From Candidatus Hydrogenedentota bacterium (GTDB lineage Bacteria > Hydrogenedentota > Hydrogenedentia > Hydrogenedentales > JAGMZX01): a stretch of 64,000 nt of DNA. The notes under the pieces are model-generated. The model was not told where the DNA came from, did not search any database, and saw only the letters and a program-made list of their open reading frames with translations. Numbering within the stretch: position 1 is the stretch's first letter; each line of letters starts with the position of its first letter. A program made the position numbers and the translations under genes. Where the stretch lies: contig JAKQEQ010000076.1 in assembly GCA_029556545.1 (NCBI GenBank), positions 61,231 through 125,230 of the forward strand. Reading direction: 5' to 3'. Shown piece by piece: positions 1 through 64,000 of this stretch.

Positions 1-139
1 GACTGGCTCACCTACTTCTCCTCTTCCTAAGCTATATTCCGAGAACTGAGACCTCTCCATACACTATACAATTCATTAGCATCCGATGAGCCCCGTGTGT
101 ATTATACAAGAGCATAATATCACTTAATCGCACGGCAAC

Positions 140-1813
140 TCATTTGTTTTTCTGATCAAGCAAACACAGTTGTTGCGCACTAGCATCCGACGTTACGAAA
201 CGGCGAAGCACAGATGCCGTGCAAGCACTGATGAGCTGCTTTTCCATCTCCCTTGGCTCAATCTTCATGAGTCCGTCACGATATTCCCGTCCTGGTTTAC
301 CTTCCTCAAACCACCGCTGCGCTTCCTTATTAAGGCATTCAAGGACAGTTAGCTTCTCCGTCCTTGTCCTGACGGGTTTTCTAAACCATCCGCCCAGAAT
401 ATTTGTAAGGTGTAGTAGATGCGCACTGTTCAAAATGAACCGCGGGGCACCGCGAAAGAGATACGTAACAAACAGATCGGCTGGCTGGTCCGGGATCGGG
501 AGCGAGTACCAATGCTTTAGACGCCGAGCCGTTGCTGTCATATGAAGCCCTTCACGTACCCCCTCCCGTAAGTACTCCTGAACTGCAGGATGCAACTTCT
601 CGATACTGACGCCCGGCAACGACAGCAGCCAACATGCGTGGCCGGAATCGCGAAGCACATTCCAGTTCACTTTGGAAAACTCGCAACCGTCTATAGGGAT
701 ACGTGTAGGCATGACCGGTTTGAGATAGCTTTCCGGAATCTGACGTCTTTTCACGTCATCATCTGATAAAACAAAAAACGCATTGCAGCCAGTCGAGATC
801 CCTCGTCTAATTCGGAGGGCTTGACCAAGACTGTTGCGCCCAGAAGGTCTTATTTCGGCAATGCTGGCAGTGGAGTCCGGACGATCAAGAACGTACAACA
901 ATGCTAAGGCCTTCGATCGGGGCGTACGCAGTTTGACGGGGATGACGTGTTGCGTTGATCGCCATCCGTGCCTCAAGAGAAGATCCGCTCGAAGGTGCCG
1001 GGAGTGCGCTGAGCCTGCAGCCTCCATTGGGAGAAGGAACAGGATGCGCCCGTTGTCGAAAGTCCTCCTGTGCTTCTGCGCGGCAACCCGCAGAATGTCC
1101 ACAGCTTTGCATAGAAAGTAGTTTCCGGCACCCGATAGCGGCGAAATATCTATTCCCAAGCTCGACCTGAGCCGCTCAAGCACGCTGTCGCGCGCCCGAA
1201 GGTTGTGAGACCGGACGTAGGGTGGATTGGACACAAACATATTTGGAGGCGGCAACCCCTTCTGCTCAAATCTATCTTGACCCAAGGTCAAGAAGTTTCC
1301 ATACCACACCCTGAAACTGGCAGGCGCATGGATTATCTCCAGCACATGGGCCGTACTCAGTGCTAGAATTGGGTCGCTTTCAACCCCGATATACCCCTTG
1401 ATGTCGATACCACGACGCAATACCGTTTCAGCGAAGATACCCGTACCTGCACCAGCATCACATAACACGTCATTCGTGTCCGGCACGCAAACTGACAAGG
1501 CCCACTCGGCGATTTGTGCTGGCGTAAAGTACTGCCCTTTGTGCTTTCGGTACTCAAGACTAAATGCTGCGCAATACAATTCTGCGAACACCTCAGCGTG
1601 ATATTTCCCCTCAGCGCTGAGCGCCATTCGGAGCTTCTCCAAGGCGTCTGGAAGGTCTCCAGTAAGTGTCGCTACCGGATAGGTTGGGCAGTTCTCTATG
1701 CGTCTGTATGTCGCTTTTCCAGCAAGAGCTACGAGGAGCTGCAGCAGAGTGACTGGTGAGCCCTTAACAAGACTACTCAACCTATGAATTGGTGCTCTAA
1801 CCACGGCGATCAC
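140..1813 (-). CDS. N6-adenine DNA methyltransferase, PglX/Eco57I-like (orphan, coupled to kinase-HD gene)
   Basis: Predicted SAM-dependent DNA methyltransferase that modifies adenine in a specific DNA site. Visible motifs in order: motif X GQYFTP at residues 93-98, SAM-binding motif I DAGAGTG at 119-125, and catalytic motif IV NPPY at 196-199. The C-terminal third, from about residue 335 (GISTGCNAFF), resembles the target-recognition domain of type IIG and PglX-type enzymes. No nuclease or helicase domain is visible, so it is not a self-contained type IIG enzyme. The start is GTG, and GTGA overlaps the stop of the upstream kinase-HD gene, so the two are translationally coupled. Codon and base composition are more AT-rich than in genes beyond 5.6 kb, which suggests transfer. 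The fold is secure; the target site and biological role are inferred. Confidence 0.85.
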   Translation of the reverse strand: MIAVVRAPIHRLSSLVKGSPVTLLQLLVALAGKATYRRIENCPTYPVATLTGDLPDALEKLRMALSAEGKYHAEVFAELYCAAFSLEYRKHKGQYFTPAQIAEWALSVCVPDTNDVLCDAGAGTGIFAETVLRRGIDIKGYIGVESDPILALSTAHVLEIIHAPASFRVWYGNFLTLGQDRFEQKGLPPPNMFVSNPPYVRSHNLRARDSVLERLRSSLGIDISPLSGAGNYFLCKAVDILRVAAQKHRRTFDNGRILFLLPMEAAGSAHSRHLRADLLLRHGWRSTQHVIPVKLRTPRSKALALLYVLDRPDSTASIAEIRPSGRNSLGQALRIRRGISTGCNAFFVLSDDDVKRRQIPESYLKPVMPTRIPIDGCEFSKVNWNVLRDSGHACWLLSLPGVSIEKLHPAVQEYLREGVREGLHMTATARRLKHWYSLPIPDQPADLFVTYLFRGAPRFILNSAHLLHLTNILGGWFRKPVRTRTEKLTVLECLNKEAQRWFEEGKPGREYRDGLMKIEPREMEKQLISACTASVLRRFVTSDASAQQLCLLDQKNK

Positions 1814-4686
1814 ACTTCCGCAATGACACCTTCTAGTTCCTTGACAAGGGAATGCTCGGACTGTTCGTAGGCCAGACTAACCAGATTGGCAACTTGAGGA
1901 TGACATAGAATACGCACGGGTGCTATGGCTTCGATCATGCTCTGCATCGTCTTCTTCCATCTCTTGTCCTCCGTTGCCAATCGTGCGTCTTGATGATATG
2001 ACCGTTCCTTCAGTTCGGGTACTACTCCAAGCGGTCGTTCATATCCCACTTTGTTGGACGGGCGAGGCACATCGACCAAGATCAGCAGATTATGTTCGCA
2101 TAGGGCGCTGAACTCGTCCTGCTTCAATAAAGACCTTGTTTGTAAATCCCCCCAATCCTGTTCCAAGCGTTCCTGCACGCGTCTGTGGAGATTCTCGCAT
2201 AGTGCAATGCATTTCGGCCAGTCCAATCCATCAAGCTTGCCGATTACTGATTCATGTGTCCCGCCGCGATTCAGCGTAGCAACCCGCTTATAAAGCTGTC
2301 GGCTTTGGATGCCCGTGATCAGATTGCGACTCTTCTGATCGGCTTGTGGAAGATTGGCAATCCACCGCAGCATGAGCCAATCCGTCCAGGCTACCCCCGG
2401 GTACCACATTGCCTCTCCGCACATCTCTGATGCAGCATGTGGCTCCTGTATGTCGGCCAGTGGAAGCTCAGCAACAACGCTCTCCGACGGTTCCCCCATC
2501 ATGTCCAAGGGCGACAGAGGGCGGTCGTCTGGCTGCCCTGCCTCACGACCAATTTCGAATGGCGGCACAAGAGCCTTGACAAATACGACAAGTTTCTCGC
2601 GAATCTGTGCCTCCAGAGCCGAGCCTCTCCGAGACGATGACCAGAAGACTTCGGGAGGTAGGCCCATTGCTGTCGCGTATTGAAGCATTGCTTTTGCGAT
2701 TCTGGATGTATGATGCCAATACACTGTTGCCAAGAGCTGATAGCGTGCCTGTCCGAATGCGTGTGCGCTTGCGATTCCCTTGTCATAAACACCGAGGGTA
2801 ACACGCCGCTGAAGCGTCTCATCAGGTATGATCGCTACCGTTAACACTCGGAAGAATCTTTCAAGGTCAAGCTGTTGGCCATAGGGAAGCTCACAACGGG
2901 CAGAATCGCGCACGATGTAGTCGGCCTTGTCTGCATCAACAGGCCCATCTATGATGGCAGAGAGCACGTCGTACTTGAACGATCTAGGCTCGACTTGTTC
3001 CACTAGGTCTTCGTTCCGTGAGTGCGCCGTAAGGATCCTCCGAAGGGACTCCACTCGCACATCCCAACCATTTTGCGAGTCCTCAATAATTGTCTTGAGA
3101 GTACGTCCCCGGCGGTCCGTAGTCGTGTCCTCCAACAGTGATAGGCCGATTCGTGTATGTTTGAATATCCCTGGATGGACTTCCTCCAAGTCGTGCGCCA
3201 ACGGATATTGACCGAGGTCGTGCAATAGGGAGGCTAGGAGAACCGCATGGAGGTCCTCAATTCCTACAAGATTTCGAAAGATTGGATTGCCAAGATCGTT
3301 AAATAGATACCTAATATAATTGGTCACATATGTATAGGTTCCAAGCACATGATCGTAACGTGCATGATCAGCTGTCGGGTAGACCAAGCTTACCAGGCCA
3401 AGCTGGCTCACAAATTTCAACCGTCCTACTAATGGGTGCTCAAGAACCCCTCGAAGGCGCTCTGTCTGCACTGTGTTGAAGCCAGGCACCAATCTAACGA
3501 TATGCTTCGAATAGGTCGCGAGTTCCGGGACGTGATCTTCAATGTTCCAACCGCCACGTTCTTTTCGTAGATCACGCTCTACATCATTGAGGTTGTCATA
3601 CTTGAGGCCGGTGTAGTGTTTCGCTTCGAGGCCTGGGAATATCTGGGGCGCATGTTTGAACGTAACGGGAGGCTGACTTCGGTTTTGGCCATCCAAAAGT
3701 CGCGTTGCCAGAAAATGCAGTGATCGAAACAGTGGCAACTGCGGAACCACGTGCGGCCGAATGCTAGCCACTTCATGGAGCGCTTCGAGCAGACAAATGC
3801 CTAGCGCGTAATAATCGAAAGGAATTGCTAGTTCGCTGCGCTTGATTCCGCCTCGAACTCGATTGGACGACGCTTTTTCCACTTGCCGATGGAGGAGAAC
3901 GGGGTGGGCGTAGCGTTTGGTGAAAAACACGTCGATAGGACTGTGGTCGCCGCAATCAATAGTCTCAACAGATCCAAAGTCTATCGCCGTGAGATGTGTG
4001 TGCTCAGCAATCAAGACGTTGTCCGGCTTGACGTCGAGATAAACGTAGCCGCAATTATGCAGATAATATAGTGCGCTGGTCCACTGAGAAAATATGATCC
4101 CTAAATCTGCCAAGAGAGCGTTTATGCCAGCAATCGTCTGCCCGGCGTCATACCTTGGGTCCGGAAGCTGTGCTTCCAGCTGAGTGATCTGTCTCCACAG
4201 CCATGTTTTGTTTTTCTCAGGCTCGTCTTGGCTGTGGGTGAAAAACTGTGCCGACCCCTTTATGAATGGCTCAACGATATAGGTAAGGTCTGGGCAGTCA
4301 GTTTGTGATTTGTTAGTCGCGGGTGGGAATCTTTTTGAGCCAATATGAAGTACGTTGATAATGTTATGATGAGTAAGCCCTGGGAGTATACGAGTTTCCT
4401 TGGTAACCATGGACGCCTCGAGACTCGGGATGTTCGGTCGATTGAACTTGATGACCACCTCCTGGGATAGGTGGTCGTCCTTGCCCAGGAACACTATACC
4501 AGTACCGCCGACCGCAATGGGCCTCGCAAGTGAATATCTACCGAGGAGTTCTGTGGCGAGAGCGGCGAGATATTTCTTGATGGTCGACTTCTCGCGGGCA
4601 AAGTCAGCTTTCCTTGTGTCGCCATAGAAAGTCGACATTTCCGTAAGCCACGAGTCGGTTGAGGGAGCAGCAGGTGTATTTGACAT
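1810..4686 (-). CDS. Ser/Thr protein kinase fused to SAMHD1-like HD phosphohydrolase
   Basis: A 958-residue fusion. Residues about 50-310 form a protein kinase: glycine loop around 59-65 (VGGTGIVF), ATP lysine K80, catalytic loop YLDVKPDN (D218, N223; the usual HRD is YLD) and a DFG motif at D236. Residues about 420-620 form an HD domain of the SAMHD1/dGTPase type: H441, H489-D490 in HDLGQYPLAH, and D584/D586 in the VDADK segment that matches SAMHD1 GIDVDK. The position matching SAMHD1 H210 is Gln493. The C-terminal 340 residues are not recognised. There is a good ribosome binding site (AAGGAG) before the ATG. It is the first gene of an operon with the methyltransferase. Likely activities are phosphorylation and dNTP or nucleotide hydrolysis. 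A role in phage defence is inference from the architecture and the methyltransferase partner. Confidence 0.85.
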   Translation of the reverse strand: MSNTPAAPSTDSWLTEMSTFYGDTRKADFAREKSTIKKYLAALATELLGRYSLARPIAVGGTGIVFLGKDDHLSQEVVIKFNRPNIPSLEASMVTKETRILPGLTHHNIINVLHIGSKRFPPATNKSQTDCPDLTYIVEPFIKGSAQFFTHSQDEPEKNKTWLWRQITQLEAQLPDPRYDAGQTIAGINALLADLGIIFSQWTSALYYLHNCGYVYLDVKPDNVLIAEHTHLTAIDFGSVETIDCGDHSPIDVFFTKRYAHPVLLHRQVEKASSNRVRGGIKRSELAIPFDYYALGICLLEALHEVASIRPHVVPQLPLFRSLHFLATRLLDGQNRSQPPVTFKHAPQIFPGLEAKHYTGLKYDNLNDVERDLRKERGGWNIEDHVPELATYSKHIVRLVPGFNTVQTERLRGVLEHPLVGRLKFVSQLGLVSLVYPTADHARYDHVLGTYTYVTNYIRYLFNDLGNPIFRNLVGIEDLHAVLLASLLHDLGQYPLAHDLEEVHPGIFKHTRIGLSLLEDTTTDRRGRTLKTIIEDSQNGWDVRVESLRRILTAHSRNEDLVEQVEPRSFKYDVLSAIIDGPVDADKADYIVRDSARCELPYGQQLDLERFFRVLTVAIIPDETLQRRVTLGVYDKGIASAHAFGQARYQLLATVYWHHTSRIAKAMLQYATAMGLPPEVFWSSSRRGSALEAQIREKLVVFVKALVPPFEIGREAGQPDDRPLSPLDMMGEPSESVVAELPLADIQEPHAASEMCGEAMWYPGVAWTDWLMLRWIANLPQADQKSRNLITGIQSRQLYKRVATLNRGGTHESVIGKLDGLDWPKCIALCENLHRRVQERLEQDWGDLQTRSLLKQDEFSALCEHNLLILVDVPRPSNKVGYERPLGVVPELKERSYHQDARLATEDKRWKKTMQSMIEAIAPVRILCHPQVANLVSLAYEQSEHSLVKELEGVIAEV

Positions 4687-5626
4687 CCAAGTCTCCTTCC
4701 TGAATTGCGATGACGCGAATCCACGATGTCACGAATTCAAGCCACGAGGACAACTACTTTGTGCGAATCCGGAACTCCGGAGTAGTAGTTCTCTCGGCTA
4801 CAGTCATGATCGTGGTCGCCACACGGACGCTCTTGCGCGGTCTGCCTTCCCTATGCTTGTTGCTGGCCATAGCGCGACCGTATTCTTGCGCGCAGCTGGC
4901 TTGCGTAGCGTGTGCGGCTCCCGTTTCCATGGTCACGCCCGCGTGAAGGGCTCCAGCGATTTTCGGCAGTGTCCGGATTGTCTCACTCCGTCTCATTTGA
5001 TTCAAGCAGGCTTGAGTCAACGTGTGGCGACGGTTGCGCCGAGCGCAAGAATACAAGACGCGGCGGCCGTTCTGTTCTCGTTTGGCTCAACTAGTCTTCC
5101 GGCTTTGCCCGTCGTCAGAGTTGCGCGAAACGAGTCACTGAGAAATCGTACCACGCTCGGACGTGTATTTCAAACGCTCATTCGCTGTGTTAGGCGTGGT
5201 CTTGGGCCTTGTCGCATAGCTGGTGATCAGTCCGCCCAACAGTTTCAGTACTCGTGCTGTAAGTAGCCAGCAACGAGTATCCTGCTTGCGGTTGGATAAT
5301 CCTATGCCCGGCGGAAAGTAGCGAGAATCGCGTGGGATCCTCCTGCTAAACTTCGATTGGCTGGCGTTCCTGGCACAGGCCAAAATCCAGACCCAGTTCA
5401 CGACCGCACGTGCTGGTTGGCTCGGGTGCGTAGTCAGTAGGCAGGCAGGCAGGGGGCGCTTGCTGGTGGATACACGGAATTCTTCGCAAGCGACCTCGAC
5501 CCGCTCCCAGCTGCACAATCCCAAGACGTGCGCCTTCGTTTGCGACCTCTCCCAAGGGCAACTTTCTTGCCCAGGGCGTTCACAGTCTAATAGTCAGCCG
5601 TTGCATTCCCGCCGCGCCTACCGGCC
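4687..5626. other. Intergenic region, no supported gene
   Basis: About 940 bases between the kinase-HD gene and the ribonucleotide reductase. Short open frames exist on both strands (for example 4754-5056 and 5135-5524, both minus), but they show no recognisable domain and no convincing start. The end next to 4686 must carry the promoter of the kinase-HD/methyltransferase operon. The stretch is of mixed composition and may mark the right boundary of the acquired module. I see no tRNA, integrase or clear direct repeat here. Confidence 0.5.
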
Positions 5627-7732
5627 TTACGGCGCGACGCCGACGCGGTCCTTGCTGGGGGCGGGCAGTTCCTCGACTTCGAGTTCCTGCTGCTGGGGCA
5701 TGTGCTCGGCCACGATGATCTCGCACTTGTCGCCGTCGCAGAAGAGGTCCTGGGCCTCGTCGGTGTTGATGGTTTCGAGGGTGAACGGCCGCAGCTTCTC
5801 GATAGCCTGCTCGAAGACCTCCTTGGGAATCTCCTGATACGGCGCCTGGGCGTAGTTGTGCTCCTTGAGCGGCAGAAAACTGACGGACTTGATGCGCGTC
5901 TCGTAGAGTTCGAGTACGAAGGGGATGTCCTTTGCTTCCTCGGGCCGGAAGGTCACGGTGGCGCTGACCTGGTTGTCCGCCCAGTAGTAGGCCATCTGCG
6001 CCACGTTCTCCATCTGTTCCCAGATGGACACGTCGCGCTTCGAGCGGTTGAAGTACCGCTCGTGCACCGGGAAGTAGACGATCCACGTGTTGTCGCCGTA
6101 GACGGATTCCTCGATGCGGTAGCCGGCCTTGCGCAGCGGCTCGATGAGGGGGCTCGTCTTGTCGATGCGGATCGTGCGGTAGTAGTACTCGGAGTGGGGG
6201 TAATGGATTCCCGGCGAGACGCCCGGCAGCAGCGATACGGTGCCGCTCGGCTTGACGCTCGTCGTCTTGATGCTCTGGGGAATGCACAGCCAGTCCGAAT
6301 AAATCTTGTCCAGTTCGCGGACATAGGCGTAGCCGTCGTCGCACCAGCGGAAATGGCTCCGGCGGCCATGGCGCTCGAAGCTCTCGACGATGCCGGACTG
6401 GGACAGTCCGATGCGGCGGTTGCGCAGCATGATCGCGTTGGTGCGTTCGTTGTGCGTCGGGATCAGCGTGACGGTCTTCGCGTAGAGATAGGCAAATTTG
6501 AGGGTGCGCTTGTACTCCTCGATGGTCTCGTGCCGCGACGGGAAGGTCTCGACAAGGTTGCAGATTTCAAAGGATTCGAGGCTCTGCTCGGCGCAGGGAT
6601 TCGTGCCGGCCACCTTCGCGTCGGCCCACGTCGCGCCGTCCTTGAAACGCCCGAACGCCCGCGCGTTCTCGCGCCAGAAGTAGCCCGGCTCGCCGTTCTT
6701 GGCGGTCTGGGCGCCCACGGGGCCGTAATCCATGCCCTCGCGCGCGCTCACGCTGTTGTTGGACGCCCAGCGCCAGGCCGTCAGCTTGTCTTCGTGCAGC
6801 TTCGGGTCCTTCAGCCGCAGGTACTCCTCATCGCCGGGATCCCCGAGGGCGAGTTCCGCCGTGCGGCGCACGCCGCCCGAGACGACGCACTTGCCAATGA
6901 CGTTCATGAGGTCCGTGATATCCGTCGAGGTAATGCGCTCGCCGATGCGGGCGTCGAGAATCTTGGTGAGGTTATTGACGCACTCGATAAGCGGCCCGGG
7001 GCCGGGGGCGATGCCGCCAAAGGTCTTGATGGGCGCGCCCATGGGGCGGATTTTGCCGTAGTCGATGTGCGTGGGCTTGAGCGCGCGCCCGATATAGGCG
7101 TTCAACATCGTGCGCACCAGGTCGCACCAGCCCTCCTTCGAGTCCTCGACCGTGAACGTGTAGTCGCCGCCGGTGGGCCGCTGGACGCGGATTTTGCCCG
7201 CGCCGCTCGTGTCGAACGCCACGCCGACGCCGAGCATGGACATGTCCATGAGGAAACAGAACGGCTCCGCGAAGTCCGTGTCGATTTCCTCGGTCGAGAC
7301 GAACGCGCAGTTGTTCAGCGCCGCCGATCCCCGCTGGTAGATGTAGTCCGTGCCCATCATCCACAGGCCGCGCCCCGGCGGCAGGAACTTGAAGTCCCAC
7401 ATGAGCCGGTACATCTCCTGGGCCGAGCGCTGCGCCTTCTCGGGATTCCACGGGAGCTTGAGGTTCATACAGTGGGTCTTCTGGATGGTGTAGCACCCCT
7501 CGACCACCCGCCGCACCGTCTCCCAGTACTCCTCGGTCCGGCCGGCGCCGTTCTCGACGACCCGCGCGTAGGTGCGCTTGTAGGTGATGTACCCCAGAGG
7601 TCCCCAGGCCGGCTGTTTCCCGCGAAACAACTGGATGAACTCCTCGGACAGTTTGAATGGTTCCTTCACCGGAAACAGCATGGTCTGCGCCTCCCTCTTC
7701 TGGCTGTTGGCGTTCTCTTCTCGCTGTATCAT
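5627..7732 (-). CDS. nrdJ: Adenosylcobalamin-dependent ribonucleoside-triphosphate reductase (class II)
   Basis: Reduces ribonucleoside triphosphates to dNTPs using adenosylcobalamin to generate a thiyl radical; monomeric class II type. The key active-site string NPCAE, followed eleven residues after its Cys by the Cys of EICNL, matches C408, E410 and C419 of the Lactobacillus enzyme. The NNC near the N-terminus supplies the other redox Cys. The phosphate-binding TTSVKPSGTVSLLPG loop is intact. A CX4C pair (CDGDKC) near the C-terminus fits the shuttle cysteines, but about 32 further residues follow it. The frame is open to 7762. I prefer ATG 7732 because its ATGA overlaps the stop of the upstream four-helix-bundle gene; ATG 7681, which has a strong GGGAGG, is the alternative. 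It is the last gene of the thyX operon. Confidence 0.93.
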   Translation of the reverse strand: MIQREENANSQKREAQTMLFPVKEPFKLSEEFIQLFRGKQPAWGPLGYITYKRTYARVVENGAGRTEEYWETVRRVVEGCYTIQKTHCMNLKLPWNPEKAQRSAQEMYRLMWDFKFLPPGRGLWMMGTDYIYQRGSAALNNCAFVSTEEIDTDFAEPFCFLMDMSMLGVGVAFDTSGAGKIRVQRPTGGDYTFTVEDSKEGWCDLVRTMLNAYIGRALKPTHIDYGKIRPMGAPIKTFGGIAPGPGPLIECVNNLTKILDARIGERITSTDITDLMNVIGKCVVSGGVRRTAELALGDPGDEEYLRLKDPKLHEDKLTAWRWASNNSVSAREGMDYGPVGAQTAKNGEPGYFWRENARAFGRFKDGATWADAKVAGTNPCAEQSLESFEICNLVETFPSRHETIEEYKRTLKFAYLYAKTVTLIPTHNERTNAIMLRNRRIGLSQSGIVESFERHGRRSHFRWCDDGYAYVRELDKIYSDWLCIPQSIKTTSVKPSGTVSLLPGVSPGIHYPHSEYYYRTIRIDKTSPLIEPLRKAGYRIEESVYGDNTWIVYFPVHERYFNRSKRDVSIWEQMENVAQMAYYWADNQVSATVTFRPEEAKDIPFVLELYETRIKSVSFLPLKEHNYAQAPYQEIPKEVFEQAIEKLRPFTLETINTDEAQDLFCDGDKCEIIVAEHMPQQQELEVEELPAPSKDRVGVAP

Positions 7733-8151
7733 GCCTTTATCCTCTCGATGCCCGACGCACACCCCGCGCCGGACGAAACTCCCTCATCCATATATCCTTC
7801 CAGCAACCGTGTCAACTCCGCCGTGGCCCGCAGCAGCGGCGCGATATCCGCGTACCGCACTTCCGTGGCCAGCAACAGGCTGTGCCGCACTTCCTCGACG
7901 GCCTCGATCGCCTTGTTGATATAGTGGCGACGCTCAGTCCGCTCGCTGTATTTCAGTCCGTCAGCGATTTTCAGCGGCAGGGTAAACGCCGTTTCGCCGA
8001 GCTGCCCGGGCCACTCCCGGGGACACGCCCGCGACGGCCCCCCGAACAGACGCTCGGCGTCCTCGACGAAGCGGCAGGCCAAATGCCACAGCACGAGGTC
8101 GCGAATCGTCGGCTCGTGCCGCGCGGCGGCTTCATGCTCTCGCAGCATCAT
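7729..8151 (-). CDS. Four-helix-bundle protein, S23/23S rRNA intervening-sequence family-like
   Basis: A 140-residue, mostly helical protein. The pattern of about four amphipathic helices, with a central stretch resembling the PLKIADGLKYSERTERRHYINKA region of S23-type four-helix-bundle proteins, places it near the family named for proteins encoded in 23S rRNA intervening sequences. That family forms pentameric bundles and has no settled enzymatic role. Here the gene sits between thyX (11-base gap) and the ribonucleotide reductase (ATGA overlap), so it is probably co-translated with both and may act as a small structural or nucleic-acid-binding partner. Family assignment is moderate and function is unknown. 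Confidence 0.6.
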   Translation of the reverse strand: MMLREHEAAARHEPTIRDLVLWHLACRFVEDAERLFGGPSRACPREWPGQLGETAFTLPLKIADGLKYSERTERRHYINKAIEAVEEVRHSLLLATEVRYADIAPLLRATAELTRLLEGYMDEGVSSGAGCASGIERIKA

Positions 8152-8162
8152 TCAGGCTCGCC

Positions 8163-8945
8163 TTACACCTTGCCGCAGGCCGTCTTGACCCACGGCAGTC
8201 CGTCCACCGTTTCCACTTCATAATCGCCGAACAAGTTCGGATACCGCTCTCGGACCAGGTCAAACACCTTGCCGAAGAGCAGTCGAATTTCCTCCTCCGC
8301 GTGCGGGTCCGTGCGCATCTCGACTACGTGCCGCAGCGCCCGGATGTTGCAGGACCAGCCGATGGTCGTCGCCACGCCGATGGGCGCGACCCGCCGGAAC
8401 GCCGAGGTCAACTTCTTCTTGGCGTCGAATTCCTGCTCGTCCTCGATCCCGTAAATCTCCGCGAGCGTGCGCTGGAGTTCCTCGAGTTGCTCGATGGTCC
8501 GCACGAAGACCTCCATCCCCTCTTCGCTCTCGCGGATTTGCGTCGGCGCGTAGACGGACAGTTCCTCGAGCCGCACGAAACGCAGCGACTCCTGGGAGAT
8601 CGCCGTGCCGGCGCGGTGTCGCACCAGTTCGTGGGTCACGACGCGGCTCACGTCCGCGAAAATGAAATTCATCACCCCGTGCTCGAGCACGCTGCCGTGC
8701 CGGACCCGGATGATGTTCTCGAGGTACTTCGCGTTGCCTTGCCGCACGCGCTTTACGTTCGGGTTCAGTCCCGGCTCGAAGGACCGATAGCATAACCGCC
8801 CCATAACCTCGGTCAGCCGCTCGACGTCGCTCGGCGCGTCCGTGCCCCACGAGGCGACGCCGATATGCTCCAGGTATGCTTGCAGGCCGCCCTCGTGAAC
8901 GCGGGTCTCCCCGACCAAAAAGACTTTCGGCTCCACAACCTTCAC
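8163..8945 (-). CDS. thyX: Flavin-dependent thymidylate synthase
   Basis: Converts dUMP to dTMP with methylene-tetrahydrofolate, FAD and NADPH; homotetrameric cytosolic enzyme. The ThyX signature is present as RHRAGTAISQESLR. The spacing from RHR to the last Ser is one residue longer than in the textbook RHRX7S motif, as in the RHRAGTA-type subgroup. The N-terminus begins VKVVEPKVFLVG, a normal ThyX start. The frame is open to 9038, but the GTG at 8943-8945 has a well-placed GGTGAGG upstream, so I use it (260 residues). First gene of thyX, four-helix-bundle protein, nrdJ: a compact dNTP-supply operon. No thyA is visible in the window. Confidence 0.92.
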   Translation of the reverse strand: MKVVEPKVFLVGETRVHEGGLQAYLEHIGVASWGTDAPSDVERLTEVMGRLCYRSFEPGLNPNVKRVRQGNAKYLENIIRVRHGSVLEHGVMNFIFADVSRVVTHELVRHRAGTAISQESLRFVRLEELSVYAPTQIRESEEGMEVFVRTIEQLEELQRTLAEIYGIEDEQEFDAKKKLTSAFRRVAPIGVATTIGWSCNIRALRHVVEMRTDPHAEEEIRLLFGKVFDLVRERYPNLFGDYEVETVDGLPWVKTACGKV

Positions 8946-9766
8946 GTGATCAACCTCACCACGTCTTCCTTCCAGTGTCCCGGACCGCCGCCTCCCGATC
9001 ACCGCCGCCGTCGCGCGTGCAGTTCCGGTTCCCTCCACATGGGGGTCGGATTATAGAAAGGGACGCGTGATTTGTAAAGCCCCTTTTTGAAAACGGGACG
9101 GGAGACCGTATTCGCATTTTTCACACGCACAAGCAGCCAACATGAACACAATATATAGGAGACAATGGCTACGTTGCATACTATATACTGTGTGAATGGT
9201 CGTTTCGACCTCCCCTGCCTCCGAGAAGGGCTTTGCACGCGTGCGCACGATGTTATCTCTTGACAAAAAACCGCCCGGAGGGGCCGAAACCCGGCACTCC
9301 CTGCTGGAGGAAGTACGACGATCGGAGCCGTCGGCTTGCGGAGGGTCCACTCGGAATCTATGCTTGCGGTCGGGTCTGCTTTTTCGAGGATCACCGGAAT
9401 TGGCAAGATGACTTACACACAATATATTGTATCAAAGTCAAAGATAATGAGAATTTACATCTATATGCAGTAGATATCATTATTCATATTCTAACCCTTG
9501 GGATATGCCTGTTAACCATTTTCAGCCTCCTTGGCGATCATCTCCCTGCACTCGCGAGTAACTTCCGTTGCAGGCGCTGTCACGTTCGGTTCAGTGTTTG
9601 GCACGTTTATTCGCGGTTTTCGTTGTATTCGCATAGTAAAATGAGCCAAATCGGTCCGGCGATCCCTGTTCTTGGCGTGTCATGGGCCTCGGTCGGAGGC
9701 ATCGGAAGGGCATATCATGCTATACTCTGCCCGTTTTCCGGCCTTCGGCATGGGGAAATAGATCGC
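8946..9766. other. AT-rich divergent intergenic region
   Basis: About 820 bases between thyX (leftward) and the glycosyltransferase (rightward), clearly more AT-rich than the flanking genes. No credible coding sequence is seen, although the glycosyltransferase frame happens to stay open back to 9233. It contains an inverted repeat at 9146-9193 and a related palindromic motif at 9415-9432. It must hold the divergent promoters for both transcription units. Confidence 0.5.
9146..9193. repeat. Imperfect inverted repeat in thyX upstream region
   Basis: The left arm 9146-9158 (ACACAATATATAG) and the right arm 9181-9193 (CTATATACTGTGT) are complementary with one mismatch, separated by 22 bases. The sequence ACACAATATAT recurs at 9417-9427, followed by a perfect palindrome CAATATATTG at 9420-9429. 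It could be an operator pair for a regulator of thyX or of the glycosyltransferase gene, or a cruciform-forming AT element. The function is not determinable by eye. Confidence 0.45.
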
Positions 9767-10927
9767 GTGAGTGGATCGCCTACCATTGCTGTTGATGTAA
9801 GTTGCCTTTGCGCGCGCCCTTTGACGGGCGTGGGCTACTACACCCTGCGCCTGTTCCAAGCGCTCGCGCGCGAGGAGCCCGCATTCCGTCTGCGCTTCTT
9901 CGCCAGTTCGGCGCGTCGCCCGCGGGCCGCGGCGGAAGCGCTGGGCGTGCCCGGCGCCGATATGCGATGCATGCGCTGTCCGACGCGACTCAAACACGCG
10001 CTATGGACCCGCGCCGAGTGGCCGCCGATCGAGTGGTTCACCAGCCCCGCGGATGTGGCGCACGGGGCTTTTCACTTGCTGCCGGCGACGCGCCGCGCAA
10101 AGCGCGTGGTGACGATATTCGATCTTTCCGGACTCCAGAGCCCCGGGACGCGGTCAGAGGCAAACCTCTCGATGCACCTGCGGCTGCTTCGGCACGCGGT
10201 GCGTCGCGCGGATGGGATCGTCACCATTTCGCGGAGTTGCCGGAACGACGCGATCTCGCTGCTGGATGCGCCGGAGGACCGCATACACATTGTGTATGGC
10301 GGCGTGTCCCTCGATGAATTCTCGGGAGATCTTGATCCGGATTGCCTGGCGACCGTAAGAGCGAAATACGGCATCAGCGGCGAATACCTGATCCACCTGG
10401 GGACAATCGAACCCCGCAAGAATCTGCCCCGTCTTCTCCGGGCCTACGACCGTGTGCGCCGCACATTAGATGCCCCGCCGCAACTGGTGCTTGCCGGGGG
10501 CCTCGGTTGGATGTATGAGGACGTCTTTGCGACGATCCGCGACCTGGACCTCGGGGGCCTTGTCGTTCACACGGGCTATCTTGCGCGCGAGGAAGCCGTG
10601 CTGCTATTACGCGGGGCCCGGGGCTGCGCGTACCCGTCGCTCTACGAAGGATTCGGCCTGCCGGTGCTCGAGGCAATGGCCGCGCGCACGCCGGTGCTCA
10701 CGTCGAATGTCTCGTCATTGCCCGAGGTGGTCGGGGATTGCGGCATCCTCGTGGACCCGCGCAGCGAGGACGCGATTGCGAACGGCCTCGCGCGGTTGCT
10801 CGGAGACCGGGACGCGGAGTGTGTCGAGGCGGCCCACGCGCGCGCCGGCCTGTTTACATGGTCCGCGAGCGCGCGGGCGCTTGCGGAGGCATACCGGGGC
10901 GTGATGCAAGAGGAGCGGGTCCCTTGA
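9767..10927 (+). CDS. GT4-family glycosyltransferase
   Basis: Retaining GT-B glycosyltransferase that transfers a sugar from a nucleotide-sugar donor, probably to a lipid-linked or surface glycan. The second Rossmann half carries GTIEPRKNLPRLL and the diagnostic EX7E motif in YEGFGLPVLEAMA. The N-terminal half starts with TIAVDVSCLCARPLTGVGYYT, the usual beginning of this group. The frame runs back to 9233, but the upstream 178 codons have no domain and odd composition, so GTG 9767 is the best start (386 residues). The stop overlaps the TTG start of the downstream flippase, which supports a joint role in polysaccharide assembly. Confidence 0.85.
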   Translation: MSGSPTIAVDVSCLCARPLTGVGYYTLRLFQALAREEPAFRLRFFASSARRPRAAAEALGVPGADMRCMRCPTRLKHALWTRAEWPPIEWFTSPADVAHGAFHLLPATRRAKRVVTIFDLSGLQSPGTRSEANLSMHLRLLRHAVRRADGIVTISRSCRNDAISLLDAPEDRIHIVYGGVSLDEFSGDLDPDCLATVRAKYGISGEYLIHLGTIEPRKNLPRLLRAYDRVRRTLDAPPQLVLAGGLGWMYEDVFATIRDLDLGGLVVHTGYLAREEAVLLLRGARGCAYPSLYEGFGLPVLEAMAARTPVLTSNVSSLPEVVGDCGILVDPRSEDAIANGLARLLGDRDAECVEAAHARAGLFTWSASARALAEAYRGVMQEERVP

Positions 10928-12402
10928 GCGCAATCGATCCGCAGAACACGGGCATCGGATCGTCGGCCGCGAGGATTGGCGTCAACCTAGTCTTGCTGGT
11001 GATGTCGCGTTTCGTGGCGTTGGCGCTGACCTTGGTCCAAATGGCCATTATCTTCCGGGCGTTGGACGTCGAGGGACGCGGCGTATTCGGTTTTTCGATG
11101 CAGTACACGTCGCTATTCACGGTTTTCGCGACGTTGGGCATTCAACGGTTGCTGGTTCGCGACATCGCAAGGGACCCGACCGTCGGGTGGACGTGCGTGT
11201 GGACTGCTTTGCTCGTGGTCGTCACGCTGTCTTGCCTTGTCATGGGGGCCATCACGCTGTCCGCGTTGTGGATCGAGACCTCGACCGTGAATCGGCTCTC
11301 GGTGGTATTCGCAGGCGGCTGGGTCGTCTTGCTGTGGGCGTGGCAGCGGCCCTTCGAGGGGCTCTTGATCGCCCACGAGCGCATGGACCTTGTATCTCTC
11401 GTGAACGTCGTGGCGTCCGTTCTGAAGATCGGGGTGGTATATCTTCTGATGCGCGTGTCGGCCACCAGCGCTTCCGCGCACGCGGCCGTATTCATTGCAA
11501 CGGCGTTGTCTTTCGCTTTATGCGTGGGGTTCGCGTTCCGCGTCGCCGGCTGGGATCGTCCCCGGTTTCAATGGCGGCTTGCCTTGGGGCAGGTGCGCGA
11601 GTGCTATCCCTTCGCCGTGGCGATGCTGTGCAGCCTCGTGTACTTCAAGTCGGACATGTCGTTGCTGAAATTCCTGCATGGCGACGCCGCCGCGGGCATC
11701 TACACGCCGCCACAGCGCGTCATGGAGCCGTTGCTGATGGTGGCTGGACTGTGGGGCACCGCCGTGTTTCCGGCGCTCTGCCGCTACGCCCATGCCTCGC
11801 CCGAGGACTATGGCGCGCTCAAGAAGACATCGGTCCGGTTCGCGCTGTTGACGGCCATTCCGATGGCGTGCGGTCTGGCGTTGACCGCGGGGCCCATTGT
11901 GGACCTCCTGACGGGCGCCGACCCGGAAGCGCGGGAGTCGGTGCTCGTGCTGCAAGTGCTGGCGGCCATGATGCCGTTCTTCTACCTTAACGGCATTGCG
12001 CAAGAGTTCTTCTACTCGGCGCGACACAACTGGTTCGTGGTCGCGGGGTATGCCGTCGGCGCCGTCGTGAACGTCGCGGGCAATCTCGTTGCGATACCGG
12101 CGTATGGCGCCGCGGGGGCGTCCGGGGTCGCCGTGATTACCAACGCGCTTATCAGCGGCATCTTCATCTGGGGCTTGCGGGCGGAACTCGGGGGAATGCG
12201 CCTCCCCACGCTCGTACTGAAAACGCTTGCCGCGTGCGTGGTGATGAGCGGCCTCGTGTGCGGCGTGCGCGGCGTTTCTCTGGGAATCGCCGTTGCGATG
12301 GGTATCGTGGGCTACCTGTGCACGCTGGCCCTGCTCCGTGTCCTGGACCCCGCCGAGCGGCGCCTGATGCGCGCCATGCGCGCGGCGATTCTGCGGCGTT
12401 GA
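10924..12402 (+). CDS. Wzx/MurJ-type polysaccharide flippase
   Basis: Polytopic inner-membrane protein of the MOP exporter superfamily, predicted to flip a lipid-linked glycan across the membrane. About twelve to fourteen hydrophobic segments run through the 492 residues. The opening segment (an Asn-Leu-Val-Leu-Leu membrane helix followed by a loop with RALDVEGRGVFG) is typical of Wzx-like oligosaccharide flippases. The start is TTG at 10924, overlapping the glycosyltransferase stop (TTGA), with GAGGAG eight bases upstream. The same frame is open further upstream but only as a shadow of the glycosyltransferase. The substrate is unknown; the adjacent GT4 enzyme suggests a shared surface-glycan pathway. 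Confidence 0.85.
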   Translation: MSAIDPQNTGIGSSAARIGVNLVLLVMSRFVALALTLVQMAIIFRALDVEGRGVFGFSMQYTSLFTVFATLGIQRLLVRDIARDPTVGWTCVWTALLVVVTLSCLVMGAITLSALWIETSTVNRLSVVFAGGWVVLLWAWQRPFEGLLIAHERMDLVSLVNVVASVLKIGVVYLLMRVSATSASAHAAVFIATALSFALCVGFAFRVAGWDRPRFQWRLALGQVRECYPFAVAMLCSLVYFKSDMSLLKFLHGDAAAGIYTPPQRVMEPLLMVAGLWGTAVFPALCRYAHASPEDYGALKKTSVRFALLTAIPMACGLALTAGPIVDLLTGADPEARESVLVLQVLAAMMPFFYLNGIAQEFFYSARHNWFVVAGYAVGAVVNVAGNLVAIPAYGAAGASGVAVITNALISGIFIWGLRAELGGMRLPTLVLKTLAACVVMSGLVCGVRGVSLGIAVAMGIVGYLCTLALLRVLDPAERRLMRAMRAAILRR

Positions 12403-12426
12403 CATCCAGCCGGCGCGCGATGCCGA

Positions 12427-13107
12427 TCAAACGCTTCCCGCAGCGCTGTCCGGCGTGGAACGCGCGTCTTGAATCGCCGTGCGCAGCGTCGCGGCGGCGG
12501 CGCGGATGTCGGGCGCGGCGGTAACGGCGGTGACGACGGCCACGTGGCGCGCGCCCCGTTGCAGCACTTCGTGGACGTTGTCCGCCGTGATGCCGCCCAT
12601 GCAGGTGAAGGGAACGCGCAGGAACGGCGCGATGACTTCAATCATCTCGGGGGCGACCGCGCCCGTGGGGACGGCCTTCGTTCGGGTCGGGAAAATGGGG
12701 CCGATGTTGATGTAACTCGCGCCCGCGTCCTGAGCGACCAGCGCTTCGCCGAGGTTGTGCGTCGACGCGCCGATGACCAGTGTGGGCGCAATGCGTCGCG
12801 CGGCCTCGATAGGCAGGTCCAGGCGTCCGAGGTGCACGCCGTCCGCGCCGACGGCGAGCGCGAGGTCGAGCCGATCGTCTACGATGAGGAGCGCGTCAGC
12901 CTCGCGAGTCCGGGCGCGGAACGCCAGTCCCTGCTGGTAGCGTTCCGAATCGTCGAGGTCCTTCTCGCGAAACTGGACGACGCGCACGCCCGCTTCAAGA
13001 CACGCCTCGAGCACCTCGAGCCCCGGACGCCCCCCGCAGAAAGCCTCCGTGATGACCACGTAGAGGTCGGAGTCCCGGAACCGCTCCATGCGGGTGGCGA
13101 GGTCCAT
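12427..13107 (-). CDS. thiE: Thiamine-phosphate synthase
   Basis: Joins hydroxymethylpyrimidine diphosphate and the thiazole phosphate to make thiamine phosphate; TIM-barrel enzyme. Recognisable blocks are VVQFREKDL, the LIVDDRLDLALAVGADGVHLG segment, the IGASTHN turn, YINIGPIFPTRTK (diphosphate binding) and FTCMGGITADNV. At 226 residues it is of normal length. Its ATG overlaps the thiS stop by one base (TGATG), so the two are translationally coupled. No TPP riboswitch signature is seen upstream of thiS. Confidence 0.93.
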   Translation of the reverse strand: MDLATRMERFRDSDLYVVITEAFCGGRPGLEVLEACLEAGVRVVQFREKDLDDSERYQQGLAFRARTREADALLIVDDRLDLALAVGADGVHLGRLDLPIEAARRIAPTLVIGASTHNLGEALVAQDAGASYINIGPIFPTRTKAVPTGAVAPEMIEVIAPFLRVPFTCMGGITADNVHEVLQRGARHVAVVTAVTAAPDIRAAAATLRTAIQDARSTPDSAAGSV

Positions 13108-13316
13108 CAGCCCCCCCCCACAAGACGCACGAGTTCCAGCACGTCATTCGGGGCCAGCGGCGTGGCCGCAAACTGTTCCCGCTCGACGATGTCGTCGTTG
13201 CGCTGCACCACGATGGTCGCATCCGATAGCCCAAGATCTCGGACTAGGTCCAGCACGGTCGCGTGGTCGTCTATCTCACGCGGCGCACCGTTCACGGTCA
13301 CTGTCATAGGCGTCAT
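13107..13316 (-). CDS. thiS: Sulfur carrier protein ThiS
   Basis: Small ubiquitin-fold protein (69 residues) that carries sulfur as a C-terminal thiocarboxylate for thiazole synthesis. It begins MTVTVNGAPREI and ends VGGG; the terminal diglycine is required for adenylation. A second ATG three codons in (13307) is an equally good start. The last codons lie in a run of nine G residues (C on the plus strand, 13111-13119), a potential slippage site directly before the stop and the thiE start. thiG, thiF and thiH are not in this window. Confidence 0.9.
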   Translation of the reverse strand: MTPMTVTVNGAPREIDDHATVLDLVRDLGLSDATIVVQRNDDIVEREQFAATPLAPNDVLELVRLVGGG

Positions 13317-13390
13317 TCCCGGTCTGCGCGAACACTTCCTGGCTCGGGAACACAGTATATCTTATGTCTCGGGAATGATCATCGCCCGGC

Positions 13391-13430
13391 GGACCAGTCC
13401 GACTCGTCCGACAAGTCCGACCCGTCCAAC
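13391..13430. repeat. Short tandem repeat, 9-bp GTCCGAC-type units
   Basis: About four imperfect 9-bp units of the form (a/c)GTCCGAC(n) lie in the gap between thiS and the end of secDF. A closely related set (TCCGTCCGA units) occurs at 27896-27937 upstream of the oppD-like gene. They look like one family of genome-wide intergenic repeats; they are far too short and close-packed for a CRISPR array. Confidence 0.6.
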
Positions 13431-13442
13431 GCAGCAATCGGC

Positions 13443-16400
13443 TCAGGGTTTGGCTTGGCCGGGCCGTGTCCTGTTCCTCGAACGCCGCGCGCCCTTGCCC
13501 TGCGCTTCGCCGCCGCGGCCCGCATCCGCAGGCAGATCGGCGCGGCCGAGGAGCCGCTGCCAATAGTAGACGACGGGGCTCGCAATGAAGACCGAAGAAT
13601 AGGTGCCGACCACGATGCCGACAATCAGGGCGAACGCGAAGTCGTTGATAGCGCTGCCTCCGAAGAAATAGAGAACTACCACGACGAACAGGGTCGTCAA
13701 GGCGGTGAGCAGCGTTCGGCTGAGCGTGTGGTTCACGCTGAGGTTCATGATATCGAGCAGTTTGTAACCTTTGCCGCGGTAGAGCTGCATGTCTTCCCGG
13801 ATGCGGTCGAAGATGACGATCGTGTCGTTCACGGAATAGCCGATGATCGTGAGCACCGCGGCGACCACGGTCATGGAAATCTCGCGCCCGGTGAAGGCGA
13901 TTAACGCCATCGTGATTAAGACGTCATGGATCAGCGCGACGACCGCGCCGAGCGCGAAGCGGAACTCGAAACGGAACCACAGGTAGATGATGATGAACAG
14001 CCATGACGTAATCGTGGCGCGTATGGCGTCGACTTGCAGGCGGCGCCCCACCGCCGGGCCGACCGTCTGTTCGTCGCCGTTCATGACGACGTGATCGAGC
14101 TTCCCGTCGTCCGTCAACGGAACCAAGGCAAGACGAATGCGTTCGCCCACGGTGCCGAGCGCTCCACCGGCGGCGCCCGCGTAACGCGCCGCGTCCGTAG
14201 GCAACTCGCCGGTGTTTGCGGCGGATTCCGCCTCGGCGGCGCCGGCAGGCGCTTCTTCCGGCGTTGTTACCACGTCCGGCGTTGTTACCGCGTCTGGCGT
14301 CGCTTCCGCATCGGGCGTCATTTCCGCATCGGGCGTCATTTCCGTGTCGGACGGCGGGGATGCCGTATCTTCTGGGGCGGGTGTCAGGGCCATGTCGGCG
14401 ATGTCGCCGACACGAATGAGGAATCGGTTGTGATCCGTGGCCAGACCCGTTTTCTGTACCTGCGGGCTGTTGAATCCCTTGGCGGCGAGTGCCGCGCGAA
14501 CCTCGCCGACGGGGACATCACGTTCCGCCTCGATGCTGAGGTCGACGTTGGTGCCTTGGGTGAAGTCCACGCCGAAGTTCGCCGGGCCGCGCCATACGAA
14601 TACGGCTATGCCGACGACAATGACCACAAGGCTTGCCGCAGTACAGACGCCGCGGTAGCGGAGAAAGCGGTAGTTCGCGTCCGGGTTTATAACGCTGAAC
14701 ATGGTCAGCTTGCGGACAAGATTGCGGCCGAGCATGAAGTCGAAGATCGCCCGGCAGACGACCAGCGAACAGAAGACCGTCGAGCAGACACCTATGCTCA
14801 GCGCCACAGAGAACCCTTTCACGGGACCCGTGCCAAACTGATACAGCACCAGGGCGGCAATCAGCGTGGTCACGTTCGCGTCGAGGATGGTCAGCCCCGA
14901 GCGCCGGAACCCGTTGTCAATCGAGGCCGCCAGAGAATGCCCGAGCCGGAGTTCCTCGCGGATGCGCTCGTAGATAAGCACGTTGGCGTCCACGGCCATG
15001 CCGATGGTGAGAATGAGCCCGGCGATGCCCGGCAGGGTCAACGTGAGATTGAAATAGGCCATGAGCGCGATGATGAACAGCGCGTTCAGGAAGAGCGTGA
15101 TTACGGCTACAAGCCCCGCTGCCGTGTAATACAGCATCATGAAAACGGCTACGATGAGCAGGCCCGCCAGCGACGAGGTGACGCCCGCGCGCACCGAGTC
15201 CGCGCCGAGCGACGGGCCGATAATGCGGGTGAATTCCTCACGAATCGGCACGGCCATCGAGCCCGAATTCAACGCGATGGAGAGGTCGCGCGCTTCCTCG
15301 CCCGAAAAGTTCCCCGTGATCTGCCCGTTGGTCGTAATGCGGTCCCGAATGGTCGGCGCGGACAACACGACGTTGTCCACGACGATGGCCATGGGCCGGC
15401 CGATATTTTGCCCCGTGACCTCGCCGAAATGCGCGCCGGAAGCATTATCCAATTGGAAGATGATCTGCCAATAGCCGGGGCTGGCGTTGTCCGGCGACGC
15501 GACGGCGCGGCGCAGCCCTTCGCCGCGTTGGATGGGTTCCTCGTCCACGCAGAACAAGGTGTATTCCTGCGGCTCGCCGGGCTTGGGCGGCGCGCTGAAC
15601 AGCACCACCTTGCCCTCGGGGATCACCTCTTCCGCCTTGGCCTTCTCGAGCACTTCATGCACAATCTCATAGTTCTCGGCGGGTAGGGTCAACGGCTGGC
15701 CGGGCCGCGTCTTATTCAAGAACGTGCTGAATTCGCCGGGATAAGCCTTCGCTATGGCGCTATAGACGGGGTAACTCTCGTCGGCGCCCGCCACCAGGTG
15801 AAAGTTCAGGACGGCCGTGCGTTTGATGAGTCGTATGGCGCGGTCAACGTCCTTTTCCCCGGGCAACTGAATCTGGATTTGATCGTCGCCCAGTTTCTGG
15901 ATGACCGGTTCCTGTGCCTCGAACTCGTTGATGCGGCGCTCGATCTGCTGGAGGATGGTATCTTGCACGGCGGGACGAACCTCGGCCAGCCGACTATCCA
16001 GCTCCGCCTCGCTCAGGTTCTCCACGTCTTCATCTGAATAGTATTTCCGCACCAGCTCCTGCTTGTCGGACAGCGGCAACGTCTCGAGGTGGAAACCGAC
16101 CACCATGTGGATGCCGCCCTGGAGGTCGAGTCCGAGATTGATGACCATGCTCCGGTCGCATTCGGCCCAGCGCACCACGCGATGCCAGAGCTTCTTGAAC
16201 CCGCCCGCGTTGCGGCGTTCGGGATCGCGGTCTTCTTGCTTCCACTGTTCAAGACGTGCCTGGCGCGTTCCGGGCTTCGGCGCGACTTTGTCCATCTTGA
16301 TACGTTCCGCCTCGGGCAACCCGGACCAAGCGACATAGTCCGTATCGTCCGGCAGGAGCATCCAGCCTACGGTGGGCCACATCAATACGGTTGCTGCGAT

Positions 16401-16445
16401 CACCGTAATCCAAATGAGCAATGCGCGATAGGGATGGGTCTTCAT
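13443..16445 (-). CDS. secDF: SecD-SecF fusion, protein translocase subunit SecDF
   Basis: Membrane component that uses proton flow to complete preprotein export through SecYEG. This 1000-residue protein is SecD followed by SecF. The SecD part has a first membrane segment at about residues 8-30, the GLDLQGGIHMVVGF motif, the large periplasmic domain and five more helices including the IGMAVDANVLIYERIREE signature. SecF starts after about residue 610 and has FGVDFTQGT and the INDFAFALIVGIVVGTYSS block. The SecF periplasmic region carries a low-complexity insert of TPDA-like repeats, encoded around 14262-14345. The C-terminus is Arg/Gly-rich. Downstream of yajC and tgt in the classic order. Confidence 0.95.
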   Translation of the reverse strand: MKTHPYRALLIWITVIAATVLMWPTVGWMLLPDDTDYVAWSGLPEAERIKMDKVAPKPGTRQARLEQWKQEDRDPERRNAGGFKKLWHRVVRWAECDRSMVINLGLDLQGGIHMVVGFHLETLPLSDKQELVRKYYSDEDVENLSEAELDSRLAEVRPAVQDTILQQIERRINEFEAQEPVIQKLGDDQIQIQLPGEKDVDRAIRLIKRTAVLNFHLVAGADESYPVYSAIAKAYPGEFSTFLNKTRPGQPLTLPAENYEIVHEVLEKAKAEEVIPEGKVVLFSAPPKPGEPQEYTLFCVDEEPIQRGEGLRRAVASPDNASPGYWQIIFQLDNASGAHFGEVTGQNIGRPMAIVVDNVVLSAPTIRDRITTNGQITGNFSGEEARDLSIALNSGSMAVPIREEFTRIIGPSLGADSVRAGVTSSLAGLLIVAVFMMLYYTAAGLVAVITLFLNALFIIALMAYFNLTLTLPGIAGLILTIGMAVDANVLIYERIREELRLGHSLAASIDNGFRRSGLTILDANVTTLIAALVLYQFGTGPVKGFSVALSIGVCSTVFCSLVVCRAIFDFMLGRNLVRKLTMFSVINPDANYRFLRYRGVCTAASLVVIVVGIAVFVWRGPANFGVDFTQGTNVDLSIEAERDVPVGEVRAALAAKGFNSPQVQKTGLATDHNRFLIRVGDIADMALTPAPEDTASPPSDTEMTPDAEMTPDAEATPDAVTTPDVVTTPEEAPAGAAEAESAANTGELPTDAARYAGAAGGALGTVGERIRLALVPLTDDGKLDHVVMNGDEQTVGPAVGRRLQVDAIRATITSWLFIIIYLWFRFEFRFALGAVVALIHDVLITMALIAFTGREISMTVVAAVLTIIGYSVNDTIVIFDRIREDMQLYRGKGYKLLDIMNLSVNHTLSRTLLTALTTLFVVVVLYFFGGSAINDFAFALIVGIVVGTYSSVFIASPVVYYWQRLLGRADLPADAGRGGEAQGKGARRSRNRTRPGQAKP

Positions 16446-16526
16446 GAGAAACTCCAGTCAACATGGGCCGCGTCGCGTGTGTTCATGCCGTGTGGGCCCT
16501 TGTGCGATGCCTTTATGCCTCTGTCT

Positions 16527-16931
16527 CTACTTCTTCTCGCCTTCCGCGGGAACTACCCGCGCCACGGCGCTGCGAAGGAACTTGACGGTCACGTTGTCGT
16601 CGATCCGCAGCACCACGTGGCTTTCGCCCAGGCTGACAACCGTGCCGCACACGCCGCCGATAGTCACGACATCATCCCCCTTCTGGAGGGCGCCCAGCAT
16701 GCGCTGACGTTCCTTTTCCTGCTTCTGCTTCGGCCAGAGCAGCAACAGCCACATGACCGCGAAAATAAGGATGAACGGCAGCAGCGTCTCGATCCCGCCC
16801 CCGCCGCAGGCGGGCCCGGTCAGCGACTCTCCGCCGCCCGGCGCGGGCTCGGCCCCGCCGCCGGGGGCCGTGGGCGCGTTGGGCGCGTTCTGCGCAAGAA
16901 ACTGCGCCGCCGTGAAAGCATACCACCACAC
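16527..16931 (-). CDS. yajC: Preprotein translocase subunit YajC
   Basis: Small single-span membrane protein that associates with SecDF. A Gly/Pro-rich N-terminal stretch (unusual, about 45 residues) precedes one strong membrane helix (LLPFILIFAVMWLLLLWP) and then the conserved KGDDVVTIGGVCGTVVSL domain. The start is GTG 16931 with GGGAGG about nine bases upstream. It lies 82 bases before secDF and 99 bases after tgt. Confidence 0.93.
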   Translation of the reverse strand: MWWYAFTAAQFLAQNAPNAPTAPGGGAEPAPGGGESLTGPACGGGGIETLLPFILIFAVMWLLLLWPKQKQEKERQRMLGALQKGDDVVTIGGVCGTVVSLGESHVVLRIDDNVTVKFLRSAVARVVPAEGEKK

Positions 16932-17029
16932 GTGTAAGACCTCCCTTGTCAGTAGTGCGTCCTTCGGGACGCAAGCCGCGGGCTGATCCCCGGGCCGCGT
17001 ACTTCGCGATGTCCGATACTCCGGGGGCG

Positions 17030-18169
<1,140 letters not shown>

Positions 18170-18281
18170 CTAGTGCATCCGGACCCGCGGCGCCAGCAAT
18201 CGAACGCCGTACCGGAAAAGGGACGGATGAGGCTTGGCGCGGCCTCCGACCGCAACAGCACGGTACGGCTGACAGGGGGCG

Positions 18282-19769
18282 TCACCGGGTCGGATTGAGC
18301 AGGGCCTCGTCCGCGTAACGCAGCAGCAGGTCTTCGCCTTCCGCGTAAAGGGCGCGCACGTTCTCGAACGTGAGCGGCACGCGCAGGTCCGGCGTGATGC
18401 CGCCTTCGCCCGCGGCATTGGCTTCGCCTTGAATCGCCCCTTCGGCGTCGAGGACGCGCCCGACGGGGAAGTAGAGCGCGCGCCCGTCGGGGAGGTCGGC
18501 GTAGCCGCCGCCCACCGCGACCGAGCCGAAGGTGCCGTGCACACCGATGACGTGGACGTCTTCGCGCCGCTGCAACGCACGGACAAAACCCTCGGCGGCG
18601 TTGAACACCGCGTGGTCAACGAGGACGGCGATGGGCCCCTCGAAAAGCGGGTCGCGCGGCGTGATCCGCAGTCGGCCGTCCGGCCGGGTAACAAACGCCT
18701 TGTCGGACTTGTCGTACACCGCGATGTCTTCGTAGAAGACCTCGTCGGCGAAGAAGTGCCCGAGGAACTTCGCGGCCAAATCGTCCGCGCCGCCGCTGTT
18801 CCCGCGCAGGTCGAGTATCAGACCGGGAACACCTTTGCGAATCATGCCGGCGATTTCACTCTTGAATGCGTTTGCGGGGAACGGGACACCGACGCTCGGC
18901 GCGAAGAAATGTATCCTGATGTATCCCGGCCCGCTCGGGAGTATCCGCGCCTCGATAGGCGGCCCGAACTCGCCCGCTTCGCCGGCGTGAAGGTAGGTTC
19001 GGTCTAGCGCTACGTAGTCGTCGTCCACGGCCTGTACGCTCGCTGCGAAGGTTTCCGTCGCGTCGGGATTCCGAAACGAAAACGCGACTTCGGTCTTCAC
19101 AGGGCAGCGCGTGAGAAAGCGCATCTGCTCGATGCGTCGGCCCTCAGGCGTCGCAGGCGGGCGACGGGCCCAAATGATCGGCGCGCGCGCCAGCGATTCC
19201 TGGATGGGCGTGCCGTTGTAGTCGAGGATTTCCGCGCCCCACTGCATCCCGATCGCGGCGGCGGGACCGTCTTCGAGGATTACATGCGCGACAACGCGGC
19301 CGTCGTCGAGTTGGAGGACGCTGAATCCCGGCGAACCGCCGACGTGGGCATGGCGAATCGCTTCGTCATCGTACAATCCCATGTTGCCGTCGGGAATGGA
19401 GTACACGTATTCGAGCAACGCGACATAATAGGCGTCGGCGTTGTTTTCTTGTTCAGCCATGCTGATGCGCGGCGCAAACTCCTCGTAGCGCGCAGCCCAG
19501 TCGATGGCCTTGTGCTCGGTGAAGGGGTACTCGGCAGCCAGTTTCTGGTGGACAGCGTCGAAAGCGCCCACCCAACCGAGTTTGCTGTAATCCAGGTCTT
19601 TTTTTCCGAAAAAAGGGATGCGAAAGGGCAAGTCAGGCACGAAAATCGGGATTTTCGTCAGGGGAATGGTCGTAGTCGTGCAGCCCGGCGAGAGGATACA
19701 GACTGCCGCAGCCGCGAATAAGCTGCCTGCCGCCGCCGTGAGCCGACGGCGCTTCTCGCGATGTGCCAT
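18282..19769 (-). CDS. S41-family peptidase-like lipoprotein with lost catalytic residues
   Basis: Predicted lipoprotein of 495 residues. The signal peptide has a lipobox LSPGC with Cys30, so mature protein would be anchored in a membrane facing the periplasm. A PDZ-like segment (VILEDGPAAAIGMQWGAEIL) is followed by a TSPc domain with LILDLRGNSGGADDLAAKF. The position of the S41 nucleophile (usually S in SAAE) reads NAAE, and the lysine of the usual TFGKG reads TFGSV, so proteolysis by the classical Ser-Lys dyad appears impossible. The start at 19769 is chosen for GGAGG and the signal peptide; the frame is open to 20015. The gene may bind peptides or cell-wall stems as a scaffold. It is not obviously in an operon. 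Confidence 0.8.
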   Translation of the reverse strand: MAHREKRRRLTAAAGSLFAAAAVCILSPGCTTTTIPLTKIPIFVPDLPFRIPFFGKKDLDYSKLGWVGAFDAVHQKLAAEYPFTEHKAIDWAARYEEFAPRISMAEQENNADAYYVALLEYVYSIPDGNMGLYDDEAIRHAHVGGSPGFSVLQLDDGRVVAHVILEDGPAAAIGMQWGAEILDYNGTPIQESLARAPIIWARRPPATPEGRRIEQMRFLTRCPVKTEVAFSFRNPDATETFAASVQAVDDDYVALDRTYLHAGEAGEFGPPIEARILPSGPGYIRIHFFAPSVGVPFPANAFKSEIAGMIRKGVPGLILDLRGNSGGADDLAAKFLGHFFADEVFYEDIAVYDKSDKAFVTRPDGRLRITPRDPLFEGPIAVLVDHAVFNAAEGFVRALQRREDVHVIGVHGTFGSVAVGGGYADLPDGRALYFPVGRVLDAEGAIQGEANAAGEGGITPDLRVPLTFENVRALYAEGEDLLLRYADEALLNPTR

Positions 19770-19941
19770 GACGTCCTCCACGTTATGCGCTTGGTTCTCG
19801 TTACGGAGCCCCGCAACCTTAGCGCAAGAAAGCGTGCTTATGCAATGAAACCGGGGTTCCAGGTTAGCGCTCCGAGGGGACGAAGAGGATTGGCGGCACG
19901 GACGGGTCGGGGCCTTGAGCGACCCTGAGGGGCATTTTCCA

Positions 19942-19970
19942 TTGACTCCTCCCCTTGAAGTCGGTGTAAT
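19942..19970 (+). promoter_or_regulatory. Sigma-70-type promoter upstream of tRNA cluster
   Basis: TTGACT (19942-19947), a 17-base spacer and TGTAAT (19965-19970), facing the tRNA genes. It is the outer of two tandem promoters with the same -35 sequence. Confidence 0.55.
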
Positions 19971-20029
19971 AAAGATGCTACACTCTGGCCACTTGGCGTT
20001 GCCGGAGAAGGGCAACAGGGCTGTTCTTC

Positions 20030-20059
20030 TTGACTTTCTTGTTTCTCCGGACTTAGAAT
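20030..20059 (+). promoter_or_regulatory. Sigma-70-type promoter immediately upstream of tRNA-Phe
   Basis: TTGACT (20030-20035), an 18-base spacer and TAGAAT (20054-20059). The predicted start would fall about ten bases before the tRNA-Phe 5' end. This is the likely principal promoter for tRNA-Phe and tRNA-Thr. Confidence 0.6.
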
Positions 20060-20075
20060 TGAAGAGGATATCCGT

Positions 20076-20151
<76 letters not shown>

Positions 20152-20160
20152 TTTTTTCAG

Positions 20161-20236
20161 GCTGGAATAGCTCAGTCGGTAGAGCACGTCACTCGTAATG
20201 ACGGGGTCCGGGGTTCGACTCCCCGTTCCAGCTCCA
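20161..20236 (+). tRNA. tRNA-Thr (CGT)
   Basis: Full cloverleaf: acceptor GCTGGAA pairs with TTCCAGC, the anticodon arm is CGTCA-CTCGTAA-TGACG with anticodon CGT (reads ACG), the T arm is CGGGG-TTCGACT-CCCCG, and CCA is encoded. 76 nt, probably cotranscribed with tRNA-Phe. Confidence 0.97.
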
Positions 20237-20367
20237 TTTTGCCGGTGCGCAGGGGTCTGTATGTTCAAGTGAGGTTTCTGAGCTAAACCTTCTTTGCTCC
20301 TGTAGCTATGCCCGATTTGCGAAGGCTGCCGGGCGTATGTGGAGCGCGGATGATTGGACGTGACATA

Positions 20368-20946
20368 ATGGAAACAAAGCAATCTTTCAGCACCTCGGAA
20401 GTGGCCAAGTACTGCCATGTGACCGCCGACACGATTCGTAAGTGGGCGGAGGCCGGGAGGATACAGGTCTTTAAGACGCCCGGCGGCCACCGGCGCATCC
20501 GCCGGGAGGATTTAGTGCGTTTTCTTCGCGAGAACAGCATTCCGATTCATGAAGAACTCGATAATTCGGGGGTGAAGGTGCTTGTGGTGGACGACGAGAA
20601 ATCCGTGATTTCCGTGGTGCGGCGGTTTCTCGAACGGGCGCAGACGCCGTTCCAGATCGAGGTAGCGATGGACGGTTTCGACGCCGGGCATCAGGTGGCT
20701 ACGTTCAAGCCGGACGTCATCTTCCTTGACCTGCGGTTGCCGGGTCTGGACGGTTTCGAGGTCTGTCGTCGGATCAAGACGAACAAAGAGACCGCCGGCA
20801 CTCACGTCATCGCGATGACGGGATACTACGAGGGCGACGTGGCGCAACGGATCATCGAGTTGGGCGCCGTCATGCTCATGCCAAAACCCTTTACGCCCGA
20901 TGACCTTCGTCGGGCGCTAGCCAAAGTCGGCGTCGAGGTCAATTAG
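20368..20946 (+). CDS. Excisionase-type HTH fused to response-regulator receiver domain
   Basis: A 192-residue regulator. Residues about 5-55 form a MerR/excisionase-like winged HTH (FSTSEVAKYCHVTADTIRKW, then a TPGGHRRI wing), the form that binds DNA as a helix plus wing. Residues about 67-190 form a CheY-like receiver with the acidic pair (VDDE), phosphoacceptor Asp in FLDLRLPG and the conserved Lys in MPKPF. The order (DNA-binding domain first, receiver last) is reversed relative to classic response regulators. No histidine kinase is adjacent, so the partner is unknown. An earlier ATG at 20350 is possible. Confidence 0.85.
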   Translation: METKQSFSTSEVAKYCHVTADTIRKWAEAGRIQVFKTPGGHRRIRREDLVRFLRENSIPIHEELDNSGVKVLVVDDEKSVISVVRRFLERAQTPFQIEVAMDGFDAGHQVATFKPDVIFLDLRLPGLDGFEVCRRIKTNKETAGTHVIAMTGYYEGDVAQRIIELGAVMLMPKPFTPDDLRRALAKVGVEVN

Positions 20947-21099
20947 AACCTTGGCGCGGCTTGCCCGCACATTGCTCGCCGGCGATCGGGGGACGCCACG
21001 CGATTGCCACGGCCGGCCTGAGATTCGACTCCCTCTTCTCAAACCCGTATTATCTCGTGGACGCGCGCGGGGCGCGGCTTGTGAGGGAGTATCACGCGG

Positions 21100-22779
21100 A
21101 TGCTGTTCACGGAACAAACCATTGGCGCATTCTTCGAGGATCGGGCGCGGCGACAGCCGGAACACGACTTCATTGTCTACCCGGATCGGGGGCTGCGTTG
21201 GAGCTACGCGGCGTTTGACGCGCGCGTGAACCGGTTGGCGAAGGGCCTGCTCGCCATCGGCATCGAGAAAGGGGACCATGTCGGCATCTGGGCGTGCAAC
21301 GTGCCGGACTGGATCACGTTCCTGTTCGCCACGGCGAAGATTGGCGCGGTCCTCGTCGCGGTAAACACGGCGTACAAGGGCCACGAACTGGCCTATGTCA
21401 TGAAGCAGTCCGACATGAAGGCGCTCGCGCTCATTGATCAATTCCGGGAAGTGGATTACGTTCATACCGTCTGCGAGGTTGTTCCCGAATTGCTGAAGCA
21501 TCCCCGGGGAAGCATGCTCAGCGCGGCGTTCCCGCGGCTCCGGCATGTGCTGTTCATCGGGGAGGACCGGCACGACGGGATGTACAACCTGGAGGAACTC
21601 CTGGCGCTGGGCGACGGCGCTCCAGACGACGATTTCGCGCGCGCGCGCGCGGCGGTGTCAAACCATGACGTAGTCAATATGCAGTACACCTCGGGCACGA
21701 CGGGTTTCCCGAAGGGCGTCATGCTGACGCACCGCAACATTCTAAATAACGGGTACTACATCGGCGAACGCCAGCGGCTTACGTCGGCGGACCGGGTATG
21801 CGTGCCGGTGCCGCTGTTTCATTGCTTCGGCTGCGTACTGGGCGTGCTGGCGACGCTGACGCACGGGGGCACGCTGGTAATGCTCGAACAGTTCGACCCG
21901 GTGCGCGCGCTGGCGGCGGTCGCGAAGGAGCGCTGCACGGCGCTCTATGGCGTGCCGACCATGTTTATCGCCGAGTTGAACCATCCCGAGTTCGACATGT
22001 TCGACCTCTCGTCGCTGCGCACGGGGATCATGGCGGGCGCGCCGTGCCCCATCGAGACCATGCGCCGTGTCGTGGACCAGATGCACTGCCCCGAGATCAC
22101 CATCGCATACGGGTTGACGGAGGCCTCGCCGGTGATCACGCAGACCAGCACGGACGACACGCTCGAGCGGCGCGTGGGCACGGTCGGCACGGTTCAGCCG
22201 GGCATCGAAGTAAAGATCGTGGACCCGGAAACAGGCGCGACGCTCGGGCCGAATGAGCCGGGCGAACTGTGTTGCCGCGGCTACAATGTCATGAAGGGCT
22301 ACTACAAGATGCCCGAGGCGACGGCGGCGGCCATCGACGCGGAGGGCTGGCTGCACAGCGGCGACTTGGCTACGCGCGACGAGGATGGCTACTATCGGAT
22401 CGTGGGCCGCAGCAAGGACATGATCATCCGCGGAGGCGAGAACATCTACCCGCGCGAGATCGAGGAATTCCTGTTCACGATGCCGGGCGTCGAAACGGTG
22501 CAGGTGGTGGGCGTGCCGGACGCGCGCTTCGGCGAGGTGGCCGCCGCGTTTATCAAGCGCAAGGCGGGCACGGACCTTACGGAGGAGGACGTGCGCGACT
22601 TCGCCCGGACGCGGATCGCGCGCTATAAGGCGCCGCAACACATCTTCTTTGTCGAGAGTTTCCCGATGACCGCGAGCGAGAAGATTCAGAAGTACAAGCT
22701 GCGCGAAATGGCGAAGGAACTGCTGCAAATCGACGGAAAGGTCTTTGACGCGGAGGAGAAGGAGAAGAGAGGAGAGTGA
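21100..22779 (+). CDS. AMP-binding acyl-CoA synthetase
   Basis: ATP-dependent ligase that activates a carboxylic acid, probably a medium- or long-chain fatty acid, to the acyl-CoA through an acyl-AMP. The ANL signature [16 protein letters not shown] is intact. Further motifs are [10 protein letters not shown], the hinge [22 protein letters not shown], and the C-terminal lysine region near [12 protein letters not shown]. At 559 residues it has normal length. The stop overlaps the GTG of the next gene (GTGA), coupling it to the ABC-transporter operon. Substrate specificity cannot be read directly. Confidence 0.9.
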
Positions 22780-24440
22780 GGGGATTGTCCATCGGCGAAG
22801 GGCGCATGGCGAGTACGATTACGAGCACGATTACGAGCACGATTATCCTCGTGTCCTGTCTACCGCTGGTCTCCGTTGTGGCGGGCTGTGGGCGCGCCGC
22901 GGACATGCCCGGCGCGGTGATTCTGCACGCGGGGAACGGCGCCGAGGTGCAGGACCTTGATCCGCACATGGTCTCGGGCGTCACCGAGCACCGGACGCTC
23001 TGCGCGCTCTTCGAAGGCTTGGTGAATCTGGACCCCCGTACGCTCGAACCGGAGCCGGGCGTGGCCGCGTCGTGGGACCTCTCGCCCGATGCACGGGTTT
23101 ACACGTTTCATCTGCGGCGAGACGCGCGGTGGTCTAACGGCGATGCCGTGACGGCGGAGGATTTCCACTACGCCTGGCGGCGTATCCTTTCGCCGAACCT
23201 TGCCGCGGACTATGCTTACTTCCTGCATTGCATCGAGAATGCAAAGGCGTACAACGAAGGGACCGTGACGGATTTCGACGTCGTCGGCGTCAAGGTCGTT
23301 GATGCGTATACCCTCGAGGCGAGGCTCGAACATCCCACGCCGTATTTCCTCGGGATGCAGGTACATCAGGCGTACATGCCCGTACACCGGGCGACCATCG
23401 AGCGTTTCGGCGCGATGGACGAACGAAGTACGCGCTGGACGCGCGCGGGGAACCACGTGGGCAACGGCCCGTTCCTGCTGGCGGAATGGACGCCGAACGC
23501 CGTGATCCGCGTGCGGCGCAATCCGCATTACTGGAACCGGGACGCGGTGCGTCTCGACGGAATCAACTTCTACGCCATCGACAACCTGTGGACGCAGGAG
23601 CGGGCGTTTCGGAGCGGGCAGTTGGACATGACCGACGACGTGCCGCTGCACAAGGTGCGCCTGTACCGCGAACGCGACCCGGACCGCATCGTGCTGCATC
23701 CGTACCTCGGCACGTATTACTACCGATTGAACGTGACGCGGCCGCCGTTCACGGACCGGCGCGTGCGCCGGGCCTTCGCCATGGCCCTCGACCGCGAGGC
23801 GATCACGCACAACGTCACGCGCGGCGGCGAGGAGCCCGCGCCGTTCTACACGCCGCCCGACACGAACGGCTACACGTGCCGCCACCGCATCCCGTTCGAC
23901 CCGGCGAGCGCCCGGGTGTTGCTCGCGGAGGCGGGTTTTCCCGACGGGCGTGGTCTGCCGCCTATCGAAATCCTGTATAACACGAGCGAGGCGCACAAAC
24001 TCATCGCCGAGGCGGTGCAGCAGATGTGGAAGCAGCACCTGGGCGCGGACGTGCGCCTGCTCAATCAGGACTGGAAGGTGTATCTCGATTCGACGAACAC
24101 GTTGAACTACATGGTCGCGCGGTCGGGCTGGATCGGCGACGTGGTGGACCCGGTGAACTTCCTCGAGTGTTTCCTCGGCGGCGGCGGCAATAACCGGACC
24201 GGATATGCCTCGCCCGAGTTTGACGCGCTGGTCCACGCGGCCTACGCCGAGGCCGACGTCGGTCAGCGGCTCGAACTGCTGCAAGAGGCCGAGGCGGTGC
24301 TGCTCGAGGACGCGCCGTTGATCCCGATATATTTCTATTCGCGGAAATACTTGAAGCGGCCCGAAGTCCTGGGGCTCGACCCGAATCCCCTTGGCTACAT
24401 CCGCTGGACGCGGGTGACGTTGAGACGGGAGCGCGTTTAG
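22776..24440 (+). CDS. Oligopeptide ABC transporter substrate-binding lipoprotein (OppA-like)
   Basis: Family 5 solute-binding lipoprotein that captures peptides (or similar solutes) and delivers them to the OppBC-like permease. A lipobox VVAGC ends the signal peptide, which includes a run of STIT repeats encoded by a 12-bp DNA repeat at 22812-22847. The mature part has the family signature [16 protein letters not shown], then the [23 protein letters not shown] region, [11 protein letters not shown] and a late [15 protein letters not shown]. The start is GTG 22776, overlapping the synthetase stop; ATG 22806 is an alternative giving a more compact signal peptide. Confidence 0.9.
22812..22847 (+). 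repeat. 12-bp tandem repeat forming the signal peptide of the OppA-like gene
   Basis: Three 12-bp units of the form AG(T/C)ACGATTACG encode repeated Ser-Thr-Ile-Thr. A nearly identical sequence in reverse orientation lies at 53574-53594 after mfd, where it is intergenic, so this seems to be a mobile or genome-wide short repeat that has been incorporated into a coding region. Confidence 0.55.
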
Positions 24441-24442
24441 GT

Positions 24443-25360
24443 ATGTGGCGTTTCATCGCGCGACGGCTCGTTGAACTGGCCCCGACATTGCTGGCGGTGG
24501 CCACGATTACGTTCTTCCTCGTGCGGCTCGCGCCGGGCGGGCCGTTCGACGCGGAGCGGCAGGTGCAGCCGGAGGTGCTCGAACGCCTCAAGGATCACTA
24601 CAACCTCAACGCACCCATATATCGCCAATACCTGGATTACATGTTCGGATTATTTCGCGGCGACCTCGGGATATCCTTCTCGAAACCAAGCTACACGGTG
24701 ACCGAACTGATCCTGCTGCGTTTGCCCGTGTCGCTCGAATTGGGCGCCTACGCGCTGCTCGTGGCGCTGGGCATCGGTCTTGGCGCGGGGCTGCTGGCGT
24801 CGCTCAAACCGAACAGCCTGCTCGATCACGCGCCCATGTCGCTGGCGATGATCGGCATTTGCCTGCCCAGTTTCGTGCTCGGGCCGCTGTTACTGCTCAT
24901 GTTCTCGGAGAAGCTCGCGTGGTTTCCCGTCATGGGCTGGGAAACGCCCGCGGACAAGGTGTTGCCGTCGCTCACGCTCGGGGCGGTGTACGCGGCGTAC
25001 ATCGCGCGGTTGACGCGCGGCGGCATGCTCGAGGTGCTGTCACAGGACTACATCCGCACGGCGCGCGCGAAGGGGTTGCGCGAATCGCGCGTGGTGCTGG
25101 AACACGGGTTGCGCGGCGGCATGCAGCCCGTGGTCGCGTTCCTTGGCCCGGCCACGGCGCGCCTGCTCACGGGTTCTTTCGTCGTCGAGACCATCTTCTG
25201 GATACCGGGACTGGGCCGCGATTTCGTGGGCGCGGCCTTCAACCGGGATTACCCGTTGATCATGGGCACGGTGCTCGTGTACGCCGTGTTTGTGTTGGTG
25301 TTGAACCTGGCCGCGGACATTGCGCAGGCGTGGCTCGACCCGCGCGTGCGCCGCGCCTGA
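24443..25360 (+). CDS. Oligopeptide ABC transporter permease (OppB-like)
   Basis: Inner-membrane permease, 305 residues with about six helices. The N-terminus FIARRLVELAPTLLAVATITFFLVRLAPGGPFD is typical of OppB/DppB. The EAA loop, which contacts the ATPases, is visible as YIRTARAKGLRESRVVLEHGLR, and the end has PLIMGTVLVYAVFVLVLNLAADI. It starts three bases after the binding-protein stop. Confidence 0.93.
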   Translation: MWRFIARRLVELAPTLLAVATITFFLVRLAPGGPFDAERQVQPEVLERLKDHYNLNAPIYRQYLDYMFGLFRGDLGISFSKPSYTVTELILLRLPVSLELGAYALLVALGIGLGAGLLASLKPNSLLDHAPMSLAMIGICLPSFVLGPLLLLMFSEKLAWFPVMGWETPADKVLPSLTLGAVYAAYIARLTRGGMLEVLSQDYIRTARAKGLRESRVVLEHGLRGGMQPVVAFLGPATARLLTGSFVVETIFWIPGLGRDFVGAAFNRDYPLIMGTVLVYAVFVLVLNLAADIAQAWLDPRVRRA

Positions 25361-25373
25361 CGGGACGACCCTG

Positions 25374-26264
25374 ATGCTGCGACGCCGAAAAAAAGACGCG
25401 CTCGCGGACGCCGAAGCGGGCACGTCGCTATGGAAAGACGCCTACTGGCGGTTGCGGAAGAACCGCCTGGCGCTCTTCGGCGCGTGCGTGAGCTGCATCG
25501 TCGCAATCGTCGCGATCGCCGGGCCGTGGTGCTCGCCTTACGCCTACGACGAGCAGGACCGCGAACTCGGGGCGGTCGGGCCGTGCGCCGCGCACTGGCT
25601 CGGCACGGACCTGCTCGGGCGGGACCTGCTCACGCGCACGCTGTACGGGGGCCGCGTGTCGCTCCTCGTCGGTATCGCGGCCACGGCGGTGTCGCTCGTT
25701 ATCGGAGTCTTGTACGGTGCGATTGCGGGGTTCCTCGGCGGGCGGACCGACGCCGTCATGATGCGCGTGGTCGACGTGCTCTACGCGCTGCCGTTCACAA
25801 TCACTGTGATCATCCTGATGGTGTATTTCGGGCGCAATTTCGTGTTGTTGTTCCTCGCCATCGGCGCGGTCGAGTGGCTGACCATGGCGCGGATCGTGCG
25901 CGGGCAGATTTTGTCGCTCAAGGAGAAGGAATTTATCGAGGCGGCGGTCGTCATGGGTTTGCGGCGGCGGCGCATCCTGCTCCGGCACCTGATCCCGAAC
26001 GTCCTCGGGCCGATCATCGTGTATACGACGTTGACCATTCCGAACGTCATGATTCTCGAGGCGTTCCTGAGCTTTCTCGGGCTGGGCGTACAGCCGCCCA
26101 TGAGTTCGTGGGGCCTCCTGATCAAGGAGGGCGTCGAGACGATGGAGCCCTTCTGGTGGATGCTCGTATTTCCCAGCGTCGCCCTGTCTGTGACGCTGTT
26201 TTCGCTGAATTTTTTCGGCGACGGCCTGCGCGACGCGCTCGACCCGCGCATGTCGAAGGATTAG
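25374..26264 (+). CDS. Oligopeptide ABC transporter permease (OppC-like)
   Basis: Second membrane subunit (296 residues). It has the LGTDLLGRDLLTRTLYGGRVSLLVG motif near the N-terminus and the EAA loop FIEAAVVMGLRRRRILLRHLIPN, and it ends DGLRDALDPRM as OppC and DppC do. ATG 25374 is preferred; the frame is open upstream only over the end of the OppB gene. The next genes are a toxin-antitoxin pair rather than the expected ATPases. Confidence 0.93.
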   Translation: MLRRRKKDALADAEAGTSLWKDAYWRLRKNRLALFGACVSCIVAIVAIAGPWCSPYAYDEQDRELGAVGPCAAHWLGTDLLGRDLLTRTLYGGRVSLLVGIAATAVSLVIGVLYGAIAGFLGGRTDAVMMRVVDVLYALPFTITVIILMVYFGRNFVLLFLAIGAVEWLTMARIVRGQILSLKEKEFIEAAVVMGLRRRRILLRHLIPNVLGPIIVYTTLTIPNVMILEAFLSFLGLGVQPPMSSWGLLIKEGVETMEPFWWMLVFPSVALSVTLFSLNFFGDGLRDALDPRMSKD

Positions 26265-26331
26265 AAGCCCCGAGAAGAAGCGTGACCGGATTTCGCAGCG
26301 GCAGTGGAAACAATAACGCAACGCCGTTCAC

Positions 26332-26360
26332 TTGTCGGGCGGCAACGCCGCCGGTATACT
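26332..26360 (+). promoter_or_regulatory. Promoter with embedded operator for the DUF433/DUF5615 pair
   Basis: TTGTCG (26332-26337), a 17-base spacer and TATACT (26355-26360). The spacer contains a perfect inverted repeat GGCGGC-AAC-GCCGCC at 26338-26352. A binding site between -35 and -10 would let the antitoxin repress its own operon. The promoter is a by-eye match; the operator role is inferred. Confidence 0.55.
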
Positions 26361-26392
26361 TAACAGAGGGACTATTGACGGAGAACACTCCT

Positions 26393-26620
26393 ATGAACAG
26401 CCGAATACAAATCAGCCCCGCTATATGCCATGGAAAGCCCGTTATTCGCGGAACCCGCGTGTTGGTCTCTTCAATACTTGGCGCTCTGGCTGGCGGAGAT
26501 TCGATCGAGATGGTGCTCGAGGATTATCCCAACATTACTCGAGATGACGTGGAGGCGGCATTGGCGTTCGCGGGCGAACTGTCGCGATTTGAGGAAATTC
26601 CTTACGAGACGGTTTCATGA
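26393..26620 (+). CDS. DUF433 antitoxin
   Basis: A 75-residue DUF433 protein. The family core is seen in RIQISPAICHGKPVIRGTRV and the VLEDYPNITRDDVEAALAFA segment, a helix-turn-helix-like DNA-binding fold. DUF433 genes are typically the antitoxin partner of PIN-like DUF5615 toxins. Here the stop overlaps the toxin start (ATGA), and a promoter with a palindrome lies just upstream, which fits autoregulation. Confidence 0.88.
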   Translation: MNSRIQISPAICHGKPVIRGTRVLVSSILGALAGGDSIEMVLEDYPNITRDDVEAALAFAGELSRFEEIPYETVS

Positions 26621-27030
26621 AGTTCTTTCTCGATGAGAACTTTCCAAAGGCGGCCCACGAATTCCTCATGTCGAGGCGTCACGAAGTCATCGATATTCGC
26701 GGAACACCGAAAGAAGGAAGCGATGATGCGACGCTTTTCGAGGTTGCTCAAGCGGCGGGAGCGGTTTTCCTGACCACGGACCGCGATTTCTTCCATACCG
26801 TGCCCCACTTGTACGATTGTCATTGTGGTGTCGTGGTCGTCGCGTTGCGTCAGCCCGGTCGCAAGAACATCCTCGATAAACTGGACTGGTTCTTGAGACA
26901 TTATGCCGGTATCACGCTTGAGAACAAGGTGTTTCAACTCAGAGACCGGGCTTGCATTCTGCTCTTACCCCCTGATGATGTCGGCGAGGCGGGAAATACC
27001 GGCGGCGAATCATCCACGCCTCGTCGTTAG
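26617..27030 (+). CDS. DUF5615 PIN-like toxin
   Basis: A 137-residue PIN-like domain protein, expected to be an RNase toxin neutralised by the DUF433 protein. Acidic residues typical of the fold are in FFLDENF near the N-terminus and in the TTDRDF motif at about residues 49-54. The C-terminal 20 or so residues are an Ala/Gly/Ser-rich tail beyond the family core. It overlaps the antitoxin gene by four bases. Confidence 0.85.
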   Translation: MKFFLDENFPKAAHEFLMSRRHEVIDIRGTPKEGSDDATLFEVAQAAGAVFLTTDRDFFHTVPHLYDCHCGVVVVALRQPGRKNILDKLDWFLRHYAGITLENKVFQLRDRACILLLPPDDVGEAGNTGGESSTPRR

Positions 27031-27138
27031 TCCGCCGCCATCGAGGTGGGAAGTACACTCGACTACTGACAGTCTGGTCCTGGTCGGCTTGGGAGGCGGC
27101 GCGCCGGCTCCGGCTGTGGAACAAAGAAGGAACACTGC

Positions 27139-27864
27139 ATGGCTCACTGGGAACATCGCGAGGAACCGGAATGGCGCGCGTTTCGCTTCAACCAGCCCTA
27201 TGCGAAAGGGCTCAAGCGCCTGCGCGCGGAGGTACTCGAGAAGACCGATTTCGACCCGGCGGTGCTCTGGCAGTGGGGCACGATGCAGGCCATGGCCGTG
27301 CTCGGCATTCTGAAAGCGGTCGAGCGGCGGTTCGGCAAGGCTGGGCAGGAGACGGCGGCGGCGGCGTTGCGCGAAGTGGGGCTGGACGTGGGCCGGCAAA
27401 TCCTCGAGGGCGCGGCGATTCCCGAGGACTTGCCGCCCATGAAGTTCATCAGCTTCTACGCCACCGTGATCAACCGGATTGTCTACGCGAGCCTGGAGAG
27501 GCCGCGCATCAAGAGCGACATCGAGGCGGACTTCGATATCCTGTGGTGCCCGCACCAAGACACCTACGGCGCCTTCGATTGCCGCGTGCAGCGGTATTTC
27601 GTTCAGGGCATGATCGACGCCGCGGAGGAGAAGTTCCCGGGGCTGGGTTTTCAAGCGCGGTTCGACAGCACGATTCCGTCGGGCGCGACGACGTGTCATT
27701 TCACGTTGTGGCGGGGCGGAGAGATGGCCGAGGGCCAAGGCGGCGTGACCGCGCGCGCCTGGGCCGAGTACACGCGGAAGCTGGATGAGAAGGCATTGGA
27801 GATTGCGCAGCGGGAAAGAAGAGACAAGGAAACCGGCGATGACCGGATTAAACCCTCACCCTGA
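27139..27864 (+). CDS. L-2-amino-thiazoline-4-carboxylate hydrolase-like protein
   Basis: A 241-residue protein resembling the ATC hydrolase family: an N-terminal helical segment, then the core DFDILWCPHQDTYGAFDCRVQRYF, and near the end FDSTIPSGATTCHFTLWRGG. Known members open the thiazoline ring during cysteine synthesis from ATC, but most family members are uncharacterised, and here the gene may act on another small ring or thioester. It sits between the toxin gene and the ATPase genes of the peptide transporter. The last codons and stop lie in a hairpin-rich repeat that appears to have supplied the terminus. Family call moderate. Confidence 0.55.
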   Translation: MAHWEHREEPEWRAFRFNQPYAKGLKRLRAEVLEKTDFDPAVLWQWGTMQAMAVLGILKAVERRFGKAGQETAAAALREVGLDVGRQILEGAAIPEDLPPMKFISFYATVINRIVYASLERPRIKSDIEADFDILWCPHQDTYGAFDCRVQRYFVQGMIDAAEEKFPGLGFQARFDSTIPSGATTCHFTLWRGGEMAEGQGGVTARAWAEYTRKLDEKALEIAQRERRDKETGDDRIKPSP

Positions 27865-27885
27865 CCCTCTCCCTCGGGGAGAGGG
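27865..27885. terminator. Perfect hairpin directly after the ATC-hydrolase-like stop codon
   Basis: CCCTCTCCC (27865-27873), a 3-base loop and GGGAGAGGG (27877-27885). It is part of the widespread CCCTCACCCTGACCCTCTCCC-type intergenic element, and its beginning provides the final codons and stop of the preceding gene. No U-run follows, so it may attenuate or protect mRNA rather than terminate transcription. Confidence 0.5.
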
Positions 27886-27895
27886 AACGCACTTG

Positions 27896-27937
27896 GTCCG
27901 ATCCGTCCAATCCGTCCGATCCGTCCGATCCGTCCAA
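27896..27937. repeat. Short tandem repeat, TCCGTCCGA units
   Basis: About four 9-bp units (TCCGTCCAA or TCCGTCCGA) lie just upstream of the oppD-like gene. They are related to the units at 13391-13430, so probably one family of intergenic repeats. Not a CRISPR array: there are no spacers. Confidence 0.6.
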
Positions 27938-27974
27938 AATAGTTCTGGGGTGGAAGCGGGAAGAAAGTGTAGTC

Positions 27975-28945
<971 letters not shown>

Positions 28946-28949
<4 letters not shown>

Positions 28950-29953
28950 GCGCACCCCTGCTGAACATCGACGACTTGAGGACGCACTTTCCTTTGCGGG
29001 GCGCGGGTCGGCCGCGTGATGGGGCCGGCGTGGTGAAGGCGGTGGACGGCGTGTCGCTCGCGGTACGGGCGGGCGAAGTGCTGGGGGTGGTGGGCGAATC
29101 GGGCTGCGGCAAGACCACGTTGGCGCGGGCGGTGGTCGGTCTCGCGCCGGTGACGGCGGGCCGGGTGCTCTTCGAGGAGCAGGACCTTGCCGCATTGCCG
29201 CCGCGTCGGTTCCGGGCGGTCCGTCCGCGGCTTCAGATGATCTTCCAGGACCCGTATGCGTCGCTGAACCCGCGCATGACGGTATTCGACGCGGTCGCCG
29301 AGCCGATGATCGCGCACGGCCTTGTGCCGCGCGGGGAAGTTGCCGGGACGGTGGCGGCGCTGATGGAGCGCGTGGGGCTCGCGCGGCGCTTCGTGCGCAA
29401 GTACCCGCACGAATTCTCCGGCGGCCAGCGCCAGCGCATCGCGATTGCCCGGGCGCTTGCGCTGCGGCCCCGGCTGGTGCTTGCGGACGAGCCGGTGTCC
29501 GCCCTCGATGTTTCGGTGCAGGCGCAGATTCTGAATCTGCTCCGCGACCTGTGCCGGGAGAACCGACTGACCATGGTCCTGATCTCGCACGATCTGGCGG
29601 TGGTCAAATACCTGGCGCATCGGATAGCCGTCATGTATTTGGGGCGGATTATTGAGTTGGGCGAAGCGGAGGAGGTGTTCGACGCGCCGCTGCACCCGTA
29701 TACGCGGGCGCTCGTCAGCGCCATCCCCAGTCCGGACCCCGACGATGTGCGTCGCCCCGTGATTCTGCCCGGAGAGCCGCCCTCGCCGTTACGCCCGCCC
29801 GCGGGGTGTGCGTTTCACCCGCGTTGCCCGTATGCCGCGCCGGAATGCCGCGCCACGCGGCCCGAACTCGAAGAGCGCCGCCCCGGCCGCCACGTCGCGT
29901 GCGTCCGTCTCGACGCGATCGAAGCGGAGGAATCGCGTGGCGGTCGGGTGTAG
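28946..29953 (+). CDS. Oligopeptide ABC transporter ATPase (OppF-like)
   Basis: Partner ATPase (335 residues). It has Walker A GESGCGKT, FQDPYASLNPRM, ABC signature FSGGQRQR, Walker B LVLADEPVSALDV and a Cys-bearing tail CAFHPRCPYAAPEC. The start at 28946 is set by the ATGA overlap with OppD and the normal N-terminus MSAPLLNIDDLRTHF. Last gene of the transporter operon. Confidence 0.95.
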
Positions 29954-30049
29954 TCCGAGGCGAGGGTCGACGCGGCCACGCGCAGATTCTTGGAGAAGAG
30001 GCGGGCATAGCCTTGGTTCTAACGTCATCCGGGCGGCAGAACGGCACTA

Positions 30050-30079
30050 TTGACCGCCTGAGACGTGACTTGCTAGGAT
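30050..30079 (+). promoter_or_regulatory. Sigma-70-type promoter upstream of the ECF sigma factor gene
   Basis: TTGACC (30050-30055), an 18-base spacer and TAGGAT (30074-30079), about 80 bases before the sigma gene start. Confidence 0.5.
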
Positions 30080-30158
30080 AACTGGAATTCCATGAGTGGT
30101 AACCTGCTGCCCCGTGGCAGGTGGCAGTCGGGGGAGAGCGTCCGTATGGCGCATTCTC

Positions 30159-30767
30159 ATGAAGCGCATGCTGCAAGTGAAAGAGAAGCCTGAAGCGCGT
30201 TCCAAGGAGTTCGAGAACCTGGTTCTCGAACACCTGGATATGATGTACGCGGTGGCGTTGCGCCTGACGCGCAATGCCGCCGACGCCCAGGATCTGACTC
30301 AGAATACCCTGGTCAAGGCGTTACGCTTCCACAATAAATTTAAGGAAGGCACGTATATTAAGGCGTGGCTTCTGACCATTCTGCGCAATACCTTCATTAA
30401 CGAATACCGCCGGAAGGTGCGCCGCCCCACCTTCGTCGAATTGACCGGCGCGGAGCCCTCGGAGGACCGTATGCCCGACCCGGAGGTCTCGTTCGAGCCC
30501 GAGCCCGGAAGCACACGGGACCTGCTGGAGCTCCTCGATGACGAGGTGAAAGAAGCAGTCGAGTCGTTGCCGGACGATTTCCGCATCGCGGTCATCATGG
30601 CCGACCTCGAGGACAAGTCCTACAAGGAGATCGCCGAGGTCATGGACTGCCCGCTGGGCACGGTGATGTCCCGCCTGTACCGAGGCCGGAAGCTGCTCCG
30701 CAGCAAGCTCATGGAATACGCGCGCGAACGCAGGATGGTCGAAGACTCGGCCGCGCCTCGGCGCTAA
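30159..30767 (+). CDS. ECF-type RNA polymerase sigma factor
   Basis: A 202-residue group IV sigma factor. Region 2 runs through MMYAVALRLTRNAADAQDLTQNTLVKALRF and region 4 through LPDDFRIAVIMADLEDKSYKEIAEVMDCPLGTVMSRLYRGRK. The linker between them is long and acidic. ATG 30159 is the best start; the frame is open to 30096. No anti-sigma gene follows, so control must come from elsewhere. Confidence 0.93.
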   Translation: MKRMLQVKEKPEARSKEFENLVLEHLDMMYAVALRLTRNAADAQDLTQNTLVKALRFHNKFKEGTYIKAWLLTILRNTFINEYRRKVRRPTFVELTGAEPSEDRMPDPEVSFEPEPGSTRDLLELLDDEVKEAVESLPDDFRIAVIMADLEDKSYKEIAEVMDCPLGTVMSRLYRGRKLLRSKLMEYARERRMVEDSAAPRR

Positions 30768-31092
30768 CGCGTCAACCCGCTCAACAGGGGCACACGGGTA
30801 CAGACAAGACGAAGGCACCCATTGCACCGTCCCGCCGGATTGTCTCTGCCAGGCAACCCCAGGTTGTAGTCGGGAGGAGCCATAATCTATAGTATGCTCG
30901 ACGTTGGACGCTGTCTCACTCGTGTTGGACGTCGCTGGCAACAAGGTTTTCCGGGATGCGTCAATTGCCGTCACGCGGATATCACGCTGCGGTATGGCGG
31001 TTTGACGGGGATATCCGTGGACCGCGATCGAGGCGCCGTGCGCGAGGCCGCGCCTCGCAAACCGTCTTAGAACACTATCTTCCGGTCCACTT
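30768..31092. other. Intergenic region before tRNA-Val
   Basis: About 325 bases without a supported gene. A possible promoter facing right (TTGTAG at 30864, 18-base spacer, TATAGT at 30888) lies well upstream of tRNA-Val. No other structure is evident. Confidence 0.4.
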
Positions 31093-31169
31093 GGGCGGTT
31101 AGCTCAGTCGGTTAGAGCACCTGCTTTACACGCAGGGGGTCTGCGGTTCAAATCCGTAACCGCCCACCA
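31093..31169 (+). tRNA. tRNA-Val (TAC), island integration site
   Basis: Full cloverleaf: acceptor GGGCGGT pairs with ACCGCCC, the anticodon arm is CCTGC-TTTACAC-GCAGG with anticodon TAC, the T arm is TGCGG-TTCAAAT-CCGTA, and CCA is encoded. 77 nt. Its 3' half is duplicated at 41900-41951, showing that an element integrated here and regenerated the gene. Confidence 0.97.
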
Positions 31170-31174
31170 TTTTA
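31123..31174. repeat. attL-like direct repeat inside tRNA-Val
   Basis: 52 bases covering the anticodon loop to just past the CCA end. They match 41900-41951 with a single difference (C31131 versus A41908). Confidence 0.85.
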
Positions 31175-31180
31175 AGCATA

Positions 31181-31226
31181 AACGCGCCAGAAGGTTATGA
31201 AGACTAGCTTCTGGCGCGTTTTGTTT
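31181..31226 (+). terminator. Rho-independent terminator after tRNA-Val
   Basis: AACGCGCCAGAAG (31181-31193) and CTTCTGGCGCGTT (31208-31220) form a 13-bp stem with a 14-base loop, followed by TTGTTT. It could end the tRNA-Val transcript, and in the other orientation the synthase transcript. Confidence 0.75.
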
Positions 31227-31458
31227 GGAATCTCTGTGGTAAGTCCACAGTAAGTCCGGGCCGTGCAATTCCGCTCGAAAAACGACCTTCAGGCAGATGA
31301 CGCCACTCTTTTCGAAAGAGCCGCGAGTCTGGAAGTGAAGGTGGACCGCTCTTGGATCAATCTCCGAACTCAAAGAATCGAACCAACCTCTCCCCCACGC
31401 CAGAGTGCTTTCTAAGGCACGCGATTATCCACACCGTATGGGTTTTCGGCAACCACAA

Positions 31459-34400
31459 CTATACGAACATCGTAATCTGAACGTCGTGGTCTACCCTGTC
31501 GCCAACAAGCCGAATAGCCTTTTCAGGCTGCTCGATTCCGTCCACGGCCACTCGTTCGATGCCTTGGCCGCCGCCGGCACATTGGACAGCGATGTGATAG
31601 AACGTTTCCCTGTATCGGTAATGGACCTTGAAGGATGGCCACGTTGGCGGGATGCATGGTGCGAACCGAAGTGTATCGGCTTCCAACTGGAGCCCTAACA
31701 AAGACTCGGTGATTAGCCGATACATCCAACCGGACGAGCCGGTGTACCACGTCCATCCGCCACGGCCGGTATGAGGGGCGGCGGCGTAGACGTCAGCCGC
31801 CATAACATAGGGTTCCACTTTGTAGGTTTGCACGTGCTCTGGTGACACGCCGCGAGCGATTGGGTTCAGCAGGGCCAACAGTTCCCAGGCGCGCTTGAAG
31901 TCCCCGAGCCCCGCAAATGCCATAGCGGCCCAAATCGCCGCGTGCGTGTATTGTCCGCCATTTTCCCGCACGCCGGGAATGTATCCTTTTACATAACCCG
32001 GGTTGAGTTCCGACTTGTCGAATGGGGGGGCGAAAAGTTGAACGAGTTGTGAGTCTCGGTGTACCAGCCTGCGGTCAACACTGTCCATCGCGGACTGGGC
32101 GCGGCCGCGCTCGCCTGCTTGAGAGAGAACCGACCAGCTTTGTGGAATCGAGTCTATCTGGCACTCTAGGCTTTCCGCCGAGCCGAGCGGCTCGCCATTG
32201 TCGAAGAAGGCCCGCAGATACCATTCACCGTCCCATGCGGAGTCTTCCAGGTGAAGGCGCAACCGTCCCGCTTCGGTCAAGCACTTGTCAGCGAACGGGC
32301 TGTCGTCGCGTCGGCGGGCTTGTTCCGCGAATCGCGTCAGAACATCGTACAGGAAGAATCCCAGCCATACGCTCTCGCCCTTGCCCTGTTCCCCGACGAG
32401 ATTCATCCCGTCGTTCCAATCGCCGCTGCCCATCAATGGCAGGCCGTGGACCCCGAAACGCAGCCCGTTGTTGATCGCCCGCACGCAGTGTTCGTAAAGC
32501 GTTTCGACTTCGCCGGAGACCTGGGGCAGGTCGTAGTAGGAGTCCTCCTCCGGGCGCAGGGGGCGCCCGTTGAGGAACGGCACTCTTTCGTCCAGCACGC
32601 CTGTGTCCCCTGTGGCGGTCACGTACCGGCACGTGGCGTATGGCAACCATAGATAGTCATCGGAGCAGTGCGTTCGCACGCCGCGTCCTGACGGCGCGTG
32701 CCACCAATGTTGTACATCGCCATCGTGGAACTGCCTTGCTGCCGCGCGAAGCAGATGCGCGCGTAACAGGAGCGGTTCAGCGTGTACAAGCGCCATCGCA
32801 TCCTGTAGCTGGTCACGAAATCCATACGCGCCACCCGACTGGTAAAACCCCGTCCGCGCCCACATTCGGCACGAGAGGGTTTGGTACATGAGCCAGCCGT
32901 TCGCCAGGAAGTTGAGTGCCGGGTCGGGCGTTTCGACATACAGGACGCCCAGCGTCCGGCTCCAGTAATCCCATACGCCCTCCAGGGCCTGTTGCGCTGC
33001 CGCTATCCCCCTGGACTGCTGAATTATCGTCCGCGCCTGGTCTTCCGATTCTGCTGCTCCAAGAGTAAAGACTATTTCCCTTTCCTCCCCGTCATCCAAT
33101 TCCACCGCCACTTGCATCGCCGCGCACGGGTCGAGTCCGGCGCCCACGCGCCCGGAAAGACGGGTACGACTCAGGGCCGCCGGGTTCCCAGGAGTACCGT
33201 TACGGCCGAGGAATTCGGTACGGTCGGCCGTTATCGCCCGCGTGGTTTCGCTCGTCGCGGCGAACACCACCCGCTCGCCAAACTCCGAGTTGTAAGCGTT
33301 TCGCGCAAAGATCGCGCCGGTTACCGGATCAATCTCCGTAACAACATGCATGAGCGTCTTATCCCGCGACTCGCCCAACACCAGTTCCCAGTAAGCGGTG
33401 ACGGAGAGGCGTCGGGACCGGCCCGAGCGGTTCATAATCTTGAGCCGTGCGAACTTCACGGGGGAATCCATAGCGACGTACTGGGTCAACTCGCTGGCGA
33501 CATCATCTTCCTGGTACTCGAAGATGCTGTACCCGAAGCCGTGGCGGGCGACATACACCATGGCCCCGCGCGTGGGCTGAGGAGACGGAGACCAGACGCG
33601 GCCGCTTTCTTCGTCGCGGATGTACAGGGCTTCGCCGCCGCCGGCGGTGACCGCATCATTGCTCCAGGGCGTCAGACGAAAGTCGTGACTGTTCTCCGCC
33701 CACGTATAGACGCCTCCACTCTCCGACACGATCGTTCCGAACCGCGGGTTGGCGATAACGTTGATCCAGGGCGCGGGGGTGTTCTCGCCGGGGCTCAGAA
33801 TCATGATGTATTCGCGGCCGTCGTGTGTGAAGCCGCCGAGGCCGTTAAAGAACGCCAAGTCATACTGGGGCGTTTCCGGCGCGGCGGCTATGGGTTGACG
33901 GCGCACTGATTTTAGCATCGCGATTGGCGCCTGTCCCCGCCCGCGCCGCTCCATCGGTTTGAGCATCGCCATTGGCGCCTGTGCCCGCCCGCGCCGCTCC
34001 ACCTGCTCCGGCAGCGTCCCGGCATCATCCGCGAGCACAACACGCGCCACGGCCTGCAGGAGTATGCGGTCCTCTTCCGCAATCTGCTCCGCCCGGCGCA
34101 GAAACACGCCACCGGGCTTGTCCACCATGATCGCCTCGGAACTTGCCGCGATGAGGTTCACGATGGTGTCATGCAGTTCTTGGCGATAGACCGAATCGTC
34201 CTCGTTCCAAATGACCAAGTCTACGTTCAGTCCCTTCATCCGCCAGTACGCGTGTGCCTGGACCGCCTGACGAACCAGGTCAAGTCTCTCCCGGTCGCGG
34301 ATACGGACCAGGACGATGGGAAGGTCACCGGATATCCCATAGCCCCATAACCCTGACTGCCCGCGTCTATTTCGAACCAGGACGCTGGAACTAGACCGGT

Positions 34401-37400
34401 AGAGCGAAGTTGCGTAAATCACTGACCCTGCCAACCGCCCATACAGCTGCACCTCAGCCTCAACGGCGTTAAGGTGATGGAGCTCGGCATTGCTGTGAGT
34501 CCACGCCAGATCGAAGATACGGTCGGCGAGCCGGGGATCGTGATACTTATCCAGCAACGCCGTTGCCGCCTCGCGCGTCTCGGCGATGCCCGTGAGCAGG
34601 TCTATACGCGCGATTTCATTCGGCTGAATATGGACGGTGTGGCGGATGGAGACTGCGGGGTCAAGCACAGAGCCCTCGCTGTCCGACAATCGCCCGTCGC
34701 CGGCCATCGCCGCCGGCCAGGCCAATGTCCTGCCTCTCCCCACAAACTTGGTTCGGTCGGTCTCGAACGACGCCTCGCCACTTGCTTCGCCCTGCACCGT
34801 CATGAGGTGAACCATCCACGGCGGTTTCTCCGCCGCTGATCGGGGACGGCGAGTACAGAGGATGGCTTGGCGCGATCGCACGAGCTCCGTCTGCACAAAC
34901 AGGTTGCTGAACGCCGGATGGGCCACGTCTTGACCCGCCGGCGCCAGCACGACCTCCGCATAGCTGGTCAATTCAATGGTTCGTGGCTTGTCCGAGCGGT
35001 TGGTGAGGGTGATGCGGCGCAGTTCAACATCGTCCTCAGGCGAGACGCTGATTTCCGTGTGGGTTTCAATTTCGTCGTCCCGGCGGCGGAACTCGGCCTT
35101 CCCTTGCGCAAAGATTGCCTCATAAGATTGGGACGCCTGAAGGGCCGGCTGGTAACCGATGGACCAAAACCGCCGATTGTCCATGTCGCGCAAGTAACAG
35201 AACGTTCCCCAGCAATCGCGGGTCGGGTCTTCCCGCCACCTCGTAATCGCCAAATCACGCCATCGGCTGTATCCTCCACCGGCGCTGCTGACCATGACGT
35301 GATACCGCCCGTTGGAAAGGAGGTGCACCTCCGGCACACGGGTCCCCGGATCGGTGAGGACACGCATGGTCCCTTCCGCTTCGGCCGAAGCCGTACGTGT
35401 GACATTGGCCTCGACGGCGTGTGGAAAGATGGGCGCTGCTGTCTTGGGAATTCGTTCCTGCAGCAACAAACTGGTCGCCTGAAACGTGGGTTCCGCCTGA
35501 AAGCGCCTCTGCATCGGCCGGTCAAGCAGGAGGTATGCCAGCGACAGGAGGCTCATCCCTTCGTGGTGTGTCATAAAAGACCGGACTGTTGCGCTGTTGA
35601 CACCGATCGGCAGGCGGGACGGGGTGTAGTCGATTGCCTCGTAAAAACCGTAGGGACCTTGCCGCCCTTCGTCCGTGATGCGTTCCAGGTTACGGCATGC
35701 CGCCTCGGGCGCCACCATCAGAGCCATTACCGCGGCATACGGTGCAACAACGAGGTCCTCGGCCAATCCTCGCTTCAGTCCCAGCCCCGGAACGCCAAAG
35801 GCCCGGTACTGGTAATCCAGATGCACGTCCCAGGTGTTGAACCCGGACTCGGAAATCCCCCAAGGCACTCCACGCTGCCTCCCATATTGAATCTGCCGCC
35901 GAACAACCGCTTTGTACGTCTGATTCAATAGCGTGTTCTCGTAGGTCGGCATTACGAGCAGCGGCATGAGGTACTCGAACATAGAACCGTTCCAACTCAG
36001 CAACGCCGCCGCGCCTCTTGATGCAGTGAGCAGCCGGCCAAGGGTGAACCAATGCTCCTGGCCCAACTGCCCCTGAGAAATGGCAAAGAAGCTGGCGAGC
36101 CGGGCCTCAGACGCGAGAAGGTCGTAATACCCTTTGTCCAAGCGATGGTCGCCAACGTTGTAGCCAATAGAGAGCAGGTCGCGGGACTTATCAAACAGAA
36201 AGGAGAAGTCCATGTCCGAGAACTCACGGCATCGGTCTGCGGCCGCCTCCAGCGCCCGAATTCGGTCCAAGGCGTGCAGGGAAGCATCGAGGATTGCGCA
36301 ACGGAGACGGTCGAGCCAGTCGTTGACATCTAATTCATCTCGGGGCGCGGCGCCACTGGAATTCGGGCCACGGAGGCCCGCCAGAATCCCATCGATCTGC
36401 GGCAGTAACGATAGCTTCAGGGCCGCGATCTGGCGGAGCGTCGGGACACACTCAAGTTCTCCCAAGAATCTATGCACTTCGTCGAGCCGTTGAACCTGTT
36501 CGGCCGAGCCGTGCTGCCAGAGGCCCTCGGGCGGGGGCGGGAGCAGGGCCCACGGTGCAAGATGGGCGACGTCGTCACAATGATCGATGGCGCATTGCTC
36601 CAATGCCCGAGTCCAAGTTTGGCACTCCCCGTCCGGTCCGTCAACCGGGCCGAAACCGCTCGCCCAGTCCGCCACGCGCCTCAGAAGCAGGACCGAGGGG
36701 CTGAGGGCGCTTGGCGGGTCCCTCAATTCCTCCATCAGACGCTCGGCCTGCCGCAGGGCCTCTTTCGCGGACAAGCGGTCGAGAGCCGGCTCCCGCGCCT
36801 CGACAACTCCACGGACCCCGTCGATAAGTACCCGTGCCGTGTCCCGCACACCGTCAAACGTCCGTGCCGGCGGAATCTTCGTGTCGATCAGCTCCAATAA
36901 CCCGCGTCGCAGCACCAACAGGTGTCCGGCGAGGTTGCCGCTGTCCACTGTAGAGACGTACCGTGGCGGCAGGGGCCTGAGTGAATGCGTATCATACCAG
37001 TTGTAGAAGTGGCCGAGATGTCTCTCTAAGCGGCCCATAGTGGCGAGCGTGTTTTCAGTGCGCCGCAGTAGTTGCGCGGCGGAGCAGTAGCCGAAGTCAT
37101 ATGCGGCGAGGTTCGCGAGGAGCGACACCCCAATATTCGTCGGGCTGGTCCGCGAAGCGATTTTTTTTGCCGGATGCTCCTGGAAATTGTCCGGTGGAAG
37201 CCAGTGCTCCTCCGGCGTAACGAACACCTCGAAGTACCGCCACGTTCGGCGCGCAAGCTTTCTCAGGAAGACGACCTGTCCTTCGGAGAGTTGCGGTTCT
37301 CGTGCCGGGATGGGGCGGCTCAACCACCATGCGATGAGCGGTGAGACCATCCATAGCCCCAGGATAGGCGCGCAGACCGGCAGATGGCCCGGTTGCGACA

Positions 37401-40400
37401 GGGTTACGAGCGCGAGAACAACGGCCGCGCAAGTCGGCCCGACCCACATGGAGCGAAAATGCCCCCACGGGTCGGTGCGCGCGCGCGACTCGGCGTCGTG
37501 GGAGGTCGTCCACTCGAGCATCTTGCGGCGCGTCCAAAGCAGGCGCGTCAGCGTGCGTGCAATCGAATCCAAGCTGATGTAGGCATCGTACGGTATGGTC
37601 ACCACGGTGAAAAGAAATTGCCCCGACTGCCGGACGATTCCCGGTGCGAATGCGCGCGCGTGCATCCAGAAGGGCAGGTCCAGTGGTTTGCGCGTGAGGC
37701 TCGCTGCTCCAGACAAGACCGGTATCGCCACCAGTACCGCGATTACCAAGAGCGTTGCTCCCGTGGAAAACCACGTCCATGTCAGGAGCCACGCGAAACA
37801 CAGCAGCAGCAGCATAATCGGCGGCACGAGGCTGCGGCGGAGGTTGTCAAATATCTTCCACTTTGACAGTCCTGAAATCGGGTTCCGGGTCCGTCGTGCA
37901 TCTGAGCCGGGCACGCGCGGCGAGAGCCACCAGACGATCTGCCAGTCGCCGCGAATCCAGCGGCGGCGCCGGCTCACGTCCGCCGAATACTGGTACGGGT
38001 GGTCCTCATACACCTCGACGTCGGTCAGTAACGCCGATCGGGCGTAAGCGCTTTCCAACAGGTCATGGCTCAGGATAGCGTTGTCGGGAAGGCAAGAGCA
38101 GGCCCGGTGAAAGGTGGCGACGTCATAGATTCCCTTCCCGATGAACGACCCCTCGCCGAAGAGGTCCTGGTAGATATCGGAGACCGCCCGCGTGTAAGGG
38201 TCTAAACCTGAGTCGGCCGCAAAGAGACGGACGTACCAGGATCGTGACGCGCTCGGAAGGCTGGTCCCCACACGGGGTTGAATAATGCCGTAGCCGTCGA
38301 TAACCCGTTGCCGCTTCGTATCGAAGACGGGCCGGTTGAGTGGATGAGCCATTGCTTCGACCAACCCGCGCCCGGCATCCCGCGGTAGCTGGGTGTCCGT
38401 GTCCAGCGTAATGACATAACGGATTTCAGGGAAGACGGCCTTATCGCCGACAATCTCTTGGAAGGAATCGCTTGGTCCGCCGCGCAAGAGCGCGTTGAAT
38501 TCCTTCAATTTCCCCCTCTTGCGCTCATAGCCCATCCATACGTTGTCCTGCTCGTTCCATCGACGCGGCCGATGGAACAGGAAGAAAGCATCTGTCCGGT
38601 CGTTTTCATACTTTTCGTTTAGTGACTCGATTCCCTCGCGGACCTCGCGGATCAACTCCGCGTCCTCGGGCATCACCGCCTGTGGAGCATCTTTCAGGTC
38701 CGTGAGCAAGGCAAAATGCAGGTTCCTGTCACAATTGGCCACGTAATGGAGTTCAATCGTTTCCAGGAGATCATGAATCGCCCGCGCACTGGTGAGCATC
38801 GTGGGCACAACCACCATGGTTCTGTGTTCGGGCGGAATGCCATTGCGAAAGTCCATCCGCGGCAACAGCAATGGTCCTACGAAAACGGTGACGAGCCAAT
38901 TGACGACACCGATCGCCAGATGAAGCGCGCACATCAGAACGGGCAGCGACACCAGGGCCATTATCAATGGCGGGAGTTCCCCATGCGCCGCCCATGCAAC
39001 TAGACCGGCCATGAAGCACGCCGTCAGCACCACGACCCCGGACAGATAAAGGAATAAGGGATGATGGCGCGCACACTTCCGCAGCACCGCCGGCAGCGAC
39101 GATTTCACCGCCGCCGCCTGCTCCAAGGCCATGCGGCCCTTGTCGATAAGGTAGTACCCGACATGGGCCTTGCGGTTGTCTTGCGGGTCGAAGGAGGCCG
39201 TTTCGGCGAGCCGAATCGCCTTGCGCGCGACTTCGTCCTGCGTCAGCAAGCTGCGCTTGGCGATCTCCTCGACGCGGTGACGATAACGGTCCCGTGTGGC
39301 AAAATCCATAGTGGCGTATACACCAGCCGGATCACTTCGTAGCGTCCGCTCGACGACGCTCTGGTCCTCGACGAACTCGCGCCAATCAGTCAGGCTGAGA
39401 AATCGCAGGCTGGTAATGGTGTTGCCGATGGATACCTGGTCAACGGCCTGCATCTGGCTTTCCATTTGTACTAGATGGGCGATCTTCGACCCCTGTTCGG
39501 AGACACGATGCTCCAGCCAGCTTTGGGCAAACGCAAAGTGAGGACTCTGCCCGTGCAGGTGTCGCGTCAACTCCGCCAGAAAGGCGCTGGACAACGGTGG
39601 GTTCGCCCGCGCCATGTCCGCCAGTACGAGAATCAGGTCGGAGGGGTTTTGCTCGACGACACTCACCATCCGCTCGCCCCAATCCGTGGCCAAACCTCGA
39701 TCCCGCAGACTCGCGGACAAACGCATGGCCACGCGCCGCAGGTTCTCGATCAGCGCCAAGCGAAGCATGATCGGAACGGCCCAGAGCTCTCCCAGGGTCA
39801 AGGGTGTGACGGCCTGGTACGAGGACACGAACGCGTTGAGGCTGGTGGTATCCACACCGCCATCCACATGCGAGATCAGCTCCATCGCGATGCTGTAGAC
39901 TCGGGGATACCCCGTCGCGGGGCCTTTCGCCAGACGGGGCAAGCCCTTGCTGTAAGATGGCGGTAGATGCCGGCGCGCGGTGCGGATTTGTTCCTCGATC
40001 ACGTGAAAATTGTCCAGCAGCCATTCCGCCGCCGGCACAATGCGGTGATTCTTCTCCACAGCCGCTGTGACCAAGTCATACGTGCGGACCAATGTCCGCT
40101 GGTTCTCTTCCAGTCTCCGGATGAGCCGGTCGGACGCGGTTCCCCGCGCGAGTTTGTGCAGGCCCGCCAGTGCCTGGGCGTGATGCTCCAGCTGACTGAC
40201 GCTGTAAAGCTCGGCCCGGAGCGGCTGCTCATCCTTCGGCAACTGCGGTTGACCATCGCCGCCAAGGGACTGATACCAGTCTGCCAACCGCTGCAGCCGC
40301 AGTTTGATTCCAGGCGGAGGCCCGAGCAATACGGTCACCTTTCCGTGTGTTGAGTTCCGCGGCGCCGCGACGGCCGAAACGCGTAAGCGAACATGGTCGA

Positions 40401-40422
40401 AGGAGGAAGGCAGACAGTGCAA
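31459..40422 (-). CDS. Cyclic beta-1,2-glucan synthase (GT84/GH94, NdvB/Cgs type)
   Basis: A giant membrane enzyme of 2987 residues that starts, extends and cyclises beta-1,2-glucan, a periplasmic osmoprotectant and host-interaction glycan. The N-terminal helical region contains LLDNFHVIEEQIRTARRHLP, followed by two membrane segments at about 455-530. The GT84 domain has ITLDTDTQLP and the RRRRWIRGDW block, with further helices after it. Two GH94-related halves follow, the last with SGDWNDGMNLVG, the catalytic Asp region of glycan phosphorylases, which sets chain length. A near-perfect 48-bp duplication at 33910-34005 gives a repeated ERRGR-QAP-AMLK linker. Length is close to known Cgs proteins. 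It lies alone on its strand within the island. Confidence 0.93.
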   Translation of the reverse strand: MHCLPSSFDHVRLRVSAVAAPRNSTHGKVTVLLGPPPGIKLRLQRLADWYQSLGGDGQPQLPKDEQPLRAELYSVSQLEHHAQALAGLHKLARGTASDRLIRRLEENQRTLVRTYDLVTAAVEKNHRIVPAAEWLLDNFHVIEEQIRTARRHLPPSYSKGLPRLAKGPATGYPRVYSIAMELISHVDGGVDTTSLNAFVSSYQAVTPLTLGELWAVPIMLRLALIENLRRVAMRLSASLRDRGLATDWGERMVSVVEQNPSDLILVLADMARANPPLSSAFLAELTRHLHGQSPHFAFAQSWLEHRVSEQGSKIAHLVQMESQMQAVDQVSIGNTITSLRFLSLTDWREFVEDQSVVERTLRSDPAGVYATMDFATRDRYRHRVEEIAKRSLLTQDEVARKAIRLAETASFDPQDNRKAHVGYYLIDKGRMALEQAAAVKSSLPAVLRKCARHHPLFLYLSGVVVLTACFMAGLVAWAAHGELPPLIMALVSLPVLMCALHLAIGVVNWLVTVFVGPLLLPRMDFRNGIPPEHRTMVVVPTMLTSARAIHDLLETIELHYVANCDRNLHFALLTDLKDAPQAVMPEDAELIREVREGIESLNEKYENDRTDAFFLFHRPRRWNEQDNVWMGYERKRGKLKEFNALLRGGPSDSFQEIVGDKAVFPEIRYVITLDTDTQLPRDAGRGLVEAMAHPLNRPVFDTKRQRVIDGYGIIQPRVGTSLPSASRSWYVRLFAADSGLDPYTRAVSDIYQDLFGEGSFIGKGIYDVATFHRACSCLPDNAILSHDLLESAYARSALLTDVEVYEDHPYQYSADVSRRRRWIRGDWQIVWWLSPRVPGSDARRTRNPISGLSKWKIFDNLRRSLVPPIMLLLLCFAWLLTWTWFSTGATLLVIAVLVAIPVLSGAASLTRKPLDLPFWMHARAFAPGIVRQSGQFLFTVVTIPYDAYISLDSIARTLTRLLWTRRKMLEWTTSHDAESRARTDPWGHFRSMWVGPTCAAVVLALVTLSQPGHLPVCAPILGLWMVSPLIAWWLSRPIPAREPQLSEGQVVFLRKLARRTWRYFEVFVTPEEHWLPPDNFQEHPAKKIASRTSPTNIGVSLLANLAAYDFGYCSAAQLLRRTENTLATMGRLERHLGHFYNWYDTHSLRPLPPRYVSTVDSGNLAGHLLVLRRGLLELIDTKIPPARTFDGVRDTARVLIDGVRGVVEAREPALDRLSAKEALRQAERLMEELRDPPSALSPSVLLLRRVADWASGFGPVDGPDGECQTWTRALEQCAIDHCDDVAHLAPWALLPPPPEGLWQHGSAEQVQRLDEVHRFLGELECVPTLRQIAALKLSLLPQIDGILAGLRGPNSSGAAPRDELDVNDWLDRLRCAILDASLHALDRIRALEAAADRCREFSDMDFSFLFDKSRDLLSIGYNVGDHRLDKGYYDLLASEARLASFFAISQGQLGQEHWFTLGRLLTASRGAAALLSWNGSMFEYLMPLLVMPTYENTLLNQTYKAVVRRQIQYGRQRGVPWGISESGFNTWDVHLDYQYRAFGVPGLGLKRGLAEDLVVAPYAAVMALMVAPEAACRNLERITDEGRQGPYGFYEAIDYTPSRLPIGVNSATVRSFMTHHEGMSLLSLAYLLLDRPMQRRFQAEPTFQATSLLLQERIPKTAAPIFPHAVEANVTRTASAEAEGTMRVLTDPGTRVPEVHLLSNGRYHVMVSSAGGGYSRWRDLAITRWREDPTRDCWGTFCYLRDMDNRRFWSIGYQPALQASQSYEAIFAQGKAEFRRRDDEIETHTEISVSPEDDVELRRITLTNRSDKPRTIELTSYAEVVLAPAGQDVAHPAFSNLFVQTELVRSRQAILCTRRPRSAAEKPPWMVHLMTVQGEASGEASFETDRTKFVGRGRTLAWPAAMAGDGRLSDSEGSVLDPAVSIRHTVHIQPNEIARIDLLTGIAETREAATALLDKYHDPRLADRIFDLAWTHSNAELHHLNAVEAEVQLYGRLAGSVIYATSLYRSSSSVLVRNRRGQSGLWGYGISGDLPIVLVRIRDRERLDLVRQAVQAHAYWRMKGLNVDLVIWNEDDSVYRQELHDTIVNLIAASSEAIMVDKPGGVFLRRAEQIAEEDRILLQAVARVVLADDAGTLPEQVERRGRAQAPMAMLKPMERRGRGQAPIAMLKSVRRQPIAAAPETPQYDLAFFNGLGGFTHDGREYIMILSPGENTPAPWINVIANPRFGTIVSESGGVYTWAENSHDFRLTPWSNDAVTAGGGEALYIRDEESGRVWSPSPQPTRGAMVYVARHGFGYSIFEYQEDDVASELTQYVAMDSPVKFARLKIMNRSGRSRRLSVTAYWELVLGESRDKTLMHVVTEIDPVTGAIFARNAYNSEFGERVVFAATSETTRAITADRTEFLGRNGTPGNPAALSRTRLSGRVGAGLDPCAAMQVAVELDDGEEREIVFTLGAAESEDQARTIIQQSRGIAAAQQALEGVWDYWSRTLGVLYVETPDPALNFLANGWLMYQTLSCRMWARTGFYQSGGAYGFRDQLQDAMALVHAEPLLLRAHLLRAAARQFHDGDVQHWWHAPSGRGVRTHCSDDYLWLPYATCRYVTATGDTGVLDERVPFLNGRPLRPEEDSYYDLPQVSGEVETLYEHCVRAINNGLRFGVHGLPLMGSGDWNDGMNLVGEQGKGESVWLGFFLYDVLTRFAEQARRRDDSPFADKCLTEAGRLRLHLEDSAWDGEWYLRAFFDNGEPLGSAESLECQIDSIPQSWSVLSQAGERGRAQSAMDSVDRRLVHRDSQLVQLFAPPFDKSELNPGYVKGYIPGVRENGGQYTHAAIWAAMAFAGLGDFKRAWELLALLNPIARGVSPEHVQTYKVEPYVMAADVYAAAPHTGRGGWTWYTGSSGWMYRLITESLLGLQLEADTLRFAPCIPPTWPSFKVHYRYRETFYHIAVQCAGGGQGIERVAVDGIEQPEKAIRLVGDRVDHDVQITMFV
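33910..34005. repeat. 48-bp tandem duplication within the glucan synthase gene
   Basis: Two adjacent copies (33910-33957 and 33958-34005) that differ at only a few bases encode ERRGRAQAPMAMLK and ERRGRGQAPIAMLK in an interdomain linker. The frame is kept. Confidence 0.8.
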
Positions 40423-40530
40423 AGGGGAAAAGGTATCTGCTCTACCTGCGTCTTTAGTCAGCGAATCCGATTATACACCGTTAGTAAGACAGAATCTACA
40501 GGACTTCCCCCAAGAATAGGAGAGGCGACA

Positions 40531-40680
40531 ATGCTCGAGACATTAGCGGTCATCCTGATTGTTCTGTGGCTACTTGGTTTGCTCACCTCGACCACCATGG
40601 GCGGGCTGATACACGCGCTCTTGGTCATCGCGCTCATCGTGATAGTGCTTCGCGTCCTTCAAGGACGAAGCGCCCTGTAG
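40531..40680 (+). CDS. Lmo0937-family small membrane protein
   Basis: A 49-residue protein with two hydrophobic stretches, starting MLETLAVILIVLWLLGLLTS and ending VLRVLQGRSAL. This matches the short Lmo0937-type membrane proteins found across soil bacteria, function unknown. A strong ribosome binding site (AGGAGAGG) precedes the ATG. Divergent from the glucan synthase and followed by another small membrane protein gene, so possibly part of an envelope-stress cargo. Confidence 0.8.
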   Translation: MLETLAVILIVLWLLGLLTSTTMGGLIHALLVIALIVIVLRVLQGRSAL

Positions 40681-40812
40681 CGATCGAGCAATGGTTCGTC
40701 GGAGCGCGACAGCGAGCGCGTGTTACCGCTGCTCGGTGTACGGGTTGTGCGTGTCGTTCTCCGTCGCATCGCGCGACGGAGATTTACGGATTCCTCAACT
40801 GGAGAAGAAGAG

Positions 40813-41034
40813 ATGAATACATACATGATAGTGGCGGTTGTACTGATCGTGGCGGGTATTCTGGGGCTGGTGTATGGCCAATTCAGCTACACCAAGGATT
40901 CGGAAACCGCTAAGCTGGGTCCGATCCAACTCACCGTTAACGAGAAAGAGACGGTCAACATTCCCGTCTGGGCCGGCGCGGGGGCCATTGTCGCGGGCGT
41001 GGCGATGTTAGTCTTTGCGCTTATGAAGCACTAG
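40813..41034 (+). CDS. Small two-helix membrane protein
   Basis: A 73-residue protein with helices at the start (YMIVAVVLIVAGILGLVYG) and the end (AGAIVAGVAMLVFALM), separated by a loop with KLGPIQLTVNEKETVNIPVW. This pattern is seen in small conserved membrane proteins of environmental bacteria; the function is unknown. The start at 40813 has GGAG upstream. The frame is open to 40720, but that stretch has no matching features. Confidence 0.75.
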   Translation: MNTYMIVAVVLIVAGILGLVYGQFSYTKDSETAKLGPIQLTVNEKETVNIPVWAGAGAIVAGVAMLVFALMKH

Positions 41035-41138
41035 CGTAGATAAACGCGCCGCCCCTCGCCCCGTTGAAACAGCAGATGACAATGGTGTAAGCGTCCTGTG
41101 AAGTACAGGGTGCTTTCCTGGGGGTAGACGCCCGGGGT

Positions 41139-41386
41139 TTGGCTCAGGACGCGAGGGTGGCTTTCCAGCGGTCGGGGACGCGGACGTGCGGCGTAGCGGC
41201 GGCAACACGGCTGTACCGCGAACGCTATGTCCGGGAGTTTCTCACGTTCAGGTTCGGCGGAGAGCCCGTCGAACTGGGTGCGCTGAGGCCCGAGGACGTC
41301 ATCGCCTTCGTGACACACCGGAGCACGCCAAAGCAAGCGACACCTACTGGTACTTGATGGCCACAGCGCTGCGCTGCCGGAAGTAA
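41139..41386 (+). pseudogene. Remnant of a tyrosine-type integrase (N-terminal SAM-like domain)
   Basis: The segment encoding LYRERYVREFLTFRFGGEPVELGALRPEDVIAFV has the look of the core-binding domain of phage-type integrases. Continuity then requires a frame change, because TYWYLMATALRCRK follows in another frame. No catalytic domain with the Arg-His-Arg-Tyr residues remains. It lies close to the right end of the island, where the integrase of such elements is expected. Confidence 0.6.
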
Positions 41387-41899
41387 GAGCGGTCCCCCAA
41401 CCGTCCTACCACCTCTTCTCCCGGCTATCGCCTACCGTGCTGACGATACGCTACCTGCTGCTGCCGGTGGACCAACGGACGGAGGCGAACAAGGAATATG
41501 CCGGTAAGAAACGGACACACCGCGGGGGTCGGCAGAAGGTGGTAGCATGAGTAGGACCATGTGTCGTCGTCCCGATTCCACTGTAGCTGCCCGCGCAGTG
41601 GCCCGAAATACATGCGGCACATCGGCGCGGCTTGATTCTACGACGGCGTGTATCGTATACACAGTATGTGTAAGCGATATCGCTTCGCTGATGGCGAAAG
41701 CTGTTGTTCAGCCTGACTTGCCGGCAGGAAGTGGAACTCCCGCTCGAAAGGCAGGAGGTCAGCCGTATAACATTTCGTATAACATTTTGCCCCAGATTTG
41801 GCTTCTCGGGGCAATTGGTGACAGTTTTGGGTTTCTGTAAGTTGTTGGAGTGGCAGGTACTTACTGCTTCTGGCAACTTGTGACGTTACCCCTTGAGAC
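41387..41899. other. Degenerate right end of the island
   Basis: About 500 bases with broken reading frames between the integrase remnant and the right attachment repeat. One frame ends in a basic tail (EYAGKKRTHRGGRQKVVA, up to about 41550) that could be another gene remnant, but no family is recognisable. Confidence 0.4.
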
Positions 41900-41951
41900 G
41901 CTTTACAAGCAGGGGGTCTGCGGTTCAAATCCGTAACCGCCCACCATTTTA
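41900..41951. repeat. attR-like direct repeat: 3' half of tRNA-Val
   Basis: Copy of the 3' half of tRNA-Val including T arm and CCA, followed by TTTTA, identical to 31123-31174 except for one base. The 5' half of the tRNA is absent, so this is not a functional tRNA. Confidence 0.85.
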
Positions 41952-42388
41952 CTTTCACTCGAAATTCTCTATCCGCAAGGTCTCGGCGGTGTGCGCGTCC
42001 ATCACAATGGATCGTACACCGCCCTTTGTTTACGGGCTTTTCGTGATGTGTCCTCTCTGAGACAGCGTCTTTTTCAACGTGCCTCCGATCACACATCTTT
42101 CCCTTCCTGAACCCCGATCCGTCTCTTTTCTCGCGCCTTTTCTCTGTTTCAACGTGTCCACCCCCTTCGGCGACCCGTTGTTGCGATACAACGACTTACG
42201 AACACGGTTTTCGTTTTCCGAACTGATTTCGCATCGAGTAGGTTTTTTTCGCGGAAAATCTATTGTCCCCGCGTGTCTCCGAGAAATTCCGCATAAAGAA
42301 AGCCCCGCATCCCTTTCACGAACGTGTCCGGTAGTTAACCGACGGACGCCGCTTGCTTGTGGCGCCGAAGGACTCCCGGAGACATCGC
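41952..42388. other. AT-rich, pyrimidine-rich intergenic region
   Basis: About 440 bases next to the right attachment repeat, distinctly AT-rich and pyrimidine-rich on the plus strand. A short motif TTTCAACGTG occurs twice. No gene is supported. Confidence 0.4.
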
Positions 42389-42523
42389 ATGGACACACTC
42401 ACCACCGACCCGGAACTCATGACACCGCAGGAGCGGCAGCGCGAAGTTGCGGCGCTCCTTGCGCGCGTCACACAGAATACGCCGCGCCGGTCCAAGTCGT
42501 ACAAGTGCTCGAAATCCACGTAG
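42389..42523 (+). pseudogene. 5' fragment of a small conserved ORF, truncated by transposase debris
   Basis: ATG with a GGAG box starts MDTLTTDPELMTPQERQREVAALLARV, similar in style to small proteins often found next to recombinases in Planctomycetes-like genomes. After about residue 27 the sequence becomes antisense transposase, so the native C-terminus is gone. The remaining frame ends at 42523. Confidence 0.5.
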
Positions 42524-43149
42524 GCCTTGTCAAACAGCACGATTTCGCCCGCGCCGATGTCCGCGTAGAGTTCGCGCGCGCGTCTGTTGTCGTTGTGGCC
42601 GGCCGTGACGACGATGGCGAACTTCGGAAAGAAGCTCTGAAGATCCAGACACATGTGCAATTTTACCGCGGCCTTCTTGCGCCGCTCCTTGGCCCAGTCC
42701 ATACATTTCGCGATGAGTTGAATGGTGCTGGGGTCGACCACGTGGATCATGCGTTTAAAACGGTGGGGAAATCTCCGGTACGTCTTGCCGCCGAACGAAG
42801 GGCAGATCGCCGCGAGATGATGGAACACCGATCAGAACAGATCTTCGGCGATCTGCGCCGAACGGATCTTGTTGGCGTGCGAGAGGGTATTGCGCGCGGG
42901 CGGCGTTGCGCTTCGGATGGCCGACAACTTGCTCAAGTGCATGCGTATGCCGTCGCACACGTCGTTCAATCCTATCGCGTGCAAGGGTTGCACGCAGAGC
43001 AGCGCTACTATACGGCTCCACAAACTGAAGGTGCGTGCCTGCTCGTCCACGGCGTACTTGCGGGCCAGCTACGCCACGAGGTGGCCAGGGATGTACATGC
43101 ATATCTGCTGCAATGTGCTAAACTTCGACCGGGATGATTTCATGGCCAT
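42460..43149 (-). pseudogene. IS4-family transposase with two in-frame stops (DUF4372-type N-terminus)
   Basis: In a single frame from ATG 43149: an N-terminal region with SKFSTLQQICMYIPGHLVA, a stop TAG at 43069-43071, then KYAVDEQARTFSLWS and LSKLSAIRSATPPARNTLSHANK (DUF4372-like). A second stop, TGA at 42832-42834, stands where Trp is expected. The DDE core follows with MIHVVDPSTIQL, KLHMCLDLQSFFP and VLFDKAYVDFEHL. The C-terminus with the last acidic residue is missing after about 42460. No terminal inverted repeats are evident. A decayed insertion sequence. Confidence 0.8.
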
Positions 43150-43280
43150 CGTCTCCTTCGCCGCGGCCGTGCCGCAGCGGTATGACTGACCGGGAGAATC
43201 TTGACCGCGAGTCAGCCTTCGTTCAAATTCCTATGGGATGGCTGGGAATAGAACATTACATTGAACAACGGTGGACACTA

Positions 43281-44825
43281 ATGTCTAGGCCAATAGTGGC
43301 AGCGGAATCGATGGTACAGAAAGCGGAAACGGCGTCGAAGCCGCCGTTGGACTGGTCCGTGTTGGCGGTGTTGCTCGGGGCCAGAATCCTGCTCTACCTC
43401 CTGCTCGGCGGGCGCTACGGCTTTCACCAGGACGAGATGTATTTCATCGACTGCGGGCACCATTTGGCGTTCGGCTACGTGGATCATCCGCCGCTGGTGC
43501 CGTGGCTGGCCCGGGTCGCGACGGCCCTGTTCGGTGACAGCCTGTACGGGCTGCGCTTCTTTCCGATGCTGTCCGGGGCAGGGACTATCGCGCTCGCGGC
43601 GCTGCTGGCCCGAGCATGGGGTGGCGGCCGTTACGCGCAATTCCTCGCGGGCCTCTGTATGTTGTTGGCACCGGCGTATCTCTTCATGGGCAATATGCTC
43701 AACATCCCCGTGTTTGAGCAGTTCATCTGGACGCTCAGTGCGTACTTGCTCGTGCGGGCCATTCAGCAGGAAGAGCCGCGCTGGTGGCTCGCTGTTGGCG
43801 TGGTGGCCGGCATTGGACTGCTCAACAAACACACGATGGCGCTCTGGGGGCTTGGCATCGGCATCGGGGTTTTGCTGACACCCTTGCGGCGCGATCTTCG
43901 TACGCCCTGGCCCTGGGTAGGCGCCGCGATCGCGGCCGTCATCCTCTTCCCGAATCTTGTGTGGCTATACCGGCACGAATGGCCAACTCTCGAGTTCATC
44001 CGGAACCTCGCCGGAATTTCGCGCGCCTTGTTTCTTGCCGGCCAGCTGCTGTTCATGGGGCCACTCTTTTCACTGGTGTGGATCGCCGGCCTCGTCTTTC
44101 TGTTCACCCAACCGGAACGCCGGTATCGCGCGTTCGCCTGGTTGTTCATAACCGTCCTGCTGTTCTTCCTTTGGCGTCGAGGCCAACCGTATTATCTGGC
44201 ATCGACCTACCCGGTCCTGTTCGCCGCCGGGGCGGTATGGTGGGAGCGATGGAGCGCGCGGCGTACATCGCCATGGCCGGGGCGGGCCATGCTCACCGCG
44301 GTGGTCGCCGGCGGTCTCGTGTTTCTCCCGCTCGGCGCGCCTGTTCTCCCGCTCCAGACGACCGACCGGATAGCGGACCGCCTCTTCGGGGACATCCTGC
44401 CGCCGCGCCAACTGCTGATCGATACCCACTTTCAGGTCGGCTGGCCGGATCATGTCGAGACCTTCGCCGGGATCTTCCACGCATTGCCCGAGGAAGAGCG
44501 TGCACACACCGGAATTCTCACCTTGGACCACGGCATTACCTCGGCGATAAATTTCTACGGTCCGGCCCACGGCCTGCCCCGCGCGTGGAGCGGCAGCATG
44601 ACGCACTATCTTTGGGGACCGCCCCCGGACACGACCACGGTGTATCTCGTCAGCCTGTTCGACGAAGACCGGCTCCGCCACTATTTTGGAGACGTCCGAC
44701 AGGCGGGTGAACTCCACCACCCGCTCGCGGCGGACATCTATCGTCACCGTCCGGTCTACGTGTGCCGGGAGCCGTTTCAGCCGCTCTCTCAGGTCTGGTC
44801 CGACTTCAAGAGGTTTCATCATTAA
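43281..44825 (+). CDS. GT39-family membrane glycosyltransferase (ArnT/PMT-like)
   Basis: Integral membrane transferase (514 residues) that takes a sugar from a polyprenyl-phosphate donor and puts it on a lipid or protein outside the inner membrane. The signature loop is GFHQDEMYFIDCGHHLAFGYVDHPPLVPWLARV, with the Asp-Glu pair of GT-C enzymes in the first periplasmic loop. About ten further helices follow, then a soluble C-terminal domain of about 130 residues. ATG 43281 is preferred (43311 is possible); upstream codons in the same frame belong to the transposase region. Starts the membrane-protein cluster 43.3-46.8 kb. Confidence 0.87.
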   Translation: MSRPIVAAESMVQKAETASKPPLDWSVLAVLLGARILLYLLLGGRYGFHQDEMYFIDCGHHLAFGYVDHPPLVPWLARVATALFGDSLYGLRFFPMLSGAGTIALAALLARAWGGGRYAQFLAGLCMLLAPAYLFMGNMLNIPVFEQFIWTLSAYLLVRAIQQEEPRWWLAVGVVAGIGLLNKHTMALWGLGIGIGVLLTPLRRDLRTPWPWVGAAIAAVILFPNLVWLYRHEWPTLEFIRNLAGISRALFLAGQLLFMGPLFSLVWIAGLVFLFTQPERRYRAFAWLFITVLLFFLWRRGQPYYLASTYPVLFAAGAVWWERWSARRTSPWPGRAMLTAVVAGGLVFLPLGAPVLPLQTTDRIADRLFGDILPPRQLLIDTHFQVGWPDHVETFAGIFHALPEEERAHTGILTLDHGITSAINFYGPAHGLPRAWSGSMTHYLWGPPPDTTTVYLVSLFDEDRLRHYFGDVRQAGELHHPLAADIYRHRPVYVCREPFQPLSQVWSDFKRFHH

Positions 44826-44954
44826 GACGGTGCCGTGCCGGAATAGGCGGAGTAATGACAATTTTGCTGGTCAAGAGTGCACACACCAGGAAATGTTGGC
44901 GGCGCGGATACAATTTCGTGCCTCCCAGACCGGACGACAAGAAGGAGGACGAAG

Positions 44955-45785
44955 ATGGTTGTGACGCGCTGGTGCCGGGGAGAGATCGCGCCTGGGACTT
45001 GGCGATGGCTGTGCCGGGCGCTGGTTGTGCAGTTTCTCGGCATGCTGGTGATGTCCTGGATTGTCAGGTCTCCGGAGATCCACCGGGCAACGCCCTTTTA
45101 CCATTACGTCAGCATTCTCGGAGTCGGACGCATGGGAGGCAATGCGGGGGCGTGGGTTTTTAGCGCATGCTTTTGGCTTTTTGCAATCCTCCTGGTCCCG
45201 TGGCACACGCACATCATCCGGGTGGTCAGGGAGGCGAATCGGGGGGCAGCCGGCGTGCTTATCCCACTGGCGGTGATGGGCGTGGTTGGCGCGGCCCTCG
45301 TTGGAACCTTTGACCCGGGACAGATGGGCCCGATCCCCAGGAAGTTCACGCTGGTGATGCACGGCATCGGGGCTGCCTGTGCTTTCTCTGGTCATGTGTT
45401 CGTGGCCTTCCTGAGCTGGGCGGTCTTCGCGCTGGAATACCGGAGCGCCGCCGCAGAGCGACGCCAGGAGATGCCGCATCCCGGCAAGCTGCTGGTTCCC
45501 GTAGTGATACTTGCGCTGACCGTCGTCGGTGTAGCGTTTTCCGGGTTTGCGGAACTCGCCGCGGGGGGGCGCGCGTTCACGGAGGCGGGCGGATGGAGTC
45601 CTGCGGCCCAGCTCTTCTTGGGCCTGCCCTTCTGGGAATGGTCGTTGACGCTGGCACTGATGTTCTGGCTCTTCGGGATGAGCTTGTGGTGGCCGGACCC
45701 GCTCGTCCGGACATCCAGCGAACAGGCTTCCTCGTTACAAGTCCAAAGCGTGCAAGAGCGGAATCCGAGCCCCCAATTGTCCTGA
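44955..45785 (+). CDS. Six- to seven-helix membrane protein, DUF998-like
   Basis: A 276-residue hydrophobic protein with about six or seven helices. The loop SPEIHRATPFYHYVSILG and the GTFDPGQMGPIPRKFTLVMHGIGAACAF block are reminiscent of DUF998 membrane proteins, but I do not hold this firmly. A strong box (AAGGAGGACGAAG) precedes ATG 44955. The C-terminal 30 residues are hydrophilic. Between the GT39 gene and a ceramidase-like gene on the same strand. Confidence 0.6.
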   Translation: MVVTRWCRGEIAPGTWRWLCRALVVQFLGMLVMSWIVRSPEIHRATPFYHYVSILGVGRMGGNAGAWVFSACFWLFAILLVPWHTHIIRVVREANRGAAGVLIPLAVMGVVGAALVGTFDPGQMGPIPRKFTLVMHGIGAACAFSGHVFVAFLSWAVFALEYRSAAAERRQEMPHPGKLLVPVVILALTVVGVAFSGFAELAAGGRAFTEAGGWSPAAQLFLGLPFWEWSLTLALMFWLFGMSLWWPDPLVRTSSEQASSLQVQSVQERNPSPQLS

Positions 45786-45886
45786 CCCTTTGTCTGACCG
45801 GTAGTCCCGGCGCAAGATGCGCGAAAACATCGCCGGTGCGGAGGTGTAAGGCGCCGGCATTGGCAACCACACTGGAGACCTGACCA

Positions 45887-46783
45887 TTGAGCAACGGAAA
45901 TGCCGAGCGAAATACCCTCCGTGGCGCGCCGCGCTGGGTGCATGGTTTTGCATGGGGCGTCACCGGCGCGTTTACGTTTCTGCTGGTCGTGCTGTACCTC
46001 ATCTACCGCGATACCGACGTCTGGTTGATCCTGTCGGACACGCCGCTGCGCAAGGAGCATGCGTTCAACGAGGCGGTTTACGGCGGCATCTATCGACAGC
46101 GCTCCAATACGTTGAGCAATCTCGCCTACGTGCTTGTCGGCCTGTACGTAATTGCCTACGCTTGGTGGGACTATCGCCGCCCCACGAAAGAAACCGATCC
46201 CTACGCCGTGCGGCATCCTGCTCTCATGGGACTATTCGGCTTGACGTGCATCGAACTGGGTATCGGCAGCGGACTCATGCACGCCGCCATGACGCCATGG
46301 GGCCACAAGCTTGATGTGCTCGGGATGATCGCCACGGTGAGCGCGCTGTTTGCGCTGCACTGGGCGCGCTGGATTCCCAGCATCGCTGTCGGCGTTCGAC
46401 GCTGGCCGACCTGGCCGGTGGCTGGTTTCCTTGCTGTTACTGTCAGCATCTTCCTCGCACGAAACATGAAAATGTTTGGCGTCGCAGGCAACACTGCGTA
46501 TGCGGGGCTCATCGGCGTCGTCGGCACGAGCATGGCATTGGAGCACTTCTTCGGAAGGACTTCGCGGCAGTACCGCTGGGCGGTGCTGTCCTTCGTCTCA
46601 CTCGCGCTAGCCTTCTACATCTGGAATCTCGACAGGGCAGGGCAGTTCAGTTCCCCCGAGTCCTGGTTCCAAGGGCATGCCATTTGGCACTTGCTCACTG
46701 CCGTCACCTTGGGCAGCGCCGCTATTTTCTATCGCTCCGAAGTGCCCATTAACCCGGATAGTGCCGGTCCCGATCTCCGATAA
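45887..46783 (+). CDS. Ceramidase-like (CREST superfamily) membrane protein
   Basis: A 298-residue membrane protein with about seven helices and the conserved polar residues of CREST hydrolases: NTLSNLAYVLVG, then the GIGSGLMHAAMTPWGHKLDVLGM segment (Ser, His, Asp), and near the end GHAIWHLLTAV (two His). In ceramidases these residues bind zinc and cut an amide bond. The bacterial substrate is unknown, possibly a lipid or acyl-linked compound. The start is TTG at 45887 with GGAG about ten bases upstream. Follows the DUF998-like gene after 101 bases. Confidence 0.65.
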   Translation: MSNGNAERNTLRGAPRWVHGFAWGVTGAFTFLLVVLYLIYRDTDVWLILSDTPLRKEHAFNEAVYGGIYRQRSNTLSNLAYVLVGLYVIAYAWWDYRRPTKETDPYAVRHPALMGLFGLTCIELGIGSGLMHAAMTPWGHKLDVLGMIATVSALFALHWARWIPSIAVGVRRWPTWPVAGFLAVTVSIFLARNMKMFGVAGNTAYAGLIGVVGTSMALEHFFGRTSRQYRWAVLSFVSLALAFYIWNLDRAGQFSSPESWFQGHAIWHLLTAVTLGSAAIFYRSEVPINPDSAGPDLR

Positions 46784-46921
46784 AGAACCTCGGTTTGGTT
46801 ACTCAGTAGCCAGTGTATCTTGCTCTTGACACATGGGGACATTCATCAAATTAAGCTGAGAAGAGCAAAAAGAGGGTTTCCAAGTCCAAGACGGAATCCT
46901 CCACCAAGAAAGCCAATAATC

Positions 46922-46942
46922 ACGGGCCTTTTCGAGGCCCGT
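46922..46942 (+). terminator. Terminator-like hairpin
   Basis: ACGGGCC (46922-46928), a 7-base loop and GGCCCGT (46936-46942), followed by TCTTTGCTT. It may end transcription of the membrane-protein cluster. Confidence 0.6.
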
Positions 46943-47044
46943 TCTTTGCTTATCTTGGCCGGGCGTAACAAGAGGCGTAACACGAAAGGGCGAATCCTGG
47001 CGTATCTTGACGGGTACTCCGGGCGCTGATCGGGGGTATGCGAC

Positions 47045-47167
47045 ATGGCGCACCTGTACAGAAAGACGCCCGACGGAACCTTCTACGTCCGTTTCCGCGT
47101 CACTAAGCCGCGTTCCCGACGTAATGAGGCCTGGGTAATACCGTATTGTCACCCGGACGCGCAGGTT
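47045..47167 (+). pseudogene. 5' fragment of a second tyrosine integrase
   Basis: ATG at 47045 starts MAHLYRKTPDGTFYVRFRVTKP, the typical N-terminal arm-binding start of tyrosine integrases. Only about 40 codons remain before the sequence becomes the 3' end of the subtilisin-like gene on the other strand. It suggests a second integration event whose element has been largely lost or rearranged. Confidence 0.55.
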
Positions 47168-49834
47168 TTACAGAAGCAGTATGACGTATGTTTGAATTGT
47201 TACCGACGTGGTGTTGCTCGCGCTGTCTGTGGCGGAGAGGGTAATGTCGAAGGTGTACGAACCCTCGCCCAAGTAGAACTTCTTGGTGACACTGGCGCCG
47301 GTCCCGAGTGCTTCGGGAGGGCCGCTGTTGACGCGCCATGACCATGACAACGAGGACCCTGTGAGGTCGCCGTCCTCCGGATCATGCGCGTTGCCTTCCA
47401 TGGTCGCTTGGGCGTACCAGCCGCCGCTGTCGTAATCAACCGGCAAATAGGAACCGGCGAGCGGACTGGTGATGTTGACCTGGTCCGGCGGGAGGTCGGG
47501 CGGGTTCGGGTTGGTGGTGATGGTGACGGAGTCGGAATCAGACAGCAGGCCGTCCGTGCCGTCAACACGGATGACGTGTGTGCCGATGGAAAGCGTGCCC
47601 GCGGCAATGGTTCTCGAATGGCCGTTGCCGATGAAGACGCCGTCCACGTACCACGACACTTGGGCGTCGCTGAGTTGGCCGCCGGGGAGGTTGATGTCCG
47701 AACTGGTCGCGGCCAGAAACACGGGCTGACCCTGGAGGAAGACGGCGCCATTCACCGGGGAAACGATGGTGACATTGGGGGGATCGTTTACGACAGTCAC
47801 GGAGATGGCGCTCTGAACGCTCGAACTGTCGGGGAAGGTGGCGCGCGCCGTGATGGTGTGAACGCCGTATGCGAGTCCGTCATAGGAGATGGTGGCGCCG
47901 GTGCCGAGGTTGCCGTTGATTGAACTGGTCCACTGCACGGTGGGCGTGCCGCGCCCGTCGTCGTATACGAACGACTGAAACGTGACGGAGAATCCGCCGT
48001 GCAGTGTGGCGCCGTTTTGCGGCGACTCGATGATGATTGTCGCGCCCAGCGCCTCTCTTACGGCCGCATAGGCGTTGATGTAGCGCCCCACGCGGCTGTC
48101 GGGGCTGGTGTGGGCGGTGTTGATGAGGATGTTGCGCACGGCCGAAGCGGACAGCGAGGGGTTGGCGGCCCACACCAGGGCCGCGACGCCCGCGACGTAG
48201 GGCGCGGAAAAACTCGTCCCGTTCTTCTGATGGGCGCCGGCGCCGGTCGAGGGGTCCGGTCCGACAATGACGCTGTACGGGGCAAAGATATCGACCTGTT
48301 CCGATCCGTAATTTGAACTGCTGGCCCGGTTGCGTGAGTTCTTTGCGAGTCCGCCCACGCACAATACGCCGGCGTTTTCACAGGGGGTCCACCATGTTTC
48401 TTCCCAACAGACGATGAAGCAGTCCTCGGCGTCCACGTTCCTGCCGTCGTTGCCGGCCGCGGCGCAGAGAATCTTGGTCTGGCTGGCGGCGAACGTGGCG
48501 ACCTCGAAGGGGATGACGGTGAAGAAGAGGTAAGCGGGCACGGGCGCGCCGTAGCTCATGTTGATGATGCGCGCGCCGGCGATGGACGCCTCGACGATCG
48601 CACTGATGCTCGTGAAGAAGTCGTAGAGCGTGAATATCATGATGGGCGCCGCAACGGGCCCGCCGGGTCCCGCGCCGCCGAAGGCGTTATCCGGCAGCGC
48701 CATGGCGGCGCTCAACACTTGTGTGCCGTGCCACGGGCACGAGCTGCCGCCGGTGCAACTGAGCAGGTTCTCCGTGCCGATAGGATTCACGAAGGGCACG
48801 TTCGAGATAGCCACCCAGTCGGGCGGGATATCCTGGTTGCCCGCGACCGCGAACCCCATGTCGAGAATCGCGATCTTGACCTTGTTCGCGAGTTTGCCCG
48901 TTCTTGCGAGCAAGTACCACGCCTCCGTCACGCCGATATCCTGGGTGCTGCCCGTGTTCAGGTGGTTCCATTGAAAGGCGTTGGGGAAATAACCCGAACC
49001 GAACTGGTCGAAGCCGTTGGGACCGGTTGCCGCCTCCTGCGTGAAGCGGCTTGCGAGCGACTGGCTGCGCCCGACCCAGTTCACGCCGACAGTGACGCCG
49101 GCCACGGCTTCCTCGGCGCTTGCGGCGATAAGGCGAAGCCCGGCCTCGCTCGAAACGCGGCTGGCGCCGCGCGCGTCCGGGTCGAGCGCGAGTATATCGC
49201 TTACGAGTCGGGAGGGGTCGCCCAAGTCGGTATTGATGCGCACCAGATGGGTCTGTTGCATCTCCAGGTCCGAGCCGGCCGGGTCGACCGTCGCAAGGAG
49301 TTCTCCGTCCCAGCGGGTCACGAAATCAGCGAGTGCGGCAAGATCGTTCGTAACGATGATAAGTTCATTCTCGACGAATTCGGCCTGATTGCCTCGCTCG
49401 TCCACGATTGCCGCCAATGGTCGGGGCGGATCATCGGGGTCAAACGGCGGCAAGGACTCATTGGCCGGGATGATCGTCGGGTCCACGGTCAGGGCCACGT
49501 CGGACAGGGCCTCCTCGGGCAACTCCACGGTGATCGTGGCCGTACCCTCCGAACCGCTCGATGCGCCGCGCGCCGTCACGACGGTCTGGCCGATGCCGTT
49601 GCCCATCACCGTACCGGTCTGGTCCACGGTGGCAATCGCGACGTTCGTGGCCGCCCAGACAAAGGCCGTGTCCTGACTGGACGTCGACGAAGCCTGAAGC
49701 GTCACCGATTCGCCGATCTTGATCGTAACGAACGCCGGAGTCACGGTGACAACGGGTTTGCATCCCGTCATCGCGCCGAAGACGCTACCCGCAACCAGCA
49801 AGAACAGAGACACCCGTAGCGTGGACGTAATCAT
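47168..49834 (-). CDS. Subtilisin-family (S8) serine protease lipoprotein with Ig-like domains
   Basis: An 888-residue secreted lipoprotein. The signal peptide has lipobox AMTGC (Cys25), followed by a BIG2-type Ig-like domain (VTVTPAFVTIKIGESVTLQ). A pro-region-like stretch leads to the S8 catalytic domain: Asp in KIAILDMGFA, His in CPWHGTQVLSAA and Ser in NGTSFSAPYVAG, all present. Three or so Ig/PKD-like modules follow (PQNGATLHGGFSV, SPVNGAVFLQGQPVFL). ATG 49834 is chosen for GAGGGG and the signal peptide; upstream codons to 50704 are a shadow. Probably degrades proteins at the cell surface. Confidence 0.88.
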   Translation of the reverse strand: MITSTLRVSLFLLVAGSVFGAMTGCKPVVTVTPAFVTIKIGESVTLQASSTSSQDTAFVWAATNVAIATVDQTGTVMGNGIGQTVVTARGASSGSEGTATITVELPEEALSDVALTVDPTIIPANESLPPFDPDDPPRPLAAIVDERGNQAEFVENELIIVTNDLAALADFVTRWDGELLATVDPAGSDLEMQQTHLVRINTDLGDPSRLVSDILALDPDARGASRVSSEAGLRLIAASAEEAVAGVTVGVNWVGRSQSLASRFTQEAATGPNGFDQFGSGYFPNAFQWNHLNTGSTQDIGVTEAWYLLARTGKLANKVKIAILDMGFAVAGNQDIPPDWVAISNVPFVNPIGTENLLSCTGGSSCPWHGTQVLSAAMALPDNAFGGAGPGGPVAAPIMIFTLYDFFTSISAIVEASIAGARIINMSYGAPVPAYLFFTVIPFEVATFAASQTKILCAAAGNDGRNVDAEDCFIVCWEETWWTPCENAGVLCVGGLAKNSRNRASSSNYGSEQVDIFAPYSVIVGPDPSTGAGAHQKNGTSFSAPYVAGVAALVWAANPSLSASAVRNILINTAHTSPDSRVGRYINAYAAVREALGATIIIESPQNGATLHGGFSVTFQSFVYDDGRGTPTVQWTSSINGNLGTGATISYDGLAYGVHTITARATFPDSSSVQSAISVTVVNDPPNVTIVSPVNGAVFLQGQPVFLAATSSDINLPGGQLSDAQVSWYVDGVFIGNGHSRTIAAGTLSIGTHVIRVDGTDGLLSDSDSVTITTNPNPPDLPPDQVNITSPLAGSYLPVDYDSGGWYAQATMEGNAHDPEDGDLTGSSLSWSWRVNSGPPEALGTGASVTKKFYLGEGSYTFDITLSATDSASNTTSVTIQTYVILLL

Positions 49835-50279
49835 GGTGTTGCCCCTCGTGAGCTTGCGCGCGGCGGAACCGCGCAATTTAGGACCACTGCGGAAAACATT
49901 GGGCCAACCCTGCCGACCCGTGTTTGCCACACATCCCTTCGGCCACATGGGAAACACCCTTGAGCGTGTCGCTATTTCCCGGCGGCCTCGCCGGACGCGA
50001 CGAACCATCCCGGATGGTGAGACACCGCTCTGATTTATCGGGGTCGATCGCTTCTTCGAAGGACGGGATCGCGGCGGGGCAAAGGGCCGCTTGCCGCGGG
50101 GCGCTGCGGCAAGACGCCGTTGCTCTCGACACGCGTTTGGAGCAGGTTTCTTCGGTAGACTATCATGGATGGAACGGGTTGCGGTGAGAGGCTGATGGCG
50201 TGGGTTGTAGGGCATTGCGTGGCGGGACGTCGCGCGTGTGAGGGGCGCCGCGCAAGAGACGTGTCGGGCGTTGAGTGCA
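49835..50279. other. Divergent intergenic region between the S8 protease and mfd
   Basis: About 445 bases with no supported gene. It must carry the promoters of both flanking genes. No repeat or hairpin stood out. Confidence 0.4.
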
Positions 50280-53200
50280 ATGGTTGATATTCCGAACTTG
50301 AACATAATTGACGAGGTGGTCCGGGCGCTTTCCCGGGAGAAGCGGGGCACGGTCGAGGTGATCGGGCCCTGGGGCTCGGGAAAGACGCTGCTGGCCGCGC
50401 AGGCGGCGCGTCGTCTGGGCGCGGCGGTCGTGGTACTGACGGCGGGGCGTATCGAGGCGGAGGCGGTGCATGACGACTTGACGACGTTCGTCTCGGACGC
50501 GGACGCCGTATTGTTTCCGGCGTGGGAAGTGCTGCCGGACGAATTGATGGCGCCGTCGGACGACATCGTGGCGGAACGGTTGGACGCGCTGCGGAGGCTG
50601 GCCGTCGCGCTCGACGCGGAACGCCCCCTGTGTGCCGCGCTGCCCGTGCGCGCGTTCCTGCAGCGGGTGTTGCGGCGCAAGCATCTCGACGCGCGCACGC
50701 TCACCTTCGAGATGCGGCACGAGTACCCGCTGGACGATGTCCTCGAACGGCTCGTGAAGATGGGCTATGAGCGGGAGCCGATGGTCGAGCAGCGGGGCCA
50801 GATGAGCGTGCGCGGCGGTATCCTGGACATCTTCCCGGTCTCGGCGGAGCTTCCGTACCGCATCGAGTTCTTCGGCGACGAGATCGACTCGATCCGCCAG
50901 TTCGAGCCGGAGACCCAGCGCAGCGTGGCCCGCGCGGAACGGGTCGAGGTCCTGCCGCGATCCGAGAAGCAGATGCTGATCGATGCGGCCCGGCAGCCGG
51001 ACGGTCTCGCGGTGGTCCTGGATTATCTCCCGAAAGACACGCTGATTATCCTGGATGAACCGCTGGCGATACGCGAGGAGGCGCAGCGGCTCGAAGAGCA
51101 ATTCGGGGAGAGTCCCTTCTACATGCGGTGGGAGGAGGCGGCGGCGCGGCTTGCCAGGTTTCCCCGGCTGTGCGTGGCGCAAATCGCGCATGAATCGACG
51201 GAGGACGCGACGCGGTTTCACGCGCCGATGCTGGCGATTTCGGGATGGGCGGGCAAGCCGCATGGGTTCTGGGATCAACTCAAGGAGTGGGAGATCGAAG
51301 GCTATCGCGTGCGGCTCTTGTGCGTGAACGCGGCGGGCCGCCGCCGCCTGCTCGAACTGCTCGAGGAACACGGCTACCGCCCGGGCCGCGACCCCTTCGA
51401 CGTGACCGTCGAGGTCGGGCGGCTGCGCGCGGGTTTTGTCTCGCCGAAGGACAAGCTGGCCCTTCTGGGCGAGCGCGAAATGTTCGGCCGGCACCATATG
51501 CGCCGCACGCGGCGGCGCTTCGAGGCGGGCGCCGCGGTCACGCAGTTCACCGATCTCAAGACGGGCGACTACATCGTCCACGCGCATCACGGCATCGGAC
51601 GCTACCTCGGGCTGCGCCGTTTCCAGGGCAAGGCCGGCGATTACCTCGCGGTGCAGTACGGCGGCGGCGACATGCTCTACGTGCCGGTCACGCTAATCGA
51701 CCAGATTCAAAAGTACATGGGCGGCGACGGGGTCGTGCCGAAGGTGGACCGGATCGGGGGCGCGTCGTGGGCGCGCCGGAAGAGCCGCGTGCGGAAGGCG
51801 GTGCGCGAGTTGACGGAGGAGTTGGTCAAGCTCTACGCCGCCCGCGAGCACGGCCCCGGCATCGCCTGCGGCCCGGACACGCCGTGGCAGCGCGAGTTCG
51901 AAGATGCCTTCGAGTACGACGAGACACCCGACCAGATGCGCGCCATCGAAGACGTCAAGCGCGCGATGGAATCGCCGCGGTGCATGGACCGGCTTGTCTG
52001 CGGCGACGTGGGCTACGGCAAGACGGAGGTCGCGCTGCGGGCGGCGTTCAAATGCGTGCTCGACGGGCGGCAGGCGGCCCTGCTCGCGCCGACGACGGTG
52101 CTCGTCCAGCAGCATTACACCACGTTCACCGAGCGCATGGCGGGGTTCCCGGTCCGCATCGAGATGGTCAGCCGCTTCCGCACCGCGGGGCAACAGAAAC
52201 GCACCCTCGAACGGCTCAAGGCGGGCGAGGTGGACGTCGTTATCGGCACGCACCGGATTATCTCGAAGGACGTGCGCTTCAAGAACCTCGGCCTCGTGAT
52301 CATCGACGAGGAGCACCGTTTCGGCGTGGCGCACAAGGAAAAACTGAAGCAGGCGCGCACGCACGTGGACGTGCTGAGCATGTCGGCCACGCCCATCCCG
52401 CGCACGCTCCACTTCTCGCTCATGGGCATCCGCGACATGAGCCTCATCAACACCGCGCCGAACGACCGCCTGCCCATCCACACGTGCATCGAGGTGTGGG
52501 ACGAGCGGCTGGTCCAGGAGGCCATCACACGCGAACTGGGCCGCCAGGGCCAGGTCTTCTACCTGCACAACCGCGTCCAGACCATCGAGAAGGTGGCGCG
52601 CGAGGTGCGCCGCCTTGTCCCGCGCGCGCGCGTCGCCATCGCCCACGGGCAGATGGGCCGTCACGAACTCGAGGACGTCATGACCGCGTTCGTGCGCAAG
52701 GAAATCGACGTGCTCGTGTGTACGACCATCATCGCGTCCGGCATCGACATCCCGAACGCGAACACCATCATCATCGACCGCGCCGACATGTTCGGCCTCG
52801 CGGACCTCTACCAGATTCGCGGGCGCGTGGGCCGGTACAAGCACCGCGCCTTCGCGTATCTGCTCGTGCCGGGCGACCGCGCCATTACCGAAGAAGCGCA
52901 GCAGCGGCTCAAGGCGCTCGAGGAATTCTCCGCCCTCGGCGCGGGTTACCGCGTCGCCATGCGCGACCTCGAAATCCGCGGCTGCGGCGACATCCTCGGC
53001 GCGGAACAGCACGGCCACATCGCGGAGGTCGGCTACGAAACCTATAAGGAACTGCTTGCCGAGGCCGTGGCCGAGGCCCGCGGCGAGCCGGTCCGCCACC
53101 GCGCGCTTCCACCTTTCGAAGTCGCCGTGGACGCCTACATCCCCGAGGACTACGTGCCCGTGCCCGCGCAGAAGATTTCGCTCTACCGGCGCATCGCGGG

Positions 53201-53555
53201 CGTGACCGCCGTCGAGGAGATCAGCGAGATGGAGTCCGAACTCGCCGACCGCTTCGGCCGTCCGCCAGCGCCCGTGCGGCGGCTGATCGAGGTCATGCGC
53301 GCCCGCGCCCTCGCCGCCGAACACGGTGTCACGCGCATGGTCGCCGCGAAGGGGGCCGTATCCATCGAGTTCGAGGGCGCGCACCTGCTGAACAAGACCG
53401 CGCAACGCGCCCTGCGCGAGGCATTCGGGAACGACATCGAGCTATCCTGGCGCGAACGGCCCGGCGTCACCTGCCGCCTCGGCGGCGCGGACACCGACCC
53501 CGTCGCCGCGACCCTGCGTGTCCTGCGCGTGCTGGGCCATACCGAGCCGGCATAG
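50280..53555 (+). CDS. mfd: Transcription-repair coupling factor
   Basis: A 1091-residue translocase that removes RNA polymerase stalled at lesions and recruits the UvrA-containing repair machinery. A UvrB-like N-terminal region (GPWGSGKTLLAAQ, then RGGILDIFPV) precedes the CarD-like polymerase-binding domain (DYIVHAHHGIGRYLGL). The RecG-like motor follows: Walker A CGDVGYGKTEVA, DEEHRFGV, MSATPIPRTLHFSLMG, TTIIASGIDIPNANTI and QIRGRVGR. The TRCF C-terminal domain is present. Start ATG 50280. No uvr genes are nearby. Confidence 0.97.
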   Translation: MVDIPNLNIIDEVVRALSREKRGTVEVIGPWGSGKTLLAAQAARRLGAAVVVLTAGRIEAEAVHDDLTTFVSDADAVLFPAWEVLPDELMAPSDDIVAERLDALRRLAVALDAERPLCAALPVRAFLQRVLRRKHLDARTLTFEMRHEYPLDDVLERLVKMGYEREPMVEQRGQMSVRGGILDIFPVSAELPYRIEFFGDEIDSIRQFEPETQRSVARAERVEVLPRSEKQMLIDAARQPDGLAVVLDYLPKDTLIILDEPLAIREEAQRLEEQFGESPFYMRWEEAAARLARFPRLCVAQIAHESTEDATRFHAPMLAISGWAGKPHGFWDQLKEWEIEGYRVRLLCVNAAGRRRLLELLEEHGYRPGRDPFDVTVEVGRLRAGFVSPKDKLALLGEREMFGRHHMRRTRRRFEAGAAVTQFTDLKTGDYIVHAHHGIGRYLGLRRFQGKAGDYLAVQYGGGDMLYVPVTLIDQIQKYMGGDGVVPKVDRIGGASWARRKSRVRKAVRELTEELVKLYAAREHGPGIACGPDTPWQREFEDAFEYDETPDQMRAIEDVKRAMESPRCMDRLVCGDVGYGKTEVALRAAFKCVLDGRQAALLAPTTVLVQQHYTTFTERMAGFPVRIEMVSRFRTAGQQKRTLERLKAGEVDVVIGTHRIISKDVRFKNLGLVIIDEEHRFGVAHKEKLKQARTHVDVLSMSATPIPRTLHFSLMGIRDMSLINTAPNDRLPIHTCIEVWDERLVQEAITRELGRQGQVFYLHNRVQTIEKVAREVRRLVPRARVAIAHGQMGRHELEDVMTAFVRKEIDVLVCTTIIASGIDIPNANTIIIDRADMFGLADLYQIRGRVGRYKHRAFAYLLVPGDRAITEEAQQRLKALEEFSALGAGYRVAMRDLEIRGCGDILGAEQHGHIAEVGYETYKELLAEAVAEARGEPVRHRALPPFEVAVDAYIPEDYVPVPAQKISLYRRIAGVTAVEEISEMESELADRFGRPPAPVRRLIEVMRARALAAEHGVTRMVAAKGAVSIEFEGAHLLNKTAQRALREAFGNDIELSWRERPGVTCRLGGADTDPVAATLRVLRVLGHTEPA

Positions 53556-53573
53556 GCGCGGCCCCCTCACCTG

Positions 53574-53594
53574 TACTCGTGCTCGTGATCGTAC
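53574..53594. repeat. Short repeat similar to the one in the OppA-like signal peptide
   Basis: The reverse complement of 53574-53594 matches 22814-22834 at all but two of 21 positions. It lies just downstream of mfd in non-coding DNA. Confidence 0.5.
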
Positions 53595-53748
53595 TACCTC
53601 ACAGAGCGCCGCACGTTGGACTGCTGGAGATTGGTTCAGCTTACCAGATAAGCGTGCAAATATCCGCCTACGGCGCATTACTCAGTCCATATGGGCGCCT
53701 CACCCGTGGTATTCGCGCGTTCTCATTCCGTGATGGCCATCTCCGCCC

Positions 53749-55107
<1,359 letters not shown>

Positions 55108-55207
55108 GTGTTGTCCGTGTCGTGACGGCGACCGGTGCGTCCGGGATCGCCGTGCTGGATGCACACCTTACCGTACCCGCCGCGATGAGCACAATCGAGG
55201 CGGTATT

Positions 55208-55258
55208 CGTAGTGCAGGCTTCAGCCTGCCCGGAAGACGGCCTGAAGGCTGGACTACG
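55208..55258. repeat. Long imperfect inverted repeat in the divergent promoter region
   Basis: CGTAGTGCAGGCTTCAG at the left and CTGAAGGCTGGACTACG at the right are nearly complementary around a short GC-rich loop. The CAGGCTTCAGCCTG core is itself palindromic and is of a type often repeated between genes in such genomes. It could also be a binding site for the adjacent regulator. Confidence 0.55.
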
Positions 55259-55351
55259 AACGGGGGCCAGCGGAGGGACCATGCTATAATCCCGCGTCGC
55301 GACGGCGAAAACACGCTTCAGGACGCGCCGCGCACGGAGGGACATGAAACC

Positions 55352-56572
55352 ATGACACGACGGGAACGGGTGTTGCGCGCCCTGGCGTTCGAGGAGACGG
55401 ACCGCGCGCCAATGGACCTGGCGGGCATGGCGTCTACGGGTATCAGTTGCTTCGCGTATCCGGGGCTCGTGGCCGCGCTCGGGTTGCCGCCGCGGCGTCC
55501 GCGGGTCTACGACACGGGGCAGATGCTGGCGCTGCCGGACACCGACGTGCTGGACGAGCTCGATATCGACGTGGCGACGGTCATGCCGGACGCGACAAAC
55601 GCCTTCGAGCAGCCGGAGTTGTGGCGTCCTTACGATTTCAACGGCCGTCTCCCCGCGCTGGTGCGTGACCCGGACATGTTCGAGACACTCGAGGACGGCA
55701 CGATCATCCAGCCACGTCACGGGAACCGCATGCCGCCGTCGTCGCACGTTTTCGAGTCGGATCACGGCGGGCAGCCCTTCGACCTGGCGGGCGAGATTCC
55801 GAGACCGGACCTCGAGCGCATCCGGGAGCATTTTGCCGAGAACCCGTTTCGCGAGGAAGAGGCGATGCGCATCGCGGCGCACTGCCGCCGCGCGCGGGAG
55901 GCAACGGACCGGGCCATCCTGTTCTGCGGGCCGGGCGCGGGCATCGGCATCGGCGGGTTCACGGGGATCGCGCAGTTCCCGCTGCTGTGCATGACGGCCC
56001 CGCAGTTCGTGGCGGCATTGCACGAGGCGTACACGCAATACGCGGTCGCGACGCTCGAAACGCTATTGCCGCACATTCACTCGTACATCGACGTGTATCT
56101 CGTGTCCGCGGACGACTGGGGCACCCAGGCGCAGTTGGTCGCCGCGCCGTCGGTCTACGAGGAATTGTTCCTGCCCTATTATCGGCGCATCAACGACGCG
56201 ATACATCGTCTCGCGCCGGGTGTGAAGACGTTCCTGCACTCGTGCGGCGCGGTCTACGACCTCATCGACCTCGTGATCGCGAGCGGCTTCGACGTGCTGA
56301 ACCCGGTGCAGTGGACCGCCGGCGGCCGCGGCTGCCGCGAGTGGAAGGAGAAGGCGTGCGGGCGCCTCGCGCTGTGGGGCGGCGGCGTGAACACGCAGTC
56401 CACCTTGCCCCTGGGCACGGTCGCCGATATCGAGCGCGAGGTGAGGGAGGTGGTCTCGTGCATGAAGGTCGGGGGCGGTTACGTCTTCTGCGCGATTCAC
56501 AACATTCTGGCGGAGATTCCGGGCGAGAAGGTCGCGGCGATGTATCGCGCGGCCGCGACGTGTCACGCCTGA
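55352..56572 (+). CDS. Uroporphyrinogen decarboxylase-like methyltransferase (MtaA/CmuA-type)
   Basis: A 406-residue TIM-barrel protein of the UroD superfamily. Its N-terminus MTRRERVLRALAFEETDRAPMDL is typical of MtaA/MtbA/CmuA-like corrinoid-related methyltransferases rather than heme enzymes. The zinc-site motif HSCG is at about residues 295-298 (TFLHSCGAVYDLI), and GFDVLNPVQW follows. The substrate is unknown, possibly methyl transfer from a methylated amine, alcohol or ether to a corrinoid or thiol. GGAGG lies upstream of ATG 55352. It is convergent with hisC, overlapping it by ten bases at the 3' ends. Confidence 0.82.
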   Translation: MTRRERVLRALAFEETDRAPMDLAGMASTGISCFAYPGLVAALGLPPRRPRVYDTGQMLALPDTDVLDELDIDVATVMPDATNAFEQPELWRPYDFNGRLPALVRDPDMFETLEDGTIIQPRHGNRMPPSSHVFESDHGGQPFDLAGEIPRPDLERIREHFAENPFREEEAMRIAAHCRRAREATDRAILFCGPGAGIGIGGFTGIAQFPLLCMTAPQFVAALHEAYTQYAVATLETLLPHIHSYIDVYLVSADDWGTQAQLVAAPSVYEELFLPYYRRINDAIHRLAPGVKTFLHSCGAVYDLIDLVIASGFDVLNPVQWTAGGRGCREWKEKACGRLALWGGGVNTQSTLPLGTVADIEREVREVVSCMKVGGGYVFCAIHNILAEIPGEKVAAMYRAAATCHA

Positions 56573-57621
56573 ACGTCGAGCAGGGTTTCGAGAGCGGCGA
56601 CGAGGGCGGCGCACTCGTTGTCCGTGCCGACGGTGATGCGGATCGCGTCTTCGAGGCGGCGCATGTCGAAATAGCGGACATAGATGGCGCGCTTGCGCAG
56701 CGCGTCGAAGAGTTCCCAGGCGGACGGCGCGCCTTGCTTGCGCGCGAGGACGAAGTTCGCCTGCGAATCGCCCACGACGAAGCCGAGCCGCCGCAAATCC
56801 CCGATGAGTCGCGCGCGGGTCGCGCGCACCCGCGCGACGTTGCGCTCCATGTGCGCGTAATCTTCGACGGCCGCGAGGCCGACTGCCTGGCTGACGGCAT
56901 CCATGTTGTATGAGTCTTTCGTCTTGAGAAACTCGTTGACGAGGTCCGGGTTCGCGACGGCTACGCCGATCCGCATGCCGGCGAGGCTGAACGACTTCGA
57001 GAACGTACGCATGACGATGACGTTGTCGAAGCGGCGCGCGAGGTCCATGCAGTTGTCTTCCGCGAAATCGACGTAGGCCTCGTCGATGACGATTACGCCC
57101 TTGAACCCGGCGCAGAACCGCTCGACCTCGGCGCGCGGCGCGGCGCGGCCGGTGGGCGCGTTCGGGCGCGTGAAGAAGCAGAGCCGCGCGGGCGTCGTGA
57201 AGAAGTCCTCCGTAAGTCCGAAATCGGCGTCGAGATCGACGGTGGCCAGTTCCGCGCCGTGCAGGCGGCACAACACGTCATAGAGGCTGTAGGTCGGGTA
57301 CATGGCCAGGACGCGGTCGCCGGGATCGACGAAGGTGCGCACCGCCAGCGCCAGCAATTCGTCCATGCCGTTGCCCGCGATGATCCACTCCGGGCCGGGA
57401 TACCCGTAGCGGTGCGCGCACGCTTCTCGGAACGCCGTCGCCACGGGGTCGGGATACTTGCGCAACGCTTCCGCGCCGAGGCCGCGCACGGCGTCGAGGA
57501 CGCGCGGCGACGGCGGATACGGGTTCTCGTTTGTGTTGAGCTTGATCACGCCCGCGTCGCGCGGCTGCTCGCCGGGCGTGTAGCCGTCCACGTCCCGCAA
57601 CAATTCACGCGCGTACTTCAC
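56563..57621 (-). CDS. hisC: Histidinol-phosphate aminotransferase
   Basis: PLP-dependent aminotransferase that converts imidazole-acetol phosphate to histidinol phosphate. A 352-residue class II enzyme with LNTNENPYPPSP at the start, GNGMDELLALA, VIDEAYVDFAED and the PLP lysine in RTFSKSFSLAGMRIG. Its ATG overlaps the hisD stop by four bases (ATGA), so the pair is coupled in the order hisD-hisC. Confidence 0.94.
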   Translation of the reverse strand: MKYARELLRDVDGYTPGEQPRDAGVIKLNTNENPYPPSPRVLDAVRGLGAEALRKYPDPVATAFREACAHRYGYPGPEWIIAGNGMDELLALAVRTFVDPGDRVLAMYPTYSLYDVLCRLHGAELATVDLDADFGLTEDFFTTPARLCFFTRPNAPTGRAAPRAEVERFCAGFKGVIVIDEAYVDFAEDNCMDLARRFDNVIVMRTFSKSFSLAGMRIGVAVANPDLVNEFLKTKDSYNMDAVSQAVGLAAVEDYAHMERNVARVRATRARLIGDLRRLGFVVGDSQANFVLARKQGAPSAWELFDALRKRAIYVRYFDMRRLEDAIRITVGTDNECAALVAALETLLDVQA

Positions 57622-58919
57622 AGGCGCACCTCGACGGCGCGGGCGTGCGCATCAAGGCCCTCGGCCCGCGCTAGCGCGATGATGTCCTCCGCGTCGGCGC
57701 GGAGTCTTTCGCGCGTGTAGTACAGGATGTTTGTCACCTTGCGGAAATCCTCTGCGGTGAGCGGCGACTGACGCCGCGCGCGGCGGCCCGTCGGCAGGAT
57801 GTGATTCGGGCCGGCGTAATAATCGCCCACGGCAACGGGTGTCCAGCCGCCGAGCATGATCGCGCCTGCGTTCGTGATGCGGTCCGCGAGCTTGCGCGGA
57901 AACTCGACCTGGATGCTCAGGTGTTCGGGCGCGATCAGGTTCGTCAGTTCGACCGCCTCGTCCATGTCGCGGACGAGGATAATGCGGCCCCGGTCCTCCA
58001 GCGACCGCGTGATGATATCGCGGCGCGGCGCGCGGGCCGTCTCTTCGGCAAGCGCTTCGCGCACCGTCGCGACCAGTTCCGCGGATGTCGTGATCAGGAT
58101 CGCGAGCGCGCCTTCATCGTGCTCCGCCTGTGCCAGCAGTTCCGCGACCACGTAGGCGGGGTCGGCCTTCTCGTCGGCAATAACCACCACCTCGGAAGGT
58201 CCGGCCTCGCTGTCGGTCTCGACCTGACCGCGCATGAGCGCCTTGGCGGCGGTGACGTAGACGTTCCCCGGCCCCGTGATCTTCATCACGGCGGGAATGG
58301 TCCGCGTACCGTAGGCGAGCGCCGCGACGGCCTGCGCGCCGCCGACGCGAAACACGCGGGTCGCGCCAGCGATCCGCGCCGCGGCCAGCACCACGGGGTG
58401 GATGCTCCCGTTGTACGAAGGCGGCGAGACCATGATGATGTCCTTCACGCCGGCGACGCGCGCGGGCGCAATGTTCATCAGCACGGACGAGGGATAGAAC
58501 GCTTTGCCGCCAGGCACGTAAACGCCCGCGCTCTCGATGGGCGTGATGTGCTGGCCCAGCACCGAGCCGTCTTCCTGCGTCTCCTCCCACGATTCGCGCA
58601 GGTTCTTGCTGTGGAAGCGGCGGATGTTCTCATGCGCGCGTTCGAGCACGGCGAAAAGCCCTGGGTCCACCGCCTCGATCGCGGCGTCGATTTCGGCGGG
58701 CGTCACTTCGAAGTGATCGGGGCGCAGCGCGACGCGGTCAAAACGCTCCGTGTATTCGGCGATAGCGGCGTCGCCGTCGCGCCGCACTGCTTCGATGACC
58801 GCGCGGACGGACTCGCGGACTTCGACCAGTGCCTGCTCGTCCGCGGCAAAAGTCAACCCGCGCGCATACGCGAGCGCGTCGCTATACGCGGCGTCATCGC
58901 GAATTTCCAACACCTGCAT
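57618..58919 (-). CDS. hisD: Histidinol dehydrogenase
   Basis: Zinc- and NAD-dependent enzyme that oxidises histidinol to histidine in two steps. At 433 residues it has normal length. Landmarks are GVYVPGGKAFYPSSVLMN, KITGPGNVYVTAAK, the GPSEVVVIADEKADP block, and AGPNHILPTGRRAR with catalytic-site residues. ATG 58919 with GGGAG is preferred over GTG 58949, which leaves no room from murA. Between murA and hisC on the minus strand. Confidence 0.94.
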   Translation of the reverse strand: MQVLEIRDDAAYSDALAYARGLTFAADEQALVEVRESVRAVIEAVRRDGDAAIAEYTERFDRVALRPDHFEVTPAEIDAAIEAVDPGLFAVLERAHENIRRFHSKNLRESWEETQEDGSVLGQHITPIESAGVYVPGGKAFYPSSVLMNIAPARVAGVKDIIMVSPPSYNGSIHPVVLAAARIAGATRVFRVGGAQAVAALAYGTRTIPAVMKITGPGNVYVTAAKALMRGQVETDSEAGPSEVVVIADEKADPAYVVAELLAQAEHDEGALAILITTSAELVATVREALAEETARAPRRDIITRSLEDRGRIILVRDMDEAVELTNLIAPEHLSIQVEFPRKLADRITNAGAIMLGGWTPVAVGDYYAGPNHILPTGRRARRQSPLTAEDFRKVTNILYYTRERLRADAEDIIALARAEGLDAHARAVEVRL

Positions 58920-58949
58920 CCGTGGCGACTCCCTGGAATCCGTATCCAC

Positions 58950-60203
58950 TCACTCGCGGACGCGCTCGAGGTCCGCGCCCAACGCGGCCAGACGCTCCTC
59001 GATCCGCTCGTAACCTCGGTCGATATGATACACGCGCGCGACCGCGGTTTCCCCGCGCGTCGCCATCAGTCCCGCAATCACCAGCGCGGCGCTCGCGCGC
59101 AGGTCGGATGCCATGACCGGCGCGCCCGAGAGGTGGTCCACGCCGCGAACGACGGCCGTGTTGCCGTCCAGGGCGATGTCCGCGCCCATGCGCGTCAACT
59201 CGCTCGCCTGCATGAAGCGGTTCTCGAAGACCGTCTCCGTGATGCGGCTCACGCCGTCGGCGCAGGTCAGGACGGCCATCGTCTGCGCCTGGAGGTCCGT
59301 GGCGAACCCCGGGTACGGCGCGGTGGCTACGTCCACCGCCTTGAGGCCGTTCCGGGCCGCGACGCGGATGTGCTGTCCATGCACTTCGACCTCCGCGCCC
59401 GCCTCGCGCAGTTTGTCGAGGAACGCGGTGATATGCTCGGCCCGGGCATTCATCACCGTGACGTCGCCATGGGTGCCCGCCGCCGCGGCAAGGAACGTGC
59501 CCGCCTCGATGCGGTCCGGCATGATCGCGTGTTCCACGCCCTGGAGCGTGTCCACGCCGACCACGGTGATCAGGTCCGTGCCCGCGCCCGAGATGCGCGC
59601 GCCCATGGCGTTGAGGAACCGCGCCAGGTCCTCGATCTCGGGCTCGCGCGCCGCGTTATTCAGGCGCGTCACGCCCTCGGCGCGGCAGGCGGCCATCATC
59701 ACGTTCTCCGTCGCACCGACGCTCGGGAAGGGCAGGGTGACATCCGCGCCTTCGAGTCGGCCTTCCGCCGCCACATAGCCCTCGTCTATGCGTATCCTGG
59801 CGCCGAGCGCTTCGAGGCCCTTGAGGTGGATATCCACGGGGCGCGTGCCGATGGCGCAGCCGCCGGGCAGCGAGACGCGGGCGCGGCCGAACCGCGCAAG
59901 CAGGGGCCCGAGCACGAAGAAAGATGCGCGCATCTTGCGCACGAGGTCATAGGGCGCCTCGGGCCGCGCCGTGTCGGGCGTGGTCAACGTCATGTACCGG
60001 CCGGTGAACTCGATTTCCACGCCCATGCCCGAGAGAATCTTGTCCATGGTGAAGACGTCGTGCAGGCAGGGCAGATTGTGCAGGACACATGGCCCTTCGG
60101 CGAGGAGCGACGCCGCCATGAGGGGCAGGGCGGCGTTCTTCGCGCCGCGCACGTGTACCTCCCCCTTGAGGGGCTTTCCGCCGCGAATCAGTATCTTGTC
60201 CAT
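58950..60203 (-). CDS. murA: UDP-N-acetylglucosamine 1-carboxyvinyltransferase
   Basis: First committed step of peptidoglycan synthesis: transfers enolpyruvate from PEP to UDP-GlcNAc. A 417-residue protein with the N-terminal KNAALPLMAASLLAEGP, the active-site loop GGCAIGTRPVD that keeps the catalytic Cys (so fosfomycin-sensitive in type), and the later ERIEERLAALGA end. Tightly packed with hisD downstream and secG upstream. Confidence 0.96.
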   Translation of the reverse strand: MDKILIRGGKPLKGEVHVRGAKNAALPLMAASLLAEGPCVLHNLPCLHDVFTMDKILSGMGVEIEFTGRYMTLTTPDTARPEAPYDLVRKMRASFFVLGPLLARFGRARVSLPGGCAIGTRPVDIHLKGLEALGARIRIDEGYVAAEGRLEGADVTLPFPSVGATENVMMAACRAEGVTRLNNAAREPEIEDLARFLNAMGARISGAGTDLITVVGVDTLQGVEHAIMPDRIEAGTFLAAAAGTHGDVTVMNARAEHITAFLDKLREAGAEVEVHGQHIRVAARNGLKAVDVATAPYPGFATDLQAQTMAVLTCADGVSRITETVFENRFMQASELTRMGADIALDGNTAVVRGVDHLSGAPVMASDLRASAALVIAGLMATRGETAVARVYHIDRGYERIEERLAALGADLERVRE

Positions 60204-60300
60204 GAAACCTCACCCGGGCGGCGCCGTTGCGCCAAAGCCGAAAGCGAAAGGCCCAAAGCCGTGCGCCGCTTTGGACCCCTGAAAGTCTTCCTCGTCAACG

Positions 60301-60933
60301 CTACTGGGCGTCCGCAGCCGCGTCGGCGGGCGTTTCGGCGGGCGCGGGCGCTGCCTCTGGCGCGGGCGCTGCGTCCGGCGCGGATTCCGGGGCGGCGGCC
60401 TCGGGGGCGGGCGTCGAAACCGGGGCCTCTTCGGCGATTGCGTCCGGCGTCACGACCACCGCGGACGTTTCGGCTTCGACGGGCGCATCGGCCTCCGCAG
60501 GCGCGTCGGCCTCCGCGGGCGCGGCGGTTTCCGCGGGCGCGGCTGCCGTGTCCGGGACAGCGGTTGTCTCGGGCGCAGGCGTAGCACCCTCGTTGAAAAT
60601 AGACTCGTAGGCGTCGTCCGCAACGGCTTCGGCGACGGTTTCCGGCGCGAGCTTGGGCGCTTCGCCGCGGCTGACCTTGCCGCCGATGATCGACATCAAC
60701 AGCGCCATCGCCATAAAGACGCCGGCCATGCCGTGCGTGAGTTTCTGCGGCAGGCTCTTGGCCATGCGCGGCCCGAAAACCGTCTCCGAGCCGGGGCCGA
60801 TGCCGAAGGCGCCCGCGAATCCCGCGCCGCGTCCCTTCTGCAATAGCACGATGACAATGAGCCCGATACACGCGGGCACATACAGGATGATCATCAGCCA
60901 CCAGAGGGCGTTCCAACTGAAAATGACACTCAT
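60301..60933 (-). CDS. secG: Preprotein translocase subunit SecG with Ala/Pro-rich tail
   Basis: Two-helix accessory subunit of SecYEG. The SecG core lies in residues 1-85: helix one VPACIGLIVIVLLQKGRGAG, then the GAFGIGPGSETVFG loop, and helix two FMAMALLMSIIGG. The remaining 125 residues are a low-complexity Ala/Pro/Glu tail with several repeated AEADAP-type units. SecG is usually under 130 residues, so the tail is unusual and probably sits in the periplasm or cytosol as a flexible linker. Follows tpiA after a 42-base gap. Confidence 0.9.
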   Translation of the reverse strand: MSVIFSWNALWWLMIILYVPACIGLIVIVLLQKGRGAGFAGAFGIGPGSETVFGPRMAKSLPQKLTHGMAGVFMAMALLMSIIGGKVSRGEAPKLAPETVAEAVADDAYESIFNEGATPAPETTAVPDTAAAPAETAAPAEADAPAEADAPVEAETSAVVVTPDAIAEEAPVSTPAPEAAAPESAPDAAPAPEAAPAPAETPADAAADAQ

Positions 60934-60975
60934 GATACGCTCACACCTCCGCGCGTTCCGTCGCGCTCGATTCGC

Positions 60976-61743
60976 TTATCCGCCGGCGCCCGCCTTTACG
61001 ATGGCCGCGAAATCCCTCGCGTCCAGCGACGCGCCGCCCACGAGGAAGCCGTCGACATTCGGCTTCGCAATCAGTTGCGCGGCATTGTCCGGCTTCACGC
61101 TGCCGCCATATTGAATCCTTAAACCCTCCGCGATGGTTGCATCGAATTGCCGACGTACCAGGTCGCGGACGTAAGCATGGGCTTCCTCGGCCTGTTCGGG
61201 CGTCGCGGTCACGCCCGTGCCGATGGCCCAGACCGGCTCGTAGGCCAGCGCAACGCGCTCGAAATCGGACGCGGACAGCTTGGCGAGTCCCTCGCCGACC
61301 TGTCGCGACAGCACGTCGTTCATCTGGCCGCCTTGCCGTTCCTCGAGCGTTTCGCCGATGCAAAACATGACCTTGAGGCCGGTATCCACCGCGAAACGCA
61401 GTTTTTCGCTCAGCAGGGCGTCCGTTTCGCCGAAAATCTTGCGGCGTTCGCTGTGGCCGATAATGGCCCAGGCGCAGCCGACATCAAGCAGCATTTGCGG
61501 CGCGATTTCGCCCGTGAAGGCGCCTTTCGCTTCCTTATAAACGTTCTGCGCGCCCAGTTCGACGGCGCTGCCGCGCAAGGCTTGGCCCGCGGCGTACAAC
61601 GCCGTGAACGGCGGACAGACCACGATATCGACGCCGCCCACGTCGGCCACGAGCGGCTTCAGGGCCTCGATCGTGGCCACCGCCTCCCCCACGACCTTGA
61701 ACATCTTCCAGTTTCCGGCAATCAGAGGCTTTCTCACGAGCAC
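60976..61743 (-). CDS. tpiA: Triosephosphate isomerase
   Basis: Interconverts dihydroxyacetone phosphate and glyceraldehyde 3-phosphate in glycolysis. A 255-residue TIM barrel with GNWKM (active-site Asn and Lys), IGHSERR (active-site His), AYEPVWAIGTG (catalytic Glu and loop 6) and IQYGGSVKPDN. Precedes secG on the minus strand. Confidence 0.97.
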   Translation of the reverse strand: MLVRKPLIAGNWKMFKVVGEAVATIEALKPLVADVGGVDIVVCPPFTALYAAGQALRGSAVELGAQNVYKEAKGAFTGEIAPQMLLDVGCAWAIIGHSERRKIFGETDALLSEKLRFAVDTGLKVMFCIGETLEERQGGQMNDVLSRQVGEGLAKLSASDFERVALAYEPVWAIGTGVTATPEQAEEAHAYVRDLVRRQFDATIAEGLRIQYGGSVKPDNAAQLIAKPNVDGFLVGGASLDARDFAAIVKAGAGG

Positions 61744-61942
61744 TTCCTAACTCCGATACGCCGCGTCCCCGACACGGCGGACTGCGTTGTCCCCACCACT
61801 TCCGCTAAACCGCATACCCGTACCCCGCACGGACTCCGGCGTGGGTGACAGAAGACGGGCACGCGAGGAAAAGAAGAATATCAAGTTCCCGCGCCCTGAC
61901 GCAAATAGCGGTGCGAACTTCAGCGGTGCGGCGCGGGCCGTG

Positions 61943-64000
61943 TCATGAGGCAAGGAGTGTCAGGAGACTGGGACATTGCGCCGCGTGGGTGACGGCGCCC
62001 GCGGCGGTCTGCTCGGCGAGCCGGGCGCGGAACGTGTCCAGCGCTTCGGGGCGGGCCTTGAGGGTGGCGTCGAGCCAGGGCGGCACGAAGGTCAGGATGA
62101 GGGCGCGCTGGGCGCTGTCGGAAATCCACGAAGTGCCGATGCACGCGACGATCTCCGCGTACTCGCACACTCTTGCGTCCTGGGCGAACGCGCAATGACT
62201 GCCCTTGACGATTTCGACGTAATACTTGCACGTCGCGGGGATGTTCCCGTAGATGGCCGATCCGTGTCCCCGGACGATGCAGTCCTTCTCCGATCCCATA
62301 ATGAGCGACGGTGAGTACACGTCATACGCGCCCTGGAGCACGGCGGCGTCGACGTGCGATGGGGCGAGCCCGATCACGGCGTGAATCAGCGGATTACTCC
62401 TTGCCGCGAGGATGGCCGCGCCGCCGCCCATGCTGTGCCCCATGACGGCGGTCATGGGCGATACGCGGGCGTGGAACAGCGAAGCGGGCGTCGCGCCTTC
62501 CTCCGCGATGGCCGTGGCGACGAATGCCAGGTCCCGCCCGAAATCGGGGAAGTCCCACGTGACTTCGTTGTAGGTGTCCACGAGCGCCATGATGTAGCCG
62601 TTCGGGACGATGGCCTGCCAGAGGTAGTCGTAGTAGCCGATATTGGTCTGGTAGCCGTGGCCGAAGACCACCACGGGGAACCTGCGGCACGCCGGCCCGG
62701 CCACGGGGGGGCCGTCGCCGGCGTATGCGCCGGGATAATAAAGTTTGACGGGGACCGCGCGATTGCCCCGCGCCGGATCGTAATAGGTCTTGTCAATCCG
62801 TCCAATGGGGTACGGCGGTGTCTCCGGTTCGCATTCCTCGCCTTCTTCGCCTTCGCCGGGCTCGCCTTCCCCTTCGCCTTCTCCTTCCCCTTCGCTCGGC
62901 TCTTCCCACGCGGGCGGCTCTGCCTCCCAGGCGAAGTCCGTGACGAGCGCCTCGACGGGCAGTCCGTCGGCGGGCGGCTGGCCGTCCACCAGCCAGAGGT
63001 TCAGCCGGAAAGTCTCGTTGCCGGGAACCGGCACATCCTCGCCCTCGAAGACCCAGTATCGGGCCAGGTTCGGGGCCGGCGGCACGTCGCCCGCCTGATA
63101 TTTGCCGTAATAGGTTCTGAACTCGGCGCGGCCCGGCTGCCAGACGACGTAGTGGGTGAGATCGGGAGTTTCATCGGTCAGGTTGATACGGAATCGGCGA
63201 CAATGGTCGCCGCAGTCCGGGCAGGCGTCGCAAGGTTGGACCACATATTGCCCGTTGGTGAATTCCTCGGCGTTACCCCATCGCGTGAATTCGACGTCGA
63301 GTTCGCGGTAGTTCGCGTATGACGCCAGTGTGTCGTACGTGAAGGCCCCGAACACCGCATTCGCATCAAGAACATCCAAGCGGCTCCCCGTGGCGACAAG
63401 ATACGCGCCATAGCCGTGCGACGATTCGAGAATGACCTCCGAGCCGCGCCAGAAGCCGTCGCGCTCGCTTATCGTGAGGTGCAGGCCCGCGTCGTCGACC
63501 CAGACGGCGTCCTCGGCGTCGGAGAAGTAGTTGTTCCCAGGTCCGGCCGGATAGTCCTTGCGCTTGACCCGCCAGTCGTGGCCGAATGCGGCGATGTGGC
63601 GGATAGGAGGACCGCGATCGATGACCAGCGTATCGAGCGCCTCCAGCGCATCGGGCATCATCGAGCATGGCCCGCAGATAGCGGCGCTCACCCCCGCCGG
63701 AAGCAGGTACACGGCGATACGGGTCGCGTACTGGTCGAAGCCGCCTGTTACAATCGGGCAGGACCAATGGCCGTTGACATCGAGGACGGTCAGCGGCGCA
63801 TCGTAGTACGGCTTGGTCCACCAGACGTCTTCAAGTTCGATATAGACGGCGATACGATACGCATCCGGGTCATCCGGCGGGATGCAGGTTACATGTCCGG
63901 CGAGATCGTCGGAAGTTCCATATTCGGGGACGAAATCGGCAACTATCCGCGGCGCACAGGGTTGGCCCTCGCCTTCGCCTTCGCCCTCGCCCTCACCTTC
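61943..64000 (-). CDS. Secreted GH16-like / alpha-beta hydrolase fusion with EGEG linkers (partial)
   Basis: The frame is open to the right edge, so the N-terminus lies outside. From the edge inward: an EGEGEG linker, an unassigned region, then a GH16-like jelly-roll domain (GPGNNYFSDAEDAVWVD, GYGAYLVATGSRLDVLD, DVEFTRWG). A second Glu/Gly linker follows around 62840-62900. The last part is an alpha/beta hydrolase with VVVFGHGYQ, the nucleophile elbow MGHSMGGGAAIL and a late His in KGSHCAF, resembling cutinase or PET-hydrolase-like esterases. Probably a secreted enzyme acting on polysaccharide with esterified groups. Substrate unknown. Confidence 0.8.
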   Translation of the reverse strand, partial: EGEGEGEGEGEGQPCAPRIVADFVPEYGTSDDLAGHVTCIPPDDPDAYRIAVYIELEDVWWTKPYYDAPLTVLDVNGHWSCPIVTGGFDQYATRIAVYLLPAGVSAAICGPCSMMPDALEALDTLVIDRGPPIRHIAAFGHDWRVKRKDYPAGPGNNYFSDAEDAVWVDDAGLHLTISERDGFWRGSEVILESSHGYGAYLVATGSRLDVLDANAVFGAFTYDTLASYANYRELDVEFTRWGNAEEFTNGQYVVQPCDACPDCGDHCRRFRINLTDETPDLTHYVVWQPGRAEFRTYYGKYQAGDVPPAPNLARYWVFEGEDVPVPGNETFRLNLWLVDGQPPADGLPVEALVTDFAWEAEPPAWEEPSEGEGEGEGEGEPGEGEEGEECEPETPPYPIGRIDKTYYDPARGNRAVPVKLYYPGAYAGDGPPVAGPACRRFPVVVFGHGYQTNIGYYDYLWQAIVPNGYIMALVDTYNEVTWDFPDFGRDLAFVATAIAEEGATPASLFHARVSPMTAVMGHSMGGGAAILAARSNPLIHAVIGLAPSHVDAAVLQGAYDVYSPSLIMGSEKDCIVRGHGSAIYGNIPATCKYYVEIVKGSHCAFAQDARVCEYAEIVACIGTSWISDSAQRALILTFVPPWLDATLKARPEALDTFRARLAEQTAAGAVTHAAQCPSLLTLLAS

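What the first reader, a model, noticed from the sequence alone, without database searches (positions are those of the whole stretch)
140..4686. Kinase-SAMHD1-like HD fusion coupled to an N6-adenine methyltransferase: candidate undescribed defence system
Two genes share a GTGA overlap. One fuses an intact-looking Ser/Thr kinase to an HD domain with SAMHD1-type residues (H441, H489/D490, D584/D586); the other is a PglX-like adenine methyltransferase with no nuclease. Kinase plus methyltransferase recalls Pgl/BREX (PglW, PglX), and dNTP hydrolysis is a known anti-phage strategy, but I know of no described two-gene system with this fusion. The AT-rich composition suggests transfer. A model is that methylation marks self and the kinase-HD protein depletes dNTPs or cuts nucleotides on infection.
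Basis: partly seen in the sequence, partly recalled or inferred. Interest (0 to 1): 0.88.

Follow-up and report, generated by a model that had tools for sequence, protein, structure and literature searches.

The report
Kinase fused to SAMHD1-like dNTPase
A rare bacterial protein joins a complete protein kinase to a complete SAMHD1-like nucleotide-destroying enzyme, recurs patchily across at least seven bacterial phyla with signs of horizontal transfer, and may be an undescribed phage-defence protein, but the DNA methyltransferase beside it here is not a regular partner.

Summary
The two genes are real and intact. The 958-aa protein is a complete Ser/Thr kinase (residues about 20-340) fused to a complete SAMHD1/EF1143-type dNTPase core (about 393-956); an AlphaFold model aligns the latter to E. 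faecalis EF1143 and human SAMHD1 at Z 22-26. I found the fusion at 13 further loci, in at least seven phyla counting the window's own; with one split kinase/HD pair they form one clade. The gene is lower in G+C than its flank median in 12 of 12 loci, and several copies lie beside restriction, defence-candidate or recombinase genes. This supports a mobile, kinase-controlled dNTP-depleting (probably anti-phage) protein. No such fusion was found in Pfam, NCBIfam, PADLOC-DB 2.0.0 or the papers searched. The methyltransferase is not PglX-like: it resembles the M subunit of XamI-type restriction-modification, lacks its nuclease, and accompanies the fusion only here (the split form has an unrelated type IIG enzyme beside it). 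A two-gene 'mark self and deplete' system is not supported; a one-gene kinase-dNTPase is. Function is untested.

The parts
1810..4686 (-). Kinase-dNTPase fusion protein, 958 aa; ATG start with GGAGA ribosome-binding-like motif; stop overlaps the next gene (GTGA)
3667..4629 (-). N-terminal Ser/Thr protein kinase domain (about residues 20-340); catalytic K80, E97, D218, K220, N223, DFG236 intact
   Evidence: Pfam Pkinase 3e-17; invariant residues in 12 family members
1819..3510 (-). SAMHD1/EF1143-type dNTPase core (about residues 393-956): HD motif H446, H489-D490, D586, with C-terminal lobe
   Evidence: Pfam HD and HD_assoc_2; SAMHD1 alignment; VIA-align Z 22-26 to EF1143 and SAMHD1
140..1813 (-). 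N6-adenine DNA methyltransferase of the kind paired with XamI restriction enzymes; no nuclease partner in the locus; probably not an essential part

Best explanation
The main gene encodes a one-protein, horizontally transferred module. A complete Ser/Thr kinase is fused to a complete SAMHD1-like dNTP triphosphohydrolase. I propose that the kinase senses or transmits a sign of infection or stress and, by autophosphorylation or a phosphorylation-linked change of shape, switches the dNTPase on (or releases it). The dNTPase then depletes dNTPs and stops phage replication, probably at a cost to the cell. Shown by computation: the fold, the conserved catalytic residues, a single clade spread across phyla, and lower G+C than flanking genes. 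Inferred: dNTP as substrate, kinase control of the hydrolase, and an anti-phage role. The adjacent M.XamI-like methyltransferase is most likely a co-acquired solitary or relict methyltransferase, not an essential part.
For: Fusion in G000, G018, G369 and G1646, in Verrucomicrobia, Acidobacteria, Microbacterium, another actinomycete, Bacteroidetes, Myxococcales and Chloroflexi, and on one IMG/VR contig. Kinase catalytic residues intact in 12 of 12 and HD metal residues in 11 of 12. One clade with the split form, 100/99. Model pLDDT 80.9, pTM 0.82; Foldseek and VIA-align best matches are C. elegans and human SAMHD1, EF1143 with bound dNTPs, and the HD proteins 2hek and 2q14. Residues at SAMHD1's GTP-binding allosteric site 1 (D137, Q142, R145; identity of that site from my own knowledge) are not kept in the family, which fits a different way of switching the enzyme. 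G+C below the flank median in 12 of 12 loci. Neighbours: GmrSD-type gene matching PDC-M55C (L034); DUF5131 plus PDC-M41A in the same orientation (L033); HNH restriction enzyme and PDC-S11 (L036); serine recombinases (L027, L035); Replic_Relax (L038); type IIG enzyme (L061). dNTP depletion by HD enzymes is an established defence (Clover CloA, PMC12265719).
Against: Five loci (L024, L032, L039, L040, L060) show mainly ordinary metabolic, RHS or unknown neighbours, and no control was run for how often random genes lie beside defence genes. SAMHD1 His210 is Gln here and in 8 of the 11 relatives aligned, so activity is not assured. One relative (L060) keeps the kinase but has lost HD metal residues, so the kinase may also have a role of its own. 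Kinase control of the hydrolase rests on the fusion and the missing GTP site only.
Confidence: 0.5

Rival explanations
1. A two-gene system: the methyltransferase marks self DNA and the kinase-HD protein answers unmarked invading DNA.
For: GTGA overlap and matching low GC3 (0.54 and 0.55) point to co-transfer and co-expression. A type IIG restriction-methyltransferase lies just upstream of the split HD and kinase genes in G148. A methyltransferase and a kinase occur together in the MADS defence system (model names MAD2 and MAD6).
Against: The methyltransferase has no relative in the flanks of the other fusion loci and none was found in nine of their genomes (which had no positive control). The two methyltransferases are of different kinds. 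Several fusion genes stand alone. The fusion has no recognised DNA-sensing domain.
Confidence: 0.15
2. A kinase-regulated dNTP-pool or stress regulator without a defence role.
For: In the window it lies beside NrdJ and ThyX, both dNTP-synthesis genes; ordinary neighbours in about five loci.
Against: The NrdJ-ThyX block is housekeeping and has no such gene at its NrdJ end in G001, G009 or G007. No other family locus was seen next to ribonucleotide reductase. Rare and patchy: full-length fusions in 3 of 386, 1 of 396, 1 of 240, 1 of 251, 1 of 188 and 2 of 199 genomes at the thresholds used, most of these being the genomes already known to hold it. G+C below the flank median everywhere. A housekeeping regulator would be more broadly conserved.
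Confidence: 0.2
3. The HD part acts on something other than dNTPs (a nucleotide signal, RNA or single-stranded DNA), or the kinase is the effector on host proteins with the HD part as its control.
For: L060 keeps the kinase with a degraded HD site; Gln replaces SAMHD1 His210 in most members; kinase-only defence proteins exist (PD-T4-6 models match the kinase part).
Against: SAMHD1 dNTP-pocket positions Q149, L150, R164, K312, Y315 and D319 are kept in all aligned members except L060 (their pocket roles from own knowledge); the closest ligand-bound solved structures are dNTP complexes.
Confidence: 0.12

Closest known systems
SAMHD1 and E. faecalis EF1143 (SAMHD1-like HD dNTPases)
   Same: Same fold over residues 393-956 (Z 22-26), same HD metal residues, most dNTP-pocket residues
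   Different: N-terminal kinase fusion; GTP allosteric site 1 residues not kept; His210 mostly Gln
Clover (CloA) and defence dGTPases
   Same: HD-fold enzyme that would deplete dNTPs to stop phage (PMC12265719)
   Different: Here the sequence and fold match the SAMHD1/EF1143 branch best, with a kinase in the same chain and no evident second gene such as CloB; the word 'kinase' does not occur in that paper
PD-T4-6 and MADS MAD6 kinases
   Same: PADLOC kinase models match the N-terminal part
   Different: They match the kinase part only; no PADLOC model spans kinase plus HD
XamI-type restriction-modification
   Same: Window methyltransferase aligns over about 80% of its length at 24-26% identity with M proteins next to XamI nucleases
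   Different: No XamI nuclease found beside it or in the genome (where the control did not ring)
Pgl / BREX
   Same: Contains a kinase and an adenine methyltransferase gene
   Different: Methyltransferase is not PglX-like; no further gene of a system evident left of the pair

Membership tests
SAMHD1-like (EF1143/SAMHD1) dNTPase | HD metal motif H...HD...D | tested here: met
   H446, H489-D490, D586
SAMHD1-like (EF1143/SAMHD1) dNTPase | Full catalytic-core fold | tested here: met
   Z 25.7 to 3irh, 23.5 to SAMHD1 5ao1, model residues 392-955
SAMHD1-like (EF1143/SAMHD1) dNTPase | dNTP hydrolysis | not testable with these tools
   needs an assay; Gln at the His210 position leaves doubt
Ser/Thr protein kinase | Gly loop, VAIK Lys, alpha-C Glu, HRD Asp, Asn, DFG Asp | tested here: met
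   all present in 12 of 12; the HRD His is Tyr in the window protein, and DFG is DLG in most relatives
Clover | CloA dGTPase together with CloB nucleotide-signal synthase | tested here: inconclusive
   no CloB model was run; no partner gene seen beside the fusion in the window
Pgl / BREX | PglX/BrxX-type methyltransferase | tested here: not met
   PADLOC best match is a type II methyltransferase; PglX not among 20 hits
Pgl / BREX | PglZ, BrxC/PglY and other core genes nearby | tested here: inconclusive
   ORFs of the 20 kb to the left were listed and read by eye, not scanned with BREX models
XamI restriction-modification | M.XamI-like methyltransferase | tested here: met
XamI restriction-modification | XamI nuclease next to the methyltransferase | tested here: not met
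   no match in the left flank; PF09572 not found in own genome, though the control did not ring

The most novel reading that the evidence does not exclude
An undescribed single-protein anti-phage effector in which a Ser/Thr kinase domain directly gates a SAMHD1-like dNTPase in the same chain, replacing the GTP/dNTP allosteric switch of SAMHD1 by phosphorylation.
Probability: 0.4. Interest if true: 0.8.

Novelty: new variant of a known kind. Interest (0 to 1): 0.6.

Why it matters
dNTP depletion is a defence shared by animals (SAMHD1) and bacteria, and human SAMHD1 is itself phosphorylated. A natural protein that carries its kinase and its dNTPase in one chain would allow a direct test of how phosphorylation can control antiviral nucleotide depletion, and would add a compact one-gene candidate to the defence catalogue.

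Tried and rejected
Pgl/BREX membership: the methyltransferase does not match PglX. Conserved two-gene pairing: no methyltransferase relative in the other fusion loci or found in nine of their genomes. Missing component left of position 1: none evident in 20 kb; the flank has no significant match to XamI nucleases. Island borders: no convincing direct repeats. Link to the adjacent NrdJ-ThyX: a conserved block with different sequence beyond NrdJ in G001, G009 and G007. The fusion in phages or plasmids: no record covered 80% of the query. Split kinase/HD pairs on plasmids: none at three HD loci examined. Promoter and terminator scans gave counts near the shuffled expectation.

Full report
Observation. 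Both ORFs exist as described, on the minus strand: a 958-aa protein at 1810-4686 and a 557-aa protein at 140-1813, overlapping by GTGA. The window is contig 159, bases 61231-125230, of a 6.1-Mb genome. Its kin G018 is recorded as Candidatus Hydrogenedentota (the L031 contig has the same length and genes as the G018 contig), so the host is probably of that phylum. The DNA left of position 1 holds no evident extra component. To the right lie NrdJ (5627-7762) and ThyX (8163-9038); these names are from reading the translations. They are conserved in three relatives, where different sequence follows NrdJ and the pair is absent there. GC3 of the two genes is 0.54 and 0.55 against a window median of 0.79.

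What the large protein is. Pfam gives a protein kinase, an HD domain and an HD-associated region. Searches of other genomes found the same fusion in G018, G369 and G1646, and in Verrucomicrobia, Acidobacteria, Microbacterium sp. T32, another actinomycete, Bacteroidetes, Myxococcales and Chloroflexi, and on one IMG/VR contig. Counting L039, which is interrupted by a stop, and L040, which is broken by masked bases, this makes 13 loci besides the window, in at least seven phyla counting the window's own. It is rare: of 386 genomes drawn as relatives, three held it in full length. Twelve aligned members share all main kinase residues, and eleven share the HD metal residues; L060 has lost them. H498 and H510 match His215 and His233; Q493 replaces His210, as in nine of twelve. 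The C-terminal third is not a new domain: it is the ordinary C-lobe of such HD proteins. The AlphaFold model has pLDDT 80.9 and pTM 0.82. Residues 392-956 align to EF1143 with dGTP/dATP at Z 25.7 and to human SAMHD1 at Z 23.5 (Foldseek). SAMHD1's GTP-site residues D137, Q142 and R145 are not conserved in the family.

Evolution. In an HD-domain tree of 50 rows, the 13 fused rows and the split pair of G148 form one clade (100/99); the tree does not follow taxonomy beyond near relatives. In G148 the HD gene is followed by a separate kinase gene and preceded by a type IIG restriction-methyltransferase. Among the standalone HD loci examined, none other had an adjacent kinase hit, although those loci had short flanks. 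The fusion gene has lower G+C than its flank median in 12 of 12 loci; the flanking ORFs there come from a simple longest-ORF caller, which can pick wrong frames in GC-rich DNA.

Neighbours. Defence or mobility genes were found near the fusion in L034 (GmrSD-type, PDC-M55C), L033 (DUF5131 and PDC-M41A), L036 (HNH restriction enzyme, PDC-S11), L035 (serine recombinase, AEP-like primase, a weak EcoEI_R_C hit), L027 (serine recombinase), L038 (Replic_Relax), and near the split pair in L061 (type IIG). L024, L032, L039, L040 and L060 had mostly ordinary or unknown neighbours. No control was possible, so this is suggestive and not a test of enrichment.

The methyltransferase. It matches type II methyltransferases best. 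Its plasmid relatives in Manganitrophus, Tabrizicola and Rhodococcus sit directly beside XamI nucleases. No XamI nuclease was found in the window's flank or genome (no positive control rang). It has no relative next to the other fusions. I therefore treat it as a probably co-acquired solitary methyltransferase. The short overlap and shared composition leave a functional link possible.

Mechanism and standing. The best-supported reading is a kinase-controlled dNTPase used as a one-gene defence or stress effector. Structure and conservation are shown by computation; substrate, control and phage protection are inferred. dNTP depletion by HD enzymes is known in Clover and related dGTPases (PMC12265719); kinase defence proteins are known too (PADLOC models). 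I found no model in Pfam, NCBIfam or PADLOC-DB 2.0.0 that spans both and no paper in the held library. I rate it a new variant of a known kind.

Noticed in passing
L061 4702-10581 (G148): Type IIG restriction-methyltransferase, then an HD gene of this clade, then a separate kinase gene cut by the contig end: an unfused form of the family.
   Followed up: partly
L060 8342-11104 (G369): Family member with an intact kinase but lost HD metal residues (H489D, D586Q) and very low G+C compared with its flanks.
   Followed up: partly
L039 7857-10559: Family member split by an in-frame TAA in a Chloroflexi assembly.
   Followed up: no
window 5627-9038: NrdJ next to ThyX is a conserved gene order in relatives G001, G007 and G009; the kinase-HD pair lies at its NrdJ end only here.
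   Followed up: partly
L003 779-1030: Short open stretch left of the methyltransferase without any match found.
   Followed up: partly
window 25430-26620 and 42079-43137: ORFs with unusually low GC3 (0.46 and 0.52) elsewhere in the window; may be wrong frames or further transferred genes.
   Followed up: no
L033 6192-7983: A DUF5131 gene and a PDC-M41A-like gene run in the same direction into the fusion gene, the latter overlapping its called start.
   Followed up: no

Follow-up and report, generated by a model that had tools for sequence, protein, structure and literature searches.

The window analysed here is a stretch of 64,000 nucleotides on a 125-kb contig from the 6.1-Mb draft assembly of an uncultured Hydrogenedentota bacterium. 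It carries an intact tRNA-Val(TAC) gene on the plus strand at 31093-31169 (31093-31169 by ARAGORN, 31093-31166 by Rfam), which is the single full-length match to this tRNA in the assembly. A 52-nt sequence consisting of the last 47 bases of this gene, from the anticodon loop to the 3' end, followed by TTTTA (31123-31174, plus strand; attL), recurs in the same orientation at 41900-41951 (plus strand; attR), 10,777 bp away, with 51 of the 52 positions identical. Besides the gene itself, the 6.1-Mb assembly matches tRNA-Val(TAC) only at this second copy. When the 52-mer was compared without gaps along the window, the best places had 52 and 51 matches, followed by 29, 28 and 27, and the reverse strand reached 29 at most; the places with 29 and 28 matches are the other two tRNAs of the window. 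Because the next-best match is 29/52, a chance origin of the repeat is excluded, and an earlier sequence-only reading of the locus, as 52 bases of tRNA-Val repeated at 41900-41951 with one mismatch and enclosing about 10.8 kb, is borne out. The mismatch is a C to A change at anticodon-loop position 38 in the displaced copy, and the tRNA-Val copies of 13/13 relatives have C at this position. A single mismatch suggests that the insertion may be fairly recent, on a length of 52 bases that is too short for dating.

Inside the repeats are a giant minus-strand gene, two small plus-strand genes and approximately 0.86 kb of scrap. An intrinsic-terminator-like hairpin (31181-31222, plus strand; folding energy about -32 kcal/mol) stands in island DNA directly after the tRNA. 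The DNA at 31175-31480, which includes this hairpin, has no match in the other 67 of the 68 genomes compared and is particular among them to the window genome. The same segment has an 8-nt direct repeat, GTAAGTCC, with 11-bp spacing (31239-31257, plus strand), a possible arm-type site of an integrase; an 8-nt pair of this kind occurs in 29 of 2000 shuffled versions of the left segment. Short direct repeats spaced by 11-12 bp near both island ends could conceivably be old integrase arm sites. Base composition was dropped as a sign of foreign origin, since the island, with a G+C of about 0.60, does not stand out clearly from its flanks.

The giant gene (31459-40422, minus strand) is an uninterrupted open reading frame of 2987 codons for a glucan synthase, NdvB (Pfam; PDB 8rf0/8rf9), which upholds the earlier description of the main cargo as a single giant gene. 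Pfam finds in it a glycosyltransferase (GT) domain, a glucoamylase-like domain, a GH94 supersandwich and a GH94 catalytic domain, and the motifs DTD (674-676), SHD (787), RRRRW, DPY with Tyr743, and GDWNDG are conserved. The residues that serve UDP binding and catalysis in the Agrobacterium enzyme are present; D674, D676, D787, the RW of RRRRWIRGDW and Y743 align with its D624, D626, D739, R773 and Y694, the last of which carries the glucan primer (PMC10901819). The two enzymes thus have in common the full domain order, the GT motifs, an equivalent of the primer tyrosine and the GH94 GDWNDG motif, whereas the window NdvB differs in having a predicted product, in belonging to an uncultured Hydrogenedentota host, in lying on a tRNA island and in adjoining two small membrane-protein genes (PMC10901819). 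Most likely it works at the inner membrane, where it would build beta-1,2-glucan from UDP-glucose and close it into rings, and the predicted product would most likely act in osmotic or envelope stress. Within the gene, a 48-bp tandem duplication at 33910-34005 (90% identical, in frame) duplicates approximately 16 residues.

The first of the two small genes (40531-40680, plus strand; Pfam) encodes a 49-aa membrane protein of the DUF5670/lmo0937 family, and the second (40813-41034, plus strand) a 73-aa membrane protein with a weak DUF202 match; both kinds occur near NdvB in relatives. Homologues of one or both are found near NdvB in four other Hydrogenedentota genomes (G056, G047, G041 and G029), and in records from Myxococcota, Betaproteobacteria and Verrucomicrobia a DUF5670/lmo0937-type gene is no more than about 3 kb from NdvB (L121:9559-9642, L170:8542-8688 and L190:1416-1559). 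This association in relatives and in other phyla suggests that NdvB and the small membrane-protein genes form a functional cassette.

Immediately to the right of attR is a pre-existing chromosomal neighbour of the island, an interspersed repeat some 390 bp long (41952-42333, plus strand). It is followed by the cut-off 5' remnant (134 bp; 42334-42467, plus strand) of a DUF2924/serine-recombinase element and by the remnant of an IS4-type DDE transposase (42477-42805, minus strand; DDE_Tnp_1, E 3.4e-6). In G001, the sole same-genus genome compared, the repeat on contig C121 (L091:7728-10692) adjoins the intact operon, comprising DUF2924, a serine recombinase and a ParB-HTH-like gene, of which the window keeps only the first 134 bp beside the transposase remnant. 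In several Hydrogenedentota families copies of the repeat begin at the 3' ends of tRNA-Val(TAC), tRNA-Val(GAC) and tRNA-Ala(GGC) genes, following CCACCATTTT(A/G); in G001 they stand after tRNA-Val(GAC) and tRNA-Ala(GGC), and in G021 after tRNA-Val(GAC). Some copies have no tRNA and are preceded by a conserved 38-nt leader ending CCACCATTTTA, like AGATTTTCCGAGTCCAGGACGGAATCCTCCACCATTTTA. The repeat also holds a strong hairpin of about -30 kcal/mol (41952-42333; L071:10070-10225, L088, L089, L087, L094).

On the basis of the starts after CCACCATTTT(A/G) of three tRNAs and of the intact operon in G001, the repeat might be taken for a family that targets tRNA 3' ends and is moved by the DUF2924-linked serine recombinase, so that the island would have entered a tRNA already occupied in this way. 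We think this improbable; such targeting, if true, would be unusual, because the targeting of tRNA genes is described as confined to tyrosine recombinases (PMC4383910). The mobile appearance of the repeat, which has several copies in G001 and other genomes, some of them tRNA-less, also bears on whether 41900-41951 is the att site of the cassette at all, or a tRNA-Val relic of separate origin that came with the right-hand repeat. The relic explanation has very little to recommend it, as the tRNA-less copies bear their different leader and not a tRNA-Val(TAC) half, whereas the fragment matches the local tRNA at 51/52 from the anticodon loop to the 3' end and shares TTTTA with it, which is what duplication of an att site predicts.

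With the island removed, the window would read as tRNA-Val-TTTTA-CTTTCACTCG, and a tRNA-Val(TAC) joined directly to the right-flank sequence is found in two relatives. In G009 this sequence stands directly after tRNA-Val(TAC); the match begins within the tRNA and extends for 206 bp at 83% identity. In G031 tRNA-Val(TAC) runs straight into the sequence that now lies right of 41951. Because this flank is the interspersed repeat, which also occurs after other tRNAs or without a tRNA, both comparisons carry less weight than a match to unique flanking DNA. To this extent the expectation that island-free relatives would have tRNA-Val joined to the right-flank DNA has support across families of the order, though none from the species or genus itself. 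In G001 tRNA-Val(TAC) is located elsewhere, beside an rnd-like gene (the rnd gene of the window genome has no tRNA-Val beside it), and the neighbours of the left flank are split over two other contigs; with synteny broken in this way, an empty site at the same locus was not found in G001. At the tRNA-Val(TAC) of G001, on contig C9 (L062:1-6938), another insert is present instead; it encodes an intact tyrosine recombinase domain, and the contig terminates in a 27-nt piece of tRNA-Val.

The layout corresponds to the islands catalogued by Islander, in which the tRNA gene (tDNA) is intact, a 3' fragment is displaced downstream in the same orientation, the length is 2-200 kb and an intact integrase is required; crossover in the anticodon stem-loop is one of the options recorded for islands at tRNA genes (PMC4383910). 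Here, too, an intact tRNA gene is followed downstream by its displaced 3' fragment in the same orientation, the length of 10.8 kb is within the range, and the identity begins in the anticodon arm. Unlike the Islander examples (PMC4383910), this island has no intact tyrosine integrase gene inside, only a 56-aa RitA-like fragment, and for this reason it is filed as a decayed and not as an active island. The segment 31093-41951 is a real tRNA-Val genomic island, decayed, with well-defined ends and an intact single-enzyme cargo.

The recombinase fragment near the right end (41172-41339, plus strand) is a truncated piece of about 56 aa from a RitA-like tyrosine recombinase, for which Pfam gives no match. 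Its plasmid relatives are of RIT type only, at no more than 51% identity. In the three clearest plasmid records the relative is the first of an overlapping trio of tyrosine recombinases, and in two further records it heads a partly annotated array; the first gene of the trio is the RitA position of RIT (recombinase-in-trio) elements (PMC3414803). While the fragment resembles this first recombinase, the window differs from RIT elements (PMC3414803) in having the fragment only: no RitB or RitC was identified, and three adjacent, overlapping tyrosine recombinase genes, which define a RIT, are not present. The 90 bp adjoining the fragment (41087-41176, plus strand) are a fragment of an interspersed repeat that recurs elsewhere in this genome, on contigs C63 and C150, and also in G001. 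Both its RitA-like type and this adjoining repeat indicate that the scrap is probably unrelated to integration of the island. What had been called a broken integrase is thus indeed a broken, recombinase-like fragment, but one of approximately 56 RitA-like residues and not a typical tRNA-island integrase. The proposed search for intact copies elsewhere came back empty in the 68 genomes compared from the order and phylum, and viral contigs yielded no relatives of the fragment. Inside the island we found neither an intact integrase gene nor anything that could be recognised as left over from an integrase of the usual tRNA-targeting kind.

That the sole recombinase trace inside is RitA-like raises the question of whether RIT activity, homologous recombination or an IS brought the cassette into the pre-existing tRNA-Val att pair of another island. 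Two islands may share a tRNA type, as the G001 tRNA-Val with its intact-recombinase element and 27-nt fragment illustrates, and NdvB loci elsewhere have no tRNA-Val. Set against this, no composite-transposon ends or complete RIT bound the cassette, and no matched direct repeat other than that of the tRNA spans it. We regard such a second-hand arrival as unlikely.

Site-specific integration at tRNA-Val, with the gene restored, its 3' end displaced and the integration module later lost, is the origin that we consider probable. The proposed mobile element, with the 3' part of a tRNA-Val gene in its attP, would have integrated by site-specific recombination in the region from the anticodon loop to the 3' end, restoring tRNA-Val at the left junction and pushing the original 3' end to 41900-41951. 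The integration module would have been lost afterwards, and other mobile-DNA fragments, the RitA-like piece and the repeat fragment, would now lie near the right end. We infer that the agent was a tyrosine integrase and that it was later lost, and the donor likewise. It is plausible that the island is now fixed (immobile), as the sequence-only reading held, given that it holds no intact recombinase; an integrase supplied in trans might nevertheless mobilise it.

The cargo has a patchy distribution. Of 61 genomes compared, 9 have a complete or almost complete NdvB (the G028 copy is cut by the contig end), and it was not found in G001. At the nine other Hydrogenedentota NdvB loci examined there is no tRNA-Val in the vicinity. 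Among these loci, G041 alone has a pair of tRNAs, which follows NdvB after about 0.9 kb and has no second copy on the contig; at this locus (L065:11523-12509) that distance separates the end of NdvB from the 3' end of a tRNA-Leu(TAA), and the contig breaks off on the opposite side. The G041 locus is possibly a second tRNA island.

Relative to the window, NdvB of G056 is 82% identical and RpoB 77%, the values for G044 are 79% and 73% (both genomes belong to other families), and in G029 NdvB is 54% identical and RpoB 81%. In a quick tree the window NdvB is nested in a phylum-specific clade drawn from several families, with G029 outside it. Given the patchy spread and the discord between NdvB and RpoB identities, the simplest reading of these sequence comparisons is that NdvB was transferred within the phylum. 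An alternative is that NdvB is ancestral in the order and inherited vertically with many losses, only its neighbours having changed; in its favour, all but one of the Hydrogenedentota NdvBs fall in one clade. Yet identity runs against RpoB in both directions (82% vs 77% in G056, 54% vs 81% in G029), the gene is missing from the same-genus G001, and in the window it lies between att repeats. Vertical descent with uneven loss is therefore less likely than transfer within the phylum, and we rate it as rather doubtful. It concerns the origin of the cargo and is compatible with the island reading.

A literature search turned up no report of tRNA islands of this kind in Hydrogenedentota. The island otherwise fits the textbook mechanism and is a fairly ordinary, clear genomic island, which is now set apart from the recombinase scrap earlier taken for its integrase. 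Its significance lies in the transfer, by way of a tRNA island, of a complete single-gene pathway, a predicted cyclic glucan synthase of about 330 kDa, in the uncultured phylum Hydrogenedentota.
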